In this document: in pieces, positions 1 to 64,000 of the stretch
Position numbering within the stretch: the first letter of the stretch is position 1
Layout of the letters: the number at the start of each line of letters is the position of its first letter
Assembly (NCBI GenBank): GCA_028285415.1
Contig: JANQPF010000023.1
Coordinates: forward strand, 1-64,000
DNA: 64,000 nt
Direction of reading: 5' to 3'
Origin: Pseudomonadales bacterium
GTDB lineage: Bacteria > Pseudomonadota > Gammaproteobacteria > Pseudomonadales > Azotimanducaceae
Notes under the pieces: model-generated
Told to the model about the DNA's origin: nothing
Seen by the model: the letters and a program-made list of their open reading frames with translations, nothing else
The model's database searches: none
Position numbers and translations under genes: made by a program

Positions 1-2
1 GG

Positions 3-800
3 GGGGTGGACGAAGAAGTGATCTGGGAGGCTGACTCCTGGTTCTACTCATCGATGGTCGATACCGCCGCCGGCGGCCGACTGGCGTTCGATGGCGACGG
101 CTATCTGTTCATGAGCGTCGGTCTCAAAGGTTTGAGCAACTTCGAAGGTCCGCAGGACATGGGTTCACCGTACGGCAAAACCCTGCGCCTGCACGACGAC
201 GGGCGCGTACCCCATGACAATCCGTTCGTTGGACGCGCGGACGCGCTGCCGGAAATCTGGACCTACGGACATCGCAGCCCGCAGGGTCTCGAATACGACC
301 GGCGTACGCATACCTTGTGGGGAACCGAGCACGGTCCGCGCGGCGGGGACGAGGTAAATCGCCTGCAACCCGGCCGCAACTATGGCTGGCCGCTGTTCTC
401 CAAAGGGATGGACTACGATTTGACGGCAGTGGAATATGGCAAGAACCTCAATCTCGAGTTCGATATGGATGACATCGAACAGCCGGCCTACGACCTCACG
501 CCCTCGCCGGCCGTGTCGAACCTGATGGTCTACGAAGGCACGCAGTTTCCCGGCTGGCAACACAACCTCTTCGTTGGCTCGCTCAAGGCCCGCGACCTGT
601 TTCGACTCGTCGTGGACGGCGGACGGGTCGTGCGCGCGGAGACGGTCATCACCGATCTCGCGCGAATTCGTGACGTTGAAACCGGACCCGACGGATACAT
701 CTATCTGCTGCTGGAGAATGCCGCGGGTGGCATGCTGGTACGTCTGGTGCCTGCCGGAGCCGATCTGAACGGTTCAGGCACACTTCTGACCAACTCCTGA
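3..800 (+). CDS. PQQ-dependent soluble aldose sugar dehydrogenase-like protein (5' end outside window)
   Basis: The frame is open to the left edge of the window, so only the C-terminal part (about 265 residues) is present; a GTG at 6 is in frame but need not be the start. Seen: segments GGRLAFDGDGYLFMSVG, IWTYGHRSPQGLEYD and EHGPRGGDEVNRLQPGRNYG. Known: these are hallmarks of the glucose/sorbosone dehydrogenase (GSDH, YliI-like) beta-propeller family, periplasmic PQQ enzymes that oxidise aldoses; the EHGP and GxNYGWP segments line the PQQ/Ca site. Inferred: a periplasmic sugar oxidase; a signal peptide would lie outside the window. Substrate cannot be told. Confidence 0.85.
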   Translation, partial: GVDEEVIWEADSWFYSSMVDTAAGGRLAFDGDGYLFMSVGLKGLSNFEGPQDMGSPYGKTLRLHDDGRVPHDNPFVGRADALPEIWTYGHRSPQGLEYDRRTHTLWGTEHGPRGGDEVNRLQPGRNYGWPLFSKGMDYDLTAVEYGKNLNLEFDMDDIEQPAYDLTPSPAVSNLMVYEGTQFPGWQHNLFVGSLKARDLFRLVVDGGRVVRAETVITDLARIRDVETGPDGYIYLLLENAAGGMLVRLVPAGADLNGSGTLLTNS

Positions 801-863
801 ATGAAATTGGAGTTTGCCGCCGTGAGCATTCTGTAGAATGGCCTATTTCCCGGAGGAACGGCC

Positions 864-1404
864 ATGAATTGGGACGCAATCGGAGCGGTCGGTGAGGTCG
901 TCGGGGCTGTCGGCGTCATTTTGACACTCGGCTATCTGGCCGTGCAGATCCGCCAGAACACGGCCATGATGACGGCGCAGACGGTCCAGGCCCATAGACG
1001 CTACTCAACGGGTTCTGCTGTTTCGCGCCGAGCATGCTGATGTCCGATCTGTTTTGCGCAAAGCCCGGGCCGATGAAGAACTGAACCGGGATGAGTTCGA
1101 ATTGCTGACGGCTTATCTGCAGGCAGCGTTCATGAATTTTCAAGCACGCTTGCAACACAACACCCGTGGGGTCTTCGATGCTTCGGTGAATGAGTCGTAT
1201 GAGAAGATTCTGGTGGATTACCTCGAAGCGCAGTACGTTCAACGGTGGTGGGGTTACGCGCGGGTTCTGTACGGTGATGCTTTTCGTGAGCACTGCGATC
1301 AGATCATCGAGCGGCTGAACGAAAGTGAAGACGGTAGTCTGGTCAATTGGAGCGATGCCTCATCAAGCATGGGTGCTGACAAATCGGCCAGCAGAAACGA
1401 CTAG
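864..1404 (+). pseudogene. frameshifted small membrane-anchored protein
   Basis: An ATG at 864, preceded by CGGAGGAA, opens a frame whose N-terminus (MNWDAIGAVGEVVGAVGVIL) is a membrane helix followed by LAVQIRQNT; it stops at 1038-1040 after 58 codons. In the next frame, an open stretch from 973 to 1404 encodes a helical tail (FRAEHADVRSVLRKARADEE ... ERLNESEDG). Known: single proteins with this N-terminus and an acidic helical tail of about 150-190 residues are common and uncharacterised in marine gammaproteobacteria. Inferred: the two halves were one gene, broken by an indel between about 985 and 1018. A sequencing error would give the same picture. Confidence 0.6.
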
Positions 1405-1454
1405 CACTGTATCTCGTCTGTGCTCGTCGTCCGAACCGACCACCAGGAGACAAA

Positions 1455-2186
1455 TTAGATGGTGATTGCGTATCCATCGTGAGCGCATTCTTCGGGCACA
1501 TTGTCAGCTTGCTCGAGCATGTTGGCATGCATATGCGTCAAGACGACACGCCTGGCGTCCAGGTGGCTGATGTCCGGGTAATTCAAATGCCACGGCACGG
1601 ATTTGTCATAGAAGTAGCTCTCGGCAATCAGTAAATCGACACCCCTCACCAAACGCTTGAGTTCTTCTGTCAACTCGCCGTCGCCGGTGTACGCGATTTG
1701 CTTGCCTCCGAGAGAGATTCGTACCGCTAGAGGATTCGTTTCCCGCGTGTGTCGCGCCTCTACATTGTCGATGACCAGGTCAGCAGCCTCTTTCCGTGTG
1801 CCCGGTGACAGCTCTTCGTAGTGCAACTCAAACTTCGGCTGCATCACGTGACTACCTGGAAACAGCGCTTCCTGCAGTCTCTCGAGATGTGCCTTGGTGT
1901 TTTCTGGGCCTATGATGGTCAACGGACGGGCGCGTTTGGAACCCAGCATCGCATCAAGCAGTAGAAAGGGTATCCCGCCGCAGTGATCTCCATGCAGATG
2001 TGTCAGCAAAACAACGTCAATTGAATTGGGGTCTATCGCTTCACGCCGAAGCCCAATGAGTGAAGACGCTCCGAAGTCGATCGCAATCGTGTTCATTGGT
2101 CCTTCGACCAATATGCAGGTATGAAAGCGGCCGCCACTGCCAAAGGCATCACCAGTGCCTACGAAGGTTATTTTGACGTTCGACAT
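1455..2186 (-). CDS. MBL-fold metallo-hydrolase, RNase Z-like
   Basis: 243 residues from the ATG at 2186, chosen over an upstream in-frame start because GGGGAG sits just before it and MSNVKITFVGTGDAFGSGGR is the usual N-terminus. Seen: THLHGDH (residues 62-68) supplies the first metal site, later histidines occur in VEARHTRET, and GDG and LTHMHANM give the remaining ligands. Known: this arrangement is that of the RNase Z/arylsulfatase branch of the metallo-beta-lactamase fold (Zn-dependent hydrolases of phosphodiesters or sulfates). Inferred: cytoplasmic hydrolase of unknown substrate. It lacks the extended exosite of true tRNase Z, so tRNA processing is unlikely. It is divergent from the histidine kinase that follows. 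Confidence 0.75.
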   Translation of the reverse strand: MSNVKITFVGTGDAFGSGGRFHTCILVEGPMNTIAIDFGASSLIGLRREAIDPNSIDVVLLTHLHGDHCGGIPFLLLDAMLGSKRARPLTIIGPENTKAHLERLQEALFPGSHVMQPKFELHYEELSPGTRKEAADLVIDNVEARHTRETNPLAVRISLGGKQIAYTGDGELTEELKRLVRGVDLLIAESYFYDKSVPWHLNYPDISHLDARRVVLTHMHANMLEQADNVPEECAHDGYAITI

Positions 2187-2419
2187 CGCCGCTCCCCGGA
2201 CAATACTCCCCGATTCTATCAGCACGATGATCCATCGAATTGTCTGCTCTGAATCGGTCATGGAAGTTGGTTAAGACCTGCCTCCTTGCTCTGGCCGAGT
2301 GCACTATTAGTTGGTATACAACGGTCATCAACTCTGAGTGACCGGAAGAGGGGCATCTGGAGGATATCGCTTTCATTCTCGCAGGTGGGTGTGCGCTGGC
2401 TGCCATTGCGCTCATCGTT

Positions 2420-3925
2420 GTGCGGCTGGGACCAGTCCAGGGGAATGCCGACTGGATCTACGCCTGGGTCGCGCTTCTGGCTGCCGGAGCGGACTTGGTG
2501 TTCGTACCCACAACGAGTTGGCTCAACGTCATCTCACCACTTTATGATCATCTGTTCGCGACATTCCTGCTGTCGGGATCGCTCCGATTTGTGGGTCTGG
2601 AAAGACATTTGAGATGGCTCTGGATCGCTTCGAGTGTGATATGTCTGCTCAGGCTCACCATCCAGCCCTTTATGCCTCTCATCACCGGCGCCCTGAGCGC
2701 AACTGTGATTATCAGCTTCAGCTCATGTGCCAGCTGCTGGCTGTTGTTTCGCAATGCTCAGGAGGAGTCTCTGCCAGCGACGAGAGTGATGAGCTTTGCA
2801 TTCCTGGCACCAGGCGGCGTGCAATTCTACTTTCTGATCTCCCGAATGCTCGGGGACATCGTGAGCGGTGCGTTGTTTGCCTACGTCGTGATGAGTTCGA
2901 TGCTCGCCATGGCGCAGCTCACCCTGCTCCTGGAAAGAGCCCGCCGAGAGACCGAGCGGAACCGGGAAACCCTGGCGTTGATGGCGCAAACGGCCCCCGT
3001 GGGACTGTGCCTGACCGATCAACAGGGTTACCTGGAAGCGATCAATCCCGTCGCACGACAGCTGCTGAAGATTGACGAGGTCGACAAACTGCACTTGCCA
3101 GACTTTCTGGAGAATCAATACAAGAGCAGCGTTGGGCGAAATCAGATGGTGACGACCATGCGGGTGGACGACACCATCCTGCAAGTCTTCCGTAGACAGA
3201 TTCCGGTCGGTGATCGACACGTGGGTGAGATCTGGTTCATTGAGGACATCAGCGCTCGCGTGCAATTGGGTGAGCTTATTCCCAAAGCTGCCAGCCTCGA
3301 GACAATAAAGAACATAGCGGCGAACATCGCACACGTTTTCAACAACAAGTTGACCGTGATCTCTGGAAATGCCGAGCTAATGGCAATGACCTCTGATCCC
3401 GGCGATCAGCACTCCGTGTACTTTGAACATTTGAACGCCGCAATAGACGAATGCAACCACATCACGCAAGACTTTCTGTTGCTGACACAGGCACAACCCG
3501 CTCATAGAAAGCCGATTGATCTACATCAAACAATTGCGGATCTGAATAGCACAACTCAGCTTCAAATCAGCTCGGCCGGTGACTCAGCCTCCCTCGATGT
3601 CGACCCAACCGCTTTCTCAAGGGCGTTTAAGGAACTGTTAACGAATTCCGAAGAAGCAGGCGCTTCTGAGGTGACCGTAGGTTGCACGCTCCTTTACGAT
3701 GGATTTGTGCAACTCAGCGTATGTGACAACGGGCGCGGACTAGACGGCCGGGTGAGGGATCGTTTGTTTGAGCCGTTCTTCACGACGAAGGAGCATCCGC
3801 TGGGATCCGGTCTGGGTTTGAGTGTCGTAGACAGTATCGTTCGAGCCCATGGCGGTAGAACGGACGTCAGCCCACTCAGTGAAGGCGTGGAGATCTCAAT
3901 GACATGGCCCGTTGCGAAGGCCTGA
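2420..3925 (+). CDS. membrane-bound PAS sensor histidine kinase with altered H-box
   Basis: Seen: about five hydrophobic segments (residues 12-170), a PAS-like region (about 183-285), an H-box with His305 in NIAHVFNNK, then an ATPase domain with N-box ELLTNSEEA, DNGRGL, FEPFFTTKE and GSGLGL. Known: this is the HisKA/HATPase layout of sensor kinases with an N-terminal MHYT/7TM-like sensor. Odd: the usual acid after the phospho-histidine (HDFNN) is Val306, a one-base change. Also odd: the frame is open from 2342 and the stretch before the GTG at 2420 encodes another hydrophobic helix (FILAGGCALAAIALIVV) with no ATG/GTG/TTG; a CTG at 2357 preceded by GGAAGAGG could be the real start. No response regulator gene is adjacent. 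Confidence 0.8.
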   Translation: MRLGPVQGNADWIYAWVALLAAGADLVFVPTTSWLNVISPLYDHLFATFLLSGSLRFVGLERHLRWLWIASSVICLLRLTIQPFMPLITGALSATVIISFSSCASCWLLFRNAQEESLPATRVMSFAFLAPGGVQFYFLISRMLGDIVSGALFAYVVMSSMLAMAQLTLLLERARRETERNRETLALMAQTAPVGLCLTDQQGYLEAINPVARQLLKIDEVDKLHLPDFLENQYKSSVGRNQMVTTMRVDDTILQVFRRQIPVGDRHVGEIWFIEDISARVQLGELIPKAASLETIKNIAANIAHVFNNKLTVISGNAELMAMTSDPGDQHSVYFEHLNAAIDECNHITQDFLLLTQAQPAHRKPIDLHQTIADLNSTTQLQISSAGDSASLDVDPTAFSRAFKELLTNSEEAGASEVTVGCTLLYDGFVQLSVCDNGRGLDGRVRDRLFEPFFTTKEHPLGSGLGLSVVDSIVRAHGGRTDVSPLSEGVEISMTWPVAKA

Positions 3926-3942
3926 CCGGCGCTTGCAGGAAT

Positions 3943-4001
3943 AAAGAACCCCGGCGACAAGGGATTGGGGAGGGAGGGGAAGCCAGTCGCCGGGGTCTTT
4001 T
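3943..4001. terminator. Bidirectional hairpin terminator
   Basis: ACCCCGGCGAC pairs with GTCGCCGGGGT (11 bp) across a 27-nt loop and is followed on + by CTTTT and on - by TTCTTTATT. It sits between the convergent histidine kinase and alpha/beta hydrolase genes and can serve both. The large loop is the only weak point. Confidence 0.65.
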
Positions 4002-4096
4002 GAAACCACGGGCCCTAAGGCCGATCCGGTCTCCCCTTAGGTATAGCAGGCATTTCAGATCACGCCACACACCCGCCAACGGCTTATCGACTCAGA

Positions 4097-4894
4097 CTAC
4101 AATTTTTCTTTAAGCCATTGAATTATATACGGATATGCTGCGTTATCCTGGATGAGAAAGAGATGCCCTCCGGCGAAAAAGCGGAGTTCACTGCCGCGAA
4201 TTTCCGTATGCAGTGCCTGCATGTTCTCCATCGGCGCAATCCCATCGAATTCGCCGCCAACGAGCAGCACCGGCATGTCGATCTCGCCTAACCGGTCAAA
4301 CGTGTCATGTCCCCGCCGCGCGTCGAGCTGCCGCTTTGCGCCTGCTTCGTCACGGTCAGGCCGCTGGGCAGCAAGCGCCAGGTCGTAGCGTTTCTGCCAC
4401 GCATCGGGATGGGCGTCGATCCACTCATTCGTGTTGCGCAGATCCGCCACCTTGAGGTGCGCTGCAACACGCGCATCGACCGGCAGGTCCTGCAAATCGT
4501 GCAGCGGATACGATGCCCCACCGCCACCACCGGACGACGTGCAGGCAAGCACGAGCGCGGAAATCCGCTCGGGATGCCGCAGCGCCAGCTCCTGCGCCAC
4601 CATGCCACCAAAGGACACACCCATGACCGGTACCTTTTCCAGCGCCAGCGCATCAAGGAGTGCGGCCGCGTCGTCCGCATAGTCAGCCATGGTGTAGGCG
4701 TCCGCGGGCTTGTCGCTCTGTCCGAGCCCCCGTTGGTCATAGCTCAGGAGATCAAAATCTCGAGCAAGCGGTGAGTCGAATTGATTGGGCTTATTGCGCA
4801 GATCACCGCCGGTGCCGCTGATGAATAGCAGCGGATTGGGACCCGACTGCCGTTCGTAGTAGAGCGTGAGGCCGTTGGCTTCGACAAACGGCAC
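4097..4894 (-). CDS. alpha/beta hydrolase (enol-lactonase-like)
   Basis: 265 residues if started at the GTG at 4894, which lies two bases after the stop of the upstream CitE-like gene, so translation is probably coupled; the open frame continues further but only as an arginine-rich shadow of that gene. Seen: nucleophile elbow GVSFGG (Ser94), acid in GGEFDGIAP, histidine in FAGGHLFL, and DQRGLGQSD after strand 4. Known: this matches the 3-oxoadipate enol-lactonase/haloperoxidase-like group. Odd: the oxyanion segment is GTGG, without the usual HG. Inferred: works in the same pathway as the lyase, perhaps on a CoA ester or lactone; no exact substrate can be named. Confidence 0.8.
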   Translation of the reverse strand: MPFVEANGLTLYYERQSGPNPLLFISGTGGDLRNKPNQFDSPLARDFDLLSYDQRGLGQSDKPADAYTMADYADDAAALLDALALEKVPVMGVSFGGMVAQELALRHPERISALVLACTSSGGGGGASYPLHDLQDLPVDARVAAHLKVADLRNTNEWIDAHPDAWQKRYDLALAAQRPDRDEAGAKRQLDARRGHDTFDRLGEIDMPVLLVGGEFDGIAPMENMQALHTEIRGSELRFFAGGHLFLIQDNAAYPYIIQWLKEKL

Positions 4895-4896
4895 GA

Positions 4897-5751
4897 TCAG
4901 GCCCGGTCCGCAATGGCCGCGGCAAAGGCGACGACACGTTCGGCTTCGGCTGCGTGCAGGTTTTCCACCAGCTTGCCGTCGAGCACCGCAACGCCTTTGC
5001 CTTCGGCGAGCGCTGCCTGCCATACCTCGAGCAGCCGGCGGGCATCCGCAACCTCTTCATCGTCATAGCCAAAGGCGGCGTTGGCGCCGGCAATCTGTGA
5101 CGGATGGATCAGCGTCTTACCGTCAAAGCCCATTGCGCGTCCGCTGGCACACGCTTCCAGGAAGGTCGTTTCGTTCTGGAAGTCGAGGTGCACGCCATCG
5201 AATATGTCCTTACCGTATCGACGCGCCACCATGACGCAGTGTTGCAGCGCGTAGGCAAGGTTCTGCCGCCCGGGTTCGTGGGTCGCCCGCAGCTCCTTGA
5301 CGAGATCACTCGTGCCCATGATGAGCGCTTCCACCCGTTCGTGTCCGGCAAATTCAGCAAGATCGAGAACACCCTGCGGCGTTTCGACCATCAACCACAG
5401 CGGCATGGCGCCGCCGCCCGCCCCGTCCAGCGCTGACACAATCTCATGCACCTGCCGTTCGCTCTCGATTTTCGGGAACAACAGCGCGGTCAGCGATTGT
5501 CCGGCAAACGCTGCTATGTCGTCGCTGCCCCAGGGTGTATCGAGCCCGTTGCACCGCACCACCAGCTCACGGTAGCCGTACCCGCCCTCCCCGAGGGTCG
5601 CCAACACCTGTTCCCGCGCAGCGGCCTTCGCGTCAGGAGAGACTGCATCTTCCAGATCGAAGATGACCGTATCGCAATCCAGGGTTCTGGCTTTGTCCAT
5701 GGCGCGGGCGTTTGCCCCCGGCATGTAGAGCACTGATCTTCTCGGCTTCAA
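4897..5751 (-). CDS. HpcH/HpaI aldolase / CitE-like citrate-malyl-CoA lyase
   Basis: 284 residues from a TTG at 5751, chosen because AAGGGGAAG lies just upstream and the family begins RRSVLYMPG. Seen: VLYMPGANARAMDKA, VIFDLEDAVSPDAK, RCNG, LMVETPQGV with the metal-binding Glu, MGTSDL with the Asp, and GFDGKTLIHPSQI near the end. Known: these are signatures of CitE-type lyases that cleave citryl-, malyl- or methylmalyl-CoA in a Mg-dependent TIM barrel. Inferred: cytoplasmic C-C lyase acting with the adjoining hydrolase. CitD/CitF partners are absent, so it is not citrate lyase proper; a malyl-CoA lyase/thioesterase type is more likely. Confidence 0.85.
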   Translation of the reverse strand: MKPRRSVLYMPGANARAMDKARTLDCDTVIFDLEDAVSPDAKAAAREQVLATLGEGGYGYRELVVRCNGLDTPWGSDDIAAFAGQSLTALLFPKIESERQVHEIVSALDGAGGGAMPLWLMVETPQGVLDLAEFAGHERVEALIMGTSDLVKELRATHEPGRQNLAYALQHCVMVARRYGKDIFDGVHLDFQNETTFLEACASGRAMGFDGKTLIHPSQIAGANAAFGYDDEEVADARRLLEVWQAALAEGKGVAVLDGKLVENLHAAEAERVVAFAAAIADRA

Positions 5752-5880
5752 CTGCTTCCCCTTCCACTGAATTCCGGAATGATATGCCGGGGCGCACAGC
5801 CCGCCAATCCTGCGCGCCAAAAAACCCAAAGATCAAAACTGTGCGTTCGGTCGCAAATAGAGGGCTGACGAATTCTTAAC

Positions 5881-6657
5881 ATGGCGTATCTGAAGCGCAC
5901 GGAAAGCGCCTCTATGGCCTCATTCATACGCTCACGCCGTGACGTGTGGGCATTTACCCTCAGCGTTGGACTGATCGTCACCATCCTGACAGAGCTTGTC
6001 ATGGCGGGTGTCTACGTCTTCGGCGGGCCAGAAGCCTTCCACATGAAGAACGCCATCATCATCGGTGCCATTGCGCCGATGATCATTTCCTGCCCCATCA
6101 TCTATGCGCTGGCACGGATGAGCGAGCAGCTGAACCTTTCCCAACAGGAGCTGCAGCGCCTGGCAGATACGGATCCGCTGACGCAGCTACCCAACCGCCG
6201 CGTGTTTTTCGCCGCCGCTGAGACCGCCCTCAAACAGGCTGTCAGAAGGGGCGAAACGCTGTCGCTCCTTGTCATCGACGCCGACCATTTCAAAGAGCTC
6301 AACGACTCGTACGGTCACAGCGCGGGTGACAAAGCGCTTGCAACCATTGCCGACATTCTGCGCGCAAGCTTCCGGCCGAACGATCTCATCTCCCGCGTTG
6401 GCGGTGAAGAGTTTGCGGTCCTGCTCATGGACATCGAGATCGACAAGGCGCTGGTGCTGGCGCAGCGGGTGGTCGACAAAGTTGCAGGAAGTCCCTTGAG
6501 CGAAGCAAACGCCATCATCGAATACTCAGTCAGCTGCGGCATCGCCGACACTCGTTCCGGATACGAGCTGCAAGGACTCTTCAAGGCGGCGGACGATGCG
6601 ATGTACGCAGCCAAGCAGCAGGGCCGTAATCGCGTGGTCATGCAGGCAGTTGCTTAG
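5881..6657 (+). CDS. membrane diguanylate cyclase with I-site
   Basis: Seen: two transmembrane helices (about residues 24-48 and 57-79), a short linker, then a GGDEF domain starting DTDPLTQLPNRRVF, with the active-site loop GGEEF at 174-178 and RPND at 165-168, exactly five residues before it. Known: GGEEF proteins make cyclic di-GMP from two GTP, and RxxD at this spacing is the product-inhibition site. Inferred: active, feedback-controlled cyclase at the inner membrane. The ATG at 5914 has a better ribosome site (GGAAAG) and would shorten the protein by 11 residues. No EAL or phosphodiesterase gene is nearby. Confidence 0.9.
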   Translation: MAYLKRTESASMASFIRSRRDVWAFTLSVGLIVTILTELVMAGVYVFGGPEAFHMKNAIIIGAIAPMIISCPIIYALARMSEQLNLSQQELQRLADTDPLTQLPNRRVFFAAAETALKQAVRRGETLSLLVIDADHFKELNDSYGHSAGDKALATIADILRASFRPNDLISRVGGEEFAVLLMDIEIDKALVLAQRVVDKVAGSPLSEANAIIEYSVSCGIADTRSGYELQGLFKAADDAMYAAKQQGRNRVVMQAVA

Positions 6658-6710
6658 CGCACCTGACCCCGTGTGATAGCATGCTCTGCCTGTAAGGGGG
6701 AGCATGAACA

Positions 6711-7484
6711 TTGTCACAGCCATTTGATCTCAGCGGCACAGTCATCGCCATTACCGGGGCTTCGTCCGGCTTTGGCCACCACTTTGCCGGTGTGCTTGCC
6801 GCAGCCGGCGCCACCGTTGTCCTGGGTGCAAGAAGAGAGGAGAAGCTGGCCGAGCGGGTTGCAGACATAGAGGCCGCTGGAGGCACCGCGTTGGCTGTCA
6901 AACTCGACGTGCGTGACACCGACAGCATCAGTCGTTTCATCGATACGGCATTCGACAGGTTCGGCCGCCTGGACGTGCTCATCAACAACGCCGGCGTTGA
7001 GGCCGGCGCCAAAACGTACGCCATGATCGATGAGGAGGACTGGGACTACGTCATCGACACCAACCTCAAAAGCGCGTGGCTTGCCTCCAAGCACTACACC
7101 GAGCAGGTACAGGCGCATAGTCAGGACAGCGGCAACATTGTCATGATTTCCTCGATCACAGATACGCGCACCATCAAAGGCCAGTTCCCTTACGCGGTCT
7201 CCAAAGGCGGCCTGACACGCATGACCCAGGTGATGGCGCTGGAGGCGGCGCGGTATAACATTCGCGTCAACGCACTGGCACCCGGGTACATCCTGACCGA
7301 CGTCAGCCGCATCCTCCTCGAAAGCGACGCCGCGCCCGAGTTTGTCAAAGGTATTCCCATGCGGCGATTCGGCGACTTCGAAGACCTGGACGGACCCATC
7401 CTGCTGCTGGCAAGCGACGCTTCGCGCTACATGACCGGCTCGGTCCTGACCGTGGACGGCGGTCACGTGTGCGCGTCACTGTAA
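6711..7484 (+). CDS. SDR family NAD(P)-dependent oxidoreductase
   Basis: 257 residues from a TTG at 6711 that follows GTAAGGGGG; an out-of-frame ATG at 6704 opens only seven codons across this start. Seen: GASSGFG nucleotide-binding loop, LDVRD, NNAG, catalytic Ser in MISSITD and YAVSK (Tyr-Lys). Known: classical short-chain dehydrogenase, closest in feel to gluconate 5-dehydrogenase or 3-ketoacyl reductase types ending in TGSVLTVDGG. Inferred: first gene of a unit with the epoxide hydrolase and acetoacetyl-CoA synthetase, oxidising or reducing an intermediate of their shared pathway. Confidence 0.85.
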   Translation: MSQPFDLSGTVIAITGASSGFGHHFAGVLAAAGATVVLGARREEKLAERVADIEAAGGTALAVKLDVRDTDSISRFIDTAFDRFGRLDVLINNAGVEAGAKTYAMIDEEDWDYVIDTNLKSAWLASKHYTEQVQAHSQDSGNIVMISSITDTRTIKGQFPYAVSKGGLTRMTQVMALEAARYNIRVNALAPGYILTDVSRILLESDAAPEFVKGIPMRRFGDFEDLDGPILLLASDASRYMTGSVLTVDGGHVCASL

Positions 7485-7505
7485 ACATCGACATAGGCAT
7501 ATAGC

Positions 7506-8632
7506 ATGAGCGACATCAGACCCTTCACCGTCGAAATCGAGCAGGCGGCAATCGACGATCTCCAGAATCGTCTTGCACATACCCGATGGCCGGAGGCTGA
7601 AACGCCGGACGACTGGAGCCAGGGCATTCCGCTTGCCTACACCCGGGAAGTCGTCGAGTACTGGCGCGATGAGTACAACATGCAGCGCCTGGCCGAGCGA
7701 TTGAACGCGTACGACAATTTCCTCACCGAAATCGACGGCGTGGATGTGCACTTCCTGCACGTGCGCTCAGCCCGGGATGATGCGAAGCCACTGATCCTGA
7801 CCCACGGGTGGCCCGGGTCTGTTGTCGAGTTCCTCAATGTCATTGAACCGCTGAGCGCTCCGGAAGACGCTTCCGCTCCCGCCTTTCATCTCGTTATCCC
7901 ATCGCTTGTCGGTTACGGGTTTTCCGGGAAGCCGGAGAAGCCCGGCTGGGGCGTGGAGAAGATCGGCTCCGCCTGGGCTCAGCTGATGTCACGCCTGGGC
8001 TACGACAGCTATTTCGCTCAGGGCGGCGACTGGGGCGCCATCGTCACCTCCGCCATCGCCAGGGTAGATCCCGAACACTGTGCGGGCATTCATCTCAACA
8101 TGGTCGTTGCACCGCCTGATCCCAACGCGGAAGACCTGACGGAACTCGAGATATCGGGACTGCAGGGAATGCAGTACTACCAGGACTGGGACTCGGGCTA
8201 TTCGAAACAGCAGAGCACACGGCCACAGACGCTCGGTTACGCGCTGGTCGATTCGGCCGCGGGCCAGGCCGCGTGGATCCTGGAAAAGTTCTGGGCCTGG
8301 ACCGATTGCGATGGACACCCCGAAAACGCCCTCAACCGCGACGAGATGCTCGACAACATCATGGTCTATTGGCTGAACGCAGCGGGCGCTTCGTCCGCGC
8401 GGCTGTACTGGGAAAGCTTCGGCGGTGCGCTCGGGGGCAATCCCATCACCGTGCCGATGGGCGGCGCCATTTTTCCGAAAGAGATTTTTCGCACCAGCCG
8501 GCGTTTCGCGGAGAACGTCTATAAGAACATCGTGCACTGGTCAGAGTTCGACAAAGGTGGTCATTTCGCCGCTTTCGAACAGCCGACCGTGTTTGTCGAC
8601 GACGTGCGCGCCTGCTTCAGCCAGATTGATTG

Positions 8633-8633
<1 letters not shown>
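7506..8633 (+). CDS. epoxide hydrolase, N-terminal EHN family
   Basis: Seen: an N-terminal EHN cap (RPFTVEIEQAAIDDLQNRL, WPEAETPDDW), oxyanion motif HGWPGS (100-105), nucleophile Asp175 in GGDWGA, and a C-terminal GGHFAAFEQP histidine. At 375 residues it has the normal length for juvenile-hormone/microsomal-type epoxide hydrolases. Known: these open epoxides to diols via an aspartyl ester. Inferred: cytoplasmic xenobiotic or terpene epoxide hydrolysis, feeding carbon to the following acetoacetyl-CoA synthetase. It starts 21 bases after the SDR gene and its stop overlaps the next ATG. Confidence 0.88.
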
Positions 8634-10576
<1,943 letters not shown>

Positions 10577-10583
10577 GCGGGTC

Positions 10584-12680
10584 TTATCCAGGCATGACAA
10601 ACGGTTCCGGATCGAGAAAGCGGGTGAGCACGTTCTCAGTCAGCCGCGCAATCTCGTTGTCGTACTGGTTGTGCGCGAGCGATCCCGCATAGGATATTGA
10701 ACCGGTACTGAACACCGCCCCACCGCCGGGCACTTCGAAAAACACCATATCCGCTCTGACCTTGGGATCGTTGCCGAGCGGCTGGGTCATGTGGAATTCT
10801 TCCTTCACGCGCAGCATTCCAGGCCGATGGTTTTCCGACGAGGCGAGAACCACAGCATGTCGGGGAGAACCGAGACTGATATCCCAGCGATCAATTTCTT
10901 CGCCCGCGGCACCACCACCCTGATTTCCGAAGCTGCCCCACACCTCCCCGGCGTCTATGCCGTCGACAATGAAGCCAACGCGGGGGTCAAGCGCGCCTTC
11001 CTGCACCCGATAGTACGTGCCCCCGTCGAACCCCTGAGCGGCAAAGCCGATGCCTACCAATTCGTTCGGCGGTTTGCCGAGACGCCGCCACAGCCCGCCG
11101 TATTCTCCGCTGAACTGGTGATAGTACTCACCCGGCTCGGCCATCCACGCCCGGGTTCCGTCCTCCGCACGCCGCACTTCGATGACACCCGGATTTTCCG
11201 GGTCGTGGGCAATACGCCAGTAAAACCCGTTGCCGCCCATGTACATGAGGCGGCCGCCTGCGCCGAGCCAGGCGGAGAGGCCATCGCGCATGCTGGACGA
11301 ATAGTATTCGGGGTGAGTCCCCGTGATGACAACCCGGTAACCTTCCAGCGCTTTGGCCCCTTCCAAGTGCAGATCTTCGTCGGTCATCACATCGAACGGG
11401 ATGTCACGCTGATGCAGCCAGGCGGTAATGTGGGTATCGGCATTGAATGCCCAGGTCCCGGTGCGCGGCTTCATGTTGAGGATGGGGCGCAGCCGCGACG
11501 AAAAGTGAACGCCGCTGCCATCGCGATGGTACTCATACAAAGAAAACCCGACGTCTTCGTGAGCGTATAGAAAAGCGTCGTTGGCATGATGAAAACGCGG
11601 CTCGCCAAATATGCCGCCGGTAAACTGCAGGCGTTGGTTGGCATAAGCCAGGTACGATGCGGTAGGCACCAGATAAAGTACGTCAGCCCCACGCTTGCCT
11701 GCGGGGGCCCGGACAAAAAACGGGATGTAGTCTTCCGACTCGCCTTGCACGACTTTGCAGGCGTACTGTCCGCTGGCGAGATCATCCGGTGCTTGCCAGA
11801 CGAAGCTGTCGTGCCAGCCGGCATCCGTCAAATCGTCTTCATGAAAGTGAATCGCAGCGTAGTGGTCGGGGGCGGCGTGATAACTTTGCGCCGCGCCGTC
11901 CCACAGGCGTCCTTTTACGGCCCGCGTTGGAGTCTGGTAGAGCACACCATCCCGGGCGTTACCGCTGACGTCGACAATGCGCGAGCTGTCGACGCCTTGC
12001 GCAAAATCCCAGGCTGCCAGCACGCGGCCACGGCGCGTGAGCACCGGCGCTTCCAGACGGCCATTGAAGCACTTGTCTCCGGATGCCATGGCCGCAAACT
12101 GCCATGCGCCGGCCCCCAGGGAAACCGCCTTGTCGATCTGTTCATATCCGCTGCCGGCGCTTTCGGCAACGCCACCCGGACTCTGCTCCACGAGGAGAGA
12201 GAGCGCTGCGCCAAAGGTCAGGCGCAGATGAAGCCAGCGCTTTTCCACGAGATCGAGCGCCACGCGCACCCTGCCGTGGTCGTTCGCGGCCGTGACGCCC
12301 GCCTCGTCCAGCAGAATCTCGAGATCGCCTAGGCTGGCGACACACTGCGGCGTCGCCCGCAGGAGGGTTGGATAGACCCAGATTTCGAACACACCCTCAT
12401 CCACTTCGGGCATGTCTTCGATGCGTGCATAAGAGCCCGGTGCAAGCGGTTGATGATCAACGTCCACCACCCCGGCATGAGGCTCACCCAACGGCCTTTC
12501 GATGAAGCCCGTCCCGTGCGGTCGATCGTCACCGCTGATCAGCTCGACAATTGACCACTCTGCCGGACCGGGTCGGAAGCTCGACAGCTTGAAGGCGACG
12601 TCTTCGCCCGCGCGCAGCGACAGCGGTACGCAGTAGCCGACGACGTCTTTAACAAAGTCTCCAGGCAGCTCGTGGCTCAT
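10584..12680 (-). CDS. N,N-dimethylformamidase large-subunit-like protein
   Basis: 698 residues. Seen: N-terminal beta-rich part, a LamG-like jelly roll (about 200-300, AAWDFAQGVDSSRIVDVSGN), then the catalytic domain with YLVPTASYLAYANQ (336-349) and GTHPEYYS (454-461) with an His-x-Glu pair (His456, Glu458). Known: this is the layout of the DMFase beta subunit, whose mononuclear iron is held by a Tyr and an HxE pair; the family hydrolyses N-substituted amides. Odd: the small alpha subunit gene normally beside it is not visible. Inferred: amide hydrolase of an unknown natural substrate, last gene of the MFS-TauD-amidase operon, with an ATGA overlap upstream. Confidence 0.82.
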   Translation of the reverse strand: MSHELPGDFVKDVVGYCVPLSLRAGEDVAFKLSSFRPGPAEWSIVELISGDDRPHGTGFIERPLGEPHAGVVDVDHQPLAPGSYARIEDMPEVDEGVFEIWVYPTLLRATPQCVASLGDLEILLDEAGVTAANDHGRVRVALDLVEKRWLHLRLTFGAALSLLVEQSPGGVAESAGSGYEQIDKAVSLGAGAWQFAAMASGDKCFNGRLEAPVLTRRGRVLAAWDFAQGVDSSRIVDVSGNARDGVLYQTPTRAVKGRLWDGAAQSYHAAPDHYAAIHFHEDDLTDAGWHDSFVWQAPDDLASGQYACKVVQGESEDYIPFFVRAPAGKRGADVLYLVPTASYLAYANQRLQFTGGIFGEPRFHHANDAFLYAHEDVGFSLYEYHRDGSGVHFSSRLRPILNMKPRTGTWAFNADTHITAWLHQRDIPFDVMTDEDLHLEGAKALEGYRVVITGTHPEYYSSSMRDGLSAWLGAGGRLMYMGGNGFYWRIAHDPENPGVIEVRRAEDGTRAWMAEPGEYYHQFSGEYGGLWRRLGKPPNELVGIGFAAQGFDGGTYYRVQEGALDPRVGFIVDGIDAGEVWGSFGNQGGGAAGEEIDRWDISLGSPRHAVVLASSENHRPGMLRVKEEFHMTQPLGNDPKVRADMVFFEVPGGGAVFSTGSISYAGSLAHNQYDNEIARLTENVLTRFLDPEPFVMPG

Positions 12681-13522
12681 GCGGCGACGGGTGTTCCCTC
12701 CAGGGTGATCCGGTGCATCAACCGGCGCTCACCGTGATAGTCATTGACCGCCCAGTGCCAGGTGGCCCGGTTGTCCCAGAACGCCAGGGTGCCGGGCTCC
12801 CAGCGCAGTCGATAGGTGTGCTGAGGCAGGCCGATGTGGCGGTAGAGAAAGTGCAGCAGCGGTTCCGATTCTTCAGCGGTCCAGCCGTCGAACCGCACGG
12901 TAAATCCGGGATTCACATAGAGCGACTTGCGCCCCGACAGCGGATGCGTGATGACAACCGGGTGCAGTGCATCCTGCGTGGCGGCTTCCTGATTGCCGAG
13001 ACGCTCAGCCAGATCCGCCGGACGATTCGCCTCCGCGCCAAACACGTGACGCGATGAGTGCCAGGCGCGCAGGCTCTCCAACGTCTCCTTGAGTCCGTCG
13101 GACAAACTGTCATACGCCGCACAGGTGCTGGCGAACAGCGTGTCGCCACCGACCGGGGGCGTTTCCAGTGCCAGCAGCATCGAGCCCAGCGCGGGAATCT
13201 GGTCGTAAGAATGGTCAGTGTGCCAGCCGCCGCCGACGTTGGACGTCTGGTCCGGCTCCTTGAGCACCATGGCAATCTGCGGATGCTCAGGCACGGCTGC
13301 GAAAAACCGGTTGACGTTGATCTCGCCCCATCGCTCTGCGAGCGCAATGTGCGCCTCGGGCGACAAGGACTGGTCGCGGAAGAAGAGGACCGAATAGGCG
13401 GCAAACGCATCACGCAGTTCTGCAAGCGTCTCGTCATCGAAGCTTGCGAGATCAACACCCTGGACAAACGCGCCGAGTGCCCCGGTGGGTTCGATAGTGA
13501 TCCTGCTGAAGTGTCCGCTCAT
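12677..13522 (-). CDS. TauD/TfdA family Fe(II)/2-oxoglutarate dioxygenase
   Basis: 281 residues from the ATG at 13522. Seen: His101-x-Asp103 in GWHTDHS, distal His256 in DNRATWHWA and the 2-oxoglutarate arginine in ERRLMHRITLEG. Known: TauD/TfdA enzymes hydroxylate a substrate carbon next to sulfonate, ether or amine groups, often causing its cleavage. Inferred: acts before or after the dimethylformamidase-like enzyme with which it overlaps by four bases; an N-alkyl or C-O bond is the likely target. It differs clearly from the second TauD protein at 25138-25983. Confidence 0.88.
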   Translation of the reverse strand: MSGHFSRITIEPTGALGAFVQGVDLASFDDETLAELRDAFAAYSVLFFRDQSLSPEAHIALAERWGEINVNRFFAAVPEHPQIAMVLKEPDQTSNVGGGWHTDHSYDQIPALGSMLLALETPPVGGDTLFASTCAAYDSLSDGLKETLESLRAWHSSRHVFGAEANRPADLAERLGNQEAATQDALHPVVITHPLSGRKSLYVNPGFTVRFDGWTAEESEPLLHFLYRHIGLPQHTYRLRWEPGTLAFWDNRATWHWAVNDYHGERRLMHRITLEGTPVAA

Positions 13523-13544
13523 GTTGCTCTCCCAATCCGTGCCC

Positions 13545-14828
13545 TCAAGATGGTATGTCAGCGCGCTCCCGCTGCGCAACGCGAGCAGGCCGCGGAGGCG
13601 GCACGAGAAAGATCAGGACGCCCGACAGAATGTTCAGCGTCGCCACCACAAGCAGCGCGCCGTCATAGGTGGCGTGCAGGTCGTGGTAGTAGGACACGAG
13701 CCACGGCGCAACCGCGCCGAAGGCCAGCGCCACCGGCAGGCCCGCACCGCGAATGGCGCCAATGTGGCGGCGGCCGAAAAACGAGGCCCAGATGACCTCC
13801 TGCATGGGAATCATGCCGCCCCAGCCGAGACCCAGGATCACGTAGGCAAGGTAGATCCAGAAGAGCTGTTCCGCCTGCACGGCAAACACAATCAACACCA
13901 GCGCAAGGCCGGTCACCGACGCCGAGATCGCCGCCAGCGGTTTGGCCGGCGAACGGTCGATCAGATACCCCCAGACAGGCTTCGACACCATCGCTGGAAT
14001 CGACGCGATCAGCATCGCAAGGGCCGCCTGGTTGCGTGTCAATCCGGAGTCCGTGAGGTACGGCACGGTGTGCAGGAGTAGCACCACAATATTGATGGTA
14101 AAGAGGCCAAACGCGACGACCAGCGCATAGAACGACACCGTGCGGAGCGCTTCGCCGCGGGTATATGCACCCTCATCCTCAGCCCGGGCCCGCTCATTCG
14201 CTCCATCGGCAATCTGGGCGGCGCTGAGACCATCGGGATGCAGGCCATGATCTTCCGGCGCGCGCCGCATGAGAAGCGCAACCGGATACATCAGGAGCGC
14301 CGTGCCCGCACCCAGCCAGACCCAGGCCGGACGCCAGCCGATGGTATCGACCAGCCAGGTTGCGAGCGGCGTCAGCACCACACCACCAAAGGACACGCCC
14401 ATGGCGGCCCAGGCAATTGCCTTGCCGCGATTCAGCACAAACCATTTGGACAGCGTGACGTTCACCACGAGGTTGCCGAGCATCGCGCAGCCGACGGTCA
14501 AGAGCACGCCGTTCAAGAGCCACCACACCCAGAGGCTTTCCACCAGGCTGTGGAGAGCCAGCGTGATGGCAAGCACGGTTGTGCCCAGGAGCATAATGGG
14601 CCGCCCGCCGATACGGTCGACGCGGGCGCCGATGAACACACCCGCAAACGCCATCACGAGCTGGCTGATCGTGCGGGTCAGGGTGAAATCAGCCCGGCTC
14701 CAGCCGAGCTCGTCGATCATGGGCGTCATGAAAGAGCCCAGCACGTAGCTGTACATGCCGACGGCCACAAACTGGGCGAGGAACGCAACGCCGACCAGCC
14801 AGTAGCCATAGTAGATGCGGGTGTTCAA
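13545..14828 (-). CDS. MFS transporter (OFA/monocarboxylate-like)
   Basis: 427 residues from a TTG at 14828. Seen: twelve hydrophobic segments, first loop GYWLVGVAFLAQFVAVGMYS, GARVDRIGGRP between helices 2 and 3, and a cytoplasmic central loop (PEDHGLHPDG). Known: these match the oxalate/formate-monocarboxylate branch of the major facilitator superfamily. Inferred: inner-membrane uptake of the acidic substrate degraded by the TauD and amidase gene products that follow. It is divergent from the amidohydrolase gene; the 55-base gap must carry both promoters. Confidence 0.87.
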   Translation of the reverse strand: MNTRIYYGYWLVGVAFLAQFVAVGMYSYVLGSFMTPMIDELGWSRADFTLTRTISQLVMAFAGVFIGARVDRIGGRPIMLLGTTVLAITLALHSLVESLWVWWLLNGVLLTVGCAMLGNLVVNVTLSKWFVLNRGKAIAWAAMGVSFGGVVLTPLATWLVDTIGWRPAWVWLGAGTALLMYPVALLMRRAPEDHGLHPDGLSAAQIADGANERARAEDEGAYTRGEALRTVSFYALVVAFGLFTINIVVLLLHTVPYLTDSGLTRNQAALAMLIASIPAMVSKPVWGYLIDRSPAKPLAAISASVTGLALVLIVFAVQAEQLFWIYLAYVILGLGWGGMIPMQEVIWASFFGRRHIGAIRGAGLPVALAFGAVAPWLVSYYHDLHATYDGALLVVATLNILSGVLIFLVPPPRPARVAQRERADIPS

Positions 14829-14883
14829 AGACAGCGGCTTGGGTTAAAACCGACAGTATACGCTGTTGCCGAAGGGAGCCTGC

Positions 14884-16518
14884 ATGCTGACGCTCTACCC
14901 TGCCCGATCCATCATCACCATGAATCCATCCGCGCCTCGTGCGGATGCCGTGCTGGTGCGGGACGGCCGGATCGTCGAAGTCGGCCGGCAGGACCAGATG
15001 CAGCCCTGGCTCGACTACGATGATCATACGGTAGACGATCGCTTCGTCGACAAGATCATCTGCCCCGGCTTCATCGACCCCCATCTGCATCCGTCCATGG
15101 CGGCGGTGCTGCTGCCTATGGAGTTCATCACGGCGATGCGCTGGAAACTGCCGTGGGGCACCGTCGAGCCGGTGACCACGACCGCGGGATTTGATTCGCG
15201 GATGGCGGCTTTGCACGCACACAAACCCGCTTCCGAGCCCCTTTTCATCTGGGGCTACCACCAGCTCTGGCACGGTGCCATGGAGCGTGCACGGATCAAC
15301 GCCGTCAGCGCAGACCGCCCGATGGTGGTCTGGCATCGGTCTTTTCACGAGCTCTACATGAACGACGCGGCGCTCGAGATGACCGGTATCAGCGCGGCGG
15401 ACATCAAGCCCGGCAGTCAGATCGACTATCCGGCCGGCCACTTCTTCGAGAATGGTCTGGGATTTGCCATCAGCCGGCTGAATCCGTGGATTCTTGCCAG
15501 CGAGAAATATGCGGCGGGACTCGAACGGCTGAAGCAGGTGGTCCACTACGGCGGCCATACCACCATTGGCGATCTCGCAACGGGGCTCTTCGACTTCGAG
15601 TCCGAAGCCGGTGCTCTGGCGGACCATCTGGAAGGCGATGATGTACCGTTCCGCACGCGTCTCGTGGCGCACGGCATGCGCCTGGCTGCCGGCGGTCGCA
15701 GCCTCGAGGAAGGAGTTGCCTTCGCAGATGCGCTGCCGGAGCGTAACAGCCACCGTCTACGGTTCGGCCGGCACATCAAGCTGTTCAGCGACGGCGCCTT
15801 TTTCAGCCAGCTGGCCCAGGTGCAGGCACCGGGCTACATCGACGGCCATCACGGCGAGTGGCTGATGCCGCCCGACATGCTGGAAGAATATGTGCGAGCG
15901 TACTGGCACGCTGGCTATCAGATTCACGTGCACGTGACGGGTGATCTCGGCTGCGAGCTCGCCCTCGACTGCCTGGAGAAGGTGCAGTCCGAAAAACCGC
16001 GCTTCAATCACGGCTTCACGCTCGAGCACTTCGGTTTCAGCACGCCCGAGCAGGTTCGCCGCATCAAAGCGCTCGGCGCACAGGTGTCCGCCAACGTCTA
16101 TTACCTGCACGAGCTGTCCGATATGTATGCCAATCAGGGCATCGGCTACGAGCGCGCCAGCCAGATGTCGCGCCTGAAAGCGTGCTTCGACGCCGGCATC
16201 AACACGACCCTGCACTCGGACTTCACCATGGCTCCGGCAGAGCCGTTGAACAGCGCCTGGGTGGCGGTCAACCGCATCAACCATGCCGGCGACGTCATGG
16301 GCGAGCACGAAAGGCTGACCGCCGAACAAGCGCTGCAGGCCATCACCATCAACGCGGCGCACACGCTCGGCATGGCGGACATCACCGGCAGCATCCGCGC
16401 CGGCAAGTACGCGGACTTCAGCATCCTCGAGGAGGATCCCCTCACCTGCAGTCCGACGGAGCTTAGAGATATCCCAATTCACGCGACGATGTTCGAAGGC
16501 AGGGTGTTCGCGCTATGA
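14884..16518 (+). CDS. YtcJ-like metal-dependent amidohydrolase
   Basis: 544 residues from the ATG at 14884, which has GAAGGGAG before it; an upstream TTG at 14866 would add six residues and overlap that site. Seen: PGFIDPHLHPSM with the first metal ligands, HVHVTGD, TLEHFGF and LHSDFTMAP with later ones, and a C-terminal beta strip GSIRAGKYADFSIL. Known: Amidohydro_3 (YtcJ/N-acyl-aminoacylase-like) TIM-barrel hydrolases with one or two Zn or Fe. Inferred: hydrolysis of an amide in the same catabolic locus as the divergent operon. The overlap with a CobW-type gene suggests its metal is delivered by that protein. Confidence 0.87.
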   Translation: MLTLYPARSIITMNPSAPRADAVLVRDGRIVEVGRQDQMQPWLDYDDHTVDDRFVDKIICPGFIDPHLHPSMAAVLLPMEFITAMRWKLPWGTVEPVTTTAGFDSRMAALHAHKPASEPLFIWGYHQLWHGAMERARINAVSADRPMVVWHRSFHELYMNDAALEMTGISAADIKPGSQIDYPAGHFFENGLGFAISRLNPWILASEKYAAGLERLKQVVHYGGHTTIGDLATGLFDFESEAGALADHLEGDDVPFRTRLVAHGMRLAAGGRSLEEGVAFADALPERNSHRLRFGRHIKLFSDGAFFSQLAQVQAPGYIDGHHGEWLMPPDMLEEYVRAYWHAGYQIHVHVTGDLGCELALDCLEKVQSEKPRFNHGFTLEHFGFSTPEQVRRIKALGAQVSANVYYLHELSDMYANQGIGYERASQMSRLKACFDAGINTTLHSDFTMAPAEPLNSAWVAVNRINHAGDVMGEHERLTAEQALQAITINAAHTLGMADITGSIRAGKYADFSILEEDPLTCSPTELRDIPIHATMFEGRVFAL

Positions 16519-17375
16519 CAATCCCCGTCACGATCATCGGCGGGTATCTCGGCGCCGGTAAGACCACGCTGATCAATCGTCTATTGGCAGAACGCAAGCC
16601 TGCTGGCATTGCAGTCATGGTCAACGACTTCGGCGCCATCAACATTGACGCTGAGCTCCTGCGCGAAAGCGCCGACGGGCGCATCAGGAGCTTTGCCAAC
16701 GGCTGCATCTGCTGTTCGATTGGTGAGGATTTCGGCGCGGCTCTGGATGCTTTGCGCGTAGAATCCAGGTCCATCGAACGGGTGCTCGTCGAAGCCAGCG
16801 GCGTTGCCACCCCCGCCAATCTCAAACGCCAGTGCCGCGCACCCGGATTCCACCCCCACGGCTGTGTGGTGGTGGTCGATGCGGAATATCATGGGCGAAA
16901 GTTGCAGGACAAATACGTGGGTGCGCTGCTCGAGCAGCAGATACGTGAGGCGGACTGGCTGTATCTCAACCGCACGGAGCACGGCATCAATCTTGTGGAC
17001 GCCCTGCAACCGCGCCTCACGCTGGATGAGTTGGTTCACCTCGACGAATCCCTCCCTGGATCTGCCCCCGCGAAAGAAACCAGCCAAACGACCCTAGCAT
17101 TCGCCAGCGTCAGCGTGCGGCAGCACCAGACTGTCGAAAAACGCACGCTGACCCGCTTGCTCAGTGAGCTACCCGACTGGATTGAGCGGGCGAAAGGATT
17201 CGTGCGAACGCCAGACAGAACGTTACTTGTGCAACATAGTGGGGGCCGTTTCGACATCGCTCCGATTGATACGAAAGCTGAGCCGGTGCTGGTGTTCATT
17301 GTCCCTGCGAACTTCGAGATTGCGTTGCGCAAGACGCTCAAAGGCTGGCACAGCTGGTGCCTGGATACGCCATAA
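16515..17375 (+). CDS. CobW/COG0523-type GTP-dependent metallochaperone
   Basis: 286 residues; its ATG overlaps the previous stop (ATGA). Seen: Walker A GGYLGAGKTT (9-18), metal-binding CICC (64-67) inside NGCICCSIG, Walker B VLVEASGVATP, and NRTE in the place of the NKxD guanine motif, plus a C-terminal CobW_C-like region ending LKGWHSWC. Known: COG0523 proteins insert Zn, Co or Fe into target enzymes. Odd: the NRTE replacement may change nucleotide preference. Inferred: dedicated chaperone for the overlapping amidohydrolase. Confidence 0.86.
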   Translation: MTIPVTIIGGYLGAGKTTLINRLLAERKPAGIAVMVNDFGAINIDAELLRESADGRIRSFANGCICCSIGEDFGAALDALRVESRSIERVLVEASGVATPANLKRQCRAPGFHPHGCVVVVDAEYHGRKLQDKYVGALLEQQIREADWLYLNRTEHGINLVDALQPRLTLDELVHLDESLPGSAPAKETSQTTLAFASVSVRQHQTVEKRTLTRLLSELPDWIERAKGFVRTPDRTLLVQHSGGRFDIAPIDTKAEPVLVFIVPANFEIALRKTLKGWHSWCLDTP

Positions 17376-17490
17376 TTTTCCGCCGGATTTTCCCGCCCGC
17401 CAAAATGTCTCCCTGCCGCGCCGTTTTTTTCGACGATTGCGGCGTGGCCAATCTGCACAAGAAGCTATGAAATTAGGGAGATATATTCCA

Positions 17491-17521
17491 TAACTATCTG
17501 TTTTTATTAATTTTATAGTTA
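17491..17521. promoter_or_regulatory. Inverted repeat upstream of sigma-54 promoter
   Basis: TAACTAT at 17491-17497 and ATAGTTA at 17515-17521 form a perfect 7-bp inverted repeat around a T-rich 17-base centre, in the only markedly AT-rich stretch of the gap. It ends 12 bases before the sigma-54 element. It could be an activator or IHF-type site, but it is closer than classical enhancers. Confidence 0.3.
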
Positions 17522-17533
17522 GAATTGTCCGCC

Positions 17534-17549
17534 TGGCACGGCGCTTGCT
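17534..17549 (+). promoter_or_regulatory. Sigma-54 (RpoN) promoter of the subtilase gene
   Basis: TGGCACGGCGCTTGCT matches the -24/-12 consensus TGGCAC-N5-TTGC at every position. The start of transcription would fall near 17560, leaving a leader of about 24 bases before the ATG at 17584. Known: such promoters need RpoN and an AAA+ activator; none is encoded in the window. Inferred: the protease is turned on by nitrogen or surface/motility signals. Confidence 0.8.
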
Positions 17550-17583
17550 GTATTACCGGCAACACCAACATTCGGAACGACCC

Positions 17584-19497
17584 ATGCTGGGCAAGAAAAC
17601 GATACTGACACTCCTGATGGCATGCTGCACCACACTTGCCTGGGCATCACCGACAAACCCGGAGACCACCACCAGGGTCATCGTGCAGGCAAATTCTGCC
17701 GAGGCGGCCCTCCAGGCGGTGCAAAGCACCGGCGGTAAAGTCGAGCGTTTGCTCGGGATCATCAACGCCGTCAGCGCAGACCTCTCGGACGATCAGCGTA
17801 CCCTCCTGACGAAGATGGCGGGTATCAGAGTCATCGAGGACGCCAACGTCAAGATCAACGGGCGTGATGACGACGATGAAGACGACGACGAGAAGGAGGA
17901 CAAAAAGAAAAAGAAAAAGAAGAAGGAAAAGAAGAACAAAGAAAAGAAATCCAAAGACAAAAAGAACAAAGACAACAAGGACAAAGGGAAAGATAAGCGC
18001 AGCGAGCGCGAAGCGCGCGATGACGACGACGAGCGTGATGATCACGACGAGCGTGATGATGACGACAAGCGTGAAGACACCGACGAACGCAACGTCACAG
18101 ACGTCAAGAACGAAAGTAACAACACCGTCTTTTCCGGCCTCCGGGCGCTCTTCGACGCCGTGAGCACGGACGATGTCCCGCCCGTCGCCTTTCCTGGTCT
18201 GATTGGGGCGGACCAGGTCCACGACGCCGGTATCAGCGGTAACGGCGTTACCGTCGCCGTGCTCGACACCGGGTTCGACATCATTGATGGACTGGAACGC
18301 AAAGCCGAAGGCGGATGGCGCTCAATCCACGGCTACGACAGCATCAACGATTCCATCTGGACCGCGTGGCGTGATCCCAACGGCCACGGCACCCACGTCA
18401 GCTCCATCATCGTCAACAGCGATACCACCACCGAGGGCGGACCGACCGGAATCGCGCCAAATGCCAACCTCGTCTACGTCAAAGCGTTCGACCGGGAAGG
18501 TCGCGCGAGCTACGTCAGCGTCATCAGCGGACTAAACTGGATCCTTGAAAATAGAGAGCGGCTGGGCGTGCGCGTGCTGAATCTGTCATTCAGCGCAACA
18601 CCGCGCTCACACTACTGGGATGATCCGATCAATCAGGCGGTGATGCGCCTGTGGGACGCCGGCGTTGTCGTCGTAGCATCCGCCGGGAACAACGGCCCGG
18701 ATCCAATGACCATTGGCGTGCCCGGTAACAACCCCTACGTCATCACCGTAGGCGCCATGAGCGACAATTACACGGCCGACCCCAGTGACGATGTGTTGAC
18801 CTCATTCTCCTCCGCCGGCCCCACCCACGAAGGATTCATCAAACCGGAGATTGTTGCACCCGGCGGTCACATCAGAGCGGTCATGTTCGCCCTGACAGCC
18901 CAGATTGCCAGAGAGCACCCCCAATTCCAGATCAACGAAAACTACTTCGAGATGTCCGGCACCTCTCAGGCGGCGGCAGTCGTCAGCGGCGTGGTTGCCC
19001 TCATGCTCGAAGCAAAACCCTGGCTGACGCCGGATGACGTGAAGTGTCAGCTCATGGCTTCCGCCCGCCCGGCGCGCAGCGCCGACGGGAGCCTGGCTTA
19101 CTCCATCTTTCAGCAGGGCGCCGGCATGGTGGACGCGGTTGCCGCCATCGACAGCAACGAGCTTGCCTGCGCCAACCGGGGGTTGAACGTGCGTGCGGAT
19201 CTGGATGGCACCGCGCACTTTGCAGGACTTGCCAATCGAGATGCGGAGGGCAACTACTACGTGATGGGCCTCGACGGTTTCCTCTGGTCCAATGGCTTCC
19301 TCTGGTCCAACGGCTTCCTGTGGTCCAACAGCGCCATGGAGACGAACGGTTTCCTGTGGTCGAACGCCTTTCTCTGGTCCAACGCGTTCCTCTGGTCCAA
19401 CAGCCTCGAAACCGAAGGTTTCCTCTGGTCCAACGGTTTCCTCTGGAGTAACTCCGAGGTGGATACCAGCGTCAACCGCTGGGTTGACCAGGAATAA
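17584..19497 (+). CDS. secreted S8 subtilisin-like protease with charged linker and FLWSN repeats
   Basis: 637 residues from the ATG at 17584. Seen: signal peptide (1-21, ending LAWA), I9-like propeptide (29-88), an extreme Lys/Asp/Glu linker (95-170), catalytic domain with Asp228 (AVLDTG), His268 (NGHGTH), oxyanion Asn in SAGNNGP and Ser461 (SGTSQAA), then eight FLWSN units at 565-623. Known: S8 proteases hydrolyse proteins outside the cell or at its surface; Trp-Ser/Asn-Asp tail repeats occur in other bacterial S8 proteins with unknown role. Inferred: exported protease, perhaps surface-bound via the repeats, under sigma-54 control. The linker is purine-only over long runs, unlike its neighbours. 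Confidence 0.92.
   Translation: MLGKKTILTLLMACCTTLAWASPTNPETTTRVIVQANSAEAALQAVQSTGGKVERLLGIINAVSADLSDDQRTLLTKMAGIRVIEDANVKINGRDDDDEDDDEKEDKKKKKKKKEKKNKEKKSKDKKNKDNKDKGKDKRSEREARDDDDERDDHDERDDDDKREDTDERNVTDVKNESNNTVFSGLRALFDAVSTDDVPPVAFPGLIGADQVHDAGISGNGVTVAVLDTGFDIIDGLERKAEGGWRSIHGYDSINDSIWTAWRDPNGHGTHVSSIIVNSDTTTEGGPTGIAPNANLVYVKAFDREGRASYVSVISGLNWILENRERLGVRVLNLSFSATPRSHYWDDPINQAVMRLWDAGVVVVASAGNNGPDPMTIGVPGNNPYVITVGAMSDNYTADPSDDVLTSFSSAGPTHEGFIKPEIVAPGGHIRAVMFALTAQIAREHPQFQINENYFEMSGTSQAAAVVSGVVALMLEAKPWLTPDDVKCQLMASARPARSADGSLAYSIFQQGAGMVDAVAAIDSNELACANRGLNVRADLDGTAHFAGLANRDAEGNYYVMGLDGFLWSNGFLWSNGFLWSNSAMETNGFLWSNAFLWSNAFLWSNSLETEGFLWSNGFLWSNSEVDTSVNRWVDQE
19276..19452 (+). repeat. 18-bp coding tandem repeats (FLWSN array)
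   Basis: Eight units of GGYTTCCTSTGGTCCAAY-type sequence encode (G/A)FLWSN, in runs of three, three and two separated by SAMETN and SLETE spacers. Units differ by few bases, showing recent duplication. They lie within the subtilase gene and keep its frame. Confidence 0.9.
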
Positions 19498-19510
19498 AGG
19501 ACTCCTCATT

Positions 19511-19530
19511 ACAGCGCAGGGATGCGCTGT
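19511..19530. terminator. Small hairpin between convergent genes
   Basis: ACAGCGCA and TGCGCTGT form a perfect 8-bp stem with a GGGA loop, 14 bases after the subtilase stop and 20 bases before the stop of the convergent gene. No T-run follows on either strand, so it is at best a weak or factor-dependent terminator. Confidence 0.35.
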
Positions 19531-19550
19531 GCTCCTCAACCGCTCAGCGT

Positions 19551-20738
19551 CTAACCGCCGAAGAGATCGGGCCCGAGATACTCATGGCAATGAGTGCCGT
19601 CTGGGAAGATTCTGAGCACATCCGGATGAAGATCTATCCCCTCGAGGCAAAGCATCTCAGTATCGCTCCGCCAAACCCACCGCCAACCTGCAGGTGGCGG
19701 CCGGGCCGGTAATCCGGGGCTTGCAACGCCTGCGTAAATGTCCGCCAATCCCTGCAGCACGTAGTGGCTGACGTTCGCGGCAATCTCCGTGCCGATGTAG
19801 ATGTCATAGGACAGCAGATCGAGCACCTCGGAAGGAACCGGGTTGTCTTCGTCCTGTGAGGGCCACTGCAATCCGTATTGCCAGAACCGCGCATCCGAGG
19901 TCTGCCCCATCTCGACGGCCATTTCAATGATGACCGGCAGATGCTCCAGATAACCCTGTATGCGTTTCACCTGGTGCTCATATTCGTGTCCGGGCACATC
20001 GTCGCCGTATTGCGCACGATAGGCATCGATGTCCGGTATGCCAGCCTCGCCCCAGGCGGCAGCGTAGTTCGATTCGGTGATCAAAATGCGATCATAGGGT
20101 CGTTCTCCGGGTGTCATGGGCGCAAACCCCCGCTGCAGTCGCGCCACTGCCTCCCGATCGTAACGCGCAGCCGCTTCCGCCATGGCCACGTTAGACCAGC
20201 TGATCAAGATGCTATGGCCGGCCACAAAAATGATGCGTTCCATCAGCGTGGACGATTGCGTGCGAAAGCGTCGGAGGTTCTCGGTCAGCGCGGCTACAGT
20301 CTCTGTGTCAATCTCATCGTCCACCACCAGGTCATACGAGGGCCATGTTTGCACCGCTTCCAGCAGGCCAGAAACATCGTGCCCAGGTTGGTCTCTGGGA
20401 AAAGGATCTTCTCCCGCCGCGGGACCGACCGGCATGGTTTCGAAATAGGCCAGCATGTACCGCCAGTAGGCTGGGTTGTTCGGCATACCGCCGAGCGCTT
20501 GCAGCCGATTGTGCCGTAGATAGTCGATGCAGGTCCGCATCGATCTGCCGGTGCATGCGGACTGCAGTTCCGCGTGGCGCTCTTTGTCCTCGCCCGACTC
20601 TGACAGATACGGCGACGTGCCGTTGAATTGCGCAAGCTGAGCGCGTGCCGCGTTAAGCGCCGCGTCGTCGGGCACGTCCGCCGTCGCGTGCGCCTGGAGG
20701 CTCAGCGCCAGCAGCAAGCATCCAAACCTGAGATACAT
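19551..20738 (-). CDS. exported hypothetical protein
   Basis: 395 residues. Seen: signal peptide MYLRFGCLLLALSLQAHATA, then a mostly helical soluble protein with paired cysteines (ACTGRSMRTC and CLEG...CHEY near the C-terminus) and no recognisable catalytic motif. Its 36-base gap to the DUF2461 gene upstream suggests that both may be on one transcript. I do not recognise the family. Inferred: periplasmic or secreted, folded with disulfides. Confidence 0.7.
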   Translation of the reverse strand: MYLRFGCLLLALSLQAHATADVPDDAALNAARAQLAQFNGTSPYLSESGEDKERHAELQSACTGRSMRTCIDYLRHNRLQALGGMPNNPAYWRYMLAYFETMPVGPAAGEDPFPRDQPGHDVSGLLEAVQTWPSYDLVVDDEIDTETVAALTENLRRFRTQSSTLMERIIFVAGHSILISWSNVAMAEAAARYDREAVARLQRGFAPMTPGERPYDRILITESNYAAAWGEAGIPDIDAYRAQYGDDVPGHEYEHQVKRIQGYLEHLPVIIEMAVEMGQTSDARFWQYGLQWPSQDEDNPVPSEVLDLLSYDIYIGTEIAANVSHYVLQGLADIYAGVASPGLPARPPPAGWRWVWRSDTEMLCLEGIDLHPDVLRIFPDGTHCHEYLGPDLFGG

Positions 20739-20774
20739 CCGATTCGTCCCCGTGGCGTGCCGATCATTCTGCCA

Positions 20775-21464
20775 CTAATACGGCACTTCCACCGCATCGC
20801 AGAGAAACTGCATGAAGGGGCTTGCCTGCTTGAAGCGGCGTGCCACGCTCGCCACGAACTGCGGCGAGGTGATCTCGTCTTTGCCAAACTGCGTCACCGC
20901 AATGAAATCTTTGCGCTTGAGATCGGTGATGAGCGGATGCTCCGCGTCGTACCCTTTGGGCGGACGTTTCAGCGACTCACCCTGGAGCTCAAAATTGGCT
21001 TTGAACGTGCGAGCGCCGACGGCCTTTTTCCAGGCATCGGGCTTCATGTCGATCCGCGTGCGGATACCCGCGAGCGCCTTCGACTCCGGATGCCACAGGC
21101 CCACCCCGACGAAGCAGTTGTCCGGCTCGATGTGCATGTAAAACCCCGGGGCGTGCACGTCTTTGCCGAGCTCGTGACGGAACTGAATGCCGATGTTGGT
21201 CTTGTAGGGCGTTTTGTCTTTCGAAAACCTCGTGTCGCGGTAGACCCGCATGAGCGAGCCCCCCTGACGCTTAGGGATCGCCTCGAAGTGGTCGGATATC
21301 TTGTAGAGCCGCGGCCCCATGGTGGCGATGAAATCGAGCGCCGGCTCCAGTACCAGCGCCTCGTAACGCGGTTTGTGTTCGGCGAACCACTCGCGGTTGT
21401 TGTTGCGCTCGAGCTCCTTCAGAAACTTCAGCGTCTTCGGATCAAATCCCTTGAATTCAGGCAT
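20775..21464 (-). CDS. DUF2461 family protein
   Basis: 229 residues from the ATG at 21464 with AAGGAGAAG before it. Seen: FKGFDPKTLKFLKELERNNN, EWFAEHKPRYEALVLEP, RVYRDTRFSKDKTPYKTNIG and GFYMHIEPDN. Known: these are the conserved blocks of DUF2461 (TIGR02453), a widespread cytoplasmic family with no established function. Normal length and no defects. It is separated from the upstream selenoprotein operon by a hairpin terminator. Confidence 0.9.
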   Translation of the reverse strand: MPEFKGFDPKTLKFLKELERNNNREWFAEHKPRYEALVLEPALDFIATMGPRLYKISDHFEAIPKRQGGSLMRVYRDTRFSKDKTPYKTNIGIQFRHELGKDVHAPGFYMHIEPDNCFVGVGLWHPESKALAGIRTRIDMKPDAWKKAVGARTFKANFELQGESLKRPPKGYDAEHPLITDLKRKDFIAVTQFGKDEITSPQFVASVARRFKQASPFMQFLCDAVEVPY

Positions 21465-21611
21465 GTCTTCTCCTTCGGGCTACACACATGAGTATGACGA
21501 ACGAAAGGCCACGAATCAGACAGCATTTCGCGCGGCAATTTGTGCGCGTATCCCTGCGTGACGTGCCGCCGTGATGGGATCTACTCCAGACGATGGCTGC
21601 CCCCAGGAGGT

Positions 21612-21662
21612 AAAAGCAGACCGAACGGCCCGGGTGGCGCGCCGCTCCGGGGGCGTTCGGTC
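21612..21662 (-). terminator. Rho-independent terminator of the UGSC operon
   Basis: GACCGAACG at 21619-21627 pairs with CGTTCGGTC at 21654-21662, and the stem is extended by GC-rich pairing. Read on the minus strand it is followed by TGCTTTTACC. It lies 28 bases after the stop of the UGSC gene and closes that operon. Confidence 0.65.
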
Positions 21663-21689
21663 AGCTGACCGCGCGGGCGATCGACGCCT

Positions 21690-22211
21690 TCAGGTCGATC
21701 GCAGCGCTCCGATCACCTGTTCGACGACTGCATCTGCCTTGGCGCGCATCTCATCGTCGGTGGCATCCTGAATGGGATGAGCGACGAAAACCCGCTGTGC
21801 ATCGGTCATACCCAGCGCCGCAGCCTGAGTTTGCGCGGCGTCGACAAACTCGGTCGATGCAATCGAAACCGCAGGCGTACCCTGAATCTCAAACCATACC
21901 GTGTCATGCAAACTGCACGTGGTACAGGAGCCTCAGTCGGCAAGCGCCTCGATGACAAAATCGTTGTCCGCCTGAATCTGCTGACGCAGGTCTTCCGGGG
22001 CGGGCTTGGTGAACGTCGGCTTGGCGTAGCGGTTGAAGGTGACGCCGGGCAGACGCTCCGTCAGCAGCTCTTCGAGCCGGTCGATCAGCACGTTGCCGCG
22101 GGGCTTGGAGATATCCAGAAACGCAACGTTTCCGGTAATTTCCGCCGGCCGCGGCGTGATGGTGCGTGTCACGGGCACACGCTCATCCGTCGGGTCCAGA
22201 ATGGTTGGCAT
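21690..22211 (-). CDS. UGSC-motif selenoprotein (in-frame UGA read as selenocysteine)
   Basis: 173 residues from the ATG at 22211 (GAGGAG upstream) if the TGA at 21933-21935 is read as Sec93. Seen: both sides of the TGA are in one frame and fit one protein: FVIEALAD-U-GSCTTCSLHD then VWFEIQGTPAVSIASTEF. Taken as a stop, the gene would lose its conserved C-terminal half. Known: a family with exactly a UGSC motif is described as '(seleno)protein' in bacteria, with Sec or Cys at the first position; Sec-x-x-Cys pairs act as redox centres. Inferred: thiol/selenol redox enzyme, paired with the upstream thioredoxin fusion. SelA/B/C/D are not in this window. Confidence 0.87.
21897..21924 (-). promoter_or_regulatory. 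Candidate bacterial SECIS hairpin
   Basis: In the mRNA, UACC pairs with GGUA outside and CGUGCA with UGCAUG inside (one G-U pair), with a GUU apical loop whose G is 20 bases after the UGA. Known: bacterial SECIS elements are short stem-loops right after the UGA with a G at the start of the apical loop at about this distance. The fit supports Sec insertion. Confidence 0.6.
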
Positions 22212-22242
22212 AGCCACTCCTCTTTCGTTGAAACAGTTCGGG

Positions 22243-23811
22243 TCAAAGCTCGTCGATCTTACGCGACACGGAGATCGAGCCGATTTCTCCGGTCGCCCAG
22301 CCGTGGAACGCGCCGGAAAATTTCCCGGCCTCCGAGCCCGCCACGACAATGTGAATGTCTTCGTCCGTGCGGAACTTGGGCAGGCGCTTGTCGAGCGCCT
22401 CTTCGTCCATGTTCGCCGCCATCTCCTGCTTGAATCCCGCGCCGGATACATCGTCCGCAACGAGATCGCGAATGGGTCGCGCCGTGACTTCCTGGATGCG
22501 CCGGCGCAGATCCGCCTTCGTATAACCATCGCGCATCAGGGTGTCCACATGTTCCGGGACAACCACGAGCAGGCAGTCGGTTGCGTAGTGCGCCTTGGGA
22601 TTAAACGCCGCTTCGAGACAGAGCCCCATGGTACCGGCAAGCTGACCGGCCGAGCGTGATTCCTGATCGACTATCAGCGTAGGTCCGCTTGTCATTGTGA
22701 ACACTGTCACCACGGAGTCTTCCGCCTCGAATCCCCGCTCGACGTGAAGCGGTGTCCACGGATTGCGCTCTTCCCACTCCGCAAAACAGAGCGTGAACTT
22801 CATCGGGTTGCCAAGCGTCGAGCGTTCGGTGCCGCCCGGCTCGGCACCGCCGACGTTGCGAATCAGGAGACGTACCGCACGGCCGATGGTGGCGTTGGCT
22901 CGATTACCCTGCCCCAGCGCGCCGAGCTTCATGTTCATGCCAATCTTCTCGCGCACGGGGCCGTTCACGACGACTACCGGACTGGCTCCCATGGTGGTCG
23001 CCATGACGCCGTGGATGTTGTACTCGTCCGTGCAGATCGCCTGCACAATCGTGTTGATGACGGGCATGTATTCAGGTTTGCAGCCGGCCATGACGGCGTT
23101 AATGGCCGCTTTCTCGACGGTCACCTCCCCCATGTTCGGCGGCATGACGGCCAGCACCTCCTGTGGATCGCGGCGGGTGCCCGCCAGCATGCGCATCACC
23201 CGTTCCGGGGTGGGCGGGACCAGGGGCAGCCCGTCGGAGAAACCCTGGTCGAACATGAATTCGAATTCGTCGTCCTGCGTCCCAATGTCGATACGCCGCG
23301 CTCTGAGCGGGCTGTTTTCGGATTCCGCGCGCAGGCGCTCGGAAATTGCGGGATCTACGGACTTCGAGCCGCAGCCCGGGCGCCATTCCGGCAGCGCGTC
23401 CCAATCGACATCCGCGCTGCCACCAAGCTCGTCCGCCAAAGCCCGCCACTCGTCACGCACGAAGCCGATGAGCGTGCGCCGAGGCGCGCCGTCGGCGTCG
23501 GACCAGAAGAGCGTCGGCACGGTGTCAATGTCACTGGCAAACGAGACTTTCAGATCAGAATCGTCCAGTAGCGGCTGCGGCGGCGAGAATTCCGTCTCGA
23601 GGATCTCGTTACCCTCCGCGGTCTGACCCACGATATGGACGTCGAGTGCGGCCCCGAGCGTGCGCTGCAGGGCGCAGAGCACCGGCATCACTTCTCTGCA
23701 GGTCGGACAGTCTTCCTTGACGAAACAGACAAGGCTCTCGCGCCCGGATGGGAAGCTGATGTCCGTGCCGGCCGAGTTGGATAATGAGAACGGCGGTACC
23801 GCCAGGCCCAT
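22243..23811 (-). CDS. thioredoxin-like domain fused to a conserved UGSC-associated domain
   Basis: 522 residues, ATG at 23811 with GGGGAG before it. Seen: an N-terminal thioredoxin/AhpC-like domain (about 1-140) with CPTC in VKEDCPTCREVMP, then a linker and a long conserved region (about 180-520) with FSDGLPLVPPTPERVMRMLA, AGCKPEYMPV, MGASPVVVVNGP and GNRANATIGRAVRLL. I cannot place the second domain in a named enzyme family, but have seen it near UGSC proteins. Inferred: the CxxC domain reduces or couples to the selenoprotein encoded 31 bases downstream. No signal peptide, so cytoplasmic. Confidence 0.75.
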   Translation of the reverse strand: MGLAVPPFSLSNSAGTDISFPSGRESLVCFVKEDCPTCREVMPVLCALQRTLGAALDVHIVGQTAEGNEILETEFSPPQPLLDDSDLKVSFASDIDTVPTLFWSDADGAPRRTLIGFVRDEWRALADELGGSADVDWDALPEWRPGCGSKSVDPAISERLRAESENSPLRARRIDIGTQDDEFEFMFDQGFSDGLPLVPPTPERVMRMLAGTRRDPQEVLAVMPPNMGEVTVEKAAINAVMAGCKPEYMPVINTIVQAICTDEYNIHGVMATTMGASPVVVVNGPVREKIGMNMKLGALGQGNRANATIGRAVRLLIRNVGGAEPGGTERSTLGNPMKFTLCFAEWEERNPWTPLHVERGFEAEDSVVTVFTMTSGPTLIVDQESRSAGQLAGTMGLCLEAAFNPKAHYATDCLLVVVPEHVDTLMRDGYTKADLRRRIQEVTARPIRDLVADDVSGAGFKQEMAANMDEEALDKRLPKFRTDEDIHIVVAGSEAGKFSGAFHGWATGEIGSISVSRKIDEL

Positions 23812-23928
23812 AAAATTTCTCCCCAGAATCTGACCCCGCGCGGTAAATTTGCACGGGCGTCTCGCTTGAGTTCTCTAGTCTATAACGAGTAGCATTTTTC
23901 TTTTAAGCATTTGCTGTGAGGAATTATT

Positions 23929-25113
23929 GTGGGTGAAGTAGCTGAATTCCGCGCTGAAGTCGCCGCCTGGTTGCAAGACAACTGCCCTGAAGGCGCGCGT
24001 GGCCCGGGCGAGATCCCCAACGGATCATCAAAAATCGAGCTGGAGCCGGATACCAAACGGTGGCTCGAAGCCTGCGTCGAGCGCGGTTATACCGCACCCA
24101 CCTGGCCTACCGAATACGGCGGCGGGGGCTTGAGCCCGCAGTTTGCCAAGGTCCTCTACGAAGAGATGGCGGCCATCAAAGCGCGCTCGCCGCTGGTAGG
24201 TATGGGCACCGCAATGATTGGGCCGACGCTCCTGGAATACGGCACGGAAGAACAGAAACAGCGCCACATTCCGGGCATTGTGCGCGGCGAGGTGCAGTGG
24301 TGTCAGGGCTATTCCGAGCCGAACGCAGGCTCAGACCTGGCCGCCTTGATGACCAAGGCGGAAGACAACGGCGATCACTACGTCATCAACGGACAGAAGA
24401 TCTGGACGTCAGGTGCCGCCACCGCCGACTGGATGTTCATTCTGGTGCGCACCGACCCCGACGCGCCCAAGCACGAAGGGATCAGCTTCATGCTGCTCAC
24501 GATGGATCAGCCGGGCGTGACCACCAAACCGATCCGCCTCATCTCCGGATCTTCGCCTTTCTGCGAGACGTTTTTCGACGATGCCATTGCACAGAAGGAA
24601 GATCTGGTCGGGGAGCTCAACAAAGGCTGGACCGTCGGCAAACGTCTGCTGCAGTTCGAGCGTTCCGGCATCGGCGGACTGACCGGCGGCGCCCGCGTTG
24701 CCGATCCCAGCAAGTCCCTCATCAAAGCGGCCAAAAACTACGTTGGTGAAGCGGACAACGGCACCATCGCGGACGACGATCTGCGCAACGATGTGCTCGA
24801 CCTCAACATGCAGCGCACGGCGTTGAATCTCACCGCCAAGCGTGTGAACGAAGAGACCAAATCCGGGACGCCGGGCGCGGCGACGAGCATCTTCAAGATC
24901 GTCGGCGCCACGCTACAGCGCGACACCGCGGATCTGAAGCGCGAACTGATGGGATTCAGAGGCCTCGGCGCCCACGAGGAAATCGGCTTTACCGCCGATG
25001 AGCTCAAAGCGACCGAAGAGTTCCTGCATCTCAGAACCACCACAATTTACGGTGGCAGCAGTGAAATCCAGGCAAACATCATCGCCAAGCGCGTGCTGGG
25101 GTTGCCGGAGTAA
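23929..25113 (+). CDS. acyl-CoA dehydrogenase
   Basis: 394 residues from a GTG at 23929 with TGAGGA upstream. Seen: N-terminal helical domain, QGYSEPNAGSDLAAL and INGQKIWTSGA of the beta domain, GFRGLGAHEE and IYGGSSEIQANIIAKRVLG at the C-terminus. Known: FAD-dependent desaturation of acyl-CoA thioesters. Odd: the site of the catalytic Glu in medium-chain enzymes is Gly in YGGSS, so the base must lie elsewhere, as in isovaleryl/long-chain types. Inferred: beta-oxidation of an unusual acyl group; divergent from the selenoprotein operon and followed by a TauD dioxygenase. Confidence 0.9.
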   Translation: MGEVAEFRAEVAAWLQDNCPEGARGPGEIPNGSSKIELEPDTKRWLEACVERGYTAPTWPTEYGGGGLSPQFAKVLYEEMAAIKARSPLVGMGTAMIGPTLLEYGTEEQKQRHIPGIVRGEVQWCQGYSEPNAGSDLAALMTKAEDNGDHYVINGQKIWTSGAATADWMFILVRTDPDAPKHEGISFMLLTMDQPGVTTKPIRLISGSSPFCETFFDDAIAQKEDLVGELNKGWTVGKRLLQFERSGIGGLTGGARVADPSKSLIKAAKNYVGEADNGTIADDDLRNDVLDLNMQRTALNLTAKRVNEETKSGTPGAATSIFKIVGATLQRDTADLKRELMGFRGLGAHEEIGFTADELKATEEFLHLRTTTIYGGSSEIQANIIAKRVLGLPE

Positions 25114-25137
25114 CGACAAGCAAGAGAGGGGATCAGC

Positions 25138-25983
25138 ATGGCAGTCATTGACGGGTTCGAAACCATCGGCGTCGACAGCCTGACGCCGCATATCGGCGCG
25201 GAGATCGACGGGGTTGATCTGTCGCAGCCGCTCTCCAACGAGCAGTTCAGTGAGATCTACCAGGCCTGGCTCGACTGGAAAGTCCTGGTGTTCCGCGATC
25301 AGGTGATTGAGCCTGAGCATCACAAGACTTTTGCGCGCAAGTTCGGATCGCTGCACGTGCACCCGATGCAGCACAGCTACGGCGGTGACCCGGAAATCCT
25401 GCGGATCAAAACCACCAAAGATTCCGCCTATACCGCCGGCAACGGCTGGCATACCGATGTCACGTGCGACGAAATTCCACCGCTCGGCTCGATGCTTTAC
25501 ATCAAGGAAACGCCGGCAAGCGGCGGCGGAGATACGTTGTACGCCGACATGTATCTCGCCTACGAGCTCCTGAGCGATACGATGAAAGACATTCTGGATG
25601 GCCTGGTGGCGGTCCACGATGGGGCCATCCCGTACCTCGGTAACTACCGGGTAGCACCGCCGGACGGCGAAAAGTACCCGCGCAACGAGCACCCGATGGT
25701 CACCCGACATCCGGAGACCGGCAACAAAATCCTCTACGTGAACAGCGGCTTCACCTCACACATCAAAGGCATGAATCCGTGGGAAAGCCGCGCGATCCTG
25801 CATGCGCTCTACGATCACATTGCCAAGACGCCGCGGCTGACCTGTCGCGTGGAATGGCGTCCGAACACGCTCACGTTCTGGGATAACCGCTGCACGCAGC
25901 ATCACGCCATCTGGGATTACTGGCCGGACAGCCGCTACGGTGAACGCGTGTCCATCCTGGGTAACGAACGCCCCGCAGCCTGA
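25138..25983 (+). CDS. TauD/TfdA family dioxygenase
   Basis: 281 residues. Seen: DGVDLSQPLSNEQ, HGD-like iron site His105-x-Asp107 in GWHTDVTCDE, distal His255 in DNRCTQHHAIWDY and the arginine in YGERVSILG. Known: Fe(II)/2-oxoglutarate hydroxylase of the taurine/2,4-D type; the QHHAIWDYWP ending resembles the TfdA/alkylsulfatase side. Inferred: oxidises a small acid or sulfonate/ether, in one unit with the acyl-CoA dehydrogenase (24 bases upstream) and esterase (9 bases downstream). Confidence 0.9.
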   Translation: MAVIDGFETIGVDSLTPHIGAEIDGVDLSQPLSNEQFSEIYQAWLDWKVLVFRDQVIEPEHHKTFARKFGSLHVHPMQHSYGGDPEILRIKTTKDSAYTAGNGWHTDVTCDEIPPLGSMLYIKETPASGGGDTLYADMYLAYELLSDTMKDILDGLVAVHDGAIPYLGNYRVAPPDGEKYPRNEHPMVTRHPETGNKILYVNSGFTSHIKGMNPWESRAILHALYDHIAKTPRLTCRVEWRPNTLTFWDNRCTQHHAIWDYWPDSRYGERVSILGNERPAA

Positions 25984-25992
25984 CCGCTACCG

Positions 25993-26877
25993 ATGAACAT
26001 CGACCGGGCCGTCCGCGAAGTGGTGGGCTGGCTGGGCATCCACGACGACCCCGATACCGTGCCGACCATCCGGCGTGCCTTCAACGCCGTCGCGGGCCTG
26101 CAGGACAACACCGCACCCGATGATATCGAGCACACTTCCGCCGTGCCCTACAAGCTTGTCGGGGATGCCGAGCTCACGCTCGACCTGATCAAACCCCGAG
26201 GGTCAGAGTCGCTGCCCGTGCTGGTCTATTGTCACGGCGGCGCCTGGATTGCCGGTTCACCGGCGACCCATTTTCAGCTGACGTGCCGGCTCGCGGCGCA
26301 GGGATTTCTCGTCATGAGCGTGGACTACCGGCTCGCGCCCGAATATCCGTTCCCGGCCGCTTACGAAGATTGTCTCGATGCCGTGAAGTTTGCCGTGGAG
26401 AAGGCCCACGCCTGGGGAGGTGATACCGCTCAGTTGGTCCTCGCCGGAGACTCGGCCGGCGCCAACCTCAGCGCCGCGGTCGCCGCGCACTGGCAGGACG
26501 CTGACGTACCCATCCGCGCCATTGGCCTCCTGTACGGCGTTTTCGATTTCTCGCGCTTCGACCCGGACGGCATCACCGGGCTCCTGGTGGACGCCTATCT
26601 CGACGGGCAGTCGAACCTCATCGACGATGCGCGTGTCAGTCCCCTGCAGCGCGCGACACACCTGCCCCCGGCGCACATTGCGATCGGTGATGCCGATGAT
26701 CTTCTGGAAGATTCCGAAGCGCTCCGGGCATCGCTCGCCCGCGCCGGCAAGGTGCACGACTATCACGTGTATGAGGACATGCCACACGCGTTTGCGCAGA
26801 TGGACTTTCTGCCGGAAGCGGACGAATGCGTGCGGCGCATGGCCAACTTCTTCAAAGCGGTGCTCGTCAACCGCTGA
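25993..26877 (+). CDS. alpha/beta hydrolase, HSL-type esterase
   Basis: 294 residues. Seen: HGGAW oxyanion motif (81-85), SVDYRLAPEYPFPAAYEDC, nucleophile Ser154 in GDSAGAN, Asp in IGDADDLLEDSE and His in DMPHAFAQ. Known: hormone-sensitive-lipase/Aes family carboxylesterases with the HGG and GDSAG motifs. Inferred: cytoplasmic hydrolysis of a short-chain ester, third gene of the unit with the acyl-CoA dehydrogenase and TauD enzyme. Confidence 0.9.
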   Translation: MNIDRAVREVVGWLGIHDDPDTVPTIRRAFNAVAGLQDNTAPDDIEHTSAVPYKLVGDAELTLDLIKPRGSESLPVLVYCHGGAWIAGSPATHFQLTCRLAAQGFLVMSVDYRLAPEYPFPAAYEDCLDAVKFAVEKAHAWGGDTAQLVLAGDSAGANLSAAVAAHWQDADVPIRAIGLLYGVFDFSRFDPDGITGLLVDAYLDGQSNLIDDARVSPLQRATHLPPAHIAIGDADDLLEDSEALRASLARAGKVHDYHVYEDMPHAFAQMDFLPEADECVRRMANFFKAVLVNR

Positions 26878-26981
26878 ACCGCCACAGATGTCGACTGGCG
26901 CACGTTTCCTGCAGTCAATCGGTCACCGCGGCGATTCTCACCTACGCTTAAGGATCACAAGCAGTCACAGTGAGACATCCC

Positions 26982-27101
26982 ATGGACCAGTCCAACCACA
27001 GCATCAGCGATGCGGCCATCATCAAGCACATGACCTACGTCGGGCTCGCTGTATTTGCCACTGCCCTGGCCATCGCCTGGGTCGCAAACGCCGTCGCGTA
27101 G
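26982..27101 (+). CDS. 39-residue single-span membrane peptide
   Basis: ATG at 26982, TAG at 27099-27101. A polar N-terminus (MDQSNHSISDAAIIKHMTY) is followed by one hydrophobic helix (GLAVFATALAIAWVANAV). It fills a gap between genes and keeps good codon use, which supports coding, but the ribosome site is weak. Function unknown; its reverse neighbour, the symporter, stops two bases away. Confidence 0.5.
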   Translation: MDQSNHSISDAAIIKHMTYVGLAVFATALAIAWVANAVA

Positions 27102-27102
27102 C

Positions 27103-28557
27103 TCAAGCAGGCGCAGATTCTCTCAGCTTCGCCTGTATCTGCGTCAGCTTCTCGCGGTTCAGCCGATACCCGAACAGGCACAGAATGCCGGGTATGGCCA
27201 GCAGCGAAACGACGGGGCCCGCCCAGACACCCAGATGATAGATTGTGTCGGGTGCTATGTCGGCGGCCGTGCGCACCGCTTCACCCGTCGGCCAGCTGAT
27301 GTACTCGAGAATCAGGCCGGCGCCAAAAGAACCGAGCGCTGCTGAACACTTGTTCGCAAACGCGGACGCGCCAAAAAAGACCCCTTCCTGACGGCGGCCC
27401 GTCGCCAGCTCGTTCTCGTCGGCAATGTCCGCCATGGCGGTGCCGATGCCCACGACAATCTGCGCGATGCACGCGCCACCGAGAACGCCGAAGCTGATCA
27501 GAAAGAACGTGATCGCCCACGTACCCGGATCCGGTGCAACCCCGGCCATGACCAGGAGCACCGGCATCGCGTGGAAGAACATCCAGCCCACGGCACCGGC
27601 GATCATGGCATTACGTTTGTCCAGCCAGGAGAAGAGGCGCCCGGAGAACATGTAGCCCACCATGCTCGCCATGGGCACCGTCATGACGGCGGTAAAGAGC
27701 TGAAACCGATCGAGCTGCCAGAAGAACGTGAACATATAGAGGCCCGTGGCACCGGCAATGCCAAACGCAATGATGATCAGGATGAAGCCGAACATGATCC
27801 AGCGGAACGAGTCGTTTTTCATCGCTTCGATTGCTTCCAGCACCACGTCGCGGATCCGCACCCGTTCCTCGTCCGCGCGCGCCTGGGGCAGATAAGGTAT
27901 GCGACTGCGGGTGCCAAACGCGGTGATGAGAACGCTCACGGTCATCACTATGGCCAGCGTCACGGCAAACGGCGGATACGCGTCCGGGTTGAGCTGGCCG
28001 TTCGTCGGGTAGCTTTCGGTCGGCGCAAAGAAGATGCCGAAACCGGTGGCAAACACCACCAGGAACCCAACCGCGCCGAAGAAGTGGCGAATGGCAACCA
28101 GAACGGTGCGCTCGTCATAGTTCTGCGAAAGCTCAGCTCCCAGCGCCATGTGCGGGACCGTGTAGAGCGTCATGGACGCGCGCGTCAGCACGGTGGCGGT
28201 AAGCATCCACGCGAAGAGCCCGTACTGCCCAACCATCTCGAGGTCCACCCAGGGCGCAAAGAGCAACGCAAAGCTGATACCCAGCGGCACCGCGGACGCA
28301 TACATGAACGGGTGACGGCGTCCACGCGGACTGTGCCAGCGGTCAGAGACGCTGCCGGCTACGGGATCGGTCACGGCATCAAAGATGAGCGCAAGCGCAA
28401 TGGCGAGTCCGGCGAGATCGCCGCTCAGACCCAACACCTGGTTGTAGTAGAACATCAGGAAGTAGCCGAAGCTGCAGGTTTTTACACCCTCCGCGATCTG
28501 TCCGATGCCGAAGTTGAGCTTTACCAATCTGCCCAACGCGGGAACTGCTTGTGTCAT
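27103..28557 (-). CDS. GPH-family (MelB-like) sodium/proton:sugar-type symporter
   Basis: 484 residues. Seen: FGIGQIAEGVKTCSFGYFLMFYYNQVLGL at the start, then IFDAVTDPVAGSVSDRWHSPRGRRHP, which is the defining GPH loop, twelve membrane helices, and a central loop RIPYLPQARADEE. Known: glycoside-pentoside-hexuronide:cation symporters. Inferred: inner-membrane uptake of a sugar-like or other solute; the bacterial 'MFS' group with this sequence often sits beside catabolic genes rather than glycosidases, so the substrate is open. Confidence 0.88.
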   Translation of the reverse strand: MTQAVPALGRLVKLNFGIGQIAEGVKTCSFGYFLMFYYNQVLGLSGDLAGLAIALALIFDAVTDPVAGSVSDRWHSPRGRRHPFMYASAVPLGISFALLFAPWVDLEMVGQYGLFAWMLTATVLTRASMTLYTVPHMALGAELSQNYDERTVLVAIRHFFGAVGFLVVFATGFGIFFAPTESYPTNGQLNPDAYPPFAVTLAIVMTVSVLITAFGTRSRIPYLPQARADEERVRIRDVVLEAIEAMKNDSFRWIMFGFILIIIAFGIAGATGLYMFTFFWQLDRFQLFTAVMTVPMASMVGYMFSGRLFSWLDKRNAMIAGAVGWMFFHAMPVLLVMAGVAPDPGTWAITFFLISFGVLGGACIAQIVVGIGTAMADIADENELATGRRQEGVFFGASAFANKCSAALGSFGAGLILEYISWPTGEAVRTAADIAPDTIYHLGVWAGPVVSLLAIPGILCLFGYRLNREKLTQIQAKLRESAPA

Positions 28558-28664
28558 CCCCCTACGTTAACCCAGCAACCTGCGCGGGTCGATCTACCAT
28601 ATGGGCTCACACAACAATTGTTCGACCGCTTGTAACGCACTGAATTTGAGCGAATAGTGTCCCC

Positions 28665-29624
28665 ATGTCCGAACTCACCATCCGCCGCCTCGAACCCGCC
28701 GACGCTTCCGCCATCGGCGATTGTTTTCGCCGCGTCTACGGGGAGAGCTATGGCAACCCGGTTTTCTACGATGAATCAGGCCTCACTCAAGCCCTGCAGT
28801 CCGGCGGGCTCTGCAGCGTCGGCGCGATAGATCCGGACGGCAACATCCTGGGACACATGGCCATGAGCCGCGTACCGGGCGCAGGTTGCGCGGAACTCGG
28901 CAACACCGTTGTCGATCCAGAAGCGCGCGGCGGCGGTGTCGCCTGGCAGGTTGGCGCGGAGCTCACCCGCTGGTGCCGCGAGTGCGGGTACTGGGGGTTT
29001 CTCCACTACCCCACCACCGACCACCACATCATGCAGCGCCAGTCCGTCAAACAGGGCTTCGAAACCGGCGTCATGCTCGGCTACATCCCGGCTGAAACAG
29101 ACGGCGGCGTGCGCGAGCGGGCGCACACCCTGAGACAAGCCGTCACCATTGTCTTCGAACCGCTCGCGAGCGCGCCGCCAGCGACGCTCTATCTCCCGGA
29201 ACGGCTGGCACCCGCCGTGGAGTCCTTGAACGCGCCGATCAACCTGCCGCGGACCTGGCGCACGGCGGATCAGGATCCCGAGGCAGCATCAGCCGTGACG
29301 CTGCATACGGACACGCACAGGAGGCTCGCGCGCCTCACATTTCGCAAGGCGGGCCAGGACTTATCGGAACAACTGGGGCTGTTCCTGCAAACAAACGAGG
29401 AGACACCCTGTCTGCAGGTGGACATGCTCATGTCTGATCCGGGTCACGGTGCGGTTTACACCGCGGCCCTCGAGGCGGGTTTTGTATTCGCGGGATGGCT
29501 GCCGGGATATGCCGAAGCGGACGTACTGCGTCTCCAAAAAGTCGACGCACGTGTCACCGAGATGGCGCCAGACCTCGTCAACCCTACGGCCAGCGAACTG
29601 TTACGTCTGATGGGCGGACCTTAG
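28665..29624 (+). CDS. GNAT-family N-acetyltransferase
   Basis: 319 residues. Seen: N-terminal GNAT domain (about 1-150) with TIRRLEPADASAIGDCFRRV, ELGNTVVDPEARGGGVAWQVG as the acetyl-CoA loop, then a second, diverged half (about 190-300). Known: GNAT enzymes transfer acyl from CoA to an amine. Inferred: two-domain acyltransferase with unknown acceptor. Its stop overlaps the stop of the convergent ZapG-like gene by four bases. Confidence 0.78.
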   Translation: MSELTIRRLEPADASAIGDCFRRVYGESYGNPVFYDESGLTQALQSGGLCSVGAIDPDGNILGHMAMSRVPGAGCAELGNTVVDPEARGGGVAWQVGAELTRWCRECGYWGFLHYPTTDHHIMQRQSVKQGFETGVMLGYIPAETDGGVRERAHTLRQAVTIVFEPLASAPPATLYLPERLAPAVESLNAPINLPRTWRTADQDPEAASAVTLHTDTHRRLARLTFRKAGQDLSEQLGLFLQTNEETPCLQVDMLMSDPGHGAVYTAALEAGFVFAGWLPGYAEADVLRLQKVDARVTEMAPDLVNPTASELLRLMGGP

Positions 29625-30280
29625 GCGCTCTCTCGACGCGGCGTCTCGGTATCCGTGAGCGTGGGAATGTCTTCCACGTCCGCAACCTTTGCCGCGTCAG
29701 GTGTCTCGGATTCCGTGCCAGCGGACGCGTCGCCGGGCGCTTCTGCCACGACAATGTCCTCATCCTTCTGAGCGGCCGTTTCTGTCTCGCTCCCCGGCTC
29801 CGTCGCGGGATCGTCCACCCGGACATCCTCCGCCTGCCCGTCATCAGAGTCGGTCACTTCGGGAGCAGCAGCAACGTCCTCTTCCGCGTCGGCGCGGTCA
29901 GTCTTCGCCTCCGCCGCAGTCTCAGCGTCAGTGGCTTCAATCTCTTTTTCTTCCAGCGCGTCTGCCGGTCCCGGACCCGCCAGGAGCGGCGTGGCGGAAT
30001 CACCGCAGAGAGCCACGGAGCTTTTTGCGAGCTGTTGATGAAGCTCGGTGTAGCTTTTATCCAGCGCGCGGAACTTTTCTGCCGTTTCAGCAAACTCGCC
30101 GAACACCTCGCGCTTGTAATCCGCCAGCTCCTCGTTGGCGCTGTCGAGGGCTTCCTGAAGCTCCGCTACCCGGGTTTTGCCGCCGCTCGCGCGGCTGATA
30201 CCCCACCCCGCGGCCAGGCCGAGCAACAGACCCCCGACGACCAAGGCAATCACCCACCCAATCGCAACAACTTCCGGCAT
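29621..30280 (-). CDS. ZapG/YhcB-like (DUF1043) inner-membrane protein
   Basis: 219 residues from the ATG at 30280. Seen: one N-terminal helix (WVIALVVGGLLLGLAAGWGI), a coiled coil with ELADYKREVFGEFAETAEKF and LDKSYTELHQQLAKSSVALC, then a long acidic, low-complexity tail rich in Glu, Asp, Ala and Thr. Known: DUF1043/YhcB (ZapG) is a gammaproteobacterial envelope protein linked to cell division and envelope growth. Odd: the acidic tail (about 95-219) is far longer than in the enteric protein. Best single hint of the host class. Confidence 0.82.
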   Translation of the reverse strand: MPEVVAIGWVIALVVGGLLLGLAAGWGISRASGGKTRVAELQEALDSANEELADYKREVFGEFAETAEKFRALDKSYTELHQQLAKSSVALCGDSATPLLAGPGPADALEEKEIEATDAETAAEAKTDRADAEEDVAAAPEVTDSDDGQAEDVRVDDPATEPGSETETAAQKDEDIVVAEAPGDASAGTESETPDAAKVADVEDIPTLTDTETPRRESA

Positions 30281-30390
30281 AACAGCAATCTCTCTTTGGA
30301 TACGCGTATGATACCTGCCGCGCCGCCCGGCCTGAACGGCCAACTCGGAAAATTAGGCCAATCCCGGGCAGAATTTGCATATATTTGATA

Positions 30391-31773
30391 ATGAATACCA
30401 ACACCGCCCCTGCTAATCGATCCGAGCTGCGCGAGGTCCTGCACCTCGGCTGGCCGATGGTGCTGACACAGCTTTTCATCATGGCCACGGGATTTCTCGA
30501 TACCGCCATGGCCGGGCACTACGCGGCAGTTGACCTTGCGGGTGTGTCGCTGGGTGGCAACGTCCTGTGGCCGGCTTTTCTGCTGCTCACCGGTCTCACG
30601 ATGGCGTTGACACCCATCGCATCACAGCTGCGCGGCGCAGGTAACATCGAAGCCGTGGGTCACCAGATTCGACAGGGACTGTGGATCTGCCTCGTCACCA
30701 GCTCGCTCCTGGTCCTGGTCATGCAGAACGCAGCACCGCTCTACGCAGCGGCCGGCGTCGATCCCGAAGCCGCGAGAATTGCCGTGGAGTACCTCGCTGC
30801 CGTTTCCTGGGGTGTGCCGCCGGTGGTGTTCTATGTGGCGCTGCGCCACGTCTGCGAGGGGCTGGGACACACCCGCCCTCCGATGCTCATCGCCGCAAGC
30901 ATCCTGCCGCTCAACGCAGCGCTTAATTACGCCCTCATCTATGGCGAGTTCGGCCTTCCGGAGATGGGCGGCGTCGGCTGCGGATGGGCAACCGCCGTCG
31001 TTTTCTGGGTTGAGCTTGCGCTCATGCTGATTGTCATCCGTCTGCCTTTCTTCAAAAAGACCGGCTTCTTCGAGACGTTCGAGCGGCCCAGGTTCAGCAC
31101 CATCCTGAGCATCAGCAAAATCGGCGCGCCCATTGGCTTCACCACGTTCCTGGAAATGGCCGTCTTCTCCATCGTCGCCCTCCTGATCGCCCGCATCGGC
31201 GTCAATGAGCTGGCGGGACACTCGATCGCCGGCAACATCAACTGGCTGACCTACGTCATTCCCATGAGTCTAGGTGCGGCAGCGAGCATCCGCGTGGGCT
31301 TCCACGTTGGTGCCGACAACCTGGATGCTGCACGCAGCACCTCTGCGACGGTGTACAAGTTCTCCATCGGGTACGCGCTGACGGTAAGCGTGCTGCTGGT
31401 GGCATTGCGTTACTACCTCATCAGCGTGTACACCACCGATCCGGCGGTCATCGAGATTGCCGCGACGCTGCTTCTTTTCATTGCGGTCTATCAGCTCGTG
31501 GACGACAGTCAGGCGGTGACCATCGGCGCTCTGCGGGGTTACAAAGACACGCGCGTGCCGATGTATTTTGGCCTCGTCGGCTACTGGTGCATCGCGCTGC
31601 CGGTCGGTTATGCCCTGAGCACGGAGCAGATTGCGCCGGGGCTTGCACCGGGCGTCTACGGTTACTGGACAGGTCTCACGTTTGGCCTGACCATCGTTGC
31701 CGTCGGGGTGGGCCTGCGGCTCTGGCACATCAGCGGCAACCGGGAAAAGATCCTGCGCCTGGCAACCACCTGA
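30391..31773 (+). CDS. MATE-family multidrug/cation exporter
   Basis: 460 residues from the ATG at 30391; a TTG six bases earlier is possible. Seen: ELREVLHLGWPMVLTQLFIMATGFLDTAMAGHY (start of helix 1-2), twelve membrane helices and an inner repeat. Known: MATE/NorM antiporters expel cationic drugs and metabolites with Na+ or H+. Inferred: inner-membrane exporter; no adjacent regulator. It is separated from the ZapG-like gene by a short divergent region. Confidence 0.9.
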   Translation: MNTNTAPANRSELREVLHLGWPMVLTQLFIMATGFLDTAMAGHYAAVDLAGVSLGGNVLWPAFLLLTGLTMALTPIASQLRGAGNIEAVGHQIRQGLWICLVTSSLLVLVMQNAAPLYAAAGVDPEAARIAVEYLAAVSWGVPPVVFYVALRHVCEGLGHTRPPMLIAASILPLNAALNYALIYGEFGLPEMGGVGCGWATAVVFWVELALMLIVIRLPFFKKTGFFETFERPRFSTILSISKIGAPIGFTTFLEMAVFSIVALLIARIGVNELAGHSIAGNINWLTYVIPMSLGAAASIRVGFHVGADNLDAARSTSATVYKFSIGYALTVSVLLVALRYYLISVYTTDPAVIEIAATLLLFIAVYQLVDDSQAVTIGALRGYKDTRVPMYFGLVGYWCIALPVGYALSTEQIAPGLAPGVYGYWTGLTFGLTIVAVGVGLRLWHISGNREKILRLATT

Positions 31774-31843
31774 TCGTCATTTGGCGCATGGCGCACTGAG
31801 GCGCTAACATCACCCGCCCGAATCACGGTCAGCCATTGCCACC

Positions 31844-32689
31844 ATGGAAAACGAATTCGCCGAGCAGCTGGATCTCCTGAATCAGATTTACCAGGTCATC
31901 GTCGATCTGGCAGTGAACTATTCGTTCAAGCTGCTGGGCGCGGTGCTGGTGGTGATTGCCGGCATCTGGGTCGGCCGTTGGATCTCCAAGGCGCTGATCA
32001 ACGTGCTCGAACGTCGCAACGTGGATGTCACGCTGCGTCAGTTCATCGCTTCCACGGTTCGCGCGCTGGTGCTGGTGCTGTTCGGGATCGTGGCGCTCAG
32101 TCAGCTCGGCATCTCCATCACCCCGCTCATTGCAGCCATCGGTGGTCTCGCCGTAGGTCTGAGCCTCGCGTTGCAGGGCCCGGTTTCCAACTACGGGGCC
32201 GGTCTCATGATCATCCTGACGCGCATGTATCGGGTGGGTGACACGATCACCACGCAGGGCTGCTCCGGCGTTGTCGAGCACATCAGCCTTGCGACCACGG
32301 ATCTCAGAGCTGAGGATGGCGAGCTCGTGGTCATTCCGAACCGGCATATCGTCGGCGAGATTCACGCCAACTCCGAGGCCAACCGGATTGTCGAAGGCAG
32401 CATCGGCATCGCTTATGACGCCGATCCCGAGCTTGCGATATCTACCATCCGCGAGGTGCTGCGCGCGGCCGCAGGTGTGGTGACTGACTCGGAACCCGAA
32501 GTGGGCATCAGCGGGTTTGGAGACTCCAGCGTCGACATCGAGTTTCGCTACTGGGCGCCAACCGGTGAATACTTCCGCACCATCCATACTGTCAATCTGG
32601 CCGTGTTCAACGCCTTCAAAGCGAACGGCATCGCCATTCCTTTCCCACAGCGGGAGGTGCGGATCCTCAACGAGAGCGAGAAGGGCTAA
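31844..32689 (+). CDS. MscS-type small mechanosensitive channel
   Basis: 281 residues. Seen: three membrane helices (about 20-45, 65-85, 93-120), pore helix GLAVGLSLALQGPVSNYGAG with the Gly/Ala packing, then the beta domain GDTITTQGCSGVVEHISLATTDLR and VIPNRHIVGEI. Known: MscS channels open on hypo-osmotic stress to release solutes. At this length it is a core-type MscS like the E. coli one. Stop overlaps the convergent monooxygenase stop by four bases. Confidence 0.92.
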   Translation: MENEFAEQLDLLNQIYQVIVDLAVNYSFKLLGAVLVVIAGIWVGRWISKALINVLERRNVDVTLRQFIASTVRALVLVLFGIVALSQLGISITPLIAAIGGLAVGLSLALQGPVSNYGAGLMIILTRMYRVGDTITTQGCSGVVEHISLATTDLRAEDGELVVIPNRHIVGEIHANSEANRIVEGSIGIAYDADPELAISTIREVLRAAAGVVTDSEPEVGISGFGDSSVDIEFRYWAPTGEYFRTIHTVNLAVFNAFKANGIAIPFPQREVRILNESEKG

Positions 32690-33858
32690 CTTCGAGCGAG
32701 ATTGCCGGCCAGCATCATCTCCTGCGCCGGCTGGCCGAGCAGCACTCTGCCCGCATCCTCAATGTGGTGAGCAGCCACGGTGACATGTTGTCCAACGACG
32801 CGGATGTCGCGACTGATCCGCTCCAGCGGCTGTCCTTTGAAGTTGGCTGACGTGCCTGCTGCCTCGTAGACGAGGTTGACCGCGTCGATACAGCTGCGCA
32901 CAGCGTTCGAGCAGGCAAGCTGAAAGAGCGCCCTTTCACGCGTGGTGATGTGCTCACGTCGACACACCTGTTCCCACATCGCTTCCACGAGGTCCATGAT
33001 GAGCGCTCTCGACGACCGCAGAAGTACCTCCGCCTCGGCAACCGCACGGTGCGCATGCGGCCGGGCGTTCAGGCTGCGCGAAGAAAAGCGCGGCATTTTA
33101 CCCGCGGCAAGGTCAACAAAAGCGTCAACACCCGCACGGGCCAGACCCAACGCCACGGCCACCTTGTTGTACGCAAGCCGTGCGCCGAGGGGGAAGTTGA
33201 GGAGCGGCGAATCGTGCCGCGTTGCACCCAGCGTTACGAGGAGACGCTCCTCCGGGACAAAAACGTCATCAACACGAACGTCGTGCGATCCTGACCCACA
33301 CAGGCCGCCGGTGTGCCACGTGTCGAGAATTTCGAATTCGGGCAGCGTGACGATGGCGTAAAAGTTCGGCTGGTCGGGAATCATTTCACCGTTCTCCCAC
33401 ACCCGTACCGTGGCGCCGAAGAGCTGGGCATTGTGGCATCCGCTGACAAACTGCCATTGTCCGCTGACCCGATAGCCACCTGAGACTTTGTCGGCGCGGC
33501 CGACGGCCGCCGTCGAGCTGCACATGACGGTCATCGGATCGGCAATGAGGTCTCGGCAGCCGACAAACGCCGGCGCAATGAGGCCAAACGTCTCGATACC
33601 AATCATGAGATTCCAGGCGGCACTGCCATCCGCACACGCGATGGCCTCAATGGTCTCAATCTGGGTTCTCGGGTCCGCCTCGCCCCCAAACCAGTCTGCC
33701 GGAGCGGCGATGCGGTAGAGCCCGCTGCCCGCAAACGCCGCGGCAACCGGTGCCGCCAGATGTCGATCTGCTTCGCTGATGTCGGCGTGCTCGCGGACCA
33801 GCGGCTGCAGCTCGATAGCGCGCGCGACAGTCGCGTTGATTTCAGGATCTGTCACCAC
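32686..33858 (-). CDS. HsaA-like flavin monooxygenase (acyl-CoA dehydrogenase fold)
   Basis: About 390 residues from the GTG at 33858, chosen because GGAGGGGAG precedes it; the next GTG is also possible. Seen: ADGSAAWNLMIG, GGYRVSGQWQFVSGCHNAQ, DTWHTGGLCGSGSHDVRVDDVFVP and a C-terminal helical bundle with HIEDAGRVLLG. Known: these are marks of group D flavin monooxygenases such as HsaA, DszC and related acyl-CoA dehydrogenase type 2 proteins, which use reduced flavin from a separate reductase. Inferred: hydroxylation of an aromatic or heterocyclic compound; no reductase gene is close by. Confidence 0.85.
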   Translation of the reverse strand: MVTDPEINATVARAIELQPLVREHADISEADRHLAAPVAAAFAGSGLYRIAAPADWFGGEADPRTQIETIEAIACADGSAAWNLMIGIETFGLIAPAFVGCRDLIADPMTVMCSSTAAVGRADKVSGGYRVSGQWQFVSGCHNAQLFGATVRVWENGEMIPDQPNFYAIVTLPEFEILDTWHTGGLCGSGSHDVRVDDVFVPEERLLVTLGATRHDSPLLNFPLGARLAYNKVAVALGLARAGVDAFVDLAAGKMPRFSSRSLNARPHAHRAVAEAEVLLRSSRALIMDLVEAMWEQVCRREHITTRERALFQLACSNAVRSCIDAVNLVYEAAGTSANFKGQPLERISRDIRVVGQHVTVAAHHIEDAGRVLLGQPAQEMMLAGNLARS

Positions 33859-33930
33859 GGACTCCCCTCCTTCCTTCAGCTCAGAGCCTACCAATAGAGT
33901 TCAGGCAGGCAAAGCAATACACTGGCTCGC

Positions 33931-34893
33931 ATGGGTTCGCGCTTCGACATTCCCCTGTCCGGAATCAGCATCGGTCACGCCGTCGACCGCACCGTGAAAA
34001 CCGGCACCACCGTGTGTCTTTTCGACGAGCCCGCAGTCGCCGCTTTGCACATCATGGGTGCAGCGCCCGGCACGCGGGATACGGAACTTCTGCAGCCCGA
34101 ACACACCGTCGACAGCGTCGATGCCATTGTGCTGTCCGGAGGATCCGCTTACGGACTGGACGCCGCCGGGGGTGCACAGGCGTGGCTGCGCGAACACGAT
34201 CGTGGCGTGCCGCTCGATCCGGTGCGCATTCCAATAGTGCCCTGCGCGATCCTCTTTGACATGCGCAACGACGGCAACAAGGACTGGGGGCAATATCCGC
34301 CCTACCGCGAGCTCGGGTATCAGGCAACGGCAGACTGCTCCACGTCGCCTGAGCTGGGTGCTGCAGGCGTGGCCTACGGCGCCTTCACCGCAAATACGCC
34401 TGGGGGTTTCGGCATGGCCGGCACCAGGCTTGCCGGCGGTGGCAACATCGTGGCAGCGGCTGCGGTCAACGCCGTGGGTTCACCCTTGATCGGTGAGACC
34501 GAGCATTTCTGGGCGGCGCCCTTCGAGGAAAAGGACGAATTTGGCGGCCGCGGTTATCCCCACCCCTGGCCCGCGGATGCCCACGAGGGTCGCACCAAAT
34601 CCGGCCAGCGGGTCGCCGGGGCAAATACCACGCTCGGACTCATCGTCACGGATATTGAGCTCACGGCCGCCGCCGCCAAGCGCATCGCCATCAGCGCTCA
34701 CGACGGCTTTGCGCGTGCGTTGTATCCGGTGCATACCCCGGCGGACGGTGACCTCATTTTTGTGGCGTCGACCGGGAAAGTGGCGGTCGATGAAGAAGCG
34801 CTGCTGGACGTTGGCGTGCTGGCGGGCAACACCATGGCCCGAGCCATCGCCCGTGGCGTTTACGAAGCCATGCAGGACGAGGCACGCGGCTGA
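33931..34893 (+). CDS. P1/S58 family N-terminal nucleophile peptidase (NylC/DmpA-like)
   Basis: 320 residues. Seen: GISIGHAVDRTVKTGTTV at the start, SGGSAYGLDAAGG, GNIVAAAAVNAVG and RVAGANTTLGLIVTD with the predicted self-cleavage between Asn232 and Thr233. Known: DmpA (Ser) and NylC (Thr) cleave themselves to expose an N-terminal nucleophile; NylC cuts at an Asn-Thr bond and hydrolyses amide oligomers. Inferred: an Ntn aminopeptidase/oligo-amide hydrolase, Thr-type rather than the Ser-type DmpA. Convergent with the DUF6701 gene. Confidence 0.87.
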   Translation: MGSRFDIPLSGISIGHAVDRTVKTGTTVCLFDEPAVAALHIMGAAPGTRDTELLQPEHTVDSVDAIVLSGGSAYGLDAAGGAQAWLREHDRGVPLDPVRIPIVPCAILFDMRNDGNKDWGQYPPYRELGYQATADCSTSPELGAAGVAYGAFTANTPGGFGMAGTRLAGGGNIVAAAAVNAVGSPLIGETEHFWAAPFEEKDEFGGRGYPHPWPADAHEGRTKSGQRVAGANTTLGLIVTDIELTAAAAKRIAISAHDGFARALYPVHTPADGDLIFVASTGKVAVDEEALLDVGVLAGNTMARAIARGVYEAMQDEARG

Positions 34894-34965
34894 ACGGAGA
34901 CGTCAACCGTGCGTCCCTCCGCAGCATCACAGACCGGACGCAGACCGGATTCAGGCAGACTGGAT

Positions 34966-37900
34966 TCAGGGCAGCGGATCCTGCTGCCAGAATATGATCC
35001 GATCGTGACCGCGGAACCGGCCGAAGGTCGCGTCCGCCGAAGGATTCGTATCCCCTGTCCCCAGCCAGTCGAACCGCAGCCAGGCAGGCACGTTCAGGAG
35101 CACCTCGACCACACCCTCGTTGCCCGTGCCGGGGGCACTCAGTAGCAGCGGCTCGGTGGGGTTGGCATGACCCTGATCGAGGACCGCTGATGCGGCCGGA
35201 GACACAACGGTTGTCTCACCCGGATCCAGGTTGAAACGATAGTTACCCAGCGTGACGTCAGCAGCCTGATAGGTTGAGCAGCTGTCGCTCAGATGCTCGA
35301 CGAACGCGCCGTTGGTAAACACTTGCGCCTCCAGATCGATATCAAGCGGCTCCGTTTCACTACCCTGAGCCGGCAGTACGGCCAGGCGGCCATAGTAGAC
35401 GTCCACCAGGCCTATCTCCCGCGCCGAGCACGCGGCCGGTGCACAGGCGCCACTGGTGGACGCGTTCATATCGAGCGCGCTGAGCGTCCTGCCATCGAGG
35501 GCATCAAGCACCTTGAGTCCCACGGCCAGGGTTTCATAGGCGCCATCCGGTGTCGGCAAGCGCGCAAAGTAGGCGTCAGGATCATTGATGCTGTAGGCAC
35601 CCAGCTGCCAGTCCGCGGCCGCGAAGTTGAGACGCGCGCCGAGGTCAACCGCATCGTCAGCGGCCTCCGCCTCGGCCACGAGCTGACCGACGGCGCCAGC
35701 GCCGAGAAAGCCGGTATCGTAGTTCTGTGTGGTCGTAAACAGTGCGGTACGCGCCAGCACGTCTGCCTGCAGGGTGATGTGAGGTGCGTCCATGTAAACG
35801 AACGCACCGCAGTCGAGGCTCAGCAGGCTCGAGGTCAGCTCGAAATGATCCGGAAAGAACCGCCCGACGTTGCCGGTCAATGCACCCCCGACGGCACCGG
35901 CACCCAGGTAGTCTGCGTTACCGGCCTGCAGCCGAACGACCCCCACTTCGTCGAAATAGACGGAGGAATTCGTAAAGCGTCCCGGCGTGCCCGTCGCGAG
36001 GAAAGCGCTGGCATTCCCCAGTATGCCGTCATCACCGCTGCCGTTCTGACCGGCGGCAGGCAGCACCAGCTGCGCGCTGGACGCTTCGACAAGCTCCGGG
36101 ACCGCCTCGTTGCCGAAGTTCGGTGTGCGATCGCCTTCGGCATCGAGCACGTCGACAACAAGATTGAACGGCTCACCCGCCGCGACAAAGCCGGGGCCCG
36201 TGGTGGAAGCAGACGCGGGATTGGGCATCCCGCCGCCATCGGTCACGCTGAGAATGCGCATTTCAGCCGGTACACTGACAAACGCATCGGTCGCTCCCGT
36301 GAGGCTGCCTTCTTTGAAATTCAATCGCAGCCGACCGGCGTCTTTGTATTTACCCGTCAGCTCCGCCTGACCGGCCACGAAGTTGACGCTGACGATCACG
36401 GCAGCCGGCTCCGATGGACCCACGGTTGTGCCGTCAGCCGTCGCCCGGAGGCTGCCGCTGCCCGGATCTACCCAGTCCTGCCACACCTCCACGTTCCGCG
36501 GTCCGGCATAGTCCTCAATGACGCCACAGATGGGATCAGATTCAGTCGTCCCGTAAGCCGTGAGATGGACGCTGAAGTCCGTACCCGCCGTGCGGCTCGA
36601 GAGCGGATCGTTGACCGTTCCCGGCGGCGGATTCGGCAGCGCCGAGGCGGTCACCGTGAATCCGGTAGGAGAAAAAGTGAGCAGCCCTTCCGTGTCGTTG
36701 TCACGAATACTCGTGTTGCCCTGCTCCATCACCTCAATGTCCATCGCCGGCGTGCCCGCGCTGTAGCTCAAGTCGAACCAGGCTTGTCCGGCATCCGCCG
36801 CTGCAAACGTATACGTCGCCAACCCGTCGTCCGGCGTCGGATCGCTCAGCACGCCGCCACCGATCGCCAGCTGCCAGGTGCCGTTGCCGGTACCGGTGTC
36901 GAGCACGACAGTGCTGGCATAGCTCGTGAGCGTGGCGCCACCGGCGTCCAGCGCGCGAACGCCGATGCGCTCCGCCGCGCAGTAGATACCTGCACCGTCG
37001 TGACTGATCTCAAACTCAGCGGCACCAAAGGTGGGACAGGACCGCGCCGTGCCGTCCCAGCTGAGGCCGTTCAGATTGTTCGTGTAGATGCTGGTTACCT
37101 GGGCGGCGGTAAGCGCCTGGCGGAAGATCATGTATTCATCCATGAGACCGCGTACCGACTGTGAGGCAATGAAGCTGCCGCCAACCGCATCCTGTTCCTG
37201 ACCGATGATAAGCCCACCGGGATCGATCGTCCGCGTGGCGGTGGTCAGATTGCGACAGTTCGCGAGCGTGCCGTCCACGTACAGGCAGTTGGATGCGCCG
37301 CTACGCACCCACACAAGATGGCGCCAGGTGCCGTTCCATAGAAACGGAACCCCCATGGAGCTGTTGTTGCTACCGAAGTACGGCGTGAAGTTGGTGCCGG
37401 ACCAGAACCAGAAGATGAGTTCGTTGGCCTCCACGAGCCCGCCTGCTCTTGCGCCTGACAGAAGCGCCTGATTCGCAGTGTTTGTGGTATTGATCCAGAG
37501 GCTGATGGAGAAATCACCAGCACCGTTCAACGCCTCGTTATCGATCGAAAGATAGTCTGCTGTCCCGGCGGCGGAGAGATCAGCCGCGCGGCACACGAGA
37601 CCATCGGTGGTATCGGCATTGAAGGCGTTGCCGTGCAGACCGTTGCCGGAGCTGTCTGCCACCTCGTCCGGAGTACCGTCCCAGCTCGGCTCATCGAAGA
37701 AGTACGCAGCGCGTGGCGCAAGCGTTGGCCCGCCACCACCACAGGCTCGTGCGCTGCCGTCCCAGTTCAGACCCGCCTGATTGTTCTGCCGGACCTGATT
37801 GATTTCCGCTTCGCTCATGACGTGGTCGAATACGTAAAACTCATCAACCAGGCCGTGGACATCCCAGCCGCTTCTGAAGTCGTAGCCGATATCGTCCTGC

Positions 37901-38487
37901 CGCTGTCCCACGATGAACCCCGTGGGATCCACATCGAGGGCACCCGTCACCAGGCTGTTGCACTCCTCCTCCACGCCGTTTAGGTAAAAACAGTTGGTGC
38001 TGCCGTTGCGGGTCCAAGCGAAGTGATGCCAGGTCCCATCGTCGAACGTGCCGAGATCAATGTTGCCGTCAGCATCGTCTTTGATTTCGGGACGCAGCCG
38101 ATCGCCGTCGCGGCCACGCCAGAAAAGCTCCTTGTCCTCACCGGCGTTGGCGCCGCTGACGAGGATGAAGTTGGTGTCGTCCGTCGTCTGCAGCCAGATC
38201 ATCAGCGTGAAGTTCGTCAGCCCGTCCAGCGCGTCCTCGTCGAGATCCAGGTAGTCTGCCGTCGAATCGGCTGACAGATCCGCACCGCGGCAGAGAAGCG
38301 CCGCGGTGGTATCGGTCTGGCGAGCGACCCCACTGAAGCCGTTGCCGGAGCTGTCGACCACCTCACCGGCGGTGCCGTTCCAGCTGTCCGCATCCATCCG
38401 ATATTCGGCCACCAGCGCACCCTGCGCGGCACCAGCGGCAAGCAGCGTCAGCAGGAAAACCAGCCGGGTCAGGACAATTCGGATCAT
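34966..38487 (-). CDS. large secreted LamG-DUF6701 (MshQ-like) protein
   Basis: 1173 residues from the ATG at 38487; the open frame runs 200 codons further upstream but only as a shadow of the opposite gene. Seen: signal peptide MIRIVLTRLVFLLTLLAAGA, two LamG/concanavalin-like domains (about 25-215 and 225-420, each with DSSGNG and a YxxxVE/DG loop), Ig-like strands, then a long DUF6701 region ending PSADATFGRFRGHDRIIFWQ. Known: DUF6701 proteins include MshQ of MSHA pilus loci. Odd: no pilus or type IV secretion genes are in view. Inferred: surface adhesin. Confidence 0.88.
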   Translation of the reverse strand: MIRIVLTRLVFLLTLLAAGAAQGALVAEYRMDADSWNGTAGEVVDSSGNGFSGVARQTDTTAALLCRGADLSADSTADYLDLDEDALDGLTNFTLMIWLQTTDDTNFILVSGANAGEDKELFWRGRDGDRLRPEIKDDADGNIDLGTFDDGTWHHFAWTRNGSTNCFYLNGVEEECNSLVTGALDVDPTGFIVGQRQDDIGYDFRSGWDVHGLVDEFYVFDHVMSEAEINQVRQNNQAGLNWDGSARACGGGGPTLAPRAAYFFDEPSWDGTPDEVADSSGNGLHGNAFNADTTDGLVCRAADLSAAGTADYLSIDNEALNGAGDFSISLWINTTNTANQALLSGARAGGLVEANELIFWFWSGTNFTPYFGSNNSSMGVPFLWNGTWRHLVWVRSGASNCLYVDGTLANCRNLTTATRTIDPGGLIIGQEQDAVGGSFIASQSVRGLMDEYMIFRQALTAAQVTSIYTNNLNGLSWDGTARSCPTFGAAEFEISHDGAGIYCAAERIGVRALDAGGATLTSYASTVVLDTGTGNGTWQLAIGGGVLSDPTPDDGLATYTFAAADAGQAWFDLSYSAGTPAMDIEVMEQGNTSIRDNDTEGLLTFSPTGFTVTASALPNPPPGTVNDPLSSRTAGTDFSVHLTAYGTTESDPICGVIEDYAGPRNVEVWQDWVDPGSGSLRATADGTTVGPSEPAAVIVSVNFVAGQAELTGKYKDAGRLRLNFKEGSLTGATDAFVSVPAEMRILSVTDGGGMPNPASASTTGPGFVAAGEPFNLVVDVLDAEGDRTPNFGNEAVPELVEASSAQLVLPAAGQNGSGDDGILGNASAFLATGTPGRFTNSSVYFDEVGVVRLQAGNADYLGAGAVGGALTGNVGRFFPDHFELTSSLLSLDCGAFVYMDAPHITLQADVLARTALFTTTQNYDTGFLGAGAVGQLVAEAEAADDAVDLGARLNFAAADWQLGAYSINDPDAYFARLPTPDGAYETLAVGLKVLDALDGRTLSALDMNASTSGACAPAACSAREIGLVDVYYGRLAVLPAQGSETEPLDIDLEAQVFTNGAFVEHLSDSCSTYQAADVTLGNYRFNLDPGETTVVSPAASAVLDQGHANPTEPLLLSAPGTGNEGVVEVLLNVPAWLRFDWLGTGDTNPSADATFGRFRGHDRIIFWQQDPLP

Positions 38488-38559
38488 TGAAAAAACGCTT
38501 ACACATGAAACACTTAGTCCACTTAAGCGTAGTTCATTCTGCGCAATTCTCGACGTTCG

Positions 38560-38588
38560 TGGACATTGAATTGCACCCTCTCTATGCT
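38560..38588 (+). promoter_or_regulatory. Possible sigma-70 promoter
   Basis: TGGACA and TATGCT separated by 17 bases lie about 30 bases before the GTG start of the exported protein. The match to consensus is moderate, but the spacing and place in a divergent region fit. Confidence 0.35.
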
Positions 38589-38616
38589 GTCGGACAAACG
38601 ACCTCGGAGAGAACAC

Positions 38617-39678
38617 GTGCGCAAGCTCACCCTCACCCTTGCTGCGGTCTGCCTGGCGCTGCCGGCAGCAGCCGACATCCCCCGCATGGCGGACGGCAAG
38701 CCGGATCTCAGCGGCACTTACAACATCGCCACGCTGACACCGCTGCAGCGGCCCGAGCACCTGGCTGACAAAGCGGAACTCACCGCTGAGGAAGCCAAAG
38801 AGATTGCCGCATACTGGCAGGACAACCTGGCAAAAGACGCTGCACCCAGCGATCCGGATCGGGAAGCGCCGCCTGAGGGTGGCGTCGAAATCTATGTGCC
38901 CGAGTTTTCCGGCGCGGCGGGCGGCGTCGGCGGATACAACGCCTTTTACGTCGACATCGGCGAGAGCAACTTCATGCTCGACGGCGCCTACCGCACCTCC
39001 ATCATCACGAGCCCGGCAAACGGCCGGCTGCCGAAGCTGACGCCTGCCGGGATGCAGCGCATGATGGCCATGCGCGACGAGTTTCACGAGAACACCGGGA
39101 CCGCGTGGTGGATCGACCGGGAAAAGGGTCCTTACGACAACCCCGAGAATCGCCCGCTTGCCGAGCGCTGCATACTGGGTTTCGGCTCAACGTCGGGACC
39201 GCCGTCGCTGCCGGTGATGTACAACAACTTGAAGCGCATCATCCAGACGGATGACACCGTCATCATCGTCAACGAGATGAATCACGACGCCCGCGTCGTG
39301 CGCATGAACGCCGAGCACAAACCCGCGCACCTGCGCAGCTGGCTCGGCGACTCGGTGGGTCATTGGGACGGCGACACGCTGGTGGTCGACACCACCAACT
39401 TCAGGGAAGAGCCGGGGCTCTTCATGGCGACCGGAGATCTGCGCGTCATCGAACGATTCAGCCGCATCGACGAAAACACGCTGCGTTACGCCTTTACGGT
39501 GGAAGACCCGACCTGGGAAGAACCGTGGAGCGGTGAGTTCCCGTGGCCGGCAACCGGAGACAAGGTATACGAGTACGCCTGCCACGAAGGCAACTATGCC
39601 CTTGGCGGCATTCTCCGGGGCGCACGCATTCTCGAGCAGGAAGCGCTGGAGAAAGCGGAAGCTGATCCTGCCGAGTGA
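38617..39678 (+). CDS. exported conserved hypothetical protein
   Basis: 353 residues from a GTG at 38617, which has GGAGAG upstream and begins a signal peptide (VRKLTLTLAAVCLALPAAAD). Seen: PDLSGTYNIATLTP, AERCILGFGSTSGPP, RIIQTDDTVIIVNEMNHDARVV, WLGDSVGHWDGDTLVVDTTN and a C-terminal YEYACHEGNYALGGILRGAR. Known: this is a common secreted family in Acidobacteria and Gammaproteobacteria, beta-rich, with no assigned function. Inferred: periplasmic. Divergent from the DUF6701 gene. Confidence 0.8.
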   Translation: MRKLTLTLAAVCLALPAAADIPRMADGKPDLSGTYNIATLTPLQRPEHLADKAELTAEEAKEIAAYWQDNLAKDAAPSDPDREAPPEGGVEIYVPEFSGAAGGVGGYNAFYVDIGESNFMLDGAYRTSIITSPANGRLPKLTPAGMQRMMAMRDEFHENTGTAWWIDREKGPYDNPENRPLAERCILGFGSTSGPPSLPVMYNNLKRIIQTDDTVIIVNEMNHDARVVRMNAEHKPAHLRSWLGDSVGHWDGDTLVVDTTNFREEPGLFMATGDLRVIERFSRIDENTLRYAFTVEDPTWEEPWSGEFPWPATGDKVYEYACHEGNYALGGILRGARILEQEALEKAEADPAE

Positions 39679-39708
39679 ATCCTGACGGGCGGGGCGCGCC
39701 CCGTCCGC

Positions 39709-40632
39709 TCATTCCTCCCGTGCGGCCGGAACCAGCTCAAAGTTGCCGGTCGTCTCCTCCCAGGCACGCTGCAGAACAAAGCCCCGATCGAGCCCCAGCG
39801 AAACGATGAAGCGGATGGGCTCGTAACCGGCGTCCGCCGTCAGATCTTCCGTCTGTCGGGCGTCCTCCAGGCTCCAGTTCTCCGCCGCCGCCTGGCGACC
39901 GATGGCACCAAGCTGCACGAGGAAGCTCTTGAACTGGCGTATACCATCACGATCGGTGGTGGGGCCATGTCCGGGAATCACCCGATCAAAGTTGTGCAAC
40001 GACAGCACCCTGTCCAGCGTATCCGGCCATTGCTGCACGGTACCCCCTGCTTCGAGATCGATATTCGGATAGTGGCGATTGAAGAGCAGATCACCCATGT
40101 GCACGACGGCTTCGTCAACAAAGACCACCACCAGATCACCGTTGGTGTGGCCGGGACCGGGATGCACAAGCTCAATCTTCTTCCCGCCGATGAACAGCGT
40201 CTGCTGATCGGTAAACGTTTCGTTGGGTAATAGCGCCGCAGCCTCACCCTGCCAGAAGTCCGCATCGAGCGTGTTCAAATATTTGAGCGTGCGCTCGGTA
40301 GACAGCACCCGCGTACCCGGGGTAAACGCGGGATTGCCGTGTGTGTGATCCAGATGGTAGTGCGTGTTGATGATGAGCACGGGCTCGCTGCCGGTCAGCC
40401 GGACAGTTTCTTCGCGAATGCGGTCACCTTGGATACCGAAGGTCATGGTATCGACGATGACGGCACCGGCGTTGGTACGCAGCACCGCAGTGTTGCCGCC
40501 AAACCCACGCAGCACCCATAGATCGTCGTCGAGCCGTTCGACCGTGAGGTCCTGCACTCGATAGTAGACATAACTCCCGCCCAGGAGGACAAACAAAACC
40601 ACCAACGCGAGTAAAACCTTCCAGAGCTTCAT
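39709..40632 (-). CDS. membrane-anchored MBL-fold hydrolase
   Basis: 307 residues; strong ribosome site (AAGGAGGGGAG) before the ATG at 40632. Seen: one N-terminal helix (KVLLALVVLFVLLGGSYVYY), then HYHLDHTHG with the metal site, HPGPGHTNGD, MGDLLFNRHYP and PGHGPTTD. Known: metallo-beta-lactamase fold with a di-Zn site, of the subclass-B3/quinoprotein-associated type that hydrolyses esters, lactams or lactones. Inferred: acts on the outer face of the inner membrane or in the periplasm. Convergent with the exported protein gene. Confidence 0.82.
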   Translation of the reverse strand: MKLWKVLLALVVLFVLLGGSYVYYRVQDLTVERLDDDLWVLRGFGGNTAVLRTNAGAVIVDTMTFGIQGDRIREETVRLTGSEPVLIINTHYHLDHTHGNPAFTPGTRVLSTERTLKYLNTLDADFWQGEAAALLPNETFTDQQTLFIGGKKIELVHPGPGHTNGDLVVVFVDEAVVHMGDLLFNRHYPNIDLEAGGTVQQWPDTLDRVLSLHNFDRVIPGHGPTTDRDGIRQFKSFLVQLGAIGRQAAAENWSLEDARQTEDLTADAGYEPIRFIVSLGLDRGFVLQRAWEETTGNFELVPAAREE

Positions 40633-40670
40633 TGTTCTCCCCTCCTTTCTCCCACCTTGGCGTCTACAGG

Positions 40671-41687
40671 CTAAACGAGGCTCGAGCGCCAGTCTTCCTG
40701 CAGCAGTCGCACCATCTCACCCATGTCCGCAAAGCGGTCGTCCGGCGCCTTGGCGAGCGCCTTCATGCAGGTGGTCTCGAGCAGTGCGGGGATGCGCTGC
40801 GAGACGACCTGGGACGGCTCGGGGGGCACGTTGTTGAGCGTGGATTTGACAATCTCTTCCATCGTCTCACCCGCCGCCGGCGTGCGTCCGCAGAGCACCT
40901 CGTAGAGCACCGAGCCAAGGCTGTAGATGTCGGTGCGCTGATCGATGTCCGGATCTTTGTTGATCTGCTCCGGTGACATATACGAAATTGTGCCCTGCAG
41001 CTTACCCCGAGCGGTGATGCTCAGATCACCACCGGGTGCATCGTCGCCGGTGTCTTCGAGTTCTTCTGCCGACTCACCCTCAGGCCCCCAGACCTTGGCG
41101 AGCCCCCAGTCCAGCAGCAGCACCTCACCGTAGGGCCCCACAAGGATGTTCTCCGGCTTGATGTCGCGATGTGCAACGCCGTGGGTATGCGCGTACTCGA
41201 GCGCGTGACCAATCTGCACGATGACGTCCATCAGCTGCGTCAAGTCGTAACGTTCCCGGTAATCGAGGATTTCACGCAGGGTATAGCCATGCACGAGCTT
41301 CATGGTGAAATACAGGTTGCCTTTGTTGTCCCTGCCCAACTCGTACGTCGGCACGGTATTCGGATGCTGCAGCATCGCCGATACCCGCGCCTCGCGCAGC
41401 AGTCGCTTCTGCTCAATCTCGTCGTCGAGAAACTCGGGACGCAAGGTTTTGTAGCAAACCCAGCGTGACAGGTGCAGGTCTTTGCACGATTTGATGAGCG
41501 ACTTGCCGCCCTTGGCAATCGTCGAGAAAAACGCGTAGCGCGTGCTCAGGCTGACGTTCTCGGGCAGCGGCTTGTCCGTGTCCTCTAAGAAGACACGTTC
41601 ATACTTTCTGGGGGGTTCTGGAAAATCGAGCAACGGTGTGTCTTGAGCTGGCTGGTGCGCCAACGGTACCGCGAAAGGCGGTGTCAT
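40671..41687 (-). CDS. Ser/Thr protein kinase
   Basis: 338 residues. Seen: Lys80 in WVCYKTLRPE, Glu99 of helix C, HRDIKPENILV with catalytic Asp175, LLDWGLAKVW with Asp193 (DWG instead of DFG), GTISYMSPEQ and DIYSLGSVLYEVL. Odd: the glycine loop is reduced to IAKGGKS. Known: Hanks-type eukaryotic-like kinases. No membrane helix or sensor domain, so soluble. Inferred: active kinase; its ATG overlaps the stop of the AllA-like gene. Substrate unknown. Confidence 0.9.
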   Translation of the reverse strand: MTPPFAVPLAHQPAQDTPLLDFPEPPRKYERVFLEDTDKPLPENVSLSTRYAFFSTIAKGGKSLIKSCKDLHLSRWVCYKTLRPEFLDDEIEQKRLLREARVSAMLQHPNTVPTYELGRDNKGNLYFTMKLVHGYTLREILDYRERYDLTQLMDVIVQIGHALEYAHTHGVAHRDIKPENILVGPYGEVLLLDWGLAKVWGPEGESAEELEDTGDDAPGGDLSITARGKLQGTISYMSPEQINKDPDIDQRTDIYSLGSVLYEVLCGRTPAAGETMEEIVKSTLNNVPPEPSQVVSQRIPALLETTCMKALAKAPDDRFADMGEMVRLLQEDWRSSLV

Positions 41688-42190
41688 GGCCAGACAGGCG
41701 GCGTTTCCAGGAGCACGGGCTCGGCAAGGTGAATCTCGTCGCAGTTGTGCTCACTGTCATCGGCATCCACCACGAGAAATCGCTGCCCGGCGTCGAAGGC
41801 AATGAGTGGCATGTGCCAGACCCCACGGTGATATTGCACCCCCTGCTGCCCGTCGGTCACAAACGCACGCAGATCATCGCCGCTCACCGTTTCGCCTGCA
41901 GCCGCCACAACCACAATCATGCGACACGCCGACAGCGGCACGAACGCCTGACTGCCACGGGGGTGGCGTTCGAGGAGGTCAATTTCGTATGGCAGCGACG
42001 ATGGCTCAAGGCACTCTGCGATACTGATGATGCCGTCGAGGCCGGCGTCCAGGTCGAGTCGCGCCAGCGCGTCAAAACGCCGGAAGCGTTCGCTGTTCAT
42101 GGATTCGGCAGTCGAGGCGACGGACTCGATCACACATCCAAAGGGCGCAAAAGCCGCTGCGGTAAGCAGTTCGGGTTGAATTTTTGGCAT
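41684..42190 (-). CDS. ureidoglycolate lyase-like (AllA family) protein
   Basis: 168 residues from the ATG at 42190 (an ATG at 42199 is also possible); the family is about 160. Seen: PELLTAAAFAPFGCVIE, SIAECLEPSSLPYEIDLLERHPRGSQAFVPL and QQGVQYHRGVWHMPLIAFDA. Known: AllA splits ureidoglycolate to glyoxylate and urea in allantoin breakdown; the cupin fold holds it. Odd: paired with a Ser/Thr kinase, with no other purine genes. Inferred: small-amide or glyoxylate metabolism. Confidence 0.82.
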   Translation of the reverse strand: MPKIQPELLTAAAFAPFGCVIESVASTAESMNSERFRRFDALARLDLDAGLDGIISIAECLEPSSLPYEIDLLERHPRGSQAFVPLSACRMIVVVAAAGETVSGDDLRAFVTDGQQGVQYHRGVWHMPLIAFDAGQRFLVVDADDSEHNCDEIHLAEPVLLETPPVWP

Positions 42191-42244
42191 GGGACCCATC
42201 TTACACCAGGCGGCGCAGGTGAAAGTTGCTGGCTGAGTAAAGGT

Positions 42245-42290
42245 GGCGGACTGCCCCAAACGTAGGAACAGGGGTATGGGGCAGCCCGCC
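42245..42290. other. 14-bp inverted repeat upstream of the AllA-like gene
   Basis: GGCGGACTGCCCCA (42245-42258) and TGGGGCAGCCCGCC (42277-42290) pair with one mismatch around an 18-base loop. It is 55 bases before the start of the AllA-like gene, so it would lie in its leader; it could also be a factor-dependent terminator. From here to 43061 there is no gene I can support. Confidence 0.35.
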
Positions 42291-42444
42291 AAGGAGAGGC
42301 TTTTCAGCCTGCTCGGATCATAGGTAGGCGGACTTGTGTAGCGCAATCAACACGATGTAGTTGGCTACATTTGGGGTGTGGGGCATGAGACGTTTGCAGT
42401 GGTTTCTTTAGCCGTTCGCTGGCGTTCAGTTCGTTCTAAGGAAT

Positions 42445-42459
42445 TTTGGAGCGGGAAAC
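42445..42459. repeat. Short partial copy of the tRNA-Gly 3' end
   Basis: TTTGGAGCGGGAAAC is identical to 49233-49247, the CCA-proximal end of the tRNA-Gly gene plus two flanking bases. It stops after 15 bases. A further tRNA-like piece, ATTCGAAC plus GCGCGAACCC, follows at 42523-42540, separated by two hairpins. It may be a remnant of an older insertion. Confidence 0.5.
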
Positions 42460-42461
42460 AG

Positions 42462-42512
42462 GCGCAAGCACTGCTTGCGCGGACTATCACGCAGCGGCAT
42501 ACCGGCCGCTGC
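42462..42512. repeat. Pair of hairpins inside a tRNA-like remnant
   Basis: GCGCAAGCACTGCTTGCGC at 42462-42480 is a near-perfect palindrome, and GCAGCGGC/GCCGCTGC at 42491-42512 is an 8-bp stem with a 6-base loop. They stand between two tRNA-Gly-like pieces (42445-42459 and 42523-42540). Confidence 0.6.
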
Positions 42513-42595
42513 AGCTGACAGTATTCGAACGCGCGAACCCGCAGGGTCGCGAGGCAGGTAGCCTGAATCGACGGGTAATGACTTTTTTTGAGTCA

Positions 42596-42621
42596 TTGGA
42601 GCGGGAAACGAGATTCGAACT
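42596..42621. repeat. attL-like copy of the tRNA-Gly 3' end
   Basis: 26 bases identical and in the same orientation as 49234-49259, the 3' acceptor and T-arm part of tRNA-Gly. Known: islands integrated at tRNA 3' ends leave such a copy at the far end. Inferred: left boundary of the 6.6-kb island. Confidence 0.75.
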
Positions 42622-42701
42622 TACTTGGATTCTATGAGCACGCTCACGCCGTCCCTGGCGCGACGGTGTACAGCTCGAGTCACCCCAGGGCTCGCATCGC
42701 C

Positions 42702-42769
42702 GCGAGCGGCATGCATGCCGCTCGCTGCTCGCCCGCGCGGCGCATGCGCCGCACCCCAACCTTGGCAAG
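42702..42769. repeat. Two perfect palindromes next to a tRNA-Gly anticodon-arm copy
   Basis: 42702-42725 is a perfect 24-bp palindrome centred on CATGCATG, and 42737-42752 (GCGGCGCATGCGCCGC) a perfect 16-bp one. The bases 42753-42769 then equal 17 bases of the anticodon arm of tRNA-Gly (49264-49280). Together with the 26-base copy at 42596 this looks like a tRNA gene split by a palindrome-rich insert of about 130 bases. Confidence 0.65.
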
Positions 42770-43061
42770 AGTCCCACTCCGCCTTTTCCGTTCCAAAACA
42801 GAAACTTAGCCAGACCTGGCCATAGACAGCGCAACACAGGAAAGCAGCCTGCAGCAGCACCACCACCAGCCGCAAACATCAAATCGACATCAGGCCTCCG
42901 GTGGGTACACCGGGACACGCATGAGGTTGGCGATCAGGAAGATGGTTGGCCTGGGGAAGACATCGTCATGATTGAATGCCGGACATGCGGGACCCGGTAG
43001 AGACAGGAGTTACCTCAATGAGCAAGAGGAGGAGAAGTGAGAGTTTCAGTGATGAGCGGGG

Positions 43062-43397
43062 ATGATGTGGTTTTGTGGCAAGAGGAAGAGCTCGATAGTC
43101 GGCGGAACCGCCCAACCAACGTATATTAAGTGGCGGTTGATGCAGGTATTGATCAAGGACATGTTCGCTCCTTTCCAAGGTGACCACGTGTGGGTCGACA
43201 ATCATGAGAGAACGAACTTGCAACCGTATTGGGAAGCCAACAATCCTTCGGGCGGGACACAAGTTTTGGCAGACAACTGCTTCGACGGGGACTACGTGCA
43301 TGCAAATTACATGATCATCGAAGTACCATGGCCTTGGATGTACACAGGTGTTCCGATGTGGACGGTTGACGCAAAACAAGCTTACGTGGATTGCTGA
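43062..43397 (+). CDS. hypothetical protein (island)
   Basis: 111 codons, rich in Trp, Tyr and Asn (MQVLIKDMFAPFQGDHVWVD, IIEVPWPWMYTGVPMW). No motif recognised. A second short ORF from 43052 (MSGDDVVLWQEEELDSRRN) overlaps its start in another frame and looks just as protein-like, so the real gene start or a frameshift is uncertain. It ends four bases before the next ORF, which favours coding. Confidence 0.35.
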   Translation: MMWFCGKRKSSIVGGTAQPTYIKWRLMQVLIKDMFAPFQGDHVWVDNHERTNLQPYWEANNPSGGTQVLADNCFDGDYVHANYMIIEVPWPWMYTGVPMWTVDAKQAYVDC

Positions 43398-43401
43398 AAT
43401 C

Positions 43402-43635
43402 ATGGCGTTCCACCTCTACGTTAACGAAACTCATCCCGAGGAAAACACTGACGGCTTGGGTTTCGAAATCCATGCGCAGCTAGAAACTGCCAAGGAAAAC
43501 GCAGAGCTGCTCGCCCAGGACCGCGTTGTGTGGGAGGAGTTTGGAGTCCGTCGTGGGCTCAATTCGCCGTTCCACACACGCGGCTTCATTGGAATCTCCG
43601 AACACCACCGATTCATCATCTTGATCGAAACGTGA
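43402..43635 (+). CDS. hypothetical 77-residue protein (island)
   Basis: ATG at 43402. Seen: MAFHLYVNETHPEENTDGLG, then an amphipathic helix with LETAKENAELLAQDRVVWEE and a final strand HHRFIILIET. No family recognised. It follows the previous ORF in one direction. A further 29-codon ORF (43654-43743, basic C-terminus) may continue the unit, but support is weak. Confidence 0.45.
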   Translation: MAFHLYVNETHPEENTDGLGFEIHAQLETAKENAELLAQDRVVWEEFGVRRGLNSPFHTRGFIGISEHHRFIILIET

Positions 43636-43743
43636 ATCTTTTCGAAAACTGCAATGGAACTAATACAACTGGCGACAGACAACAAAAAGGCTCGGCTCAA
43701 AGGCCGGGCGAAGGGTCGATTAGAAAGGAACAACCACCTTTAG

Positions 43744-44121
43744 ATTAGTCGGACAATCCAGAAAGTCGAACAGGATGCGCAGACAATCCCGATCTGCAAG
43801 CGTGGAAAGTACTGACGGATCTTTGCGAGATAGCAGTGTTTACTAGTGACGCTGCCCACGGTCCCGCGTGTGGCAGTCTCCATAGCGCGCCATGCGCGCC
43901 GCTCGGCTCGCTTCCGTCGCTCCATTCCTAAAGCACGAGAGCGGGCCTTTTTCTGGCTGTTCCAGACGTTCGCTCCACTCCTAGACGGGGCAATCAGGGA
44001 GGGTTAGAGCACCTCGCAATTCCAACCTACACTCCCTCATTGGTCATTCGGAAAACACGTATTGGGCTACTCTATTCCCTTCAGTATTTTTTGGGACACC
44101 TACGAGCGCGGCCCATCGAGA
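43744..44121. other. Non-coding stretch in the island
   Basis: No ORF with support. One inverted repeat, GCGCGC-CAT-GCGCGC near 43887-43901, recalls the palindromes at 42702-42752. Nothing else recognised. Confidence 0.4.
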
Positions 44122-44493
44122 ATGACTAAGCATGGTGAGTTCAATTGGAACGAGTTACTGACGAGTGACGCAAACGCCGCCATCGACTTCTACAAATCGA
44201 GCATCGGGTGGACATTTCAGGCTGAGCAGATGCCGTCAGGTGGAACGTACTGGCTCGGGCTGGCCGACGAGAAGCCGGTGTGCGGCTTGCTATCAGTAGA
44301 GCGCAGCAAACAAGAACCGACCGATCGCTGGATCATTTACGTGCATGTTGATGATATTGATGTGGCCATCAACAAGGTGGGCGATCTAGGCGGAGCCGTA
44401 CTTCGCCCACCGTGGGACGTCCCTGGCGTCGGTCGAATTGCGATGGTCCGCGATCCTGGCGGCGCTGAACTAGGTTGGGTGACACCAGTTTAG
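44122..44493 (+). CDS. VOC (glyoxalase/bleomycin-resistance) family protein
   Basis: 123 residues from the ATG at 44122. Seen: FNWNELLTSDANAAIDFYKS, IGWTFQAEQMPSGGTYWLGLA, WIIYVHVDDIDVAINKVGDLGG and MVRDPGGAELGWVTPV, the two beta-alpha-beta-beta-beta modules of the fold. Known: VOC proteins hold a metal and act as isomerases, dioxygenases or binding proteins. The usual metal ligands are only partly present, so it may bind rather than catalyse. Most clearly known gene of the island. Confidence 0.82.
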   Translation: MTKHGEFNWNELLTSDANAAIDFYKSSIGWTFQAEQMPSGGTYWLGLADEKPVCGLLSVERSKQEPTDRWIIYVHVDDIDVAINKVGDLGGAVLRPPWDVPGVGRIAMVRDPGGAELGWVTPV

Positions 44494-44612
44494 AGCTTCC
44501 GCGGTGAGTGGCTGGTGTTGGCCGATAACAGCCGTAGCTGGTCCATCTAACGAAGACCGACCCATAGCGTGTCTACTTCCGACCCGACGCAGCCACTCGA
44601 GAAATCACTCCT

Positions 44613-45659
44613 GTGCGTCGGTTAAAAGCTTTTTGGGTAATGATCTTGCGACGAAATCGTTCGAGGACAATGGCCAGACTGGCTATCGTGCTGACCGCTG
44701 CTGCGGCTCCGGTAGTATTGGTCTGGCTCCCTTTAGGCGCTTGGTTCATGCCCGGCGGAGTCGTTGCTGGGATGGCGGCGTTTCTAGTGCCGGTGATCGC
44801 GGCGTTGGCGCTTGGCGTGGCGATGGTAGCGCGGAGCCCACGCAAACAACGTGAGACTTGGGGCGCGAGTCTTGGTCTGGCGGTTATTCTGTCCCTCGCT
44901 TTTCTCGCTATCACTGGGATCGACGGATTGTTCCAGTTCTGGCTCAAACGCGATTTTGGACTTCCGGGCGAACTTTCCCCGCTTATTGTTGTTCACTACA
45001 CCGTTCTGGCCCAAGTCATAACAATCGCGGCCAGCTTTGCGTTGGCGTATCTGGCGGACACTGAGATTCTTGGATTCCTCATCACGCCCCGTGACCGTGT
45101 TCTTGGGTGCAGTCTGCTCGGGCTTATTGGCGCTGCTCTAGTCGCCCTTGCTTTGGTCATTCCTGAAGAGGCACGCAACAGCATCGCTCGAGAGGACACC
45201 GCAAGGGCCGAACGGGCTGCCACGCGAAAGGCATTGTCCGAGCTTGTAGACAGCGTTGCGGAACAGACCGAAGATTGCAAAATAGGCACGGCACCAGAAG
45301 GCATGCTGTTTCCAGTCCCTGTTTACGCGCCGCGCTACGTTAATATGGACGGACGCCATCCAAACAACGCGCAATTCTCCGATCAGTACGACAAGATCCG
45401 ATCAATTGCGGTGGTACTTGAAGAACAGCGCGAAGTAGTAGGCAGATACACCGACGGCCGCAGCGCGGTCCGGGTTGATCTTGTCATGTGCATCGCCACC
45501 CGCGACTTGTCTCAAGTCCGCCGATGGGTACTATCGATCGATCCATACGAACGGGTTCGTGTGCCCACCGACAATCGCTACGGGCCGGGGCGGCGGGCAG
45601 GCAACGTCTCCAGCTACGTCTTCTTCTCGCTCACGGCTCAGCTGGAACCCTCCGAGTGA
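44613..45659 (+). CDS. multi-span membrane protein of unknown function (island)
   Basis: 348 residues from a GTG at 44613; ATGs at 44640 and 44670 are alternatives. Seen: about five membrane helices (residues 22-44, 49-72, 86-106, 122-146, 158-180), a basic/acidic coiled segment (190-215), then a soluble tail with YRSIAVVLEEQ-like strands and YVFFSLTAQLEP. No family recognised. It is followed by a stable hairpin and a terminator at 45748-45858. Confidence 0.6.
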   Translation: MRRLKAFWVMILRRNRSRTMARLAIVLTAAAAPVVLVWLPLGAWFMPGGVVAGMAAFLVPVIAALALGVAMVARSPRKQRETWGASLGLAVILSLAFLAITGIDGLFQFWLKRDFGLPGELSPLIVVHYTVLAQVITIAASFALAYLADTEILGFLITPRDRVLGCSLLGLIGAALVALALVIPEEARNSIAREDTARAERAATRKALSELVDSVAEQTEDCKIGTAPEGMLFPVPVYAPRYVNMDGRHPNNAQFSDQYDKIRSIAVVLEEQREVVGRYTDGRSAVRVDLVMCIATRDLSQVRRWVLSIDPYERVRVPTDNRYGPGRRAGNVSSYVFFSLTAQLEPSE

Positions 45660-45747
45660 GCTCGGCCTGAATTCAGAGAGCGCCGTTGGATAGAAAGCAG
45701 CTCCTGCTCTAATCACTCTCCGAAGTGGTGCCTCGATACGGTAATAC

Positions 45748-45858
45748 GGGTCGAAACGCGATTCTCAGATCGAGGAATCTCGGATCGACCCGATTTGCAA
45801 GGCGCGACGGAAAGCGCAACCACAGGCATTCACCAAACCGCCTTCGAGCGGTTTTTTT
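45748..45858 (+). ncRNA. Candidate structured small RNA
   Basis: GGGTCGA (45748-45754) pairs with TCGACCC (45785-45791); inside, GATTCTC pairs with GAGGAATC with one bulge around AGATC, giving a nested stem of 14 bp with a 5/5 internal loop. About 40 bases later there is a strong terminator (45835-45858). No ORF spans it. It may instead be a 3' UTR of the membrane protein; no known RNA family is recognised. Confidence 0.35.
45835..45858 (+). terminator. Rho-independent terminator
   Basis: AAACCGC-CTTCGA-GCGGTTT with seven T in a row, a 7-bp stem with a stable TTCG-type loop. Clear terminator for the membrane protein gene or the candidate RNA upstream. The rest of 45660-46077 shows no gene. 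Confidence 0.85.
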
Positions 45859-46077
45859 GCCCCGACCATAACCGACCGCTTGTGGCCGAAAGGAGACTGA
45901 TCTCAGCTGTCAGGTGAGCGTCTGTTTCCGACCCGCAAGAGACATTCAATCAGAACTGATCTCCGAATAGCATACACAGTGAAAACTGGTGATTGCGGCA
46001 AAGGGCTCCGAGGAGCCCGATGCCGTAGGTAAGTGCGCTATACAATAAGGAGACGATCTGCCACCGCAGGATTGCCG

Positions 46078-46980
46078 TCAAAATAGAGCAAAAATCACAT
46101 CAACAGTTATATGAGTACCGGCAGCACTACTAGCTGTAGATTGATATGCCCAGTGGTTCCCAGCAGGGTCGATATAGTCACTTTCTTTGTAGTCGAGTTT
46201 TAATCCAACAATCCGTGAGTCTGCAATCGTTGAGAGTTCCGACTGTGATGACGTCGCATCAGCGTCGGAGTCGCGCCACAAAAGCAACTCTTCCCAGATT
46301 TCATCTCTTCGGGAAATGATACCGTCCCCGTTACCACCGTGTTCAGGCTCATCGTACTGGGCCAGCGCATGGTAGCCATGATCGGCCCATGTGTGCTCGC
46401 TCAACAACCACGTCGTGTTGCCAAAGAGCTCCTTACCGCTGTCGATTCGACCATTGTTATTGAGATCCAAGGCAAGAAGTACATCGTCCTCCCCAGGCTT
46501 GACCCATTGAGTCCTCATCGGTTGGTCTTCATCCCAATAGTCAAACCACACGTAAACTCCAGAGTAGCCAAACTCTATTCCATCCTGTCTCATGTCTATG
46601 ACAATCGGCGTAGGCGGGGGTATGCAAATCATATGAGCGGCTGTTGCATAGCCTGTCAAAACGATTGTCGGTGGTGAGCCTGCGTACTGGAAGTCAACCT
46701 CAGTTGAAAACGTAAAATTTTGGATGGCGCATCCTGCGTATCCTTGGATTACGAAATCTGCATCTGCCGCTGGGTCCTTCTCGAAAAATTTGGTTTCACC
46801 CCACCAGAGACTGCTCTCGCAACGATGCAATCCAAAATAGTCCGTTTCACCCTCCGTTACCTCCACCATTGAGGTGCACCTCGCAGTGCCATTTAGCGGG
46901 GCAATCAATGTCCCTAGCGACGTGGCCATCGCAATATTGCTAATCACCATTAGACAACTGATTGTGAGAATCCTTTTCAT
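46078..46980 (-). CDS. exported protein with EF-hand-like calcium loops
   Basis: 300 residues from the ATG at 46980 (AAGGAG upstream). Seen: signal peptide MKRILTISCLMVISNIAMA, then a beta-rich part, and three Asp/Asn-rich loops: ALDLNNNGRIDSGKELFGN, NGDGIISRRDEIW and WRDSDADATSSQSEL. Known: DxNxNGxID-SGxELFG and DxDGxIs-type pairs occur in secreted Ca-binding and toxin-associated proteins. Inferred: exported, calcium-stabilised, perhaps a toxin or adhesin. Its start overlaps the stop of the upstream gene. Confidence 0.72.
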   Translation of the reverse strand: MKRILTISCLMVISNIAMATSLGTLIAPLNGTARCTSMVEVTEGETDYFGLHRCESSLWWGETKFFEKDPAADADFVIQGYAGCAIQNFTFSTEVDFQYAGSPPTIVLTGYATAAHMICIPPPTPIVIDMRQDGIEFGYSGVYVWFDYWDEDQPMRTQWVKPGEDDVLLALDLNNNGRIDSGKELFGNTTWLLSEHTWADHGYHALAQYDEPEHGGNGDGIISRRDEIWEELLLWRDSDADATSSQSELSTIADSRIVGLKLDYKESDYIDPAGNHWAYQSTASSAAGTHITVDVIFALF

Positions 46981-47666
46981 GTCGCGCTCCTTGCTTCGAC
47001 ACATGAATTTTGGTGCCTTGTTAACCCATCGGTGAGGGTCGGCAGTTTTTCCATGTGGTTGATACGGTACGAGGCAAATCCTATGGATATTTCATTCGCC
47101 CAATCCATGATCTTGCTGAAATCACTTTCTTCGAAGGTTTGTTTTGCGAGTGCTTGAGCTTGTTTCTCTCTCGATTCTCTCAGGTCACCCAGGGTATTGA
47201 AGTGTTGTCCAAGCTCAAGGCGTGTCTGCGGTCCTTGACCATCGCACCCCAACGCAAGCGTGTCAGCATTTTGTTGACGTTTCAGCTCATCGGGCACAGT
47301 ACGAAAATACTCCAATACCTCGCCAGCTTGCACGCTGTTCATCTCTAAGCGCCTCATGATGAGGTGAAGAATTCCGTTGTTATTGGCACCTTCGGTGTAC
47401 TGAGAAGCAATGTAGCGGGCTAAAATGACAAACGACTGATGCTCTGGCTTAACGTCGCCGGGACTGTACCGATACAAAAATGTATCCTGGTCCATATCTT
47501 TCGCGTGCACTCTTTCATCAGTAGCGAAAGCGCCATGTCCGCACGCCAATGTGAGAATACAGATGAACTTTGAGAGTGTTTTGATTGGCCACTTATCAAG
47601 CCAATCCGGGTCTGGTTTTCGTGTTCCTATCTTTTTTACAAATGATTTCCTTGACTCACTTTCCAT
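46977..47666 (-). CDS. exported hypothetical protein (island)
   Basis: 229 residues, ATG at 47666 with GGAGGG upstream. Seen: a hydrophobic segment at 29-48 (KTLSKFICILTLACGHGAFA) behind a basic/acidic N-terminus, a long signal peptide or anchor, then a helical domain with YIASQYTEGANNNGILH. No family recognised. Four-base overlap (ATGA) with the calcium-loop protein indicates one operon and a joint role. Confidence 0.6.
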   Translation of the reverse strand: MESESRKSFVKKIGTRKPDPDWLDKWPIKTLSKFICILTLACGHGAFATDERVHAKDMDQDTFLYRYSPGDVKPEHQSFVILARYIASQYTEGANNNGILHLIMRRLEMNSVQAGEVLEYFRTVPDELKRQQNADTLALGCDGQGPQTRLELGQHFNTLGDLRESREKQAQALAKQTFEESDFSKIMDWANEISIGFASYRINHMEKLPTLTDGLTRHQNSCVEARSAT

Positions 47667-48119
47667 AAGCGTTCCCTCCGCTTAGTTTTGGTAAACGGAC
47701 ACAACACACCTTCCCTGATGATCGACAGCTTACCCTTAAGCATATCGTTAGAAAATAGTGGGGACATGAAATTCTCTCATTTTTGGACTCTATTCACTCC
47801 CCGCAATCAGCTTCGCTATTGTCATCGTCAAGTCTCATATTGATTCAGTTTCCATGGATTGGTTGCTCCAGGAATGAGCGTCAGCTTTGATCGGTGAACG
47901 GTTGTTTGTGGCCGGTCTGACACATTCGATCATGCCGGATGTGTCGCGTTTGAACGACCGTTCCGGAGAAAGCCGCCACTCGTGCCAGTAGGCATAATCA
48001 GGCTCCTGGCGACCCATAGGCGACGTACCTGTTTTTTCTTTGCAACCTTTTCACCCCTAAAGGGATCTACTCCTTGATGACCCATCTCTTTGGATTCCAA
48101 TCATCTAAGGGAAAAATGT
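47667..48119. other. Intergenic region, no gene seen
   Basis: Divergent gap of 453 bases, AT-richer than average, which must hold promoters for both flanking units. Small ORFs on either strand have no support. No clear repeat or hairpin found. Confidence 0.4.
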
Positions 48120-48683
48120 ATGCACAGACTAAAAACCTGGTTCACGCGGCTAGTGGTCGGGTTAACCGTGATAATTGTCGTAGGCATGGTGGCTTTGCTT
48201 GTCCACCAACAGTTCTCGGATGGTCCCACAGGCCCTCTGATAGGTGGCTCCTTTAGTTCAGGAGAAATTGTCGAGACTCCGGTTGAAGATTGGTCTGAGT
48301 TGGAGGGTAATTTTGAGTTTGAGCTAGTAAGCCAGAACAGTTCGCGTACCGCTGGTGGTATTTTGTTTGATGGCGATCTCTACATCACCTGTGATCTGGG
48401 CTTCATATGGTCTCGTTCACCTCCCGGATTGCGGAGAAATATGGCCAATCTAATTTGGGTGTTAAAGACTTGGCATGAAGAGGCATTGCTTGATGGACGG
48501 ATACGCATCAGAAAAGATGGCCGCATACATACGGCTGTGATCGAACGTGTCGAAGACCCCCAATTGATTGAATCACTTAAAACATCGCTTGAGAATATGG
48601 ATTACTTCAAACCCGAAGGTCTGGGACCACGCCCGACGCAAGAACCTAATGACATTTGGTTTTTTCGCGTTGGACAATGGTGA
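48120..48683 (+). CDS. membrane-anchored protein of a marine gammaproteobacterial family
   Basis: 187 residues from the ATG at 48120 with AAGGGAAA upstream. Seen: N-terminal helix (LVVGLTVIIVVGMVALLVHQ), then GPLIGGSFSSGEIVETPVED, a beta domain with RTAGGILFDGDLYITC and RIRIRKDGRIHTAVIERVED. Known: proteins with this 'GP-x-GG-x-x-x-GE...DWS' pattern and a FMN-binding-like beta barrel recur in marine gammaproteobacteria; function not established. Inferred: periplasmic face of the inner membrane. Confidence 0.62.
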   Translation: MHRLKTWFTRLVVGLTVIIVVGMVALLVHQQFSDGPTGPLIGGSFSSGEIVETPVEDWSELEGNFEFELVSQNSSRTAGGILFDGDLYITCDLGFIWSRSPPGLRRNMANLIWVLKTWHEEALLDGRIRIRKDGRIHTAVIERVEDPQLIESLKTSLENMDYFKPEGLGPRPTQEPNDIWFFRVGQW

Positions 48684-48836
48684 CGTGCCAGGAATAGTCA
48701 TCAACCTCCTGAACAACGTCCGTTCGTGGCCGAAAGCCGCCTCTCGCGTGGGAAGATCACGCGGCTGCTTCCAAGCCCAACGAGGTATTAGACCGGCGTA
48801 ACACAGAGTGATGCATGGACTCGATGGGATGAGCGG

Positions 48837-49064
48837 ATGAAGTTACTCAAGTACATTCTGGTGGTCATCGCCTATGAAATAGTCAGCTTTGCGACAGGAG
48901 CAGCGGCATCCATCTAACTGACTGCACTTGGTGCGTTTGATCCCGATGAAGGTCTTGCCACCTATGGAACTAAGATAATGCTGATGCGGTACGTAACAAC
49001 TGTATTGGCTATCGTAGCTGTGGCGTGGATAGCTACTAGATACGACGCTATGCGGGAACACTGA
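48837..49064 (+). pseudogene. small two-span membrane protein with internal stop
   Basis: ATG at 48837, TGA at 49062-49064, 75 codons, interrupted by one in-frame TAA at 48915-48917. Before it MKLLKYILVVIAYEIVSFAT, after it a second helix (TVLAIVAVAWIATRY) with a final charged end. The frame is otherwise intact, so one base change explains it. Family unknown; it lies at the right end of the island. Confidence 0.5.
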
Positions 49065-49233
49065 GTGGCGAACGTGCGTCTGGTTTATCGCACGACCCTC
49101 AGACCGGAGTGTGCACGAATGTCTTATTGTAGCCGTCGTAAGCCGCTATCTATTCGTATGACATCACCCACTCAACGAAGGTAACAGACGGTACCACGAC
49201 ATGAGTGATAAACGATTGAATTCTGAGGAAAAT

Positions 49234-49259
49234 TTGGAGCGGGAAACGAGATTCGAACT
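49234..49259. repeat. attR-like direct repeat (3' end of tRNA-Gly)
   Basis: 26 bases identical to 42596-42621. It covers the CCA, acceptor 3' strand and T-arm of tRNA-Gly. Its place is the expected crossover end of a tRNA-integrated island. Confidence 0.75.
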
Positions 49260-49310
49260 CGCGACCCCAACCTTGGCAAGGTTGTGCTCTACCAACTGAG
49301 CTATTCCCGC
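49235..49310 (-). tRNA. tRNA-Gly (anticodon GCC)
   Basis: On the minus strand the gene starts GCGGGAATAGCTCAGTTGG and ends with the encoded CCA. Seen: a 7-bp acceptor stem (GCGGGAA/TTCCCGC), D-arm with AGCTCAGTTGGTAGAGC, an anticodon loop with GCC in CCTTGCCAAGG and a T-arm with GTTCGAATC. 76 bases. Complete and apparently functional. It is the integration site of the island to its left. Confidence 0.96.
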
Positions 49311-49340
49311 TCGACCAACCCGAATGGGTCAGGGAGGCGA

Positions 49341-49368
49341 ATTCTATAGCAGATGGGTGAGGTGTCAA
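49341..49368 (-). promoter_or_regulatory. Sigma-70 promoter of tRNA-Gly
   Basis: TTGACA at 49368-49363 and TAGAAT at 49346-49341, separated by 16 bases, on the minus strand. Transcription would begin about 24 bases before the tRNA. Near-consensus and at the right distance. Confidence 0.7.
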
Positions 49369-49439
49369 ACGTTTGTATCGGGCTGGTCAGGGGCCGAAGC
49401 CCATCGCATACTGGCGCCAATTGGCACGGAGACATCGTC

Positions 49440-49844
49440 ATGCCTGCAATTGATCTCAGCAAACTCCCGATCCACCTGCCGTCGGACAGCAAAGCACCGG
49501 CCGTGATGCTGGAGAAATTCGGCTTCGACGGACCAGCCTACGAGGCCTATATCGATGCGCACTGCAGCGAGGAGCAGCCCGGACGCATTGTCATGATCGA
49601 AACCTCCCCCGTCGACTGGCCCGTCTGGGAGTGCCATCCGCTGGGGGATGAACTGGTCATCATCCTTTCCGGCGAAGGCGATTTCATCCACGAGACGCCC
49701 GAGGGTGAAGTGCGTATGACGGTGTCAGCCGGTGACACGGTGTTGAATCCCGCGGGGGTGTGGCACACCGCGGACGTGCGTGAGCCCATCAGGGCGGTGT
49801 ACCTGACGCCGGCGCCTGGTACGGATCACAAACCGCGCGGTTAG
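49440..49844 (+). CDS. cupin-domain protein
   Basis: 134 residues from the ATG at 49440 (GGAGA upstream); the frame is open further but includes the tRNA promoter. Seen: MPAIDLSKLPIHLPSDSKAP, then a cupin barrel with WECHPLGDELVIILSGEGDF and GDTVLNPAGVWHTADV. Known: cupin_2 barrels bind a metal with His/Glu. Here the first motif has HxxGDE and the second AGVWHT, so metal binding is possible. Stop overlaps the HyuB stop on the other strand. Confidence 0.82.
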   Translation: MPAIDLSKLPIHLPSDSKAPAVMLEKFGFDGPAYEAYIDAHCSEEQPGRIVMIETSPVDWPVWECHPLGDELVIILSGEGDFIHETPEGEVRMTVSAGDTVLNPAGVWHTADVREPIRAVYLTPAPGTDHKPRG

Positions 49845-51466
49845 TTATCTATCAACCCGGCGGTCTGATCCGCTGCGATTGAATCGGGTGCACGATTCTC
49901 GGGATTGCCGATACCGCCGCCGCCGGGCGTCTCCAGCACGAGCCGCGCGCCTGCCGGCACCACGTCCCTGCCTTTGCCCGGCAGATTCCGCTCAATCCCT
50001 GCCTCATCGATGACGTACACCCGTCCCGCGGCGCCCGCTTCGCCTCCGTCGCGGCCGCGAGCGGGATGCTGGATACGGTCGAACATCTTCGAGACGACAA
50101 AAGGTGCCCCCTCACGGTGACTGATCTCGATGCGCTGCCCCAGACCACCGCGCCAGCGTCCCGGGCCGCCGGAACCTGTGCGGTACTCCTTGTGCCAGAT
50201 CACCAGCGGCGAGGTCACCTCGTTGACTTCCGACGACGTGGTGCGCACGCCGGAGGGGAACGCCGTGGTCGACAGGCCGTCTTTGCTGGGGCGTGCACCC
50301 GTACCGCCGTTGAAGATGGGGTTGATGACAAATTCGGTGCTCACTTCGTTGGCACCGGCGTCAGCGAACGTGCTCATGAACACCGGGTTCCAGATGCAGG
50401 ACGCCCCTTCCGCGGGGGCCGCATCTTCAATGACCTGATGCAGGCAGCCCAGCACCACGTCCGGCAGCATCTGCCCGATCGAGTGGCGCGCGGAGACCGC
50501 CCGTGGCGGCAGCGCGTTGACAAGACAGCCTTCCGGTGCCGTGACCGATATGACGCCAAGGGAGCCGGCGTTATTCGGCACGTCGTTTCCCACCAGACAG
50601 CGCACGCCGAAGGAGGCGTAAGCCTGGGCATAGGAGAGCGGCACGTTGATGCCTTTCGACGACGCGGGTGACGTGCCCGCAAAATCAACCGCAATACGAT
50701 CCCTGGTGATGCCCACCGTTGCCTGCAGCGTGACGGGTTCATCGTACCCGTCGATGGTCATGGTATAGCTGTAGACACCTTCGGGCAGCTCCCCGATCCG
50801 CTCGCACATGGCGGCGCGCGAACGCTCGAGGATGATCTCACCCACCGCCTCGAGGTTCTCGAGCGCAAACTCCTCCAGCATGGCCAGGAGCGCCCGTCCG
50901 CCGCTGTCGTTACAGGCCGTCAGCGAATACAAATCCCCTTCCGCCACCACCGGATCTCGGACGTTGTGTTTCAATATCTCGCTCAGGGTCTCGTTCAGTT
51001 CGCCTTCGCGGAAGAGATACGAGATGGGAATGCGAATGCCCTCTTCGAAGAGGTCGTTGGCGTCCGGGCCGAAGCCGCGCCCGCCCACGTCGGCAATGTG
51101 ACTGGTGGAGGCAAAGAGCCCCACGCACTCGTCACGGCGAAAAACCGGCGTCACGACGGTAAAGTCATTTAAATGACCCGTACCGTCCCAGGGATCGTTC
51201 GTCACCAGCACGTCCCCGGGCTTCAGCACCGCAAGCGGATACCGAGCCAGGAACTTCGCGACCGCCGACGCCATCGAATTGACGTGACCTGGCGTACCCG
51301 TGACCGCCTGCGCGAGCATGTCGCCACGTACGTTGAAGACCCCGGCAGAGAGGTCTCCGGCCTCCCGCACCACGGTGCTGAAGGCCGTGCGCATCAACAC
51401 CTGAGCCTGCTCTTCGACAATCGCAAGCAGCCGGTTCCAGGCAAGCTGTATCTTCAATTCGTCCAT
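49841..51466 (-). CDS. hydantoinase B / oxoprolinase family protein (HyuB-like)
   Basis: 541 residues. Seen: NRLLAIVEEQAQVLMRTAFS, REAGDLSAGVFNVRGDMLAQ, VTNDPWDGTGHLNDFTVVTP, HIADVGGRG and a C-terminal RVYVIDEAGIERNLPGKG. Known: HyuB pairs with HyuA to hydrolyse hydantoins, 5-oxoproline, acetone-type ketones or N-methylhydantoin in an ATP-dependent way. Inferred: catalytic partner of the upstream HyuA, 19 bases away, in an operon of dehydratase, MFS carrier, HyuA and HyuB. Confidence 0.92.
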   Translation of the reverse strand: MDELKIQLAWNRLLAIVEEQAQVLMRTAFSTVVREAGDLSAGVFNVRGDMLAQAVTGTPGHVNSMASAVAKFLARYPLAVLKPGDVLVTNDPWDGTGHLNDFTVVTPVFRRDECVGLFASTSHIADVGGRGFGPDANDLFEEGIRIPISYLFREGELNETLSEILKHNVRDPVVAEGDLYSLTACNDSGGRALLAMLEEFALENLEAVGEIILERSRAAMCERIGELPEGVYSYTMTIDGYDEPVTLQATVGITRDRIAVDFAGTSPASSKGINVPLSYAQAYASFGVRCLVGNDVPNNAGSLGVISVTAPEGCLVNALPPRAVSARHSIGQMLPDVVLGCLHQVIEDAAPAEGASCIWNPVFMSTFADAGANEVSTEFVINPIFNGGTGARPSKDGLSTTAFPSGVRTTSSEVNEVTSPLVIWHKEYRTGSGGPGRWRGGLGQRIEISHREGAPFVVSKMFDRIQHPARGRDGGEAGAAGRVYVIDEAGIERNLPGKGRDVVPAGARLVLETPGGGGIGNPENRAPDSIAADQTAGLIDN

Positions 51467-51485
51467 CAGTCGCCGGCCTCTCCTC

Positions 51486-53534
51486 TCATTCCAGCGTCAT
51501 CAGCAGACTGCCATCGGGACAGCGCTCGATGTGCGCACCCGCCGGGACAAAGGTGGTTGTCTGCGGCTCAATCACAAGCGCAGGTCCCGCGAGCGGGGTT
51601 GCCTCGAGTGCGCTGCGACTCACCACTTTAGCCGGCGCGTAACGCTCGCCTTCGTAGACGTCGATGGCTTCCGGAAGGTCGGTCAATGCCGCCTCATGAG
51701 CCACGTAGCTGAAACGTTCCTGCTGCACCGGTGCCGTCAGTGCGAGCGTCCAGCTCAATATCTCCACCGCCATATCCGGGATGGTGCGCCCATAGAGCAT
51801 ACGATAGGCCGCTTCGAACTCAGCACGTACGGCGTCGAGTTCCAGCGCGTTGCCGATCGGGACGGCAACTTCATAACCCTGCCCGACATAGCGCATGTAC
51901 GCATGGCGGTCTTCAACGCAGTCGTCCAGGCTCGTGACCGCAGCGCCGACGACAGCGGCAGCTTCGGTTCGCATGTCGGCAAAAAGCGCTTCAACGTCCG
52001 TCTCCTGCAGCGCGTCCAGCCGCATATACGCGCTGCGCACCACTTCGAAACGCACCGGCGCCAGCAGGAAGCCGACGGCACTGCCGACACCCGCGCCGGC
52101 GGGTATGAGCACGCGCGATATCTTGAGTTTCCGGGCCAGCGTCGCGGCATGAAGGGGGGCCGCGCCGCCGAACGCGACGAGACAACGTCCCGCCGCTTCC
52201 CGACCCCACTCCGCCGCGTGCGCGCGGGTTGCGGACGCCATGTTTTCTTCCACTATTTCGCTGACCGCAAAAGCCGCCTCGGATGCGGACAGCGACAGCG
52301 GCTCGGCAACGCCAGCGCGGAGGGCGGCGGCCGCCTCGCCGTCATGCAGACTGAAGCGACCGCCGGCAAAGCCATGAGGTGACAGCCGACCGAGCACCAC
52401 ATCCGCATCCGTGACCGTGGCGTTTACACCGCCCCGGCCATAACAGGCAGGACCCGGCTCCGAACCCGCGCTTTCGGGACCCACCTGCAGACGTTTGAGA
52501 CCCTCCACCGCGGCGATCGAACCGCCACCCGCGCCAATCTCCACCATCTCTATGACAGGGATACGCACGGGCAAACCGCTGCCCTTCTTGAAGCGATAGC
52601 TGCGATCGACTTCAAACGCCCGCGAATGCTGCGGCTCGCCACCGTCTATCAGACAGATCTTGGCAGTGGTGCCGCCCATATCGAAGGACACAACTGCCTC
52701 ATGATTGTGCTCACGAGCGAGGTGCGAGGCGAGGATCGCGCCACCGGCGGGCCCGGATTCCACCAGCCGAATGGGATAGCGGCTCGCCGTCTGCAGCGTC
52801 GTCAAGCCACCGCCCGATGTCATCATCAACACCTGACACCCGAAACCGGCCGCAACGAGCTGCTGCTCGAGGCTTGCCAGATAGGTGGCCATCAGCGGTT
52901 TGACGTAGGCGTTGGCCACGGTCGTCGAAATTCTTTCGTACTCGCGGATCTCGGGACAGACATCCGAGGACAATGTGATGCTCAGCTCCGGAAAACGCTC
53001 TTGAACGAGCGCCGCAACCCGCTGCTCATGCTCGGGTGCGGCATAGCTGTGCAGAAAGCCGACGGCAAGCGACGTCACCTCGTCTGCAACAAGTTGTTCC
53101 ACAGAACGCAGCACCTCATCTTCATCGAGCGGGACAAGCACGTCGCCCTCCGCTGACATCCGTTCCGGCACGCCAAGGCGCCGGTGACGCGGCACCAGCG
53201 GCTGGGGACGGTCGATATTGACATCGTACTGCTCGAACCGGTTTTCGAACGCCATTTCCAGCGCGTCGCGATGCCCCGCGGTGGTCAGGAGACCCGTCGA
53301 CGCACCGCGCCGCTCGATGAGCGCGTTGGTGGCTAACGTGGTGCCGTGCAGCATGATGCTCACCGACGCCGGATCCGTGCCCGTGGCGGCCAGCAGATCC
53401 TGAACGCCCTGCATCACACCGGCCGCGGGATCGGCATAGGTGGTCAACACCTTGGTTGTCGTGAGCTCACCGTCACGGTCCAGTACCACGTCCGTGAACG
53501 TGCCTCCTATGTCTGCGCTCAGCCGCACGCTCAT
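51486..53534 (-). CDS. hydantoinase A / oxoprolinase family protein (HyuA-like)
   Basis: 682 residues. Seen: RLSADIGGTFTDVVLDRDG (ATP-binding), HGTTLATNALIERRGASTG, SFDMGGTTAKICLIDGG and GRGGVNATVTDADVVLG. Known: HyuA supplies the ATP-dependent activation of the ring or carbonyl group and works with HyuB. Normal length. Inferred: with HyuB, hydrolyses a cyclic amide. Its ATG overlaps the stop of the MFS gene. Confidence 0.93.
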   Translation of the reverse strand: MSVRLSADIGGTFTDVVLDRDGELTTTKVLTTYADPAAGVMQGVQDLLAATGTDPASVSIMLHGTTLATNALIERRGASTGLLTTAGHRDALEMAFENRFEQYDVNIDRPQPLVPRHRRLGVPERMSAEGDVLVPLDEDEVLRSVEQLVADEVTSLAVGFLHSYAAPEHEQRVAALVQERFPELSITLSSDVCPEIREYERISTTVANAYVKPLMATYLASLEQQLVAAGFGCQVLMMTSGGGLTTLQTASRYPIRLVESGPAGGAILASHLAREHNHEAVVSFDMGGTTAKICLIDGGEPQHSRAFEVDRSYRFKKGSGLPVRIPVIEMVEIGAGGGSIAAVEGLKRLQVGPESAGSEPGPACYGRGGVNATVTDADVVLGRLSPHGFAGGRFSLHDGEAAAALRAGVAEPLSLSASEAAFAVSEIVEENMASATRAHAAEWGREAAGRCLVAFGGAAPLHAATLARKLKISRVLIPAGAGVGSAVGFLLAPVRFEVVRSAYMRLDALQETDVEALFADMRTEAAAVVGAAVTSLDDCVEDRHAYMRYVGQGYEVAVPIGNALELDAVRAEFEAAYRMLYGRTIPDMAVEILSWTLALTAPVQQERFSYVAHEAALTDLPEAIDVYEGERYAPAKVVSRSALEATPLAGPALVIEPQTTTFVPAGAHIERCPDGSLLMTLE

Positions 53535-54745
53535 GCGCTTTCAGCCCCCGCGTGACCGCCGAACTCAACCTGCCACAAATTTGAAGAAAAGGTCATGACA
53601 AGCACTACCACGAGCATCGCCACGCCGCAGGTCTGGATCGCCATCTGCGGTCCGGCCAGCGCAGAAAGATAACCGCAGAACAACGTCCCCAAGGGCCCTG
53701 CTCCCATGAAAGAAAATGCGTAGAAGCTCATGACCCTGGCTCGCTGTGACGGCGGCGCGAGTTCCTGCATCAGCGTGCGGGACATGGGCATGGCAATCCC
53801 ACCGCACAGTCCCCAGAAAAAGATGAGCAATACAAAGAGCGGGAAACTCTCCATGACTCCACTGATGGCAAGCACAACGGCGCCGAGACCCTGAAAGAGC
53901 AGCAGCGCGCGTCCCGGCCGCTGCACGTAGCCGATGCGCAACATCACCAGAATGGTGAGCACCAGCCCCAGCGAGTTGAACCCATTCAGCCAGGCGAGAT
54001 CGCTCGAGGACCCGGCAAACACCTCCCTGATCATCAGCGGGAAGCTGACGATGAAGCTGCCCATGAAAAAACAAGCCATCGCAACGTTCTGCACGACCAC
54101 CAGTCGCATGATGGGTGAGGCTGCCACGGTTTTTGCCCCCTCCACGACACCCCGCCATACCGAGTGCTCATGGGTCGTTTGTTTCTCGATCAGCCCGCGC
54201 CGGGCAAGCATCGCGTAGGCGACAATACCAACGCTGACACAGCCGCTCTGTACCATCAGGATGGTTTCAGGACCCGCCGCGTCGGCAAAACCGGCGATGC
54301 TATAGCCGACAATTTGGAACGAAAACTGACAGAGGCTCGTCAGAAGGACGGTGTGCTGTACCCGCTCACCGGCGACGTGATTGAGCAGGCCGTCGCGAGC
54401 CGGTGTTACAAACGCCTGGGCAATCCCCATCATCACCGCGTAGACCACCATGGCCGCATAGTCGAAGAAGCCGAGCTGGAGCGCCGCTATCAATATCCAC
54501 GGAATGACCGCCGCAAACGCCTGTGCGCTCAGCGCCTGCCGATCCGCTCCCAGGCGGTCGGCCAGCGCTCCGGCAAAGAGAATCAGGAGCATGCCGGGCA
54601 GCAGCAGCGCCGTCTGCGCCCAACCGACGAGCTCAGCCGGTTCACGGAGATAAATCGTCACCAGCCAGGCGAACACCACCCCCTGCATCCCGAACGCGAG
54701 GAACCAGGAACTGGTGGCAATGAGATAAAGATTGCGCGAGGACAT
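53531..54745 (-). CDS. MFS transporter (EntS-like)
   Basis: 404 residues from the ATG at 54745 (TTG at 54751 is also in frame). Seen: twelve membrane helices, PGMLLILFAGALADRLGADRQ between helices 2 and 3, and ARVMSFYAFSFMGAGPLGTL in the second half. Known: the EntS/MFS_3 group with a DxxD/R loop, mostly exporters. Inferred: carries the substrate or product of the hydantoinase pathway; the gene overlaps HyuA by four bases. Confidence 0.87.
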   Translation of the reverse strand: MSSRNLYLIATSSWFLAFGMQGVVFAWLVTIYLREPAELVGWAQTALLLPGMLLILFAGALADRLGADRQALSAQAFAAVIPWILIAALQLGFFDYAAMVVYAVMMGIAQAFVTPARDGLLNHVAGERVQHTVLLTSLCQFSFQIVGYSIAGFADAAGPETILMVQSGCVSVGIVAYAMLARRGLIEKQTTHEHSVWRGVVEGAKTVAASPIMRLVVVQNVAMACFFMGSFIVSFPLMIREVFAGSSSDLAWLNGFNSLGLVLTILVMLRIGYVQRPGRALLLFQGLGAVVLAISGVMESFPLFVLLIFFWGLCGGIAMPMSRTLMQELAPPSQRARVMSFYAFSFMGAGPLGTLFCGYLSALAGPQMAIQTCGVAMLVVVLVMTFSSNLWQVEFGGHAGAESA

Positions 54746-54754
54746 CAGCAATGG

Positions 54755-55726
54755 TCAGACAACCGGCGTGTCGCCCGCGAGCACGCTGGCAAAGACCGAC
54801 ATGTCGATGTTACCTCCGGTCAAGACCACGGCTACCCGTTTACCTTGCTGGCGCTCGCGTTCCGCCATGAGCGCAGCCGTTGCTGCGGCGCCCGCACCCT
54901 CCGCGACGTTGTGCGTGGTGCGATACAGGAGGCGCATGGCCTGGGCAATTTCATCGTCGCTGACGCGCACTACCCTGCTCAAGCCTTGTTCGAGGACCGC
55001 AAACGCCTCCGGGTGCGGAACTCTGGTTGCCACTCCGTCGGCAAAGGTCAGCGCGGAGTTCGTCTCGACGATCCGTCCGGCTTCCACGGACAACGCAAAC
55101 GCGTCTGCTGCGCTCGCCACCACGCCGACAATTTCCGTGGCACACCCGTAGAGATTGCGCACGCTGACCAGGCTCGCAGCACCCGATCCCATGCCTATCG
55201 GCACGTAGATTGTGTCCAGCTCGCCCGCAGCGTCAAAAAGCTCTGCGCCATACGTTGCTACCCCGCAGACGAGGTGTTCGTGAAATGAAGGCACGAGATG
55301 GCCGCCAGATTCGCCCGCATGCACCTCTGCGGCGACCCGCGCTTCGTCGAAGTCCTGGCCGTGCACGTGCAGGGTTGCGCCCCACGCTTGCATCGCCGCG
55401 TTCTTTTCACTGCTGTTGCCTTCCGGGACGTAGACGTGGACCACGCGCTGATAGGCGCGCGCCGCGTAGGGTATGGACTGGCCATGATTGCCGCGGGTAG
55501 CGGTCACGAGTTCGGCATCGGGTTCGCTGCGAGCGAGCGCATCCATGTACACCAGTCCGCCACGTACCTTGAATGCACCCGTTGGCGTGTGATTCTCGTG
55601 CTTGACCCAGACCTCGCAGCCAAGCGCCTCGCCAAGCAACGGCCAGGCGTATGCCGGCGTCGGCTGCATGTGACGGTAAACGAGCGCACGCGCGCTATCC
55701 AGATCTTCCCGGGTAAACACGATCAT
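54755..55726 (-). CDS. PLP-dependent threonine/serine dehydratase-like enzyme
   Basis: 323 residues; an alternative GTG at 55720 suits the ribosome site (TTGAGG) better. Seen: VKHENHTPTGAFKVRGGLVY with the PLP lysine Lys53, ATRGNHGQSIPYAAR, SGAASLVSVRNLYGC and TGGNIDMSVFASVL. Known: fold-II PLP enzyme of the IlvA/TdcB type without the C-terminal regulatory domain; it deaminates hydroxy amino acids. Inferred: first gene of the hydantoinase operon, releasing ammonia and a keto acid from the amino acid product. It could also be an aspartate-type lyase. Confidence 0.9.
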   Translation of the reverse strand: MIVFTREDLDSARALVYRHMQPTPAYAWPLLGEALGCEVWVKHENHTPTGAFKVRGGLVYMDALARSEPDAELVTATRGNHGQSIPYAARAYQRVVHVYVPEGNSSEKNAAMQAWGATLHVHGQDFDEARVAAEVHAGESGGHLVPSFHEHLVCGVATYGAELFDAAGELDTIYVPIGMGSGAASLVSVRNLYGCATEIVGVVASAADAFALSVEAGRIVETNSALTFADGVATRVPHPEAFAVLEQGLSRVVRVSDDEIAQAMRLLYRTTHNVAEGAGAAATAALMAERERQQGKRVAVVLTGGNIDMSVFASVLAGDTPVV

Positions 55727-55801
55727 TCCTCAACTTTCGAGATCACCGCGCGACCGACGCGGCGGGCTCGCTACCCTACCACTGCGCAGGTGCAGGGTCG
55801 A

Positions 55802-56458
55802 TCAACCCGCCGGTATGGGAACGAAAGTAATGGCGTTCAGCATCCAGCCGGCAAGCTGAAACAACCATTGAAACAGCGGAATCTGGCCGAGATAGGCGAG
55901 CACGATGATGCCGAGAAACACCACGGTCCCGTACTGCGCGTTCAGCAGCCGGTACTGGTAGGCAAGCCGCTTGGGCAGAAAGTACGGCAGGATGTAATGT
56001 CCGTCGAGCGGTCCGAGCGGGATGAGATTAAAGAGCATCAGCAACAGATTGATGCTCGCAAGATACTGAAAAAAGACGGTTGCCCCCGGATTCTGCCAGC
56101 CGCTCGAGTAAGCCAGCAGAAAAGCGTTCCAGGTCACCACCGCCAGGAGCAGATTCATGAAGGGTCCCGCGGCCGAGACCCAGAGGTCCGAAAACACCGA
56201 TTTGAAATTGCGCGGATCCGTCGGTACCGGCTTGGCATAACCAAATCCGATGAGCACAACCATCAACAGGCCAAACGGGTCGATATGGGCAATGGGATTC
56301 AGCGTCAGGCGGCCCTCGCGTTCCGCGGTATCGTCTCCCTGAAGCTTGGCGACGGCCGCATGGCCAAACTCATGAAACGAGAGCGACAGCACCAGGGCGA
56401 CGATGAGAAGAATGAAGACCTGATACTGGCCTTGGGAAAGCAGAGTAATCATCGGCAC
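55802..56458 (-). CDS. site-2 protease (M50) family membrane metalloprotease
   Basis: 218 residues from a GTG at 56458, with an ATG at 56452 as alternative. Seen: HEFGH (29-33) in the first membrane helix, four to six helices in all, and a second motif FNLIPLGPLDGHYIL with the Asp metal ligand. Known: YwhC-like, PDZ-less site-2 proteases cleave peptide bonds within the membrane. Inferred: cleaves a membrane anti-sigma factor or signal remnants; partner unknown. It is flanked by a GAF/HDOD gene upstream. Confidence 0.88.
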   Translation of the reverse strand: MPMITLLSQGQYQVFILLIVALVLSLSFHEFGHAAVAKLQGDDTAEREGRLTLNPIAHIDPFGLLMVVLIGFGYAKPVPTDPRNFKSVFSDLWVSAAGPFMNLLLAVVTWNAFLLAYSSGWQNPGATVFFQYLASINLLLMLFNLIPLGPLDGHYILPYFLPKRLAYQYRLLNAQYGTVVFLGIIVLAYLGQIPLFQWLFQLAGWMLNAITFVPIPAG

Positions 56459-56499
56459 AGTGTACCCGTCTGCACGGGTTGTGTATCTGCGGAATCCGT

Positions 56500-57930
56500 C
56501 TAGCCGCTCGCCTGGGAGAGAATGAGGGCAATCTGCTGACCAAGCTGACGAAATCCGTCAATCTGCACCTGGGTGAAATCCGCGGCTGCCACGTTTTCCA
56601 TGTACAACACGCCGACGGAGCGTTCGCCGATGCGCACACCGACAACGGCACATGGACCACCACACATCAAAGGCGCCTGCTGCCGGAACTGCTGGCGGAC
56701 CTCAACCCCGGTTTGCTCCAGAACCTCCGCCAGTAGTTTGTGCTCGCCCACTTTGCAGATGGTGCCGATGACGCTTTCCGTATCAATGCCGGTTGCGTAT
56801 TTGATGGCAAGCTTGTCCCTCGCCGGTGTCAACAAAGCAAACCACGCGCGACGGCAGCCAATGCCGTCTTCCATGGCGAGCAGCAGACGCTGCATGAGCT
56901 CATCGCGCGTCTCCCCGTCCTCCAGAGCTCGGGCCAGCTCGCTCAGACGGCGCATCAGGAGTTCGGGATCAGCCTGGCGGATAGCCTCACCCGGCGGTTC
57001 CGGCGTGGGCGCCGTTCCGCCTTCGTCGTTGCCTCCAAGCTGACCACTGCCCGGTTCAGCCGGTAGCACCGGCAACTCCTCTTCGAGTTTGCTCACGCCA
57101 AAGCGGTCGGCAATCTTCGCGGCTTCTTCGAGATTGTCACGCACCAGCTGCTCAACCGCGTCACGTTTGACGTTCAAGTGGCTGGCCAGCCGCTCGAGTA
57201 GCTCCTGAGTCTCCCGGTCACGCCACTCGTGCTCATCGAGCACCCGCGCCACTTCATGGCCCAGCTCGACGTTCTGTACGGCTGGATCGTCTACGTGGAT
57301 GCCGCCGAGCACCTGCCCGAGCAGCTCGCCAAGATGCCAGTCCTGGGCCAGGCCTTTGCTCAGCTCCGAGAGTTCAAATCCGAGCACCTCTTTCTCCGCA
57401 TCACCGTGCGCCATACCCTGCTTCAGTCGCATCTCGATCGCGTTGGCTTCTCGCCCCGCGCGGGACCAGAACGCCATTTCTCCCACCTGACGCAGAAGGG
57501 CCGCCACAAACACCTCATCCGGTCTCCCGCCGCAGTGGCGGGCAAACGCGCGCGCCTGCGCGGCGGCGTGAAAGGCAAGTGCCATATGCCGCCCGACGCG
57601 ATGATGCTGGCTGCCTTTCAACATCTCCTCGATGACGCCCACGGTAATTGCAATTTCGCGCACGGCATCGAAACCCACCATGACCACCGCAGCGCTGATG
57701 GTGTCGATTTCCCGATTCTGCAGATTAAACAGTGGACTGTTGGCAATCTGAATGACGCGCGCCGCCATCGAGGCGTCTTGGCCAATCACATCAGAGAGGT
57801 CGTCTGCGGAGGAAACGTGACTCGTTGCCACGGTGCGTACGTCCCGGACCGTGCGGGAAAAGACAGGCAGGCGGGAGCCGCTGAGATGCTCCCGCCATTT
57901 ATTCACTTTTTCGGTTTTGACTGTGGCCAC
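56500..57930 (-). CDS. HDOD-GAF signalling protein
   Basis: 476 residues from the GTG at 57930 (GAAGAG upstream); the longer frame lies in the hairpin leader. Seen: an HDOD domain (about 5-240; LPVFSRTVRDVRTVATSHVS, IANSPLFNLQNREIDTISAAVV, AALLRQVGEMAFW), a linker with Gly/Pro/Glu, then a GAF domain (about 330-475). Known: HDOD proteins resemble HD-domain phosphohydrolases without the metal site and govern motility or biofilm; GAF binds a ligand or nucleotide. The true HD pair is absent. Inferred: a non-enzymatic regulator, possibly c-di-GMP linked. Confidence 0.85.
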   Translation of the reverse strand: MATVKTEKVNKWREHLSGSRLPVFSRTVRDVRTVATSHVSSADDLSDVIGQDASMAARVIQIANSPLFNLQNREIDTISAAVVMVGFDAVREIAITVGVIEEMLKGSQHHRVGRHMALAFHAAAQARAFARHCGGRPDEVFVAALLRQVGEMAFWSRAGREANAIEMRLKQGMAHGDAEKEVLGFELSELSKGLAQDWHLGELLGQVLGGIHVDDPAVQNVELGHEVARVLDEHEWRDRETQELLERLASHLNVKRDAVEQLVRDNLEEAAKIADRFGVSKLEEELPVLPAEPGSGQLGGNDEGGTAPTPEPPGEAIRQADPELLMRRLSELARALEDGETRDELMQRLLLAMEDGIGCRRAWFALLTPARDKLAIKYATGIDTESVIGTICKVGEHKLLAEVLEQTGVEVRQQFRQQAPLMCGGPCAVVGVRIGERSVGVLYMENVAAADFTQVQIDGFRQLGQQIALILSQASG

Positions 57931-57981
57931 AGGCGCCGCTCTTCTACACTCCAGTAAGTGTAGTCCGCTATGGCGCCTGTG
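57928..57981 (-). promoter_or_regulatory. Long leader hairpin enclosing the HDOD start codon
   Basis: CACAGGCGCC (57928-57937) and GGCGCCTGTG (57972-57981) form a perfect 10-bp outer stem; CTACACT (57944-57950) and AGTGTAG (57957-57963) an inner 7-bp stem with a 6-base loop. In the mRNA the GTG start is the last three bases of the outer stem, and the ribosome site AAGAG is in the internal loop. Inferred: controls translation, such as a thermosensor or ligand switch, or a terminator of the upstream gene. Confidence 0.6.
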
Positions 57982-58001
57982 CATGGGGAGGTGATGGCGG
58001 G

Positions 58002-58916
58002 TTAGTTCACCTTCGCGTTCAACCACTCGACGAGGTCCGCGGTCACCTCATCCCGATTGGTCTCGTTGAACATTTCATGACGGCCTTCGTCATACCATTT
58101 GACGGTGATGTCTCCAAGACCCTGATCATAGAAAGCCTGCAGCATGGTCTGGACGCCCTTGCGCTCACGATGCACCGGATCCGCCGTCCCTGACATGACA
58201 TACACCGGCAGCGCTTTGGGGATCTTTGCCAGCACGTCGGGACGCTGCACAACCTCCGAAGCGGCGAACATGTCCACCAGCGAGCCGGTGGTCAGCACAA
58301 ACCCGCAGGCGTCGTCATCAACGTATTTCTGCACCTCCGCTGCATCGCGGGACAGCCACTCGAAGCCGTTCGCATCCGGCGAATCGAACGGCTTGTTGGC
58401 GTCACCAAAGAGCAGCTTTTGCATCACCTCGCTGCTCACCTCCGGGCCAAGTCGACGGCGTTCGACGGCAGCAACCACCCGCCCCAGCACGCTCGCGAAC
58501 CCACGTCGAAATCCCGGCGTGCCTGACAACACGAGCGCGTCGATGGAAGCCCCGTGCCGGGTAATGTAGAGCTGGGAAATCATCGAGCCCATGCTATGAC
58601 CCAGCAGGACGCGCGGCAGATCCGGATGCGTGCCGCTGATGCGACGGTTGAGCTCATAGGCGTCCGCAACAACCCGGTTCCAGCCGTCACCACCCATGTG
58701 GCCGAGTTGCCCGGCACCTGTCTCCCCGTGCCCGCGATGATCGTTTGCATACACGCTGAAGCCTGCCGCGTTCAACGCCTCGGCCAGCCGATCGTAGCGC
58801 CGGGCATGCTCGCCCATGCCGTGTGCAATATGCACGACGGCGCGTGGGGATTCGATCAGCCAGCGATAGCAGCTCACTTTCTCGCCGTCACTGGCCGGTA
58901 ACAAAAAGGTTTCCAT
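58002..58916 (-). CDS. alpha/beta hydrolase, lysophospholipase/monoacylglycerol lipase type
   Basis: 304 residues. Seen: VVHIAHGMGEHARRYDRLAE (HGxxEH oxyanion), NDHRGHGETG, nucleophile Ser108 in LLGHSMGSMI, Asp in MSGTADPVH and His in DEGRHEMFNE. Known: PldB/MgLL-type serine lipases with HGMGEH and GHSMG. Inferred: cytoplasmic hydrolysis of lysophospholipid or monoacylglycerol. It lies 71 bases upstream of the HDOD gene on the same strand. Confidence 0.92.
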   Translation of the reverse strand: METFLLPASDGEKVSCYRWLIESPRAVVHIAHGMGEHARRYDRLAEALNAAGFSVYANDHRGHGETGAGQLGHMGGDGWNRVVADAYELNRRISGTHPDLPRVLLGHSMGSMISQLYITRHGASIDALVLSGTPGFRRGFASVLGRVVAAVERRRLGPEVSSEVMQKLLFGDANKPFDSPDANGFEWLSRDAAEVQKYVDDDACGFVLTTGSLVDMFAASEVVQRPDVLAKIPKALPVYVMSGTADPVHRERKGVQTMLQAFYDQGLGDITVKWYDEGRHEMFNETNRDEVTADLVEWLNAKVN

Positions 58917-58992
58917 AGATGTCCCTGGCGGTATTCACCCTCCATGCTAACCAACTTGGCCTCGGGAAGCACCGCGGTGTAGGCTTGACAGC

Positions 58993-59343
58993 GTGAACGT
59001 GGATACAGCCGCCATCTCCGCAAAGCTCGAGACGATGCGCGCCGATCTCGAGGCCGTGGCCGCCGATGGTGCTGAAGCTGCCGCTCCGGTGGAGCTGGAC
59101 CAGAGCAAAGTCGGCAGATTGTCGCGGATGGATGCCATGCAATCCCAGGCGATTGCGAGAGACTCCCAGGCCCGCCGCACTGCCCGCCTCGGGGAGATAG
59201 ATGCGGCACTCAAGCGTCTGGACGACGGCACCTACGGCGAATGTCTCGAGTGTGGGGAATCCATCAATCCCGCGCGCCTGGAATTCGACCCTGCCGCGGC
59301 GCTTTGTATTCGCTGTGCGGCCATTGCTGAGGAACCACCATGA
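58993..59343 (+). CDS. DksA/TraR-type zinc finger protein
   Basis: 116 residues from a GTG at 58993, which follows CTTGACAGC. Seen: long coiled-coil hairpin (about 5-75) with DQSKVGRLSRMDAMQSQA at its tip, then CLECGESINPARLEFDPAAALCIRC, giving C-x2-C-x17-C-x2-C. Known: DksA-like proteins bind in the RNA polymerase secondary channel with ppGpp. It has only one Asp in the tip where DksA has two. Inferred: transcription regulator; the stop overlaps the ATG of the luciferase-like oxidoreductase, which may be its neighbour by chance or its target. Confidence 0.85.
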   Translation: MNVDTAAISAKLETMRADLEAVAADGAEAAAPVELDQSKVGRLSRMDAMQSQAIARDSQARRTARLGEIDAALKRLDDGTYGECLECGESINPARLEFDPAAALCIRCAAIAEEPP

Positions 59344-60374
59344 AAATATTTACCGGCATCCCGTTGGACGACTTACGCAAAGTCCCGGACGCCATCAGAC
59401 GGGTCGAAGCTCGCGGTTACGACGGCATCACCACGCAGGAAAACCGTCAGGACCCGTTCCTTCCGCTGGCGGTGGCGGCCGTGAACTCCGAGCGTGTGGA
59501 GCTCGCCACCTCCATCGCCATCTCGTTCGCCCGCAGCCCCATGGTATTTGCGAATATCGCCTGGGATCTACAGCGTGCATCAGCCGGACGCTTTGTCCTC
59601 GGTCTGGGCACACAGGTCAAAGGCCACAACGAGCGCCGCTTCAGCGTACCCTGGTCAGCCCCGGCGCCGCGGATGCGGGAGGTGGTTCAGTTCATCAAGG
59701 CAACCTGGCATGCCTGGCAGACAGGCGAAGACCTGAACTATGAAGGTGACCACTACAAAGTCACGCTGATGCCGCCCAATTTCCGCCCCGATCCCCTGGA
59801 GGTGCCGATCCCACCGGTGACCATTGCCGCGGTTGGTCCCGGGATGATGCGCGTCGCCGCCGAAGAGTGCGACGGCGTGCGGCTGCACGGATTTGCGACG
59901 AGGAAGTATCTCGAAAACGTCGCCATGCCGAGACTCGAAAAGGGTCTGGCGCGAGCCGGCAGGTCCCGCGAAAGGTTCGAAATCTCCGGGGGCGGCTTCG
60001 TCGCCACCGGGGCCACGGATGAGGCGGTTGCCAGGGCGTTCGAGTGGGTCCGCATGCGGGTCGGGTTTTACGGTTCCACCCGGGCATACTGGCCGGTGTT
60101 TGAAGCGCACGGTCTCGAAGAGCTCGGCGCCAAGCTGAACCACATGTCGAAAACCAATCAGTGGGATGCCATGACGGACGAGGTCAGCGACGACGTCGTC
60201 CATCTCTTCGCTGCAGTCGGCAGGCACGATGAGCTGGTTGGGGCGGTCGAAGCGCGCTTCGGCGGCCTCGTGGATGCCATCAGCCCCGGCACGCCCGTTG
60301 ATGAAGCCGGCGGCCTGCCACCAGAGCTCTTGCAGGATCTGCGCGCAATTCCATCACCGTTCGAGCAGTTTTAG
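59340..60374 (+). CDS. LLM-class flavin-dependent oxidoreductase
   Basis: 344 residues; ATG overlaps the previous stop (ATGA). Seen: MKIFTGIPLDDLRKVPDAIR, ARSPMVFANIAWDLQRASAGRF, LGLGTQVKGHNERRFSVPWS and AAVGPGMMRVAAEECDGVRL. Known: TIM-barrel luciferase-like monooxygenases/F420-dependent reductases; this sequence is of the group annotated TIGR03617. Inferred: flavin or F420 dependent oxidation of an unknown compound. The stop overlaps the hybrid kinase stop by four bases. Confidence 0.88.
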   Translation: MKIFTGIPLDDLRKVPDAIRRVEARGYDGITTQENRQDPFLPLAVAAVNSERVELATSIAISFARSPMVFANIAWDLQRASAGRFVLGLGTQVKGHNERRFSVPWSAPAPRMREVVQFIKATWHAWQTGEDLNYEGDHYKVTLMPPNFRPDPLEVPIPPVTIAAVGPGMMRVAAEECDGVRLHGFATRKYLENVAMPRLEKGLARAGRSRERFEISGGGFVATGATDEAVARAFEWVRMRVGFYGSTRAYWPVFEAHGLEELGAKLNHMSKTNQWDAMTDEVSDDVVHLFAAVGRHDELVGAVEARFGGLVDAISPGTPVDEAGGLPPELLQDLRAIPSPFEQF

Positions 60375-62275
60375 GCGTCGTCACCTTCGGTGACCCGCTG
60401 CACGGCGGTGACGACGTCGCTGACCAGGAACGGCTTGGCCAGAAAGCCCGCGAGACCCTTACCCACAAACGCCTGCGTTGCGTCCTGCTCGTTATAACCG
60501 CTCATCAGAATCACGCGAACCTCGGGATCTATCTGTCGCAGATGTTTGAAGGTTTCCTCACCGTCCATGTCGGGCATCGTCAAATCGAGCATCACCACGG
60601 CGCAGATCTCGCTGTTCCGGGTAAACCAGTCGAGGGCGTCCCTGCCTGAATGCACGCAGGTGACGTCGAATCCAAAGCGGGTAAGGATCGCATCCGCGGT
60701 ACCGGCAACCGTGACGTCGTCATCGACGATGAGCACGCTGCCCATCCCTTCCAGTTTCGGTAGCTCCTCGACGGTATTCGATACCTGTTCTTCGCTGAGC
60801 GCCGGCAGCAGGATCTTGACGGTGGTTCCCACACCGAGCTCGCTATAGACCCTGATGGCGCCGCCGTGTCCGCGCACAATACCCAGCACAGCCGCCATTC
60901 CCAGGCCGCGACCGGTAAATTTTGTCGTATAGAAAGGTTCGAAAAGCTGCCGCTTGGTCTCTTCGGTCATCCCCACACCGTTGTCTGAGACTTCCACATG
61001 AACGGCAAGCCCGGGAGTTATCGAACCGGCAAAGTCGCTTTGCGACAGATACGCCTCGTTGACTTCCTGCGTGTTCGTTGTGACCGTGACCATCCCGCTG
61101 CTGGAGCCTTCACAAGCTTCCGCACCATTGATGATGAGGTTCATGAGGATCTGTTGAATCTGTGAACGGTCGGCTTCAATCGGCGGCAGCTTTTCACCCA
61201 GGTTCGTGCGGACAACACAGTTGCCGGAAATTGTGACCTGCAGAATCTGGTTCATCTCGGCAATGACATGGTTGAGGTCCACCGGCTCAATGACAAAACG
61301 TCCCTTGCCAGAATAAGCCAGAAGCTGACGCGTGAGCTCCGACGCGTGTTTACCGGCAGTCACAATGTCTTCCAGGCGTTGCCTAGTGCCGGGGGGCAGT
61401 CCGCTTTCGAAGAGCGCAAGGTCCGCATTGCCCATGATGCCCGACAACAGGTTGTTGAAGTCGTGGGCGACGCCTCCCGCCAGCAGTCCCAGACTCTCGA
61501 GACGCTGAGATTCCTGCATCCTCGCTTCAACCGCGCGGCGCTCCTCTTCGAGCGCCTGACGCTCGGTCAGATCGAAAAACTGCACGATCCGGTAGGTCTC
61601 ACCGTCGATGTCACAGAGCTGCGCCGACATCTGCACCGGGAACGTCTCACCATCACGCCTGTACAGCTCTGCGTAGAAGGCGTCTACGTTCCCCTGCTTC
61701 TCCAGCTGCGTTATGAAGAGCTCACGCCGCTGCGGATCTCTCCAGGCACCCATGGTGGGCGCACCGACCGGCGAGTCCGACTGGCCCGCAACCAGCCTGG
61801 TAAACGCCGGATTGACGTCGATGATCTTGTTGGTCTGATGGTTGACGAGACCGGTGGGCACCGGGCTTCCCGCAAGCACGGCTCCGAGCTTGAGACCGGC
61901 AGCAGACTGCTGCACCGCGCTCTGGTGCATCCCCGCGAGCTCGGTCACGCGCTGATCCTGAAGTTGGACGAAAGTGAATTCGCCGATGACGTCCGCGGTT
62001 ACGAGCACCGGCAAGTCACCGCTGACGGCACGCAACGTCACCATGCGATAGGAAACGCGATCACGCAGCGCACTTTCGATGAGCTGTTTCGGGGTCTCTG
62101 CATCAGGCCAGAAAGTGTCTTCGACGTCTTCGAGTGGGATACCGATGAGCTGCGAAAACGCGAGATTCTGATCGACCAGCTGCGCGGTGGCGTTGTCCAG
62201 CACCAGCATCGGGGTGATGCTGCGGTCGAACAACGTTCTGAAGTATACGTCTCCTGGTGTCCGATCCTGGCTCAC
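60371..62275 (-). CDS. hybrid sensor histidine kinase (PAS-PAS-HisKA-HATPase-REC)
   Basis: 634 residues from a GTG at 62275 (GAGGGAG upstream). Seen: two PAS-like domains (about 10-125 and 130-240), His271 in GGVAHDFNNLLSGIMGNA, ATPase motifs DNGVGM and GRGLGM, and a receiver domain at 510-630 with VDDD, phospho-acceptor Asp564 in VVMLDLTMPDMDG and a late Lys. No membrane helix. Known: soluble hybrid kinases pass phosphate to their own receiver and then to a histidine phosphotransferase. Inferred: redox- or ligand-sensing; the output protein is not nearby. Confidence 0.93.
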   Translation of the reverse strand: MSQDRTPGDVYFRTLFDRSITPMLVLDNATAQLVDQNLAFSQLIGIPLEDVEDTFWPDAETPKQLIESALRDRVSYRMVTLRAVSGDLPVLVTADVIGEFTFVQLQDQRVTELAGMHQSAVQQSAAGLKLGAVLAGSPVPTGLVNHQTNKIIDVNPAFTRLVAGQSDSPVGAPTMGAWRDPQRRELFITQLEKQGNVDAFYAELYRRDGETFPVQMSAQLCDIDGETYRIVQFFDLTERQALEEERRAVEARMQESQRLESLGLLAGGVAHDFNNLLSGIMGNADLALFESGLPPGTRQRLEDIVTAGKHASELTRQLLAYSGKGRFVIEPVDLNHVIAEMNQILQVTISGNCVVRTNLGEKLPPIEADRSQIQQILMNLIINGAEACEGSSSGMVTVTTNTQEVNEAYLSQSDFAGSITPGLAVHVEVSDNGVGMTEETKRQLFEPFYTTKFTGRGLGMAAVLGIVRGHGGAIRVYSELGVGTTVKILLPALSEEQVSNTVEELPKLEGMGSVLIVDDDVTVAGTADAILTRFGFDVTCVHSGRDALDWFTRNSEICAVVMLDLTMPDMDGEETFKHLRQIDPEVRVILMSGYNEQDATQAFVGKGLAGFLAKPFLVSDVVTAVQRVTEGDDA

Positions 62276-62354
62276 GCGTTCTCCCTCAGTCTTTTACGAG
62301 CGCGCACTCAAGTGAGCGGCGCGGCGCTCACAACGCCGCGCCGTGCCGTTCTCG

Positions 62355-63497
62355 TTAGCGTGAAAGGATGGTAACGCCGGACAGGCCCGGCGCGCCGTAA
62401 ACGTGCGTATAGCCAACCTTTGGATCGTTGGGTACCTGCCGCTGTCCAGCACCGCCGCGAAGCTGCAGCGCAATCTCGTAGACCTGGCGCAGTCCTGAGG
62501 CACCAATCGGCTCGCCGTTGGCGATACAGCCGCCGTCGGTGTTGACGGGCAGCTGCCCGTCAATTTCGGTTCTACCTTCGGCAAGCCACTTTTCCTGATC
62601 GCCGTCGGCACAGAATCCATTCTCGGACATGTGCATGATCTCAGCGCCTGATTCGGTGTCCTGCAGCTGCGCGACATCGATGTCTTCAGGGCCGACGCCA
62701 GCCATCTCGAACGCCGCCCGGGACGCCTGCACGGTCGGCGCATCGGCACGTTCGAGCGCCTGATTCTGCGAGAAGACTTCGAACGACCCGAAATTGCGGG
62801 TCTTGACCACGGCAGCTTTCAAGAAGACGGGATTGGACGTGTACTGCTTTGCCTTGTCTGCGCGACAGAGAATCATGGCGCAGCCGCCTTCAGCCGGAGA
62901 GCAGAACATGTACTTACGCAACGGAGCGGCCACCATCGGCGACTCCGCGACCTGCTCGAAGCTGAACGCCTCGCGTCTCCAGGCGTTTTCGTTCATGGCG
63001 CCGTTTTTGAAGTTCTTGACCGCCACGCGGGTCAGCGTGTCCTCGGATATCCCGTACTCGTGCATGTAGCGCTGGATTTTCATGCCGAAGAACTGCGGCG
63101 TCAGCGCCATGCCGATGTCGCCATACCATTTGCCGAGACCGCTGCCTTCCGGGTCGACGGTAAACGCGCCGCGTGGGTGTTTGTCGAAACCAACCGCAAC
63201 GCCGACGTCGAACATCCCTGATTTGATGGCCATGTAAGCCGACTGCAGCGCCGAGCCTCCGGTGGCACAGCCGTTCTTGACGTTGATGAACTGCAGACCC
63301 GTCAGGCCCAGCTTGGACACCATCGTGTCCGGACTTTCCGCAGCGCCGGTGCCGCCGTAGGCAAACTGCATGTCCTGCCAGCCGAGACCGGCATCTTCCA
63401 GCGCCAGGCGGGCGGCGTGTACGCCCTGCTCAAGTCCGGTAACCCCGTCCGTCCGACCGAAAGGATGAATCCCGATCCCGATGATTGCTACGTCCAC
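62355..63497 (-). CDS. thiolase-like (SCP-x) acyl-CoA acetyltransferase
   Basis: 380 residues from a GTG at 63497 (GAGGAG upstream). Seen: GIGIHPFGRTDGVTGLEQGV, Cys77 in NVKNGCATGGSALQSAY, GFDKHPRGAF, FCSPAEGGCAMILC and VNTDGGCIANGEPIGASGLRQ. Known: SCP-x-type thiolases act on sterol or steroid side-chain CoA thioesters with a DUF35 partner. Inferred: forms a two-subunit enzyme with the DUF35 protein encoded just upstream. Confidence 0.92.
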   Translation of the reverse strand: MDVAIIGIGIHPFGRTDGVTGLEQGVHAARLALEDAGLGWQDMQFAYGGTGAAESPDTMVSKLGLTGLQFINVKNGCATGGSALQSAYMAIKSGMFDVGVAVGFDKHPRGAFTVDPEGSGLGKWYGDIGMALTPQFFGMKIQRYMHEYGISEDTLTRVAVKNFKNGAMNENAWRREAFSFEQVAESPMVAAPLRKYMFCSPAEGGCAMILCRADKAKQYTSNPVFLKAAVVKTRNFGSFEVFSQNQALERADAPTVQASRAAFEMAGVGPEDIDVAQLQDTESGAEIMHMSENGFCADGDQEKWLAEGRTEIDGQLPVNTDGGCIANGEPIGASGLRQVYEIALQLRGGAGQRQVPNDPKVGYTHVYGAPGLSGVTILSR

Positions 63498-63517
63498 ATT
63501 CGTCTCCTCGTTCTCTT

Positions 63518-63559
63518 GTCTCTATCCCGGTGTCTCTATCCCGGTATCTCTATCCCGGC
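63518..63559. repeat. Three 14-bp tandem repeats
   Basis: Units of (G/A)TCTCTATCCCGG(T/C) at 63518, 63532 and 63546, the first two identical. They fill the gap between the DUF35 and thiolase genes on the minus strand, where each unit reads with GGGATAGAGA. Confidence 0.85.
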
Positions 63560-63568
63560 CGCTCGACA

Positions 63569-64000
63569 CTATTCGAGCTCTTCAACCGGCTGAAAAAAAT
63601 AGGCCACGACGTCTTTGCCGTCTTTCTCGATATACTTTTCGACGACAAGCTCCATTTCCATGCCAACGCGGAGCTTTTCCACGTCGGCACACTTGATGCG
63701 TGTCTGCACGCGCGTCTGATCCGGCAGCTCGACGTAGCCCACCCCGAACGGACGGAAGTCCTCCGCCGTCTCTGGGCCTTCATAGGGTGGGCGATTCGGC
63801 AGGAAACACTGGATGGTATAGGTCCACAACGTACCGCGACGTTCAAGCTCGATGTTCTCGGTTTCCGTGCTCGAACATGCCGGACAGCTCGACTGCGCGG
63901 GGAACGTGACCACGCCGCAGTTACTGCACTTGCTGCCAATCAGGCGCGGATCGTTCGACGGCCAGGTAAACAGGCCCTCTGCAATCGGCACCTGGTCTGC
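63569..64000 (-). CDS. DUF35 OB-fold/zinc-ribbon acyl-CoA-associated protein (5' end may lie outside window)
   Basis: At least 140 residues; the frame is open to the right edge, and a GTG at 63991 is only one possible start. Seen: IAEGLFTWPSNDPRLIGSKC, a zinc ribbon CSNCGVVTFPAQSSCPAC (C-x2-C, C-x2-C), WTYTIQCFLPNRPPYEG and FGVGYVELPDQTRVQTRI of the OB barrel. Known: DUF35 proteins bind thiolases as ChsH2-like or sterol thiolase partners. Inferred: partner of the adjacent SCP-x thiolase in one operon. Confidence 0.85.
   Translation of the reverse strand, partial: ADQVPIAEGLFTWPSNDPRLIGSKCSNCGVVTFPAQSSCPACSSTETENIELERRGTLWTYTIQCFLPNRPPYEGPETAEDFRPFGVGYVELPDQTRVQTRIKCADVEKLRVGMEMELVVEKYIEKDGKDVVAYFFQPVEELE

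What the first reader, a model, noticed from the sequence alone, without database searches (positions are those of the whole stretch)
21690..22211. UGSC selenoprotein: in-frame UGA with a SECIS-like hairpin
Two pieces that would be annotated as separate ORFs form one 173-residue protein if the TGA at 21933-21935 is selenocysteine. The residues around it read U-G-S-C, the defining motif of a known (seleno)protein family. The coding frame is intact, the ribosome site precedes the ATG at 22211, and a stem-loop with a G in the apical loop follows the UGA by 20 bases. A standard annotation would truncate it at 92 residues and miss the C-terminal half.
Basis: partly seen in the sequence, partly recalled or inferred. 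Interest (0 to 1): 0.82.

Follow-up and report, generated by a model that had tools for sequence, protein, structure and literature searches.

The report
Selenoprotein with a constant uncharacterised partner
The in-frame stop codon is, by strong sequence evidence, a signal to insert the rare amino acid selenocysteine into a protein of a known but functionally unexplained family, and that protein is nearly always encoded beside one uncharacterised partner protein, which gives a concrete route to finding out what it does.

Summary
In detail: window 21690-22211 (-) is one 173-residue protein if TGA 21933-21935 is selenocysteine. It is a UGSC-family selenoprotein (PF24696 162 bits; NF041046 162.5 bits, cut-off 125). 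The genome has tRNA-Sec, selA, selB and selD. The TGA is kept in 80 of 80 relatives examined. All 22 genomes tested with a TGA copy have tRNA-Sec; the 3 with Cys-only copies do not. The hairpin meets the published bacterial SECIS criteria and shows compensatory changes, and codons Sec+5 to +12 are nearly frozen at synonymous sites. The family is published, so this is a new member of a known kind.

In 194 genomes of the order the core occurs in exactly the 15 with UGSC over its cut-off, beside 20 of 21 UGSC genes and fused to the other. The UGSC model (pLDDT 90) is a flavodoxin-like alpha/beta fold, not the thioredoxin fold suggested in print. A weak profile match puts its Sec on the Sec of GrdB/PrdB-like proteins. 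Likely function: a thioredoxin-fed Sec reductase working with the partner; substrate unknown.

The parts
21690..22211 (-). UGSC-family selenoprotein gene (173 aa including Sec93; terminal stop TGA 21690-21692)
21933..21935 (-). Sec-encoding UGA (residue 93), first position of the U-G-S-C motif
   Evidence: TGA in 80 of 80 relatives examined; motif invariant in 31 aligned proteins, one of them the Cys form of G143
21894..21927 (-). bacterial SECIS element; apical stem 21919-21914 / 21910-21905 with loop 21913-21911; lower stem 21927-21921 / 21900-21894 less well supported
22217..22221 (-). Shine-Dalgarno-like AGGAG, five bases before the ATG
   Evidence: by eye
22243..23811 (-). partner gene (522 aa), 31 bases upstream of the UGSC gene: thioredoxin-like domain plus uncharacterised core domain
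23698..23709 (-). CPTC redox motif of the partner's thioredoxin-like domain (residues 35-38)
   Evidence: motif in 68 of 80 related loci; ResA/StoA-type matches
22246..23274 (-). core domain of the partner (residues 180-522), without Pfam, NCBIfam or PDB sequence relatives; co-occurs with UGSC

Best explanation
The gene encodes a UGSC-family selenoprotein. At UGA 21933-21935 the ribosome inserts selenocysteine instead of stopping, because the hairpin just downstream is a bacterial SECIS element that SelB with tRNA-Sec recognises; the genome has all the genes needed (shown at sequence level; the decoding itself is inferred). The product is a small alpha/beta protein with Sec in a UxxC pair at the N-terminus of a helix (AlphaFold model plus conservation). 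It works with the protein encoded next door (inferred from co-occurrence, adjacency and one natural fusion). Most likely mechanism, inferred: the selenolate attacks a substrate held between UGSC and the partner's core domain, the UxxC pair is left oxidised (Se-S), and a thioredoxin, here the CPTC domain fused to the core, reduces it again. My odds: decoding as Sec 0.97; functional pair with the core 0.9; thioredoxin-fed UxxC reductase 0.6; GrdB/PrdB-like reductive bond cleavage 0.35. The substrate is not identified.
For: Family: PF24696 162 bits, NF041046 162.5 bits. Machinery: tRNA-Sec 73.6 bits and ARAGORN SeC, SelA E 1e-141 and SelB with SelB-specific domains in the same cluster, SelD 271 bits, an Ndh-SelD fusion. 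TGA in 80 of 80 relatives. tRNA-Sec in 22 of 22 TGA genomes tested, in 0 of 3 Cys-only genomes and 0 of 10 UGSC-less genomes (best matches of two Cys genomes shown to be tRNA-Ser). Mean codon entropy at Sec+4..+12 is 0.19 bits against 1.49 at 81 other conserved positions, P 8e-7, 79 distinct genes. Apical stem: 0 of 500 shuffles reach the covariation score in 18 chosen sequences. Partner: beside UGSC in 76 of 80 relatives; core in exactly the 15 of 194 genomes of the order with UGSC over the cut-off (P 1e-22), 14 of which played no part in building the core model; absent from the other 393 of 398 genomes of the phylum sample; fused in G465. UGSC model pLDDT 90; Trx domain close to ResA.
Against: No protein-level evidence of Sec. 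Folding energy alone is not significant. The lower SECIS stem is paired in only 81.6% of cells, and one of the six apical pairs is not formed in 5 of 18 sequences. The second UGSC gene of this genome (contig C10) and three relatives of it have TGA but not this apical stem. The Trx domain is missing in the more distant partners (L012, L096, L099, L102), so reduction by it cannot be general. Four Chloroflexi relatives have no adjacent partner; three of those genomes have one elsewhere and one (G572) has none found. The 5-of-5 match in the phylum sample is partly circular, since the core model was built from those five genomes plus close relatives of the window. The recurrent neighbours (TauD-type dioxygenase, acyl-CoA dehydrogenase) do not name a substrate.
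Confidence: 0.8

Rival explanations
1. UGSC is a GrdB/PrdB-type reductase unit: Sec attacks the substrate carbon directly and reductively cleaves a C-N or similar bond, with the core as the substrate-activating subunit.
For: Profile comparison of 46 UGSC with 10 GRDB-like proteins: score 38.1, probability 65%, Sec aligned with Sec and the late HP with FP; best of 60 column shuffles 28.0, best of 109 neighbour proteins 26.7. With 31 UGSC proteins: 36.2 against a maximum of 20.2 in 100 shuffles. U-x-x-C in UGSC and in most of the GRDB-like proteins. A thioredoxin-reductase-like gene lies beside one UGSC pair (L102).
Against: UGSC itself has no PF07355 match at E up to 10. Only 4 of 10 individual GRDB-like proteins score above the best neighbour control (3 of 10 with the smaller profile). 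With the UxxC columns masked only 34 columns align. No pyruvoyl-type subunit identified; the core has no Pfam match over cut-off and no similarity to the GRDB-like profile.
Confidence: 0.35
2. UGSC is a general antioxidant thiol oxidoreductase of the thioredoxin-fold type, as suggested in print, and the partner is only a convenient reductase.
For: [quoted passage not shown] Partner carries a CPTC Trx domain.
Against: The model is a flavodoxin/Rossmann-like alpha/beta fold; none of the 50 best PDB matches listed is described as a thioredoxin, and the profile of the partner's Trx domain does not match UGSC (probability 1.6%). A general antioxidant would not be expected to keep a specific 340-residue partner with 35 invariant columns in 14 sequences.
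Confidence: 0.2
3. The TGA is a real stop (truncated product or decaying gene) and the downstream half is a remnant.
For: One related Cys copy (G277) is degraded, with a shifted frame and an in-frame TGA elsewhere, so loss occurs in the family.
Against: TGA in 80 of 80 relatives, conserved frame, nearly frozen SECIS codons, full Sec machinery, Cys forms only where no tRNA-Sec was found.
Confidence: 0.02
4. UGA is read through with another amino acid (for example Trp or Cys by a near-cognate tRNA) rather than Sec.
For: No direct protein data.
Against: Presence of tRNA-Sec matches TGA copies genome by genome (22 of 22 against 0 of 3), and the SECIS is conserved. Stops are otherwise used normally: 34 TAG, 32 TGA and 13 TAA terminators among 79 of the 80 relatives, one beyond its locus.
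Confidence: 0.01

Closest known systems
UGSC-containing selenoprotein family (PF24696, NF041046; PMC2398784, PMC13188914)
   Same: Profile, motif, in-frame UGA, UxxC pair; Cys forms exist but are rarer (255 Sec against 21 Cys in the GOS table of PMC2398784, seen in a passage).
   Different: In the passages I read, the partner is not described as a constant companion. [quoted passage not shown] that domain may be this core, but the figure was not held, so this is untested. The predicted fold differs from the Trx-like fold given there.
GrdB / PrdB selenoproteins (glycine and D-proline reductase, PF07355)
   Same: Sec at a matching place in the profile alignment, UxxC; dependence on thioredoxin is stated for glycine reductase (PMC13188914, passage).
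   Different: 173 residues against 266-426 in the GRDB-like proteins compared, no PF07355 match of its own, different partner protein.
ResA / StoA thiol-disulfide oxidoreductases
   Same: Sequence and predicted fold of the partner's N-terminal domain, with a CPxC motif.
   Different: Here fused to an uncharacterised core domain; the more distant partners lack this domain.
Bacterial SECIS element (consensus in PMC13188914)
   Same: Loop 3 nt, G first and U second, 6-bp upper stem, 19 nt from UGA, energy -12.2 kcal/mol for the 48-nt stretch.
   Different: None found for this gene; the C10 paralogue and its relatives do not show the same stem.

Membership tests
UGSC family (seleno)protein, NF041046 / PF24696 | Score above the curated profile cut-offs across the UGA | tested here: met
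   162.5 bits (cut-off 125) and 162 bits (cut-off 25)
UGSC family (seleno)protein, NF041046 / PF24696 | U/C-G-S-C motif | tested here: met
   UGSC at residues 93-96; invariant in 31 aligned members
Selenoprotein | Sec machinery (tRNA-Sec, SelA, SelB, SelD) in the genome | tested here: met
Selenoprotein | SECIS element after the UGA | tested here: met
   Published bSECIS criteria (passage) met; codon freezing and covariation
Selenoprotein | Selenium present in the protein | not testable with these tools
   needs 75Se labelling or mass spectrometry
Thioredoxin-like fold (published expectation for UGSC, not a defining feature) | Thioredoxin topology | tested here: not met
   AlphaFold model pLDDT 90 is flavodoxin/Rossmann-like; a model, not a structure
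GrdB/PrdB (PF07355) | Match to the family profile | tested here: not met
   no PF07355 match at E up to 10
GrdB/PrdB (PF07355) | Sec in UxxC at the homologous place | tested here: inconclusive
   Sec aligns with Sec, probability 65%, score above controls, but only 4 of 10 single members exceed the best neighbour
GrdB/PrdB (PF07355) | Pyruvoyl-containing partner subunit | not tested
   the core has no Pfam or PDB sequence relatives; autocleavage not examined

The most novel reading that the evidence does not exclude
UGSC and the uncharacterised core form a new two-part selenoenzyme, distantly related to GrdB/PrdB, that reductively cleaves an organic substrate in marine and other environmental bacteria, with reducing power delivered by a thioredoxin domain fused to the core.
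Probability: 0.3. Interest if true: 0.68.

Novelty: new member of a known kind. Interest (0 to 1): 0.42.

Why it matters
UGSC was among the most abundant selenoproteins in ocean and fresh-water metagenomes (PMC2398784, passages), and the 2026 review says that functions of this group remain largely uncharacterised (PMC13188914, passage). A partner that in two genome samples occurs only where UGSC occurs, nearly always adjacent and once fused, turns an 'unknown selenoprotein' into a defined pair that can be expressed and assayed together. The case also shows Cys in place of Sec where tRNA-Sec was not found, and gives a covariation-supported SECIS.

Tried and rejected
Rfam scan of 21600-22300 found nothing useful (one miRNA match far below its cut-off). 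Hairpin energy against dinucleotide shuffles and synonymous recoding was not significant. The PDB sequence search with the UGSC profile gave only a chance match, E 0.75; with the core profile none. The structure search for the 522-residue partner returned, in the 50 of 1392 rows shown, matches of thioredoxin and peroxiredoxin type or of uncharacterised proteins over about 130-210 columns, so the core fold stays unidentified. A tally of 109 neighbouring proteins from 21 loci (chosen from 157 in 25 loci) gave MFS (14), TauD (11) and acyl-CoA dehydrogenases (7), and no thiol-redox or selenium gene among the 25 of 57 Pfam families shown. Core against GRDB-like, core against UGSC, and Trx domain against UGSC: no convincing similarity. 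Weak UGSC-profile matches below the cut-off in G460, G481, G500 and one in G540 were not counted; the three looked at (L138-L140) lack the motif. Of 12 GRDB-like matches fetched, L104 (masked bases) and L108 (contig end) were left out of alignment A2. For the 18-sequence stem count I chose diverse sequences by hand and left out L101 and L130, which do not show the stem, and near-copies of the window; the row of L124 was cut six bases too late, and MAFFT aligned it. A first motif search for GRDB-like genes printed nothing and was replaced. Promoter and terminator scan: no promoter-like site, terminator-like sites no more than expected from shuffles.

Full report
What is there. On the minus strand an ATG at 22211, preceded by AGGAG, opens a frame that reads 92 residues, a TGA at 21933-21935, and 80 more residues up to a terminal TGA at 21690-21692. 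Residues 3-170 match PF24696 (E 1.9e-47) and residues 28-170 match NF041046 'UGSC family (seleno)protein' (162.5 bits, cut-off 125), both across the TGA.

The genome can make selenocysteine. tRNA-Sec lies on contig C4 (73.6 bits, cut-off 47; ARAGORN calls it SeC with anticodon tca), next to selB and selA (SelA E 1e-141; SelB with its own beta-barrel and winged-helix domains). SelD is on C21 (271 bits) as a 720-residue fusion to a pyridine-nucleotide oxidoreductase; fusions of this kind (Ndh-SelD) are mentioned in PMC2398784 (passages). The genome has a second UGSC gene with TGA and four GRDB-like genes (L106, L109, L112, L115), each with an in-frame TGA; three read U-x-x-C and one, L115, reads U-P-L-D.

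Comparison with relatives. A scan of genome contigs found 248 stretches encoding relatives; the best 80 were kept and all 80 have TGA at the place, found with a pattern that allowed any residue there. The 168 others were not seen. In 398 genomes of the phylum, 5 have UGSC over the cut-off, 7 loci: five carry the Sec TGA (G000 twice, G139 twice, G311), G143 has TGC, and G277 has TGC plus a TGA elsewhere and a shifted frame. In 194 genomes of the order, 15 have UGSC over the cut-off, 21 loci: 20 have TGA at the motif and one (G447) has TGT. tRNA-Sec was then sought. Genomes with the Sec form: 22 of 22 have it (G000; eight; thirteen). Cys-only genomes: 0 of 3 (G143 and G277; G447, only 75% complete). 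Genomes without UGSC: 0 of 10. In one search the tRNA-Sec genes scored 66.9 bits or more; weaker matches up to 52 bits also appear, some over Rfam's cut-off of 47, and the best of G143 (51.5) and of G277 (46.7) are tRNA-Ser by ARAGORN, while two of the strong matches are tRNA-Sec.

The SECIS. The published bacterial model (PMC13188914, passage) asks for a 3-9 nt loop, a 4-16 bp upper stem, G in one of the first two loop positions, 16-37 nt from UGA and energy of -7.5 or lower. This gene has loop GUU, 6 bp, 19 nt, and -12.2 kcal/mol for the 48-nt stretch. Energy alone is not unusual: z -1.21 against shuffles, mean z -0.70 for 42 distinct homologous stretches against synonymous recoding. Two other tests are clear. 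In 79 distinct genes the codons Sec+5 to Sec+12 are nearly fixed (Ser AGT 79 of 79, Thr ACG 78 of 78, Leu TTG 74 of 75); mean entropy over Sec+4 to +12 is 0.19 bits against 1.49 at 81 other conserved positions, P 8e-7 (positions share one tree, so the P is a guide). In 18 hand-chosen diverse sequences the six-pair apical stem is formed in 95.4% of cells, with changes on both sides at two pairs in four sequences (C-G to G-C, U-A to G-U); 0 of 500 shuffles reach the covariation score and 20 of 500 reach the number of pairs changed on both sides. Pair 22-26 is not formed in 5 of 18. In the 29-sequence set the lower stem is weaker (81.6% of cells). The Cys form in G143 lacks the AGU loop. The second UGSC gene here and its relatives L130, L170 and L171 do not show this stem; instead they share one identical 20-base stretch of their own after the UGA, perhaps another SECIS type.

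The partner. The gene 31 bases upstream (22243-23811) encodes a thioredoxin-like domain with CPTC, closest to ResA/StoA, joined to a ~340-residue core. The core has no match over cut-off in Pfam or NCBIfam and none in PDB sequences at E up to 10. The core gene lies just upstream of UGSC in 76 of 80 relatives, at least five of them cut by a contig end; the CPTC motif was found in 68 of the 80 loci. The four exceptions are Chloroflexi records, and three of those four genomes hold the core elsewhere, with CPTC; in the fourth (G572) none was found. In 194 genomes of the order the core is found in exactly the 15 with UGSC over the cut-off (Fisher P 1e-22); only G000 of these 15 contributed to the core model under its handle. 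In 398 genomes of the phylum it is found in the 5 with UGSC and in none of the other 393 (P 1e-11), but the five positives are expected, because the model was built from them; the absence elsewhere is the informative part. The search scores only a limited number of first-look candidates per genome. In the order sample 20 of 21 UGSC matches lie within about 210 bases of one of the 21 core matches, one of these on the opposite strand, and the remaining one is fused: in G465 a single 542-residue frame holds UGSC with its TGA and then the core. The Trx domain is not universal: it is missing from the partners L012, L096, L099 and L102, and reads CETC in G143. PMC2398784 mentions a UGSC fusion with 'Unknown_1'; this may be the same core, but its figure was not held.

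Neighbours. Relatives of the window's acyl-CoA dehydrogenase (23929-25113) and of its TauD-type dioxygenase (25138-25983) each occur in 37 of 80 related loci, both in 28, the dehydrogenase always divergent from the partner. This may be inherited gene order in close relatives, or a pathway; it does not name a substrate. Other neighbours vary.

Fold and mechanism. The UGSC model (pLDDT 90, 31 sequences) is a five-stranded alpha/beta protein with Sec just before a helix. Its PDB matches are mostly FMN reductases, flavodoxins and similar folds at TM about 0.4-0.5; none of the 50 listed (of 1761) is described as a thioredoxin, against the 'likely Trx-like fold' of PMC2398784. Profile comparison with ten GRDB-like proteins aligns Sec with Sec: score 36.2 against a maximum of 20.2 in 100 column shuffles, and with 46 UGSC proteins 38.1 against 28.0 in 60 shuffles and 26.7 among 109 neighbour proteins. 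But the probability is only 65%, 4 of 10 single GRDB-like proteins exceed the best neighbour, and masking UxxC leaves 34 aligned columns; this is suggestive only. My reading is a Sec-based reductase that acts with the core and is re-reduced by a thioredoxin; a thioredoxin-reductase-like gene lies beside one pair of G139 (L102). No substrate can be named.

Novelty. The family is published and catalogued, so this gene is a new member of a known kind. I found no description of the constant core partner in the passages I read of five papers (PMC2398784, PMC13188914, PMC9312934, PMC7539508, PMC5029168) or in the listings of searches. Full texts and supplements were not read, and two listed papers that hold the word UGSC (PMC9402790, PMC7435645) were not opened.

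Noticed in passing
window 17545-19497 (+): Subtilase (PF00082, E 7e-50) with a lysine/aspartate-rich low-complexity stretch and a C-terminal array of about ten GFLWSN/AFLWSN-type repeats (18-base units, 19274-19446).
   Followed up: partly
L141:370-1995 (-), genome G465: Natural fusion of UGSC (with TGA) and the core domain in one 542-residue frame.
   Followed up: yes
window 23929-25113 (+) and 25138-25983 (+): Acyl-CoA dehydrogenase and TauD-type dioxygenase, divergent from the partner gene; relatives of each in 37 of 80 UGSC loci, both in 28. Inherited order or a shared pathway.
   Followed up: partly
L106, L109, L112, L115 (contigs C11, C2, C2, C15 of the window's genome): Four GRDB-like selenoprotein genes with in-frame TGA in a genome whose nearest relatives are Pseudomonadales bins; three carry UxxC, L115 carries U-P-L-D; function unknown.
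   Followed up: partly
L011:2229-3488 (-): A tyrosine integrase gene directly downstream of tRNA-Sec on the selA-selB-selC contig, suggesting a mobile element integrated at selC.
   Followed up: no
L099 (genome G277): A Cys form of UGSC with a shifted frame and an in-frame stop beside an open core gene, in a genome where no tRNA-Sec was found.
   Followed up: partly
L101 / G000:C10:8993-9505, with L130, L170, L171: Second UGSC gene of this genome and three relatives have TGA but not the common apical stem; all four share one identical 20-base stretch after the UGA, perhaps a different SECIS type.
   Followed up: partly
L102:2020-2892 (-), genome G139: Thioredoxin-reductase-like flavoprotein with CxxC just upstream of a UGSC-core pair; a further core copy lies next to it.
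   Followed up: partly
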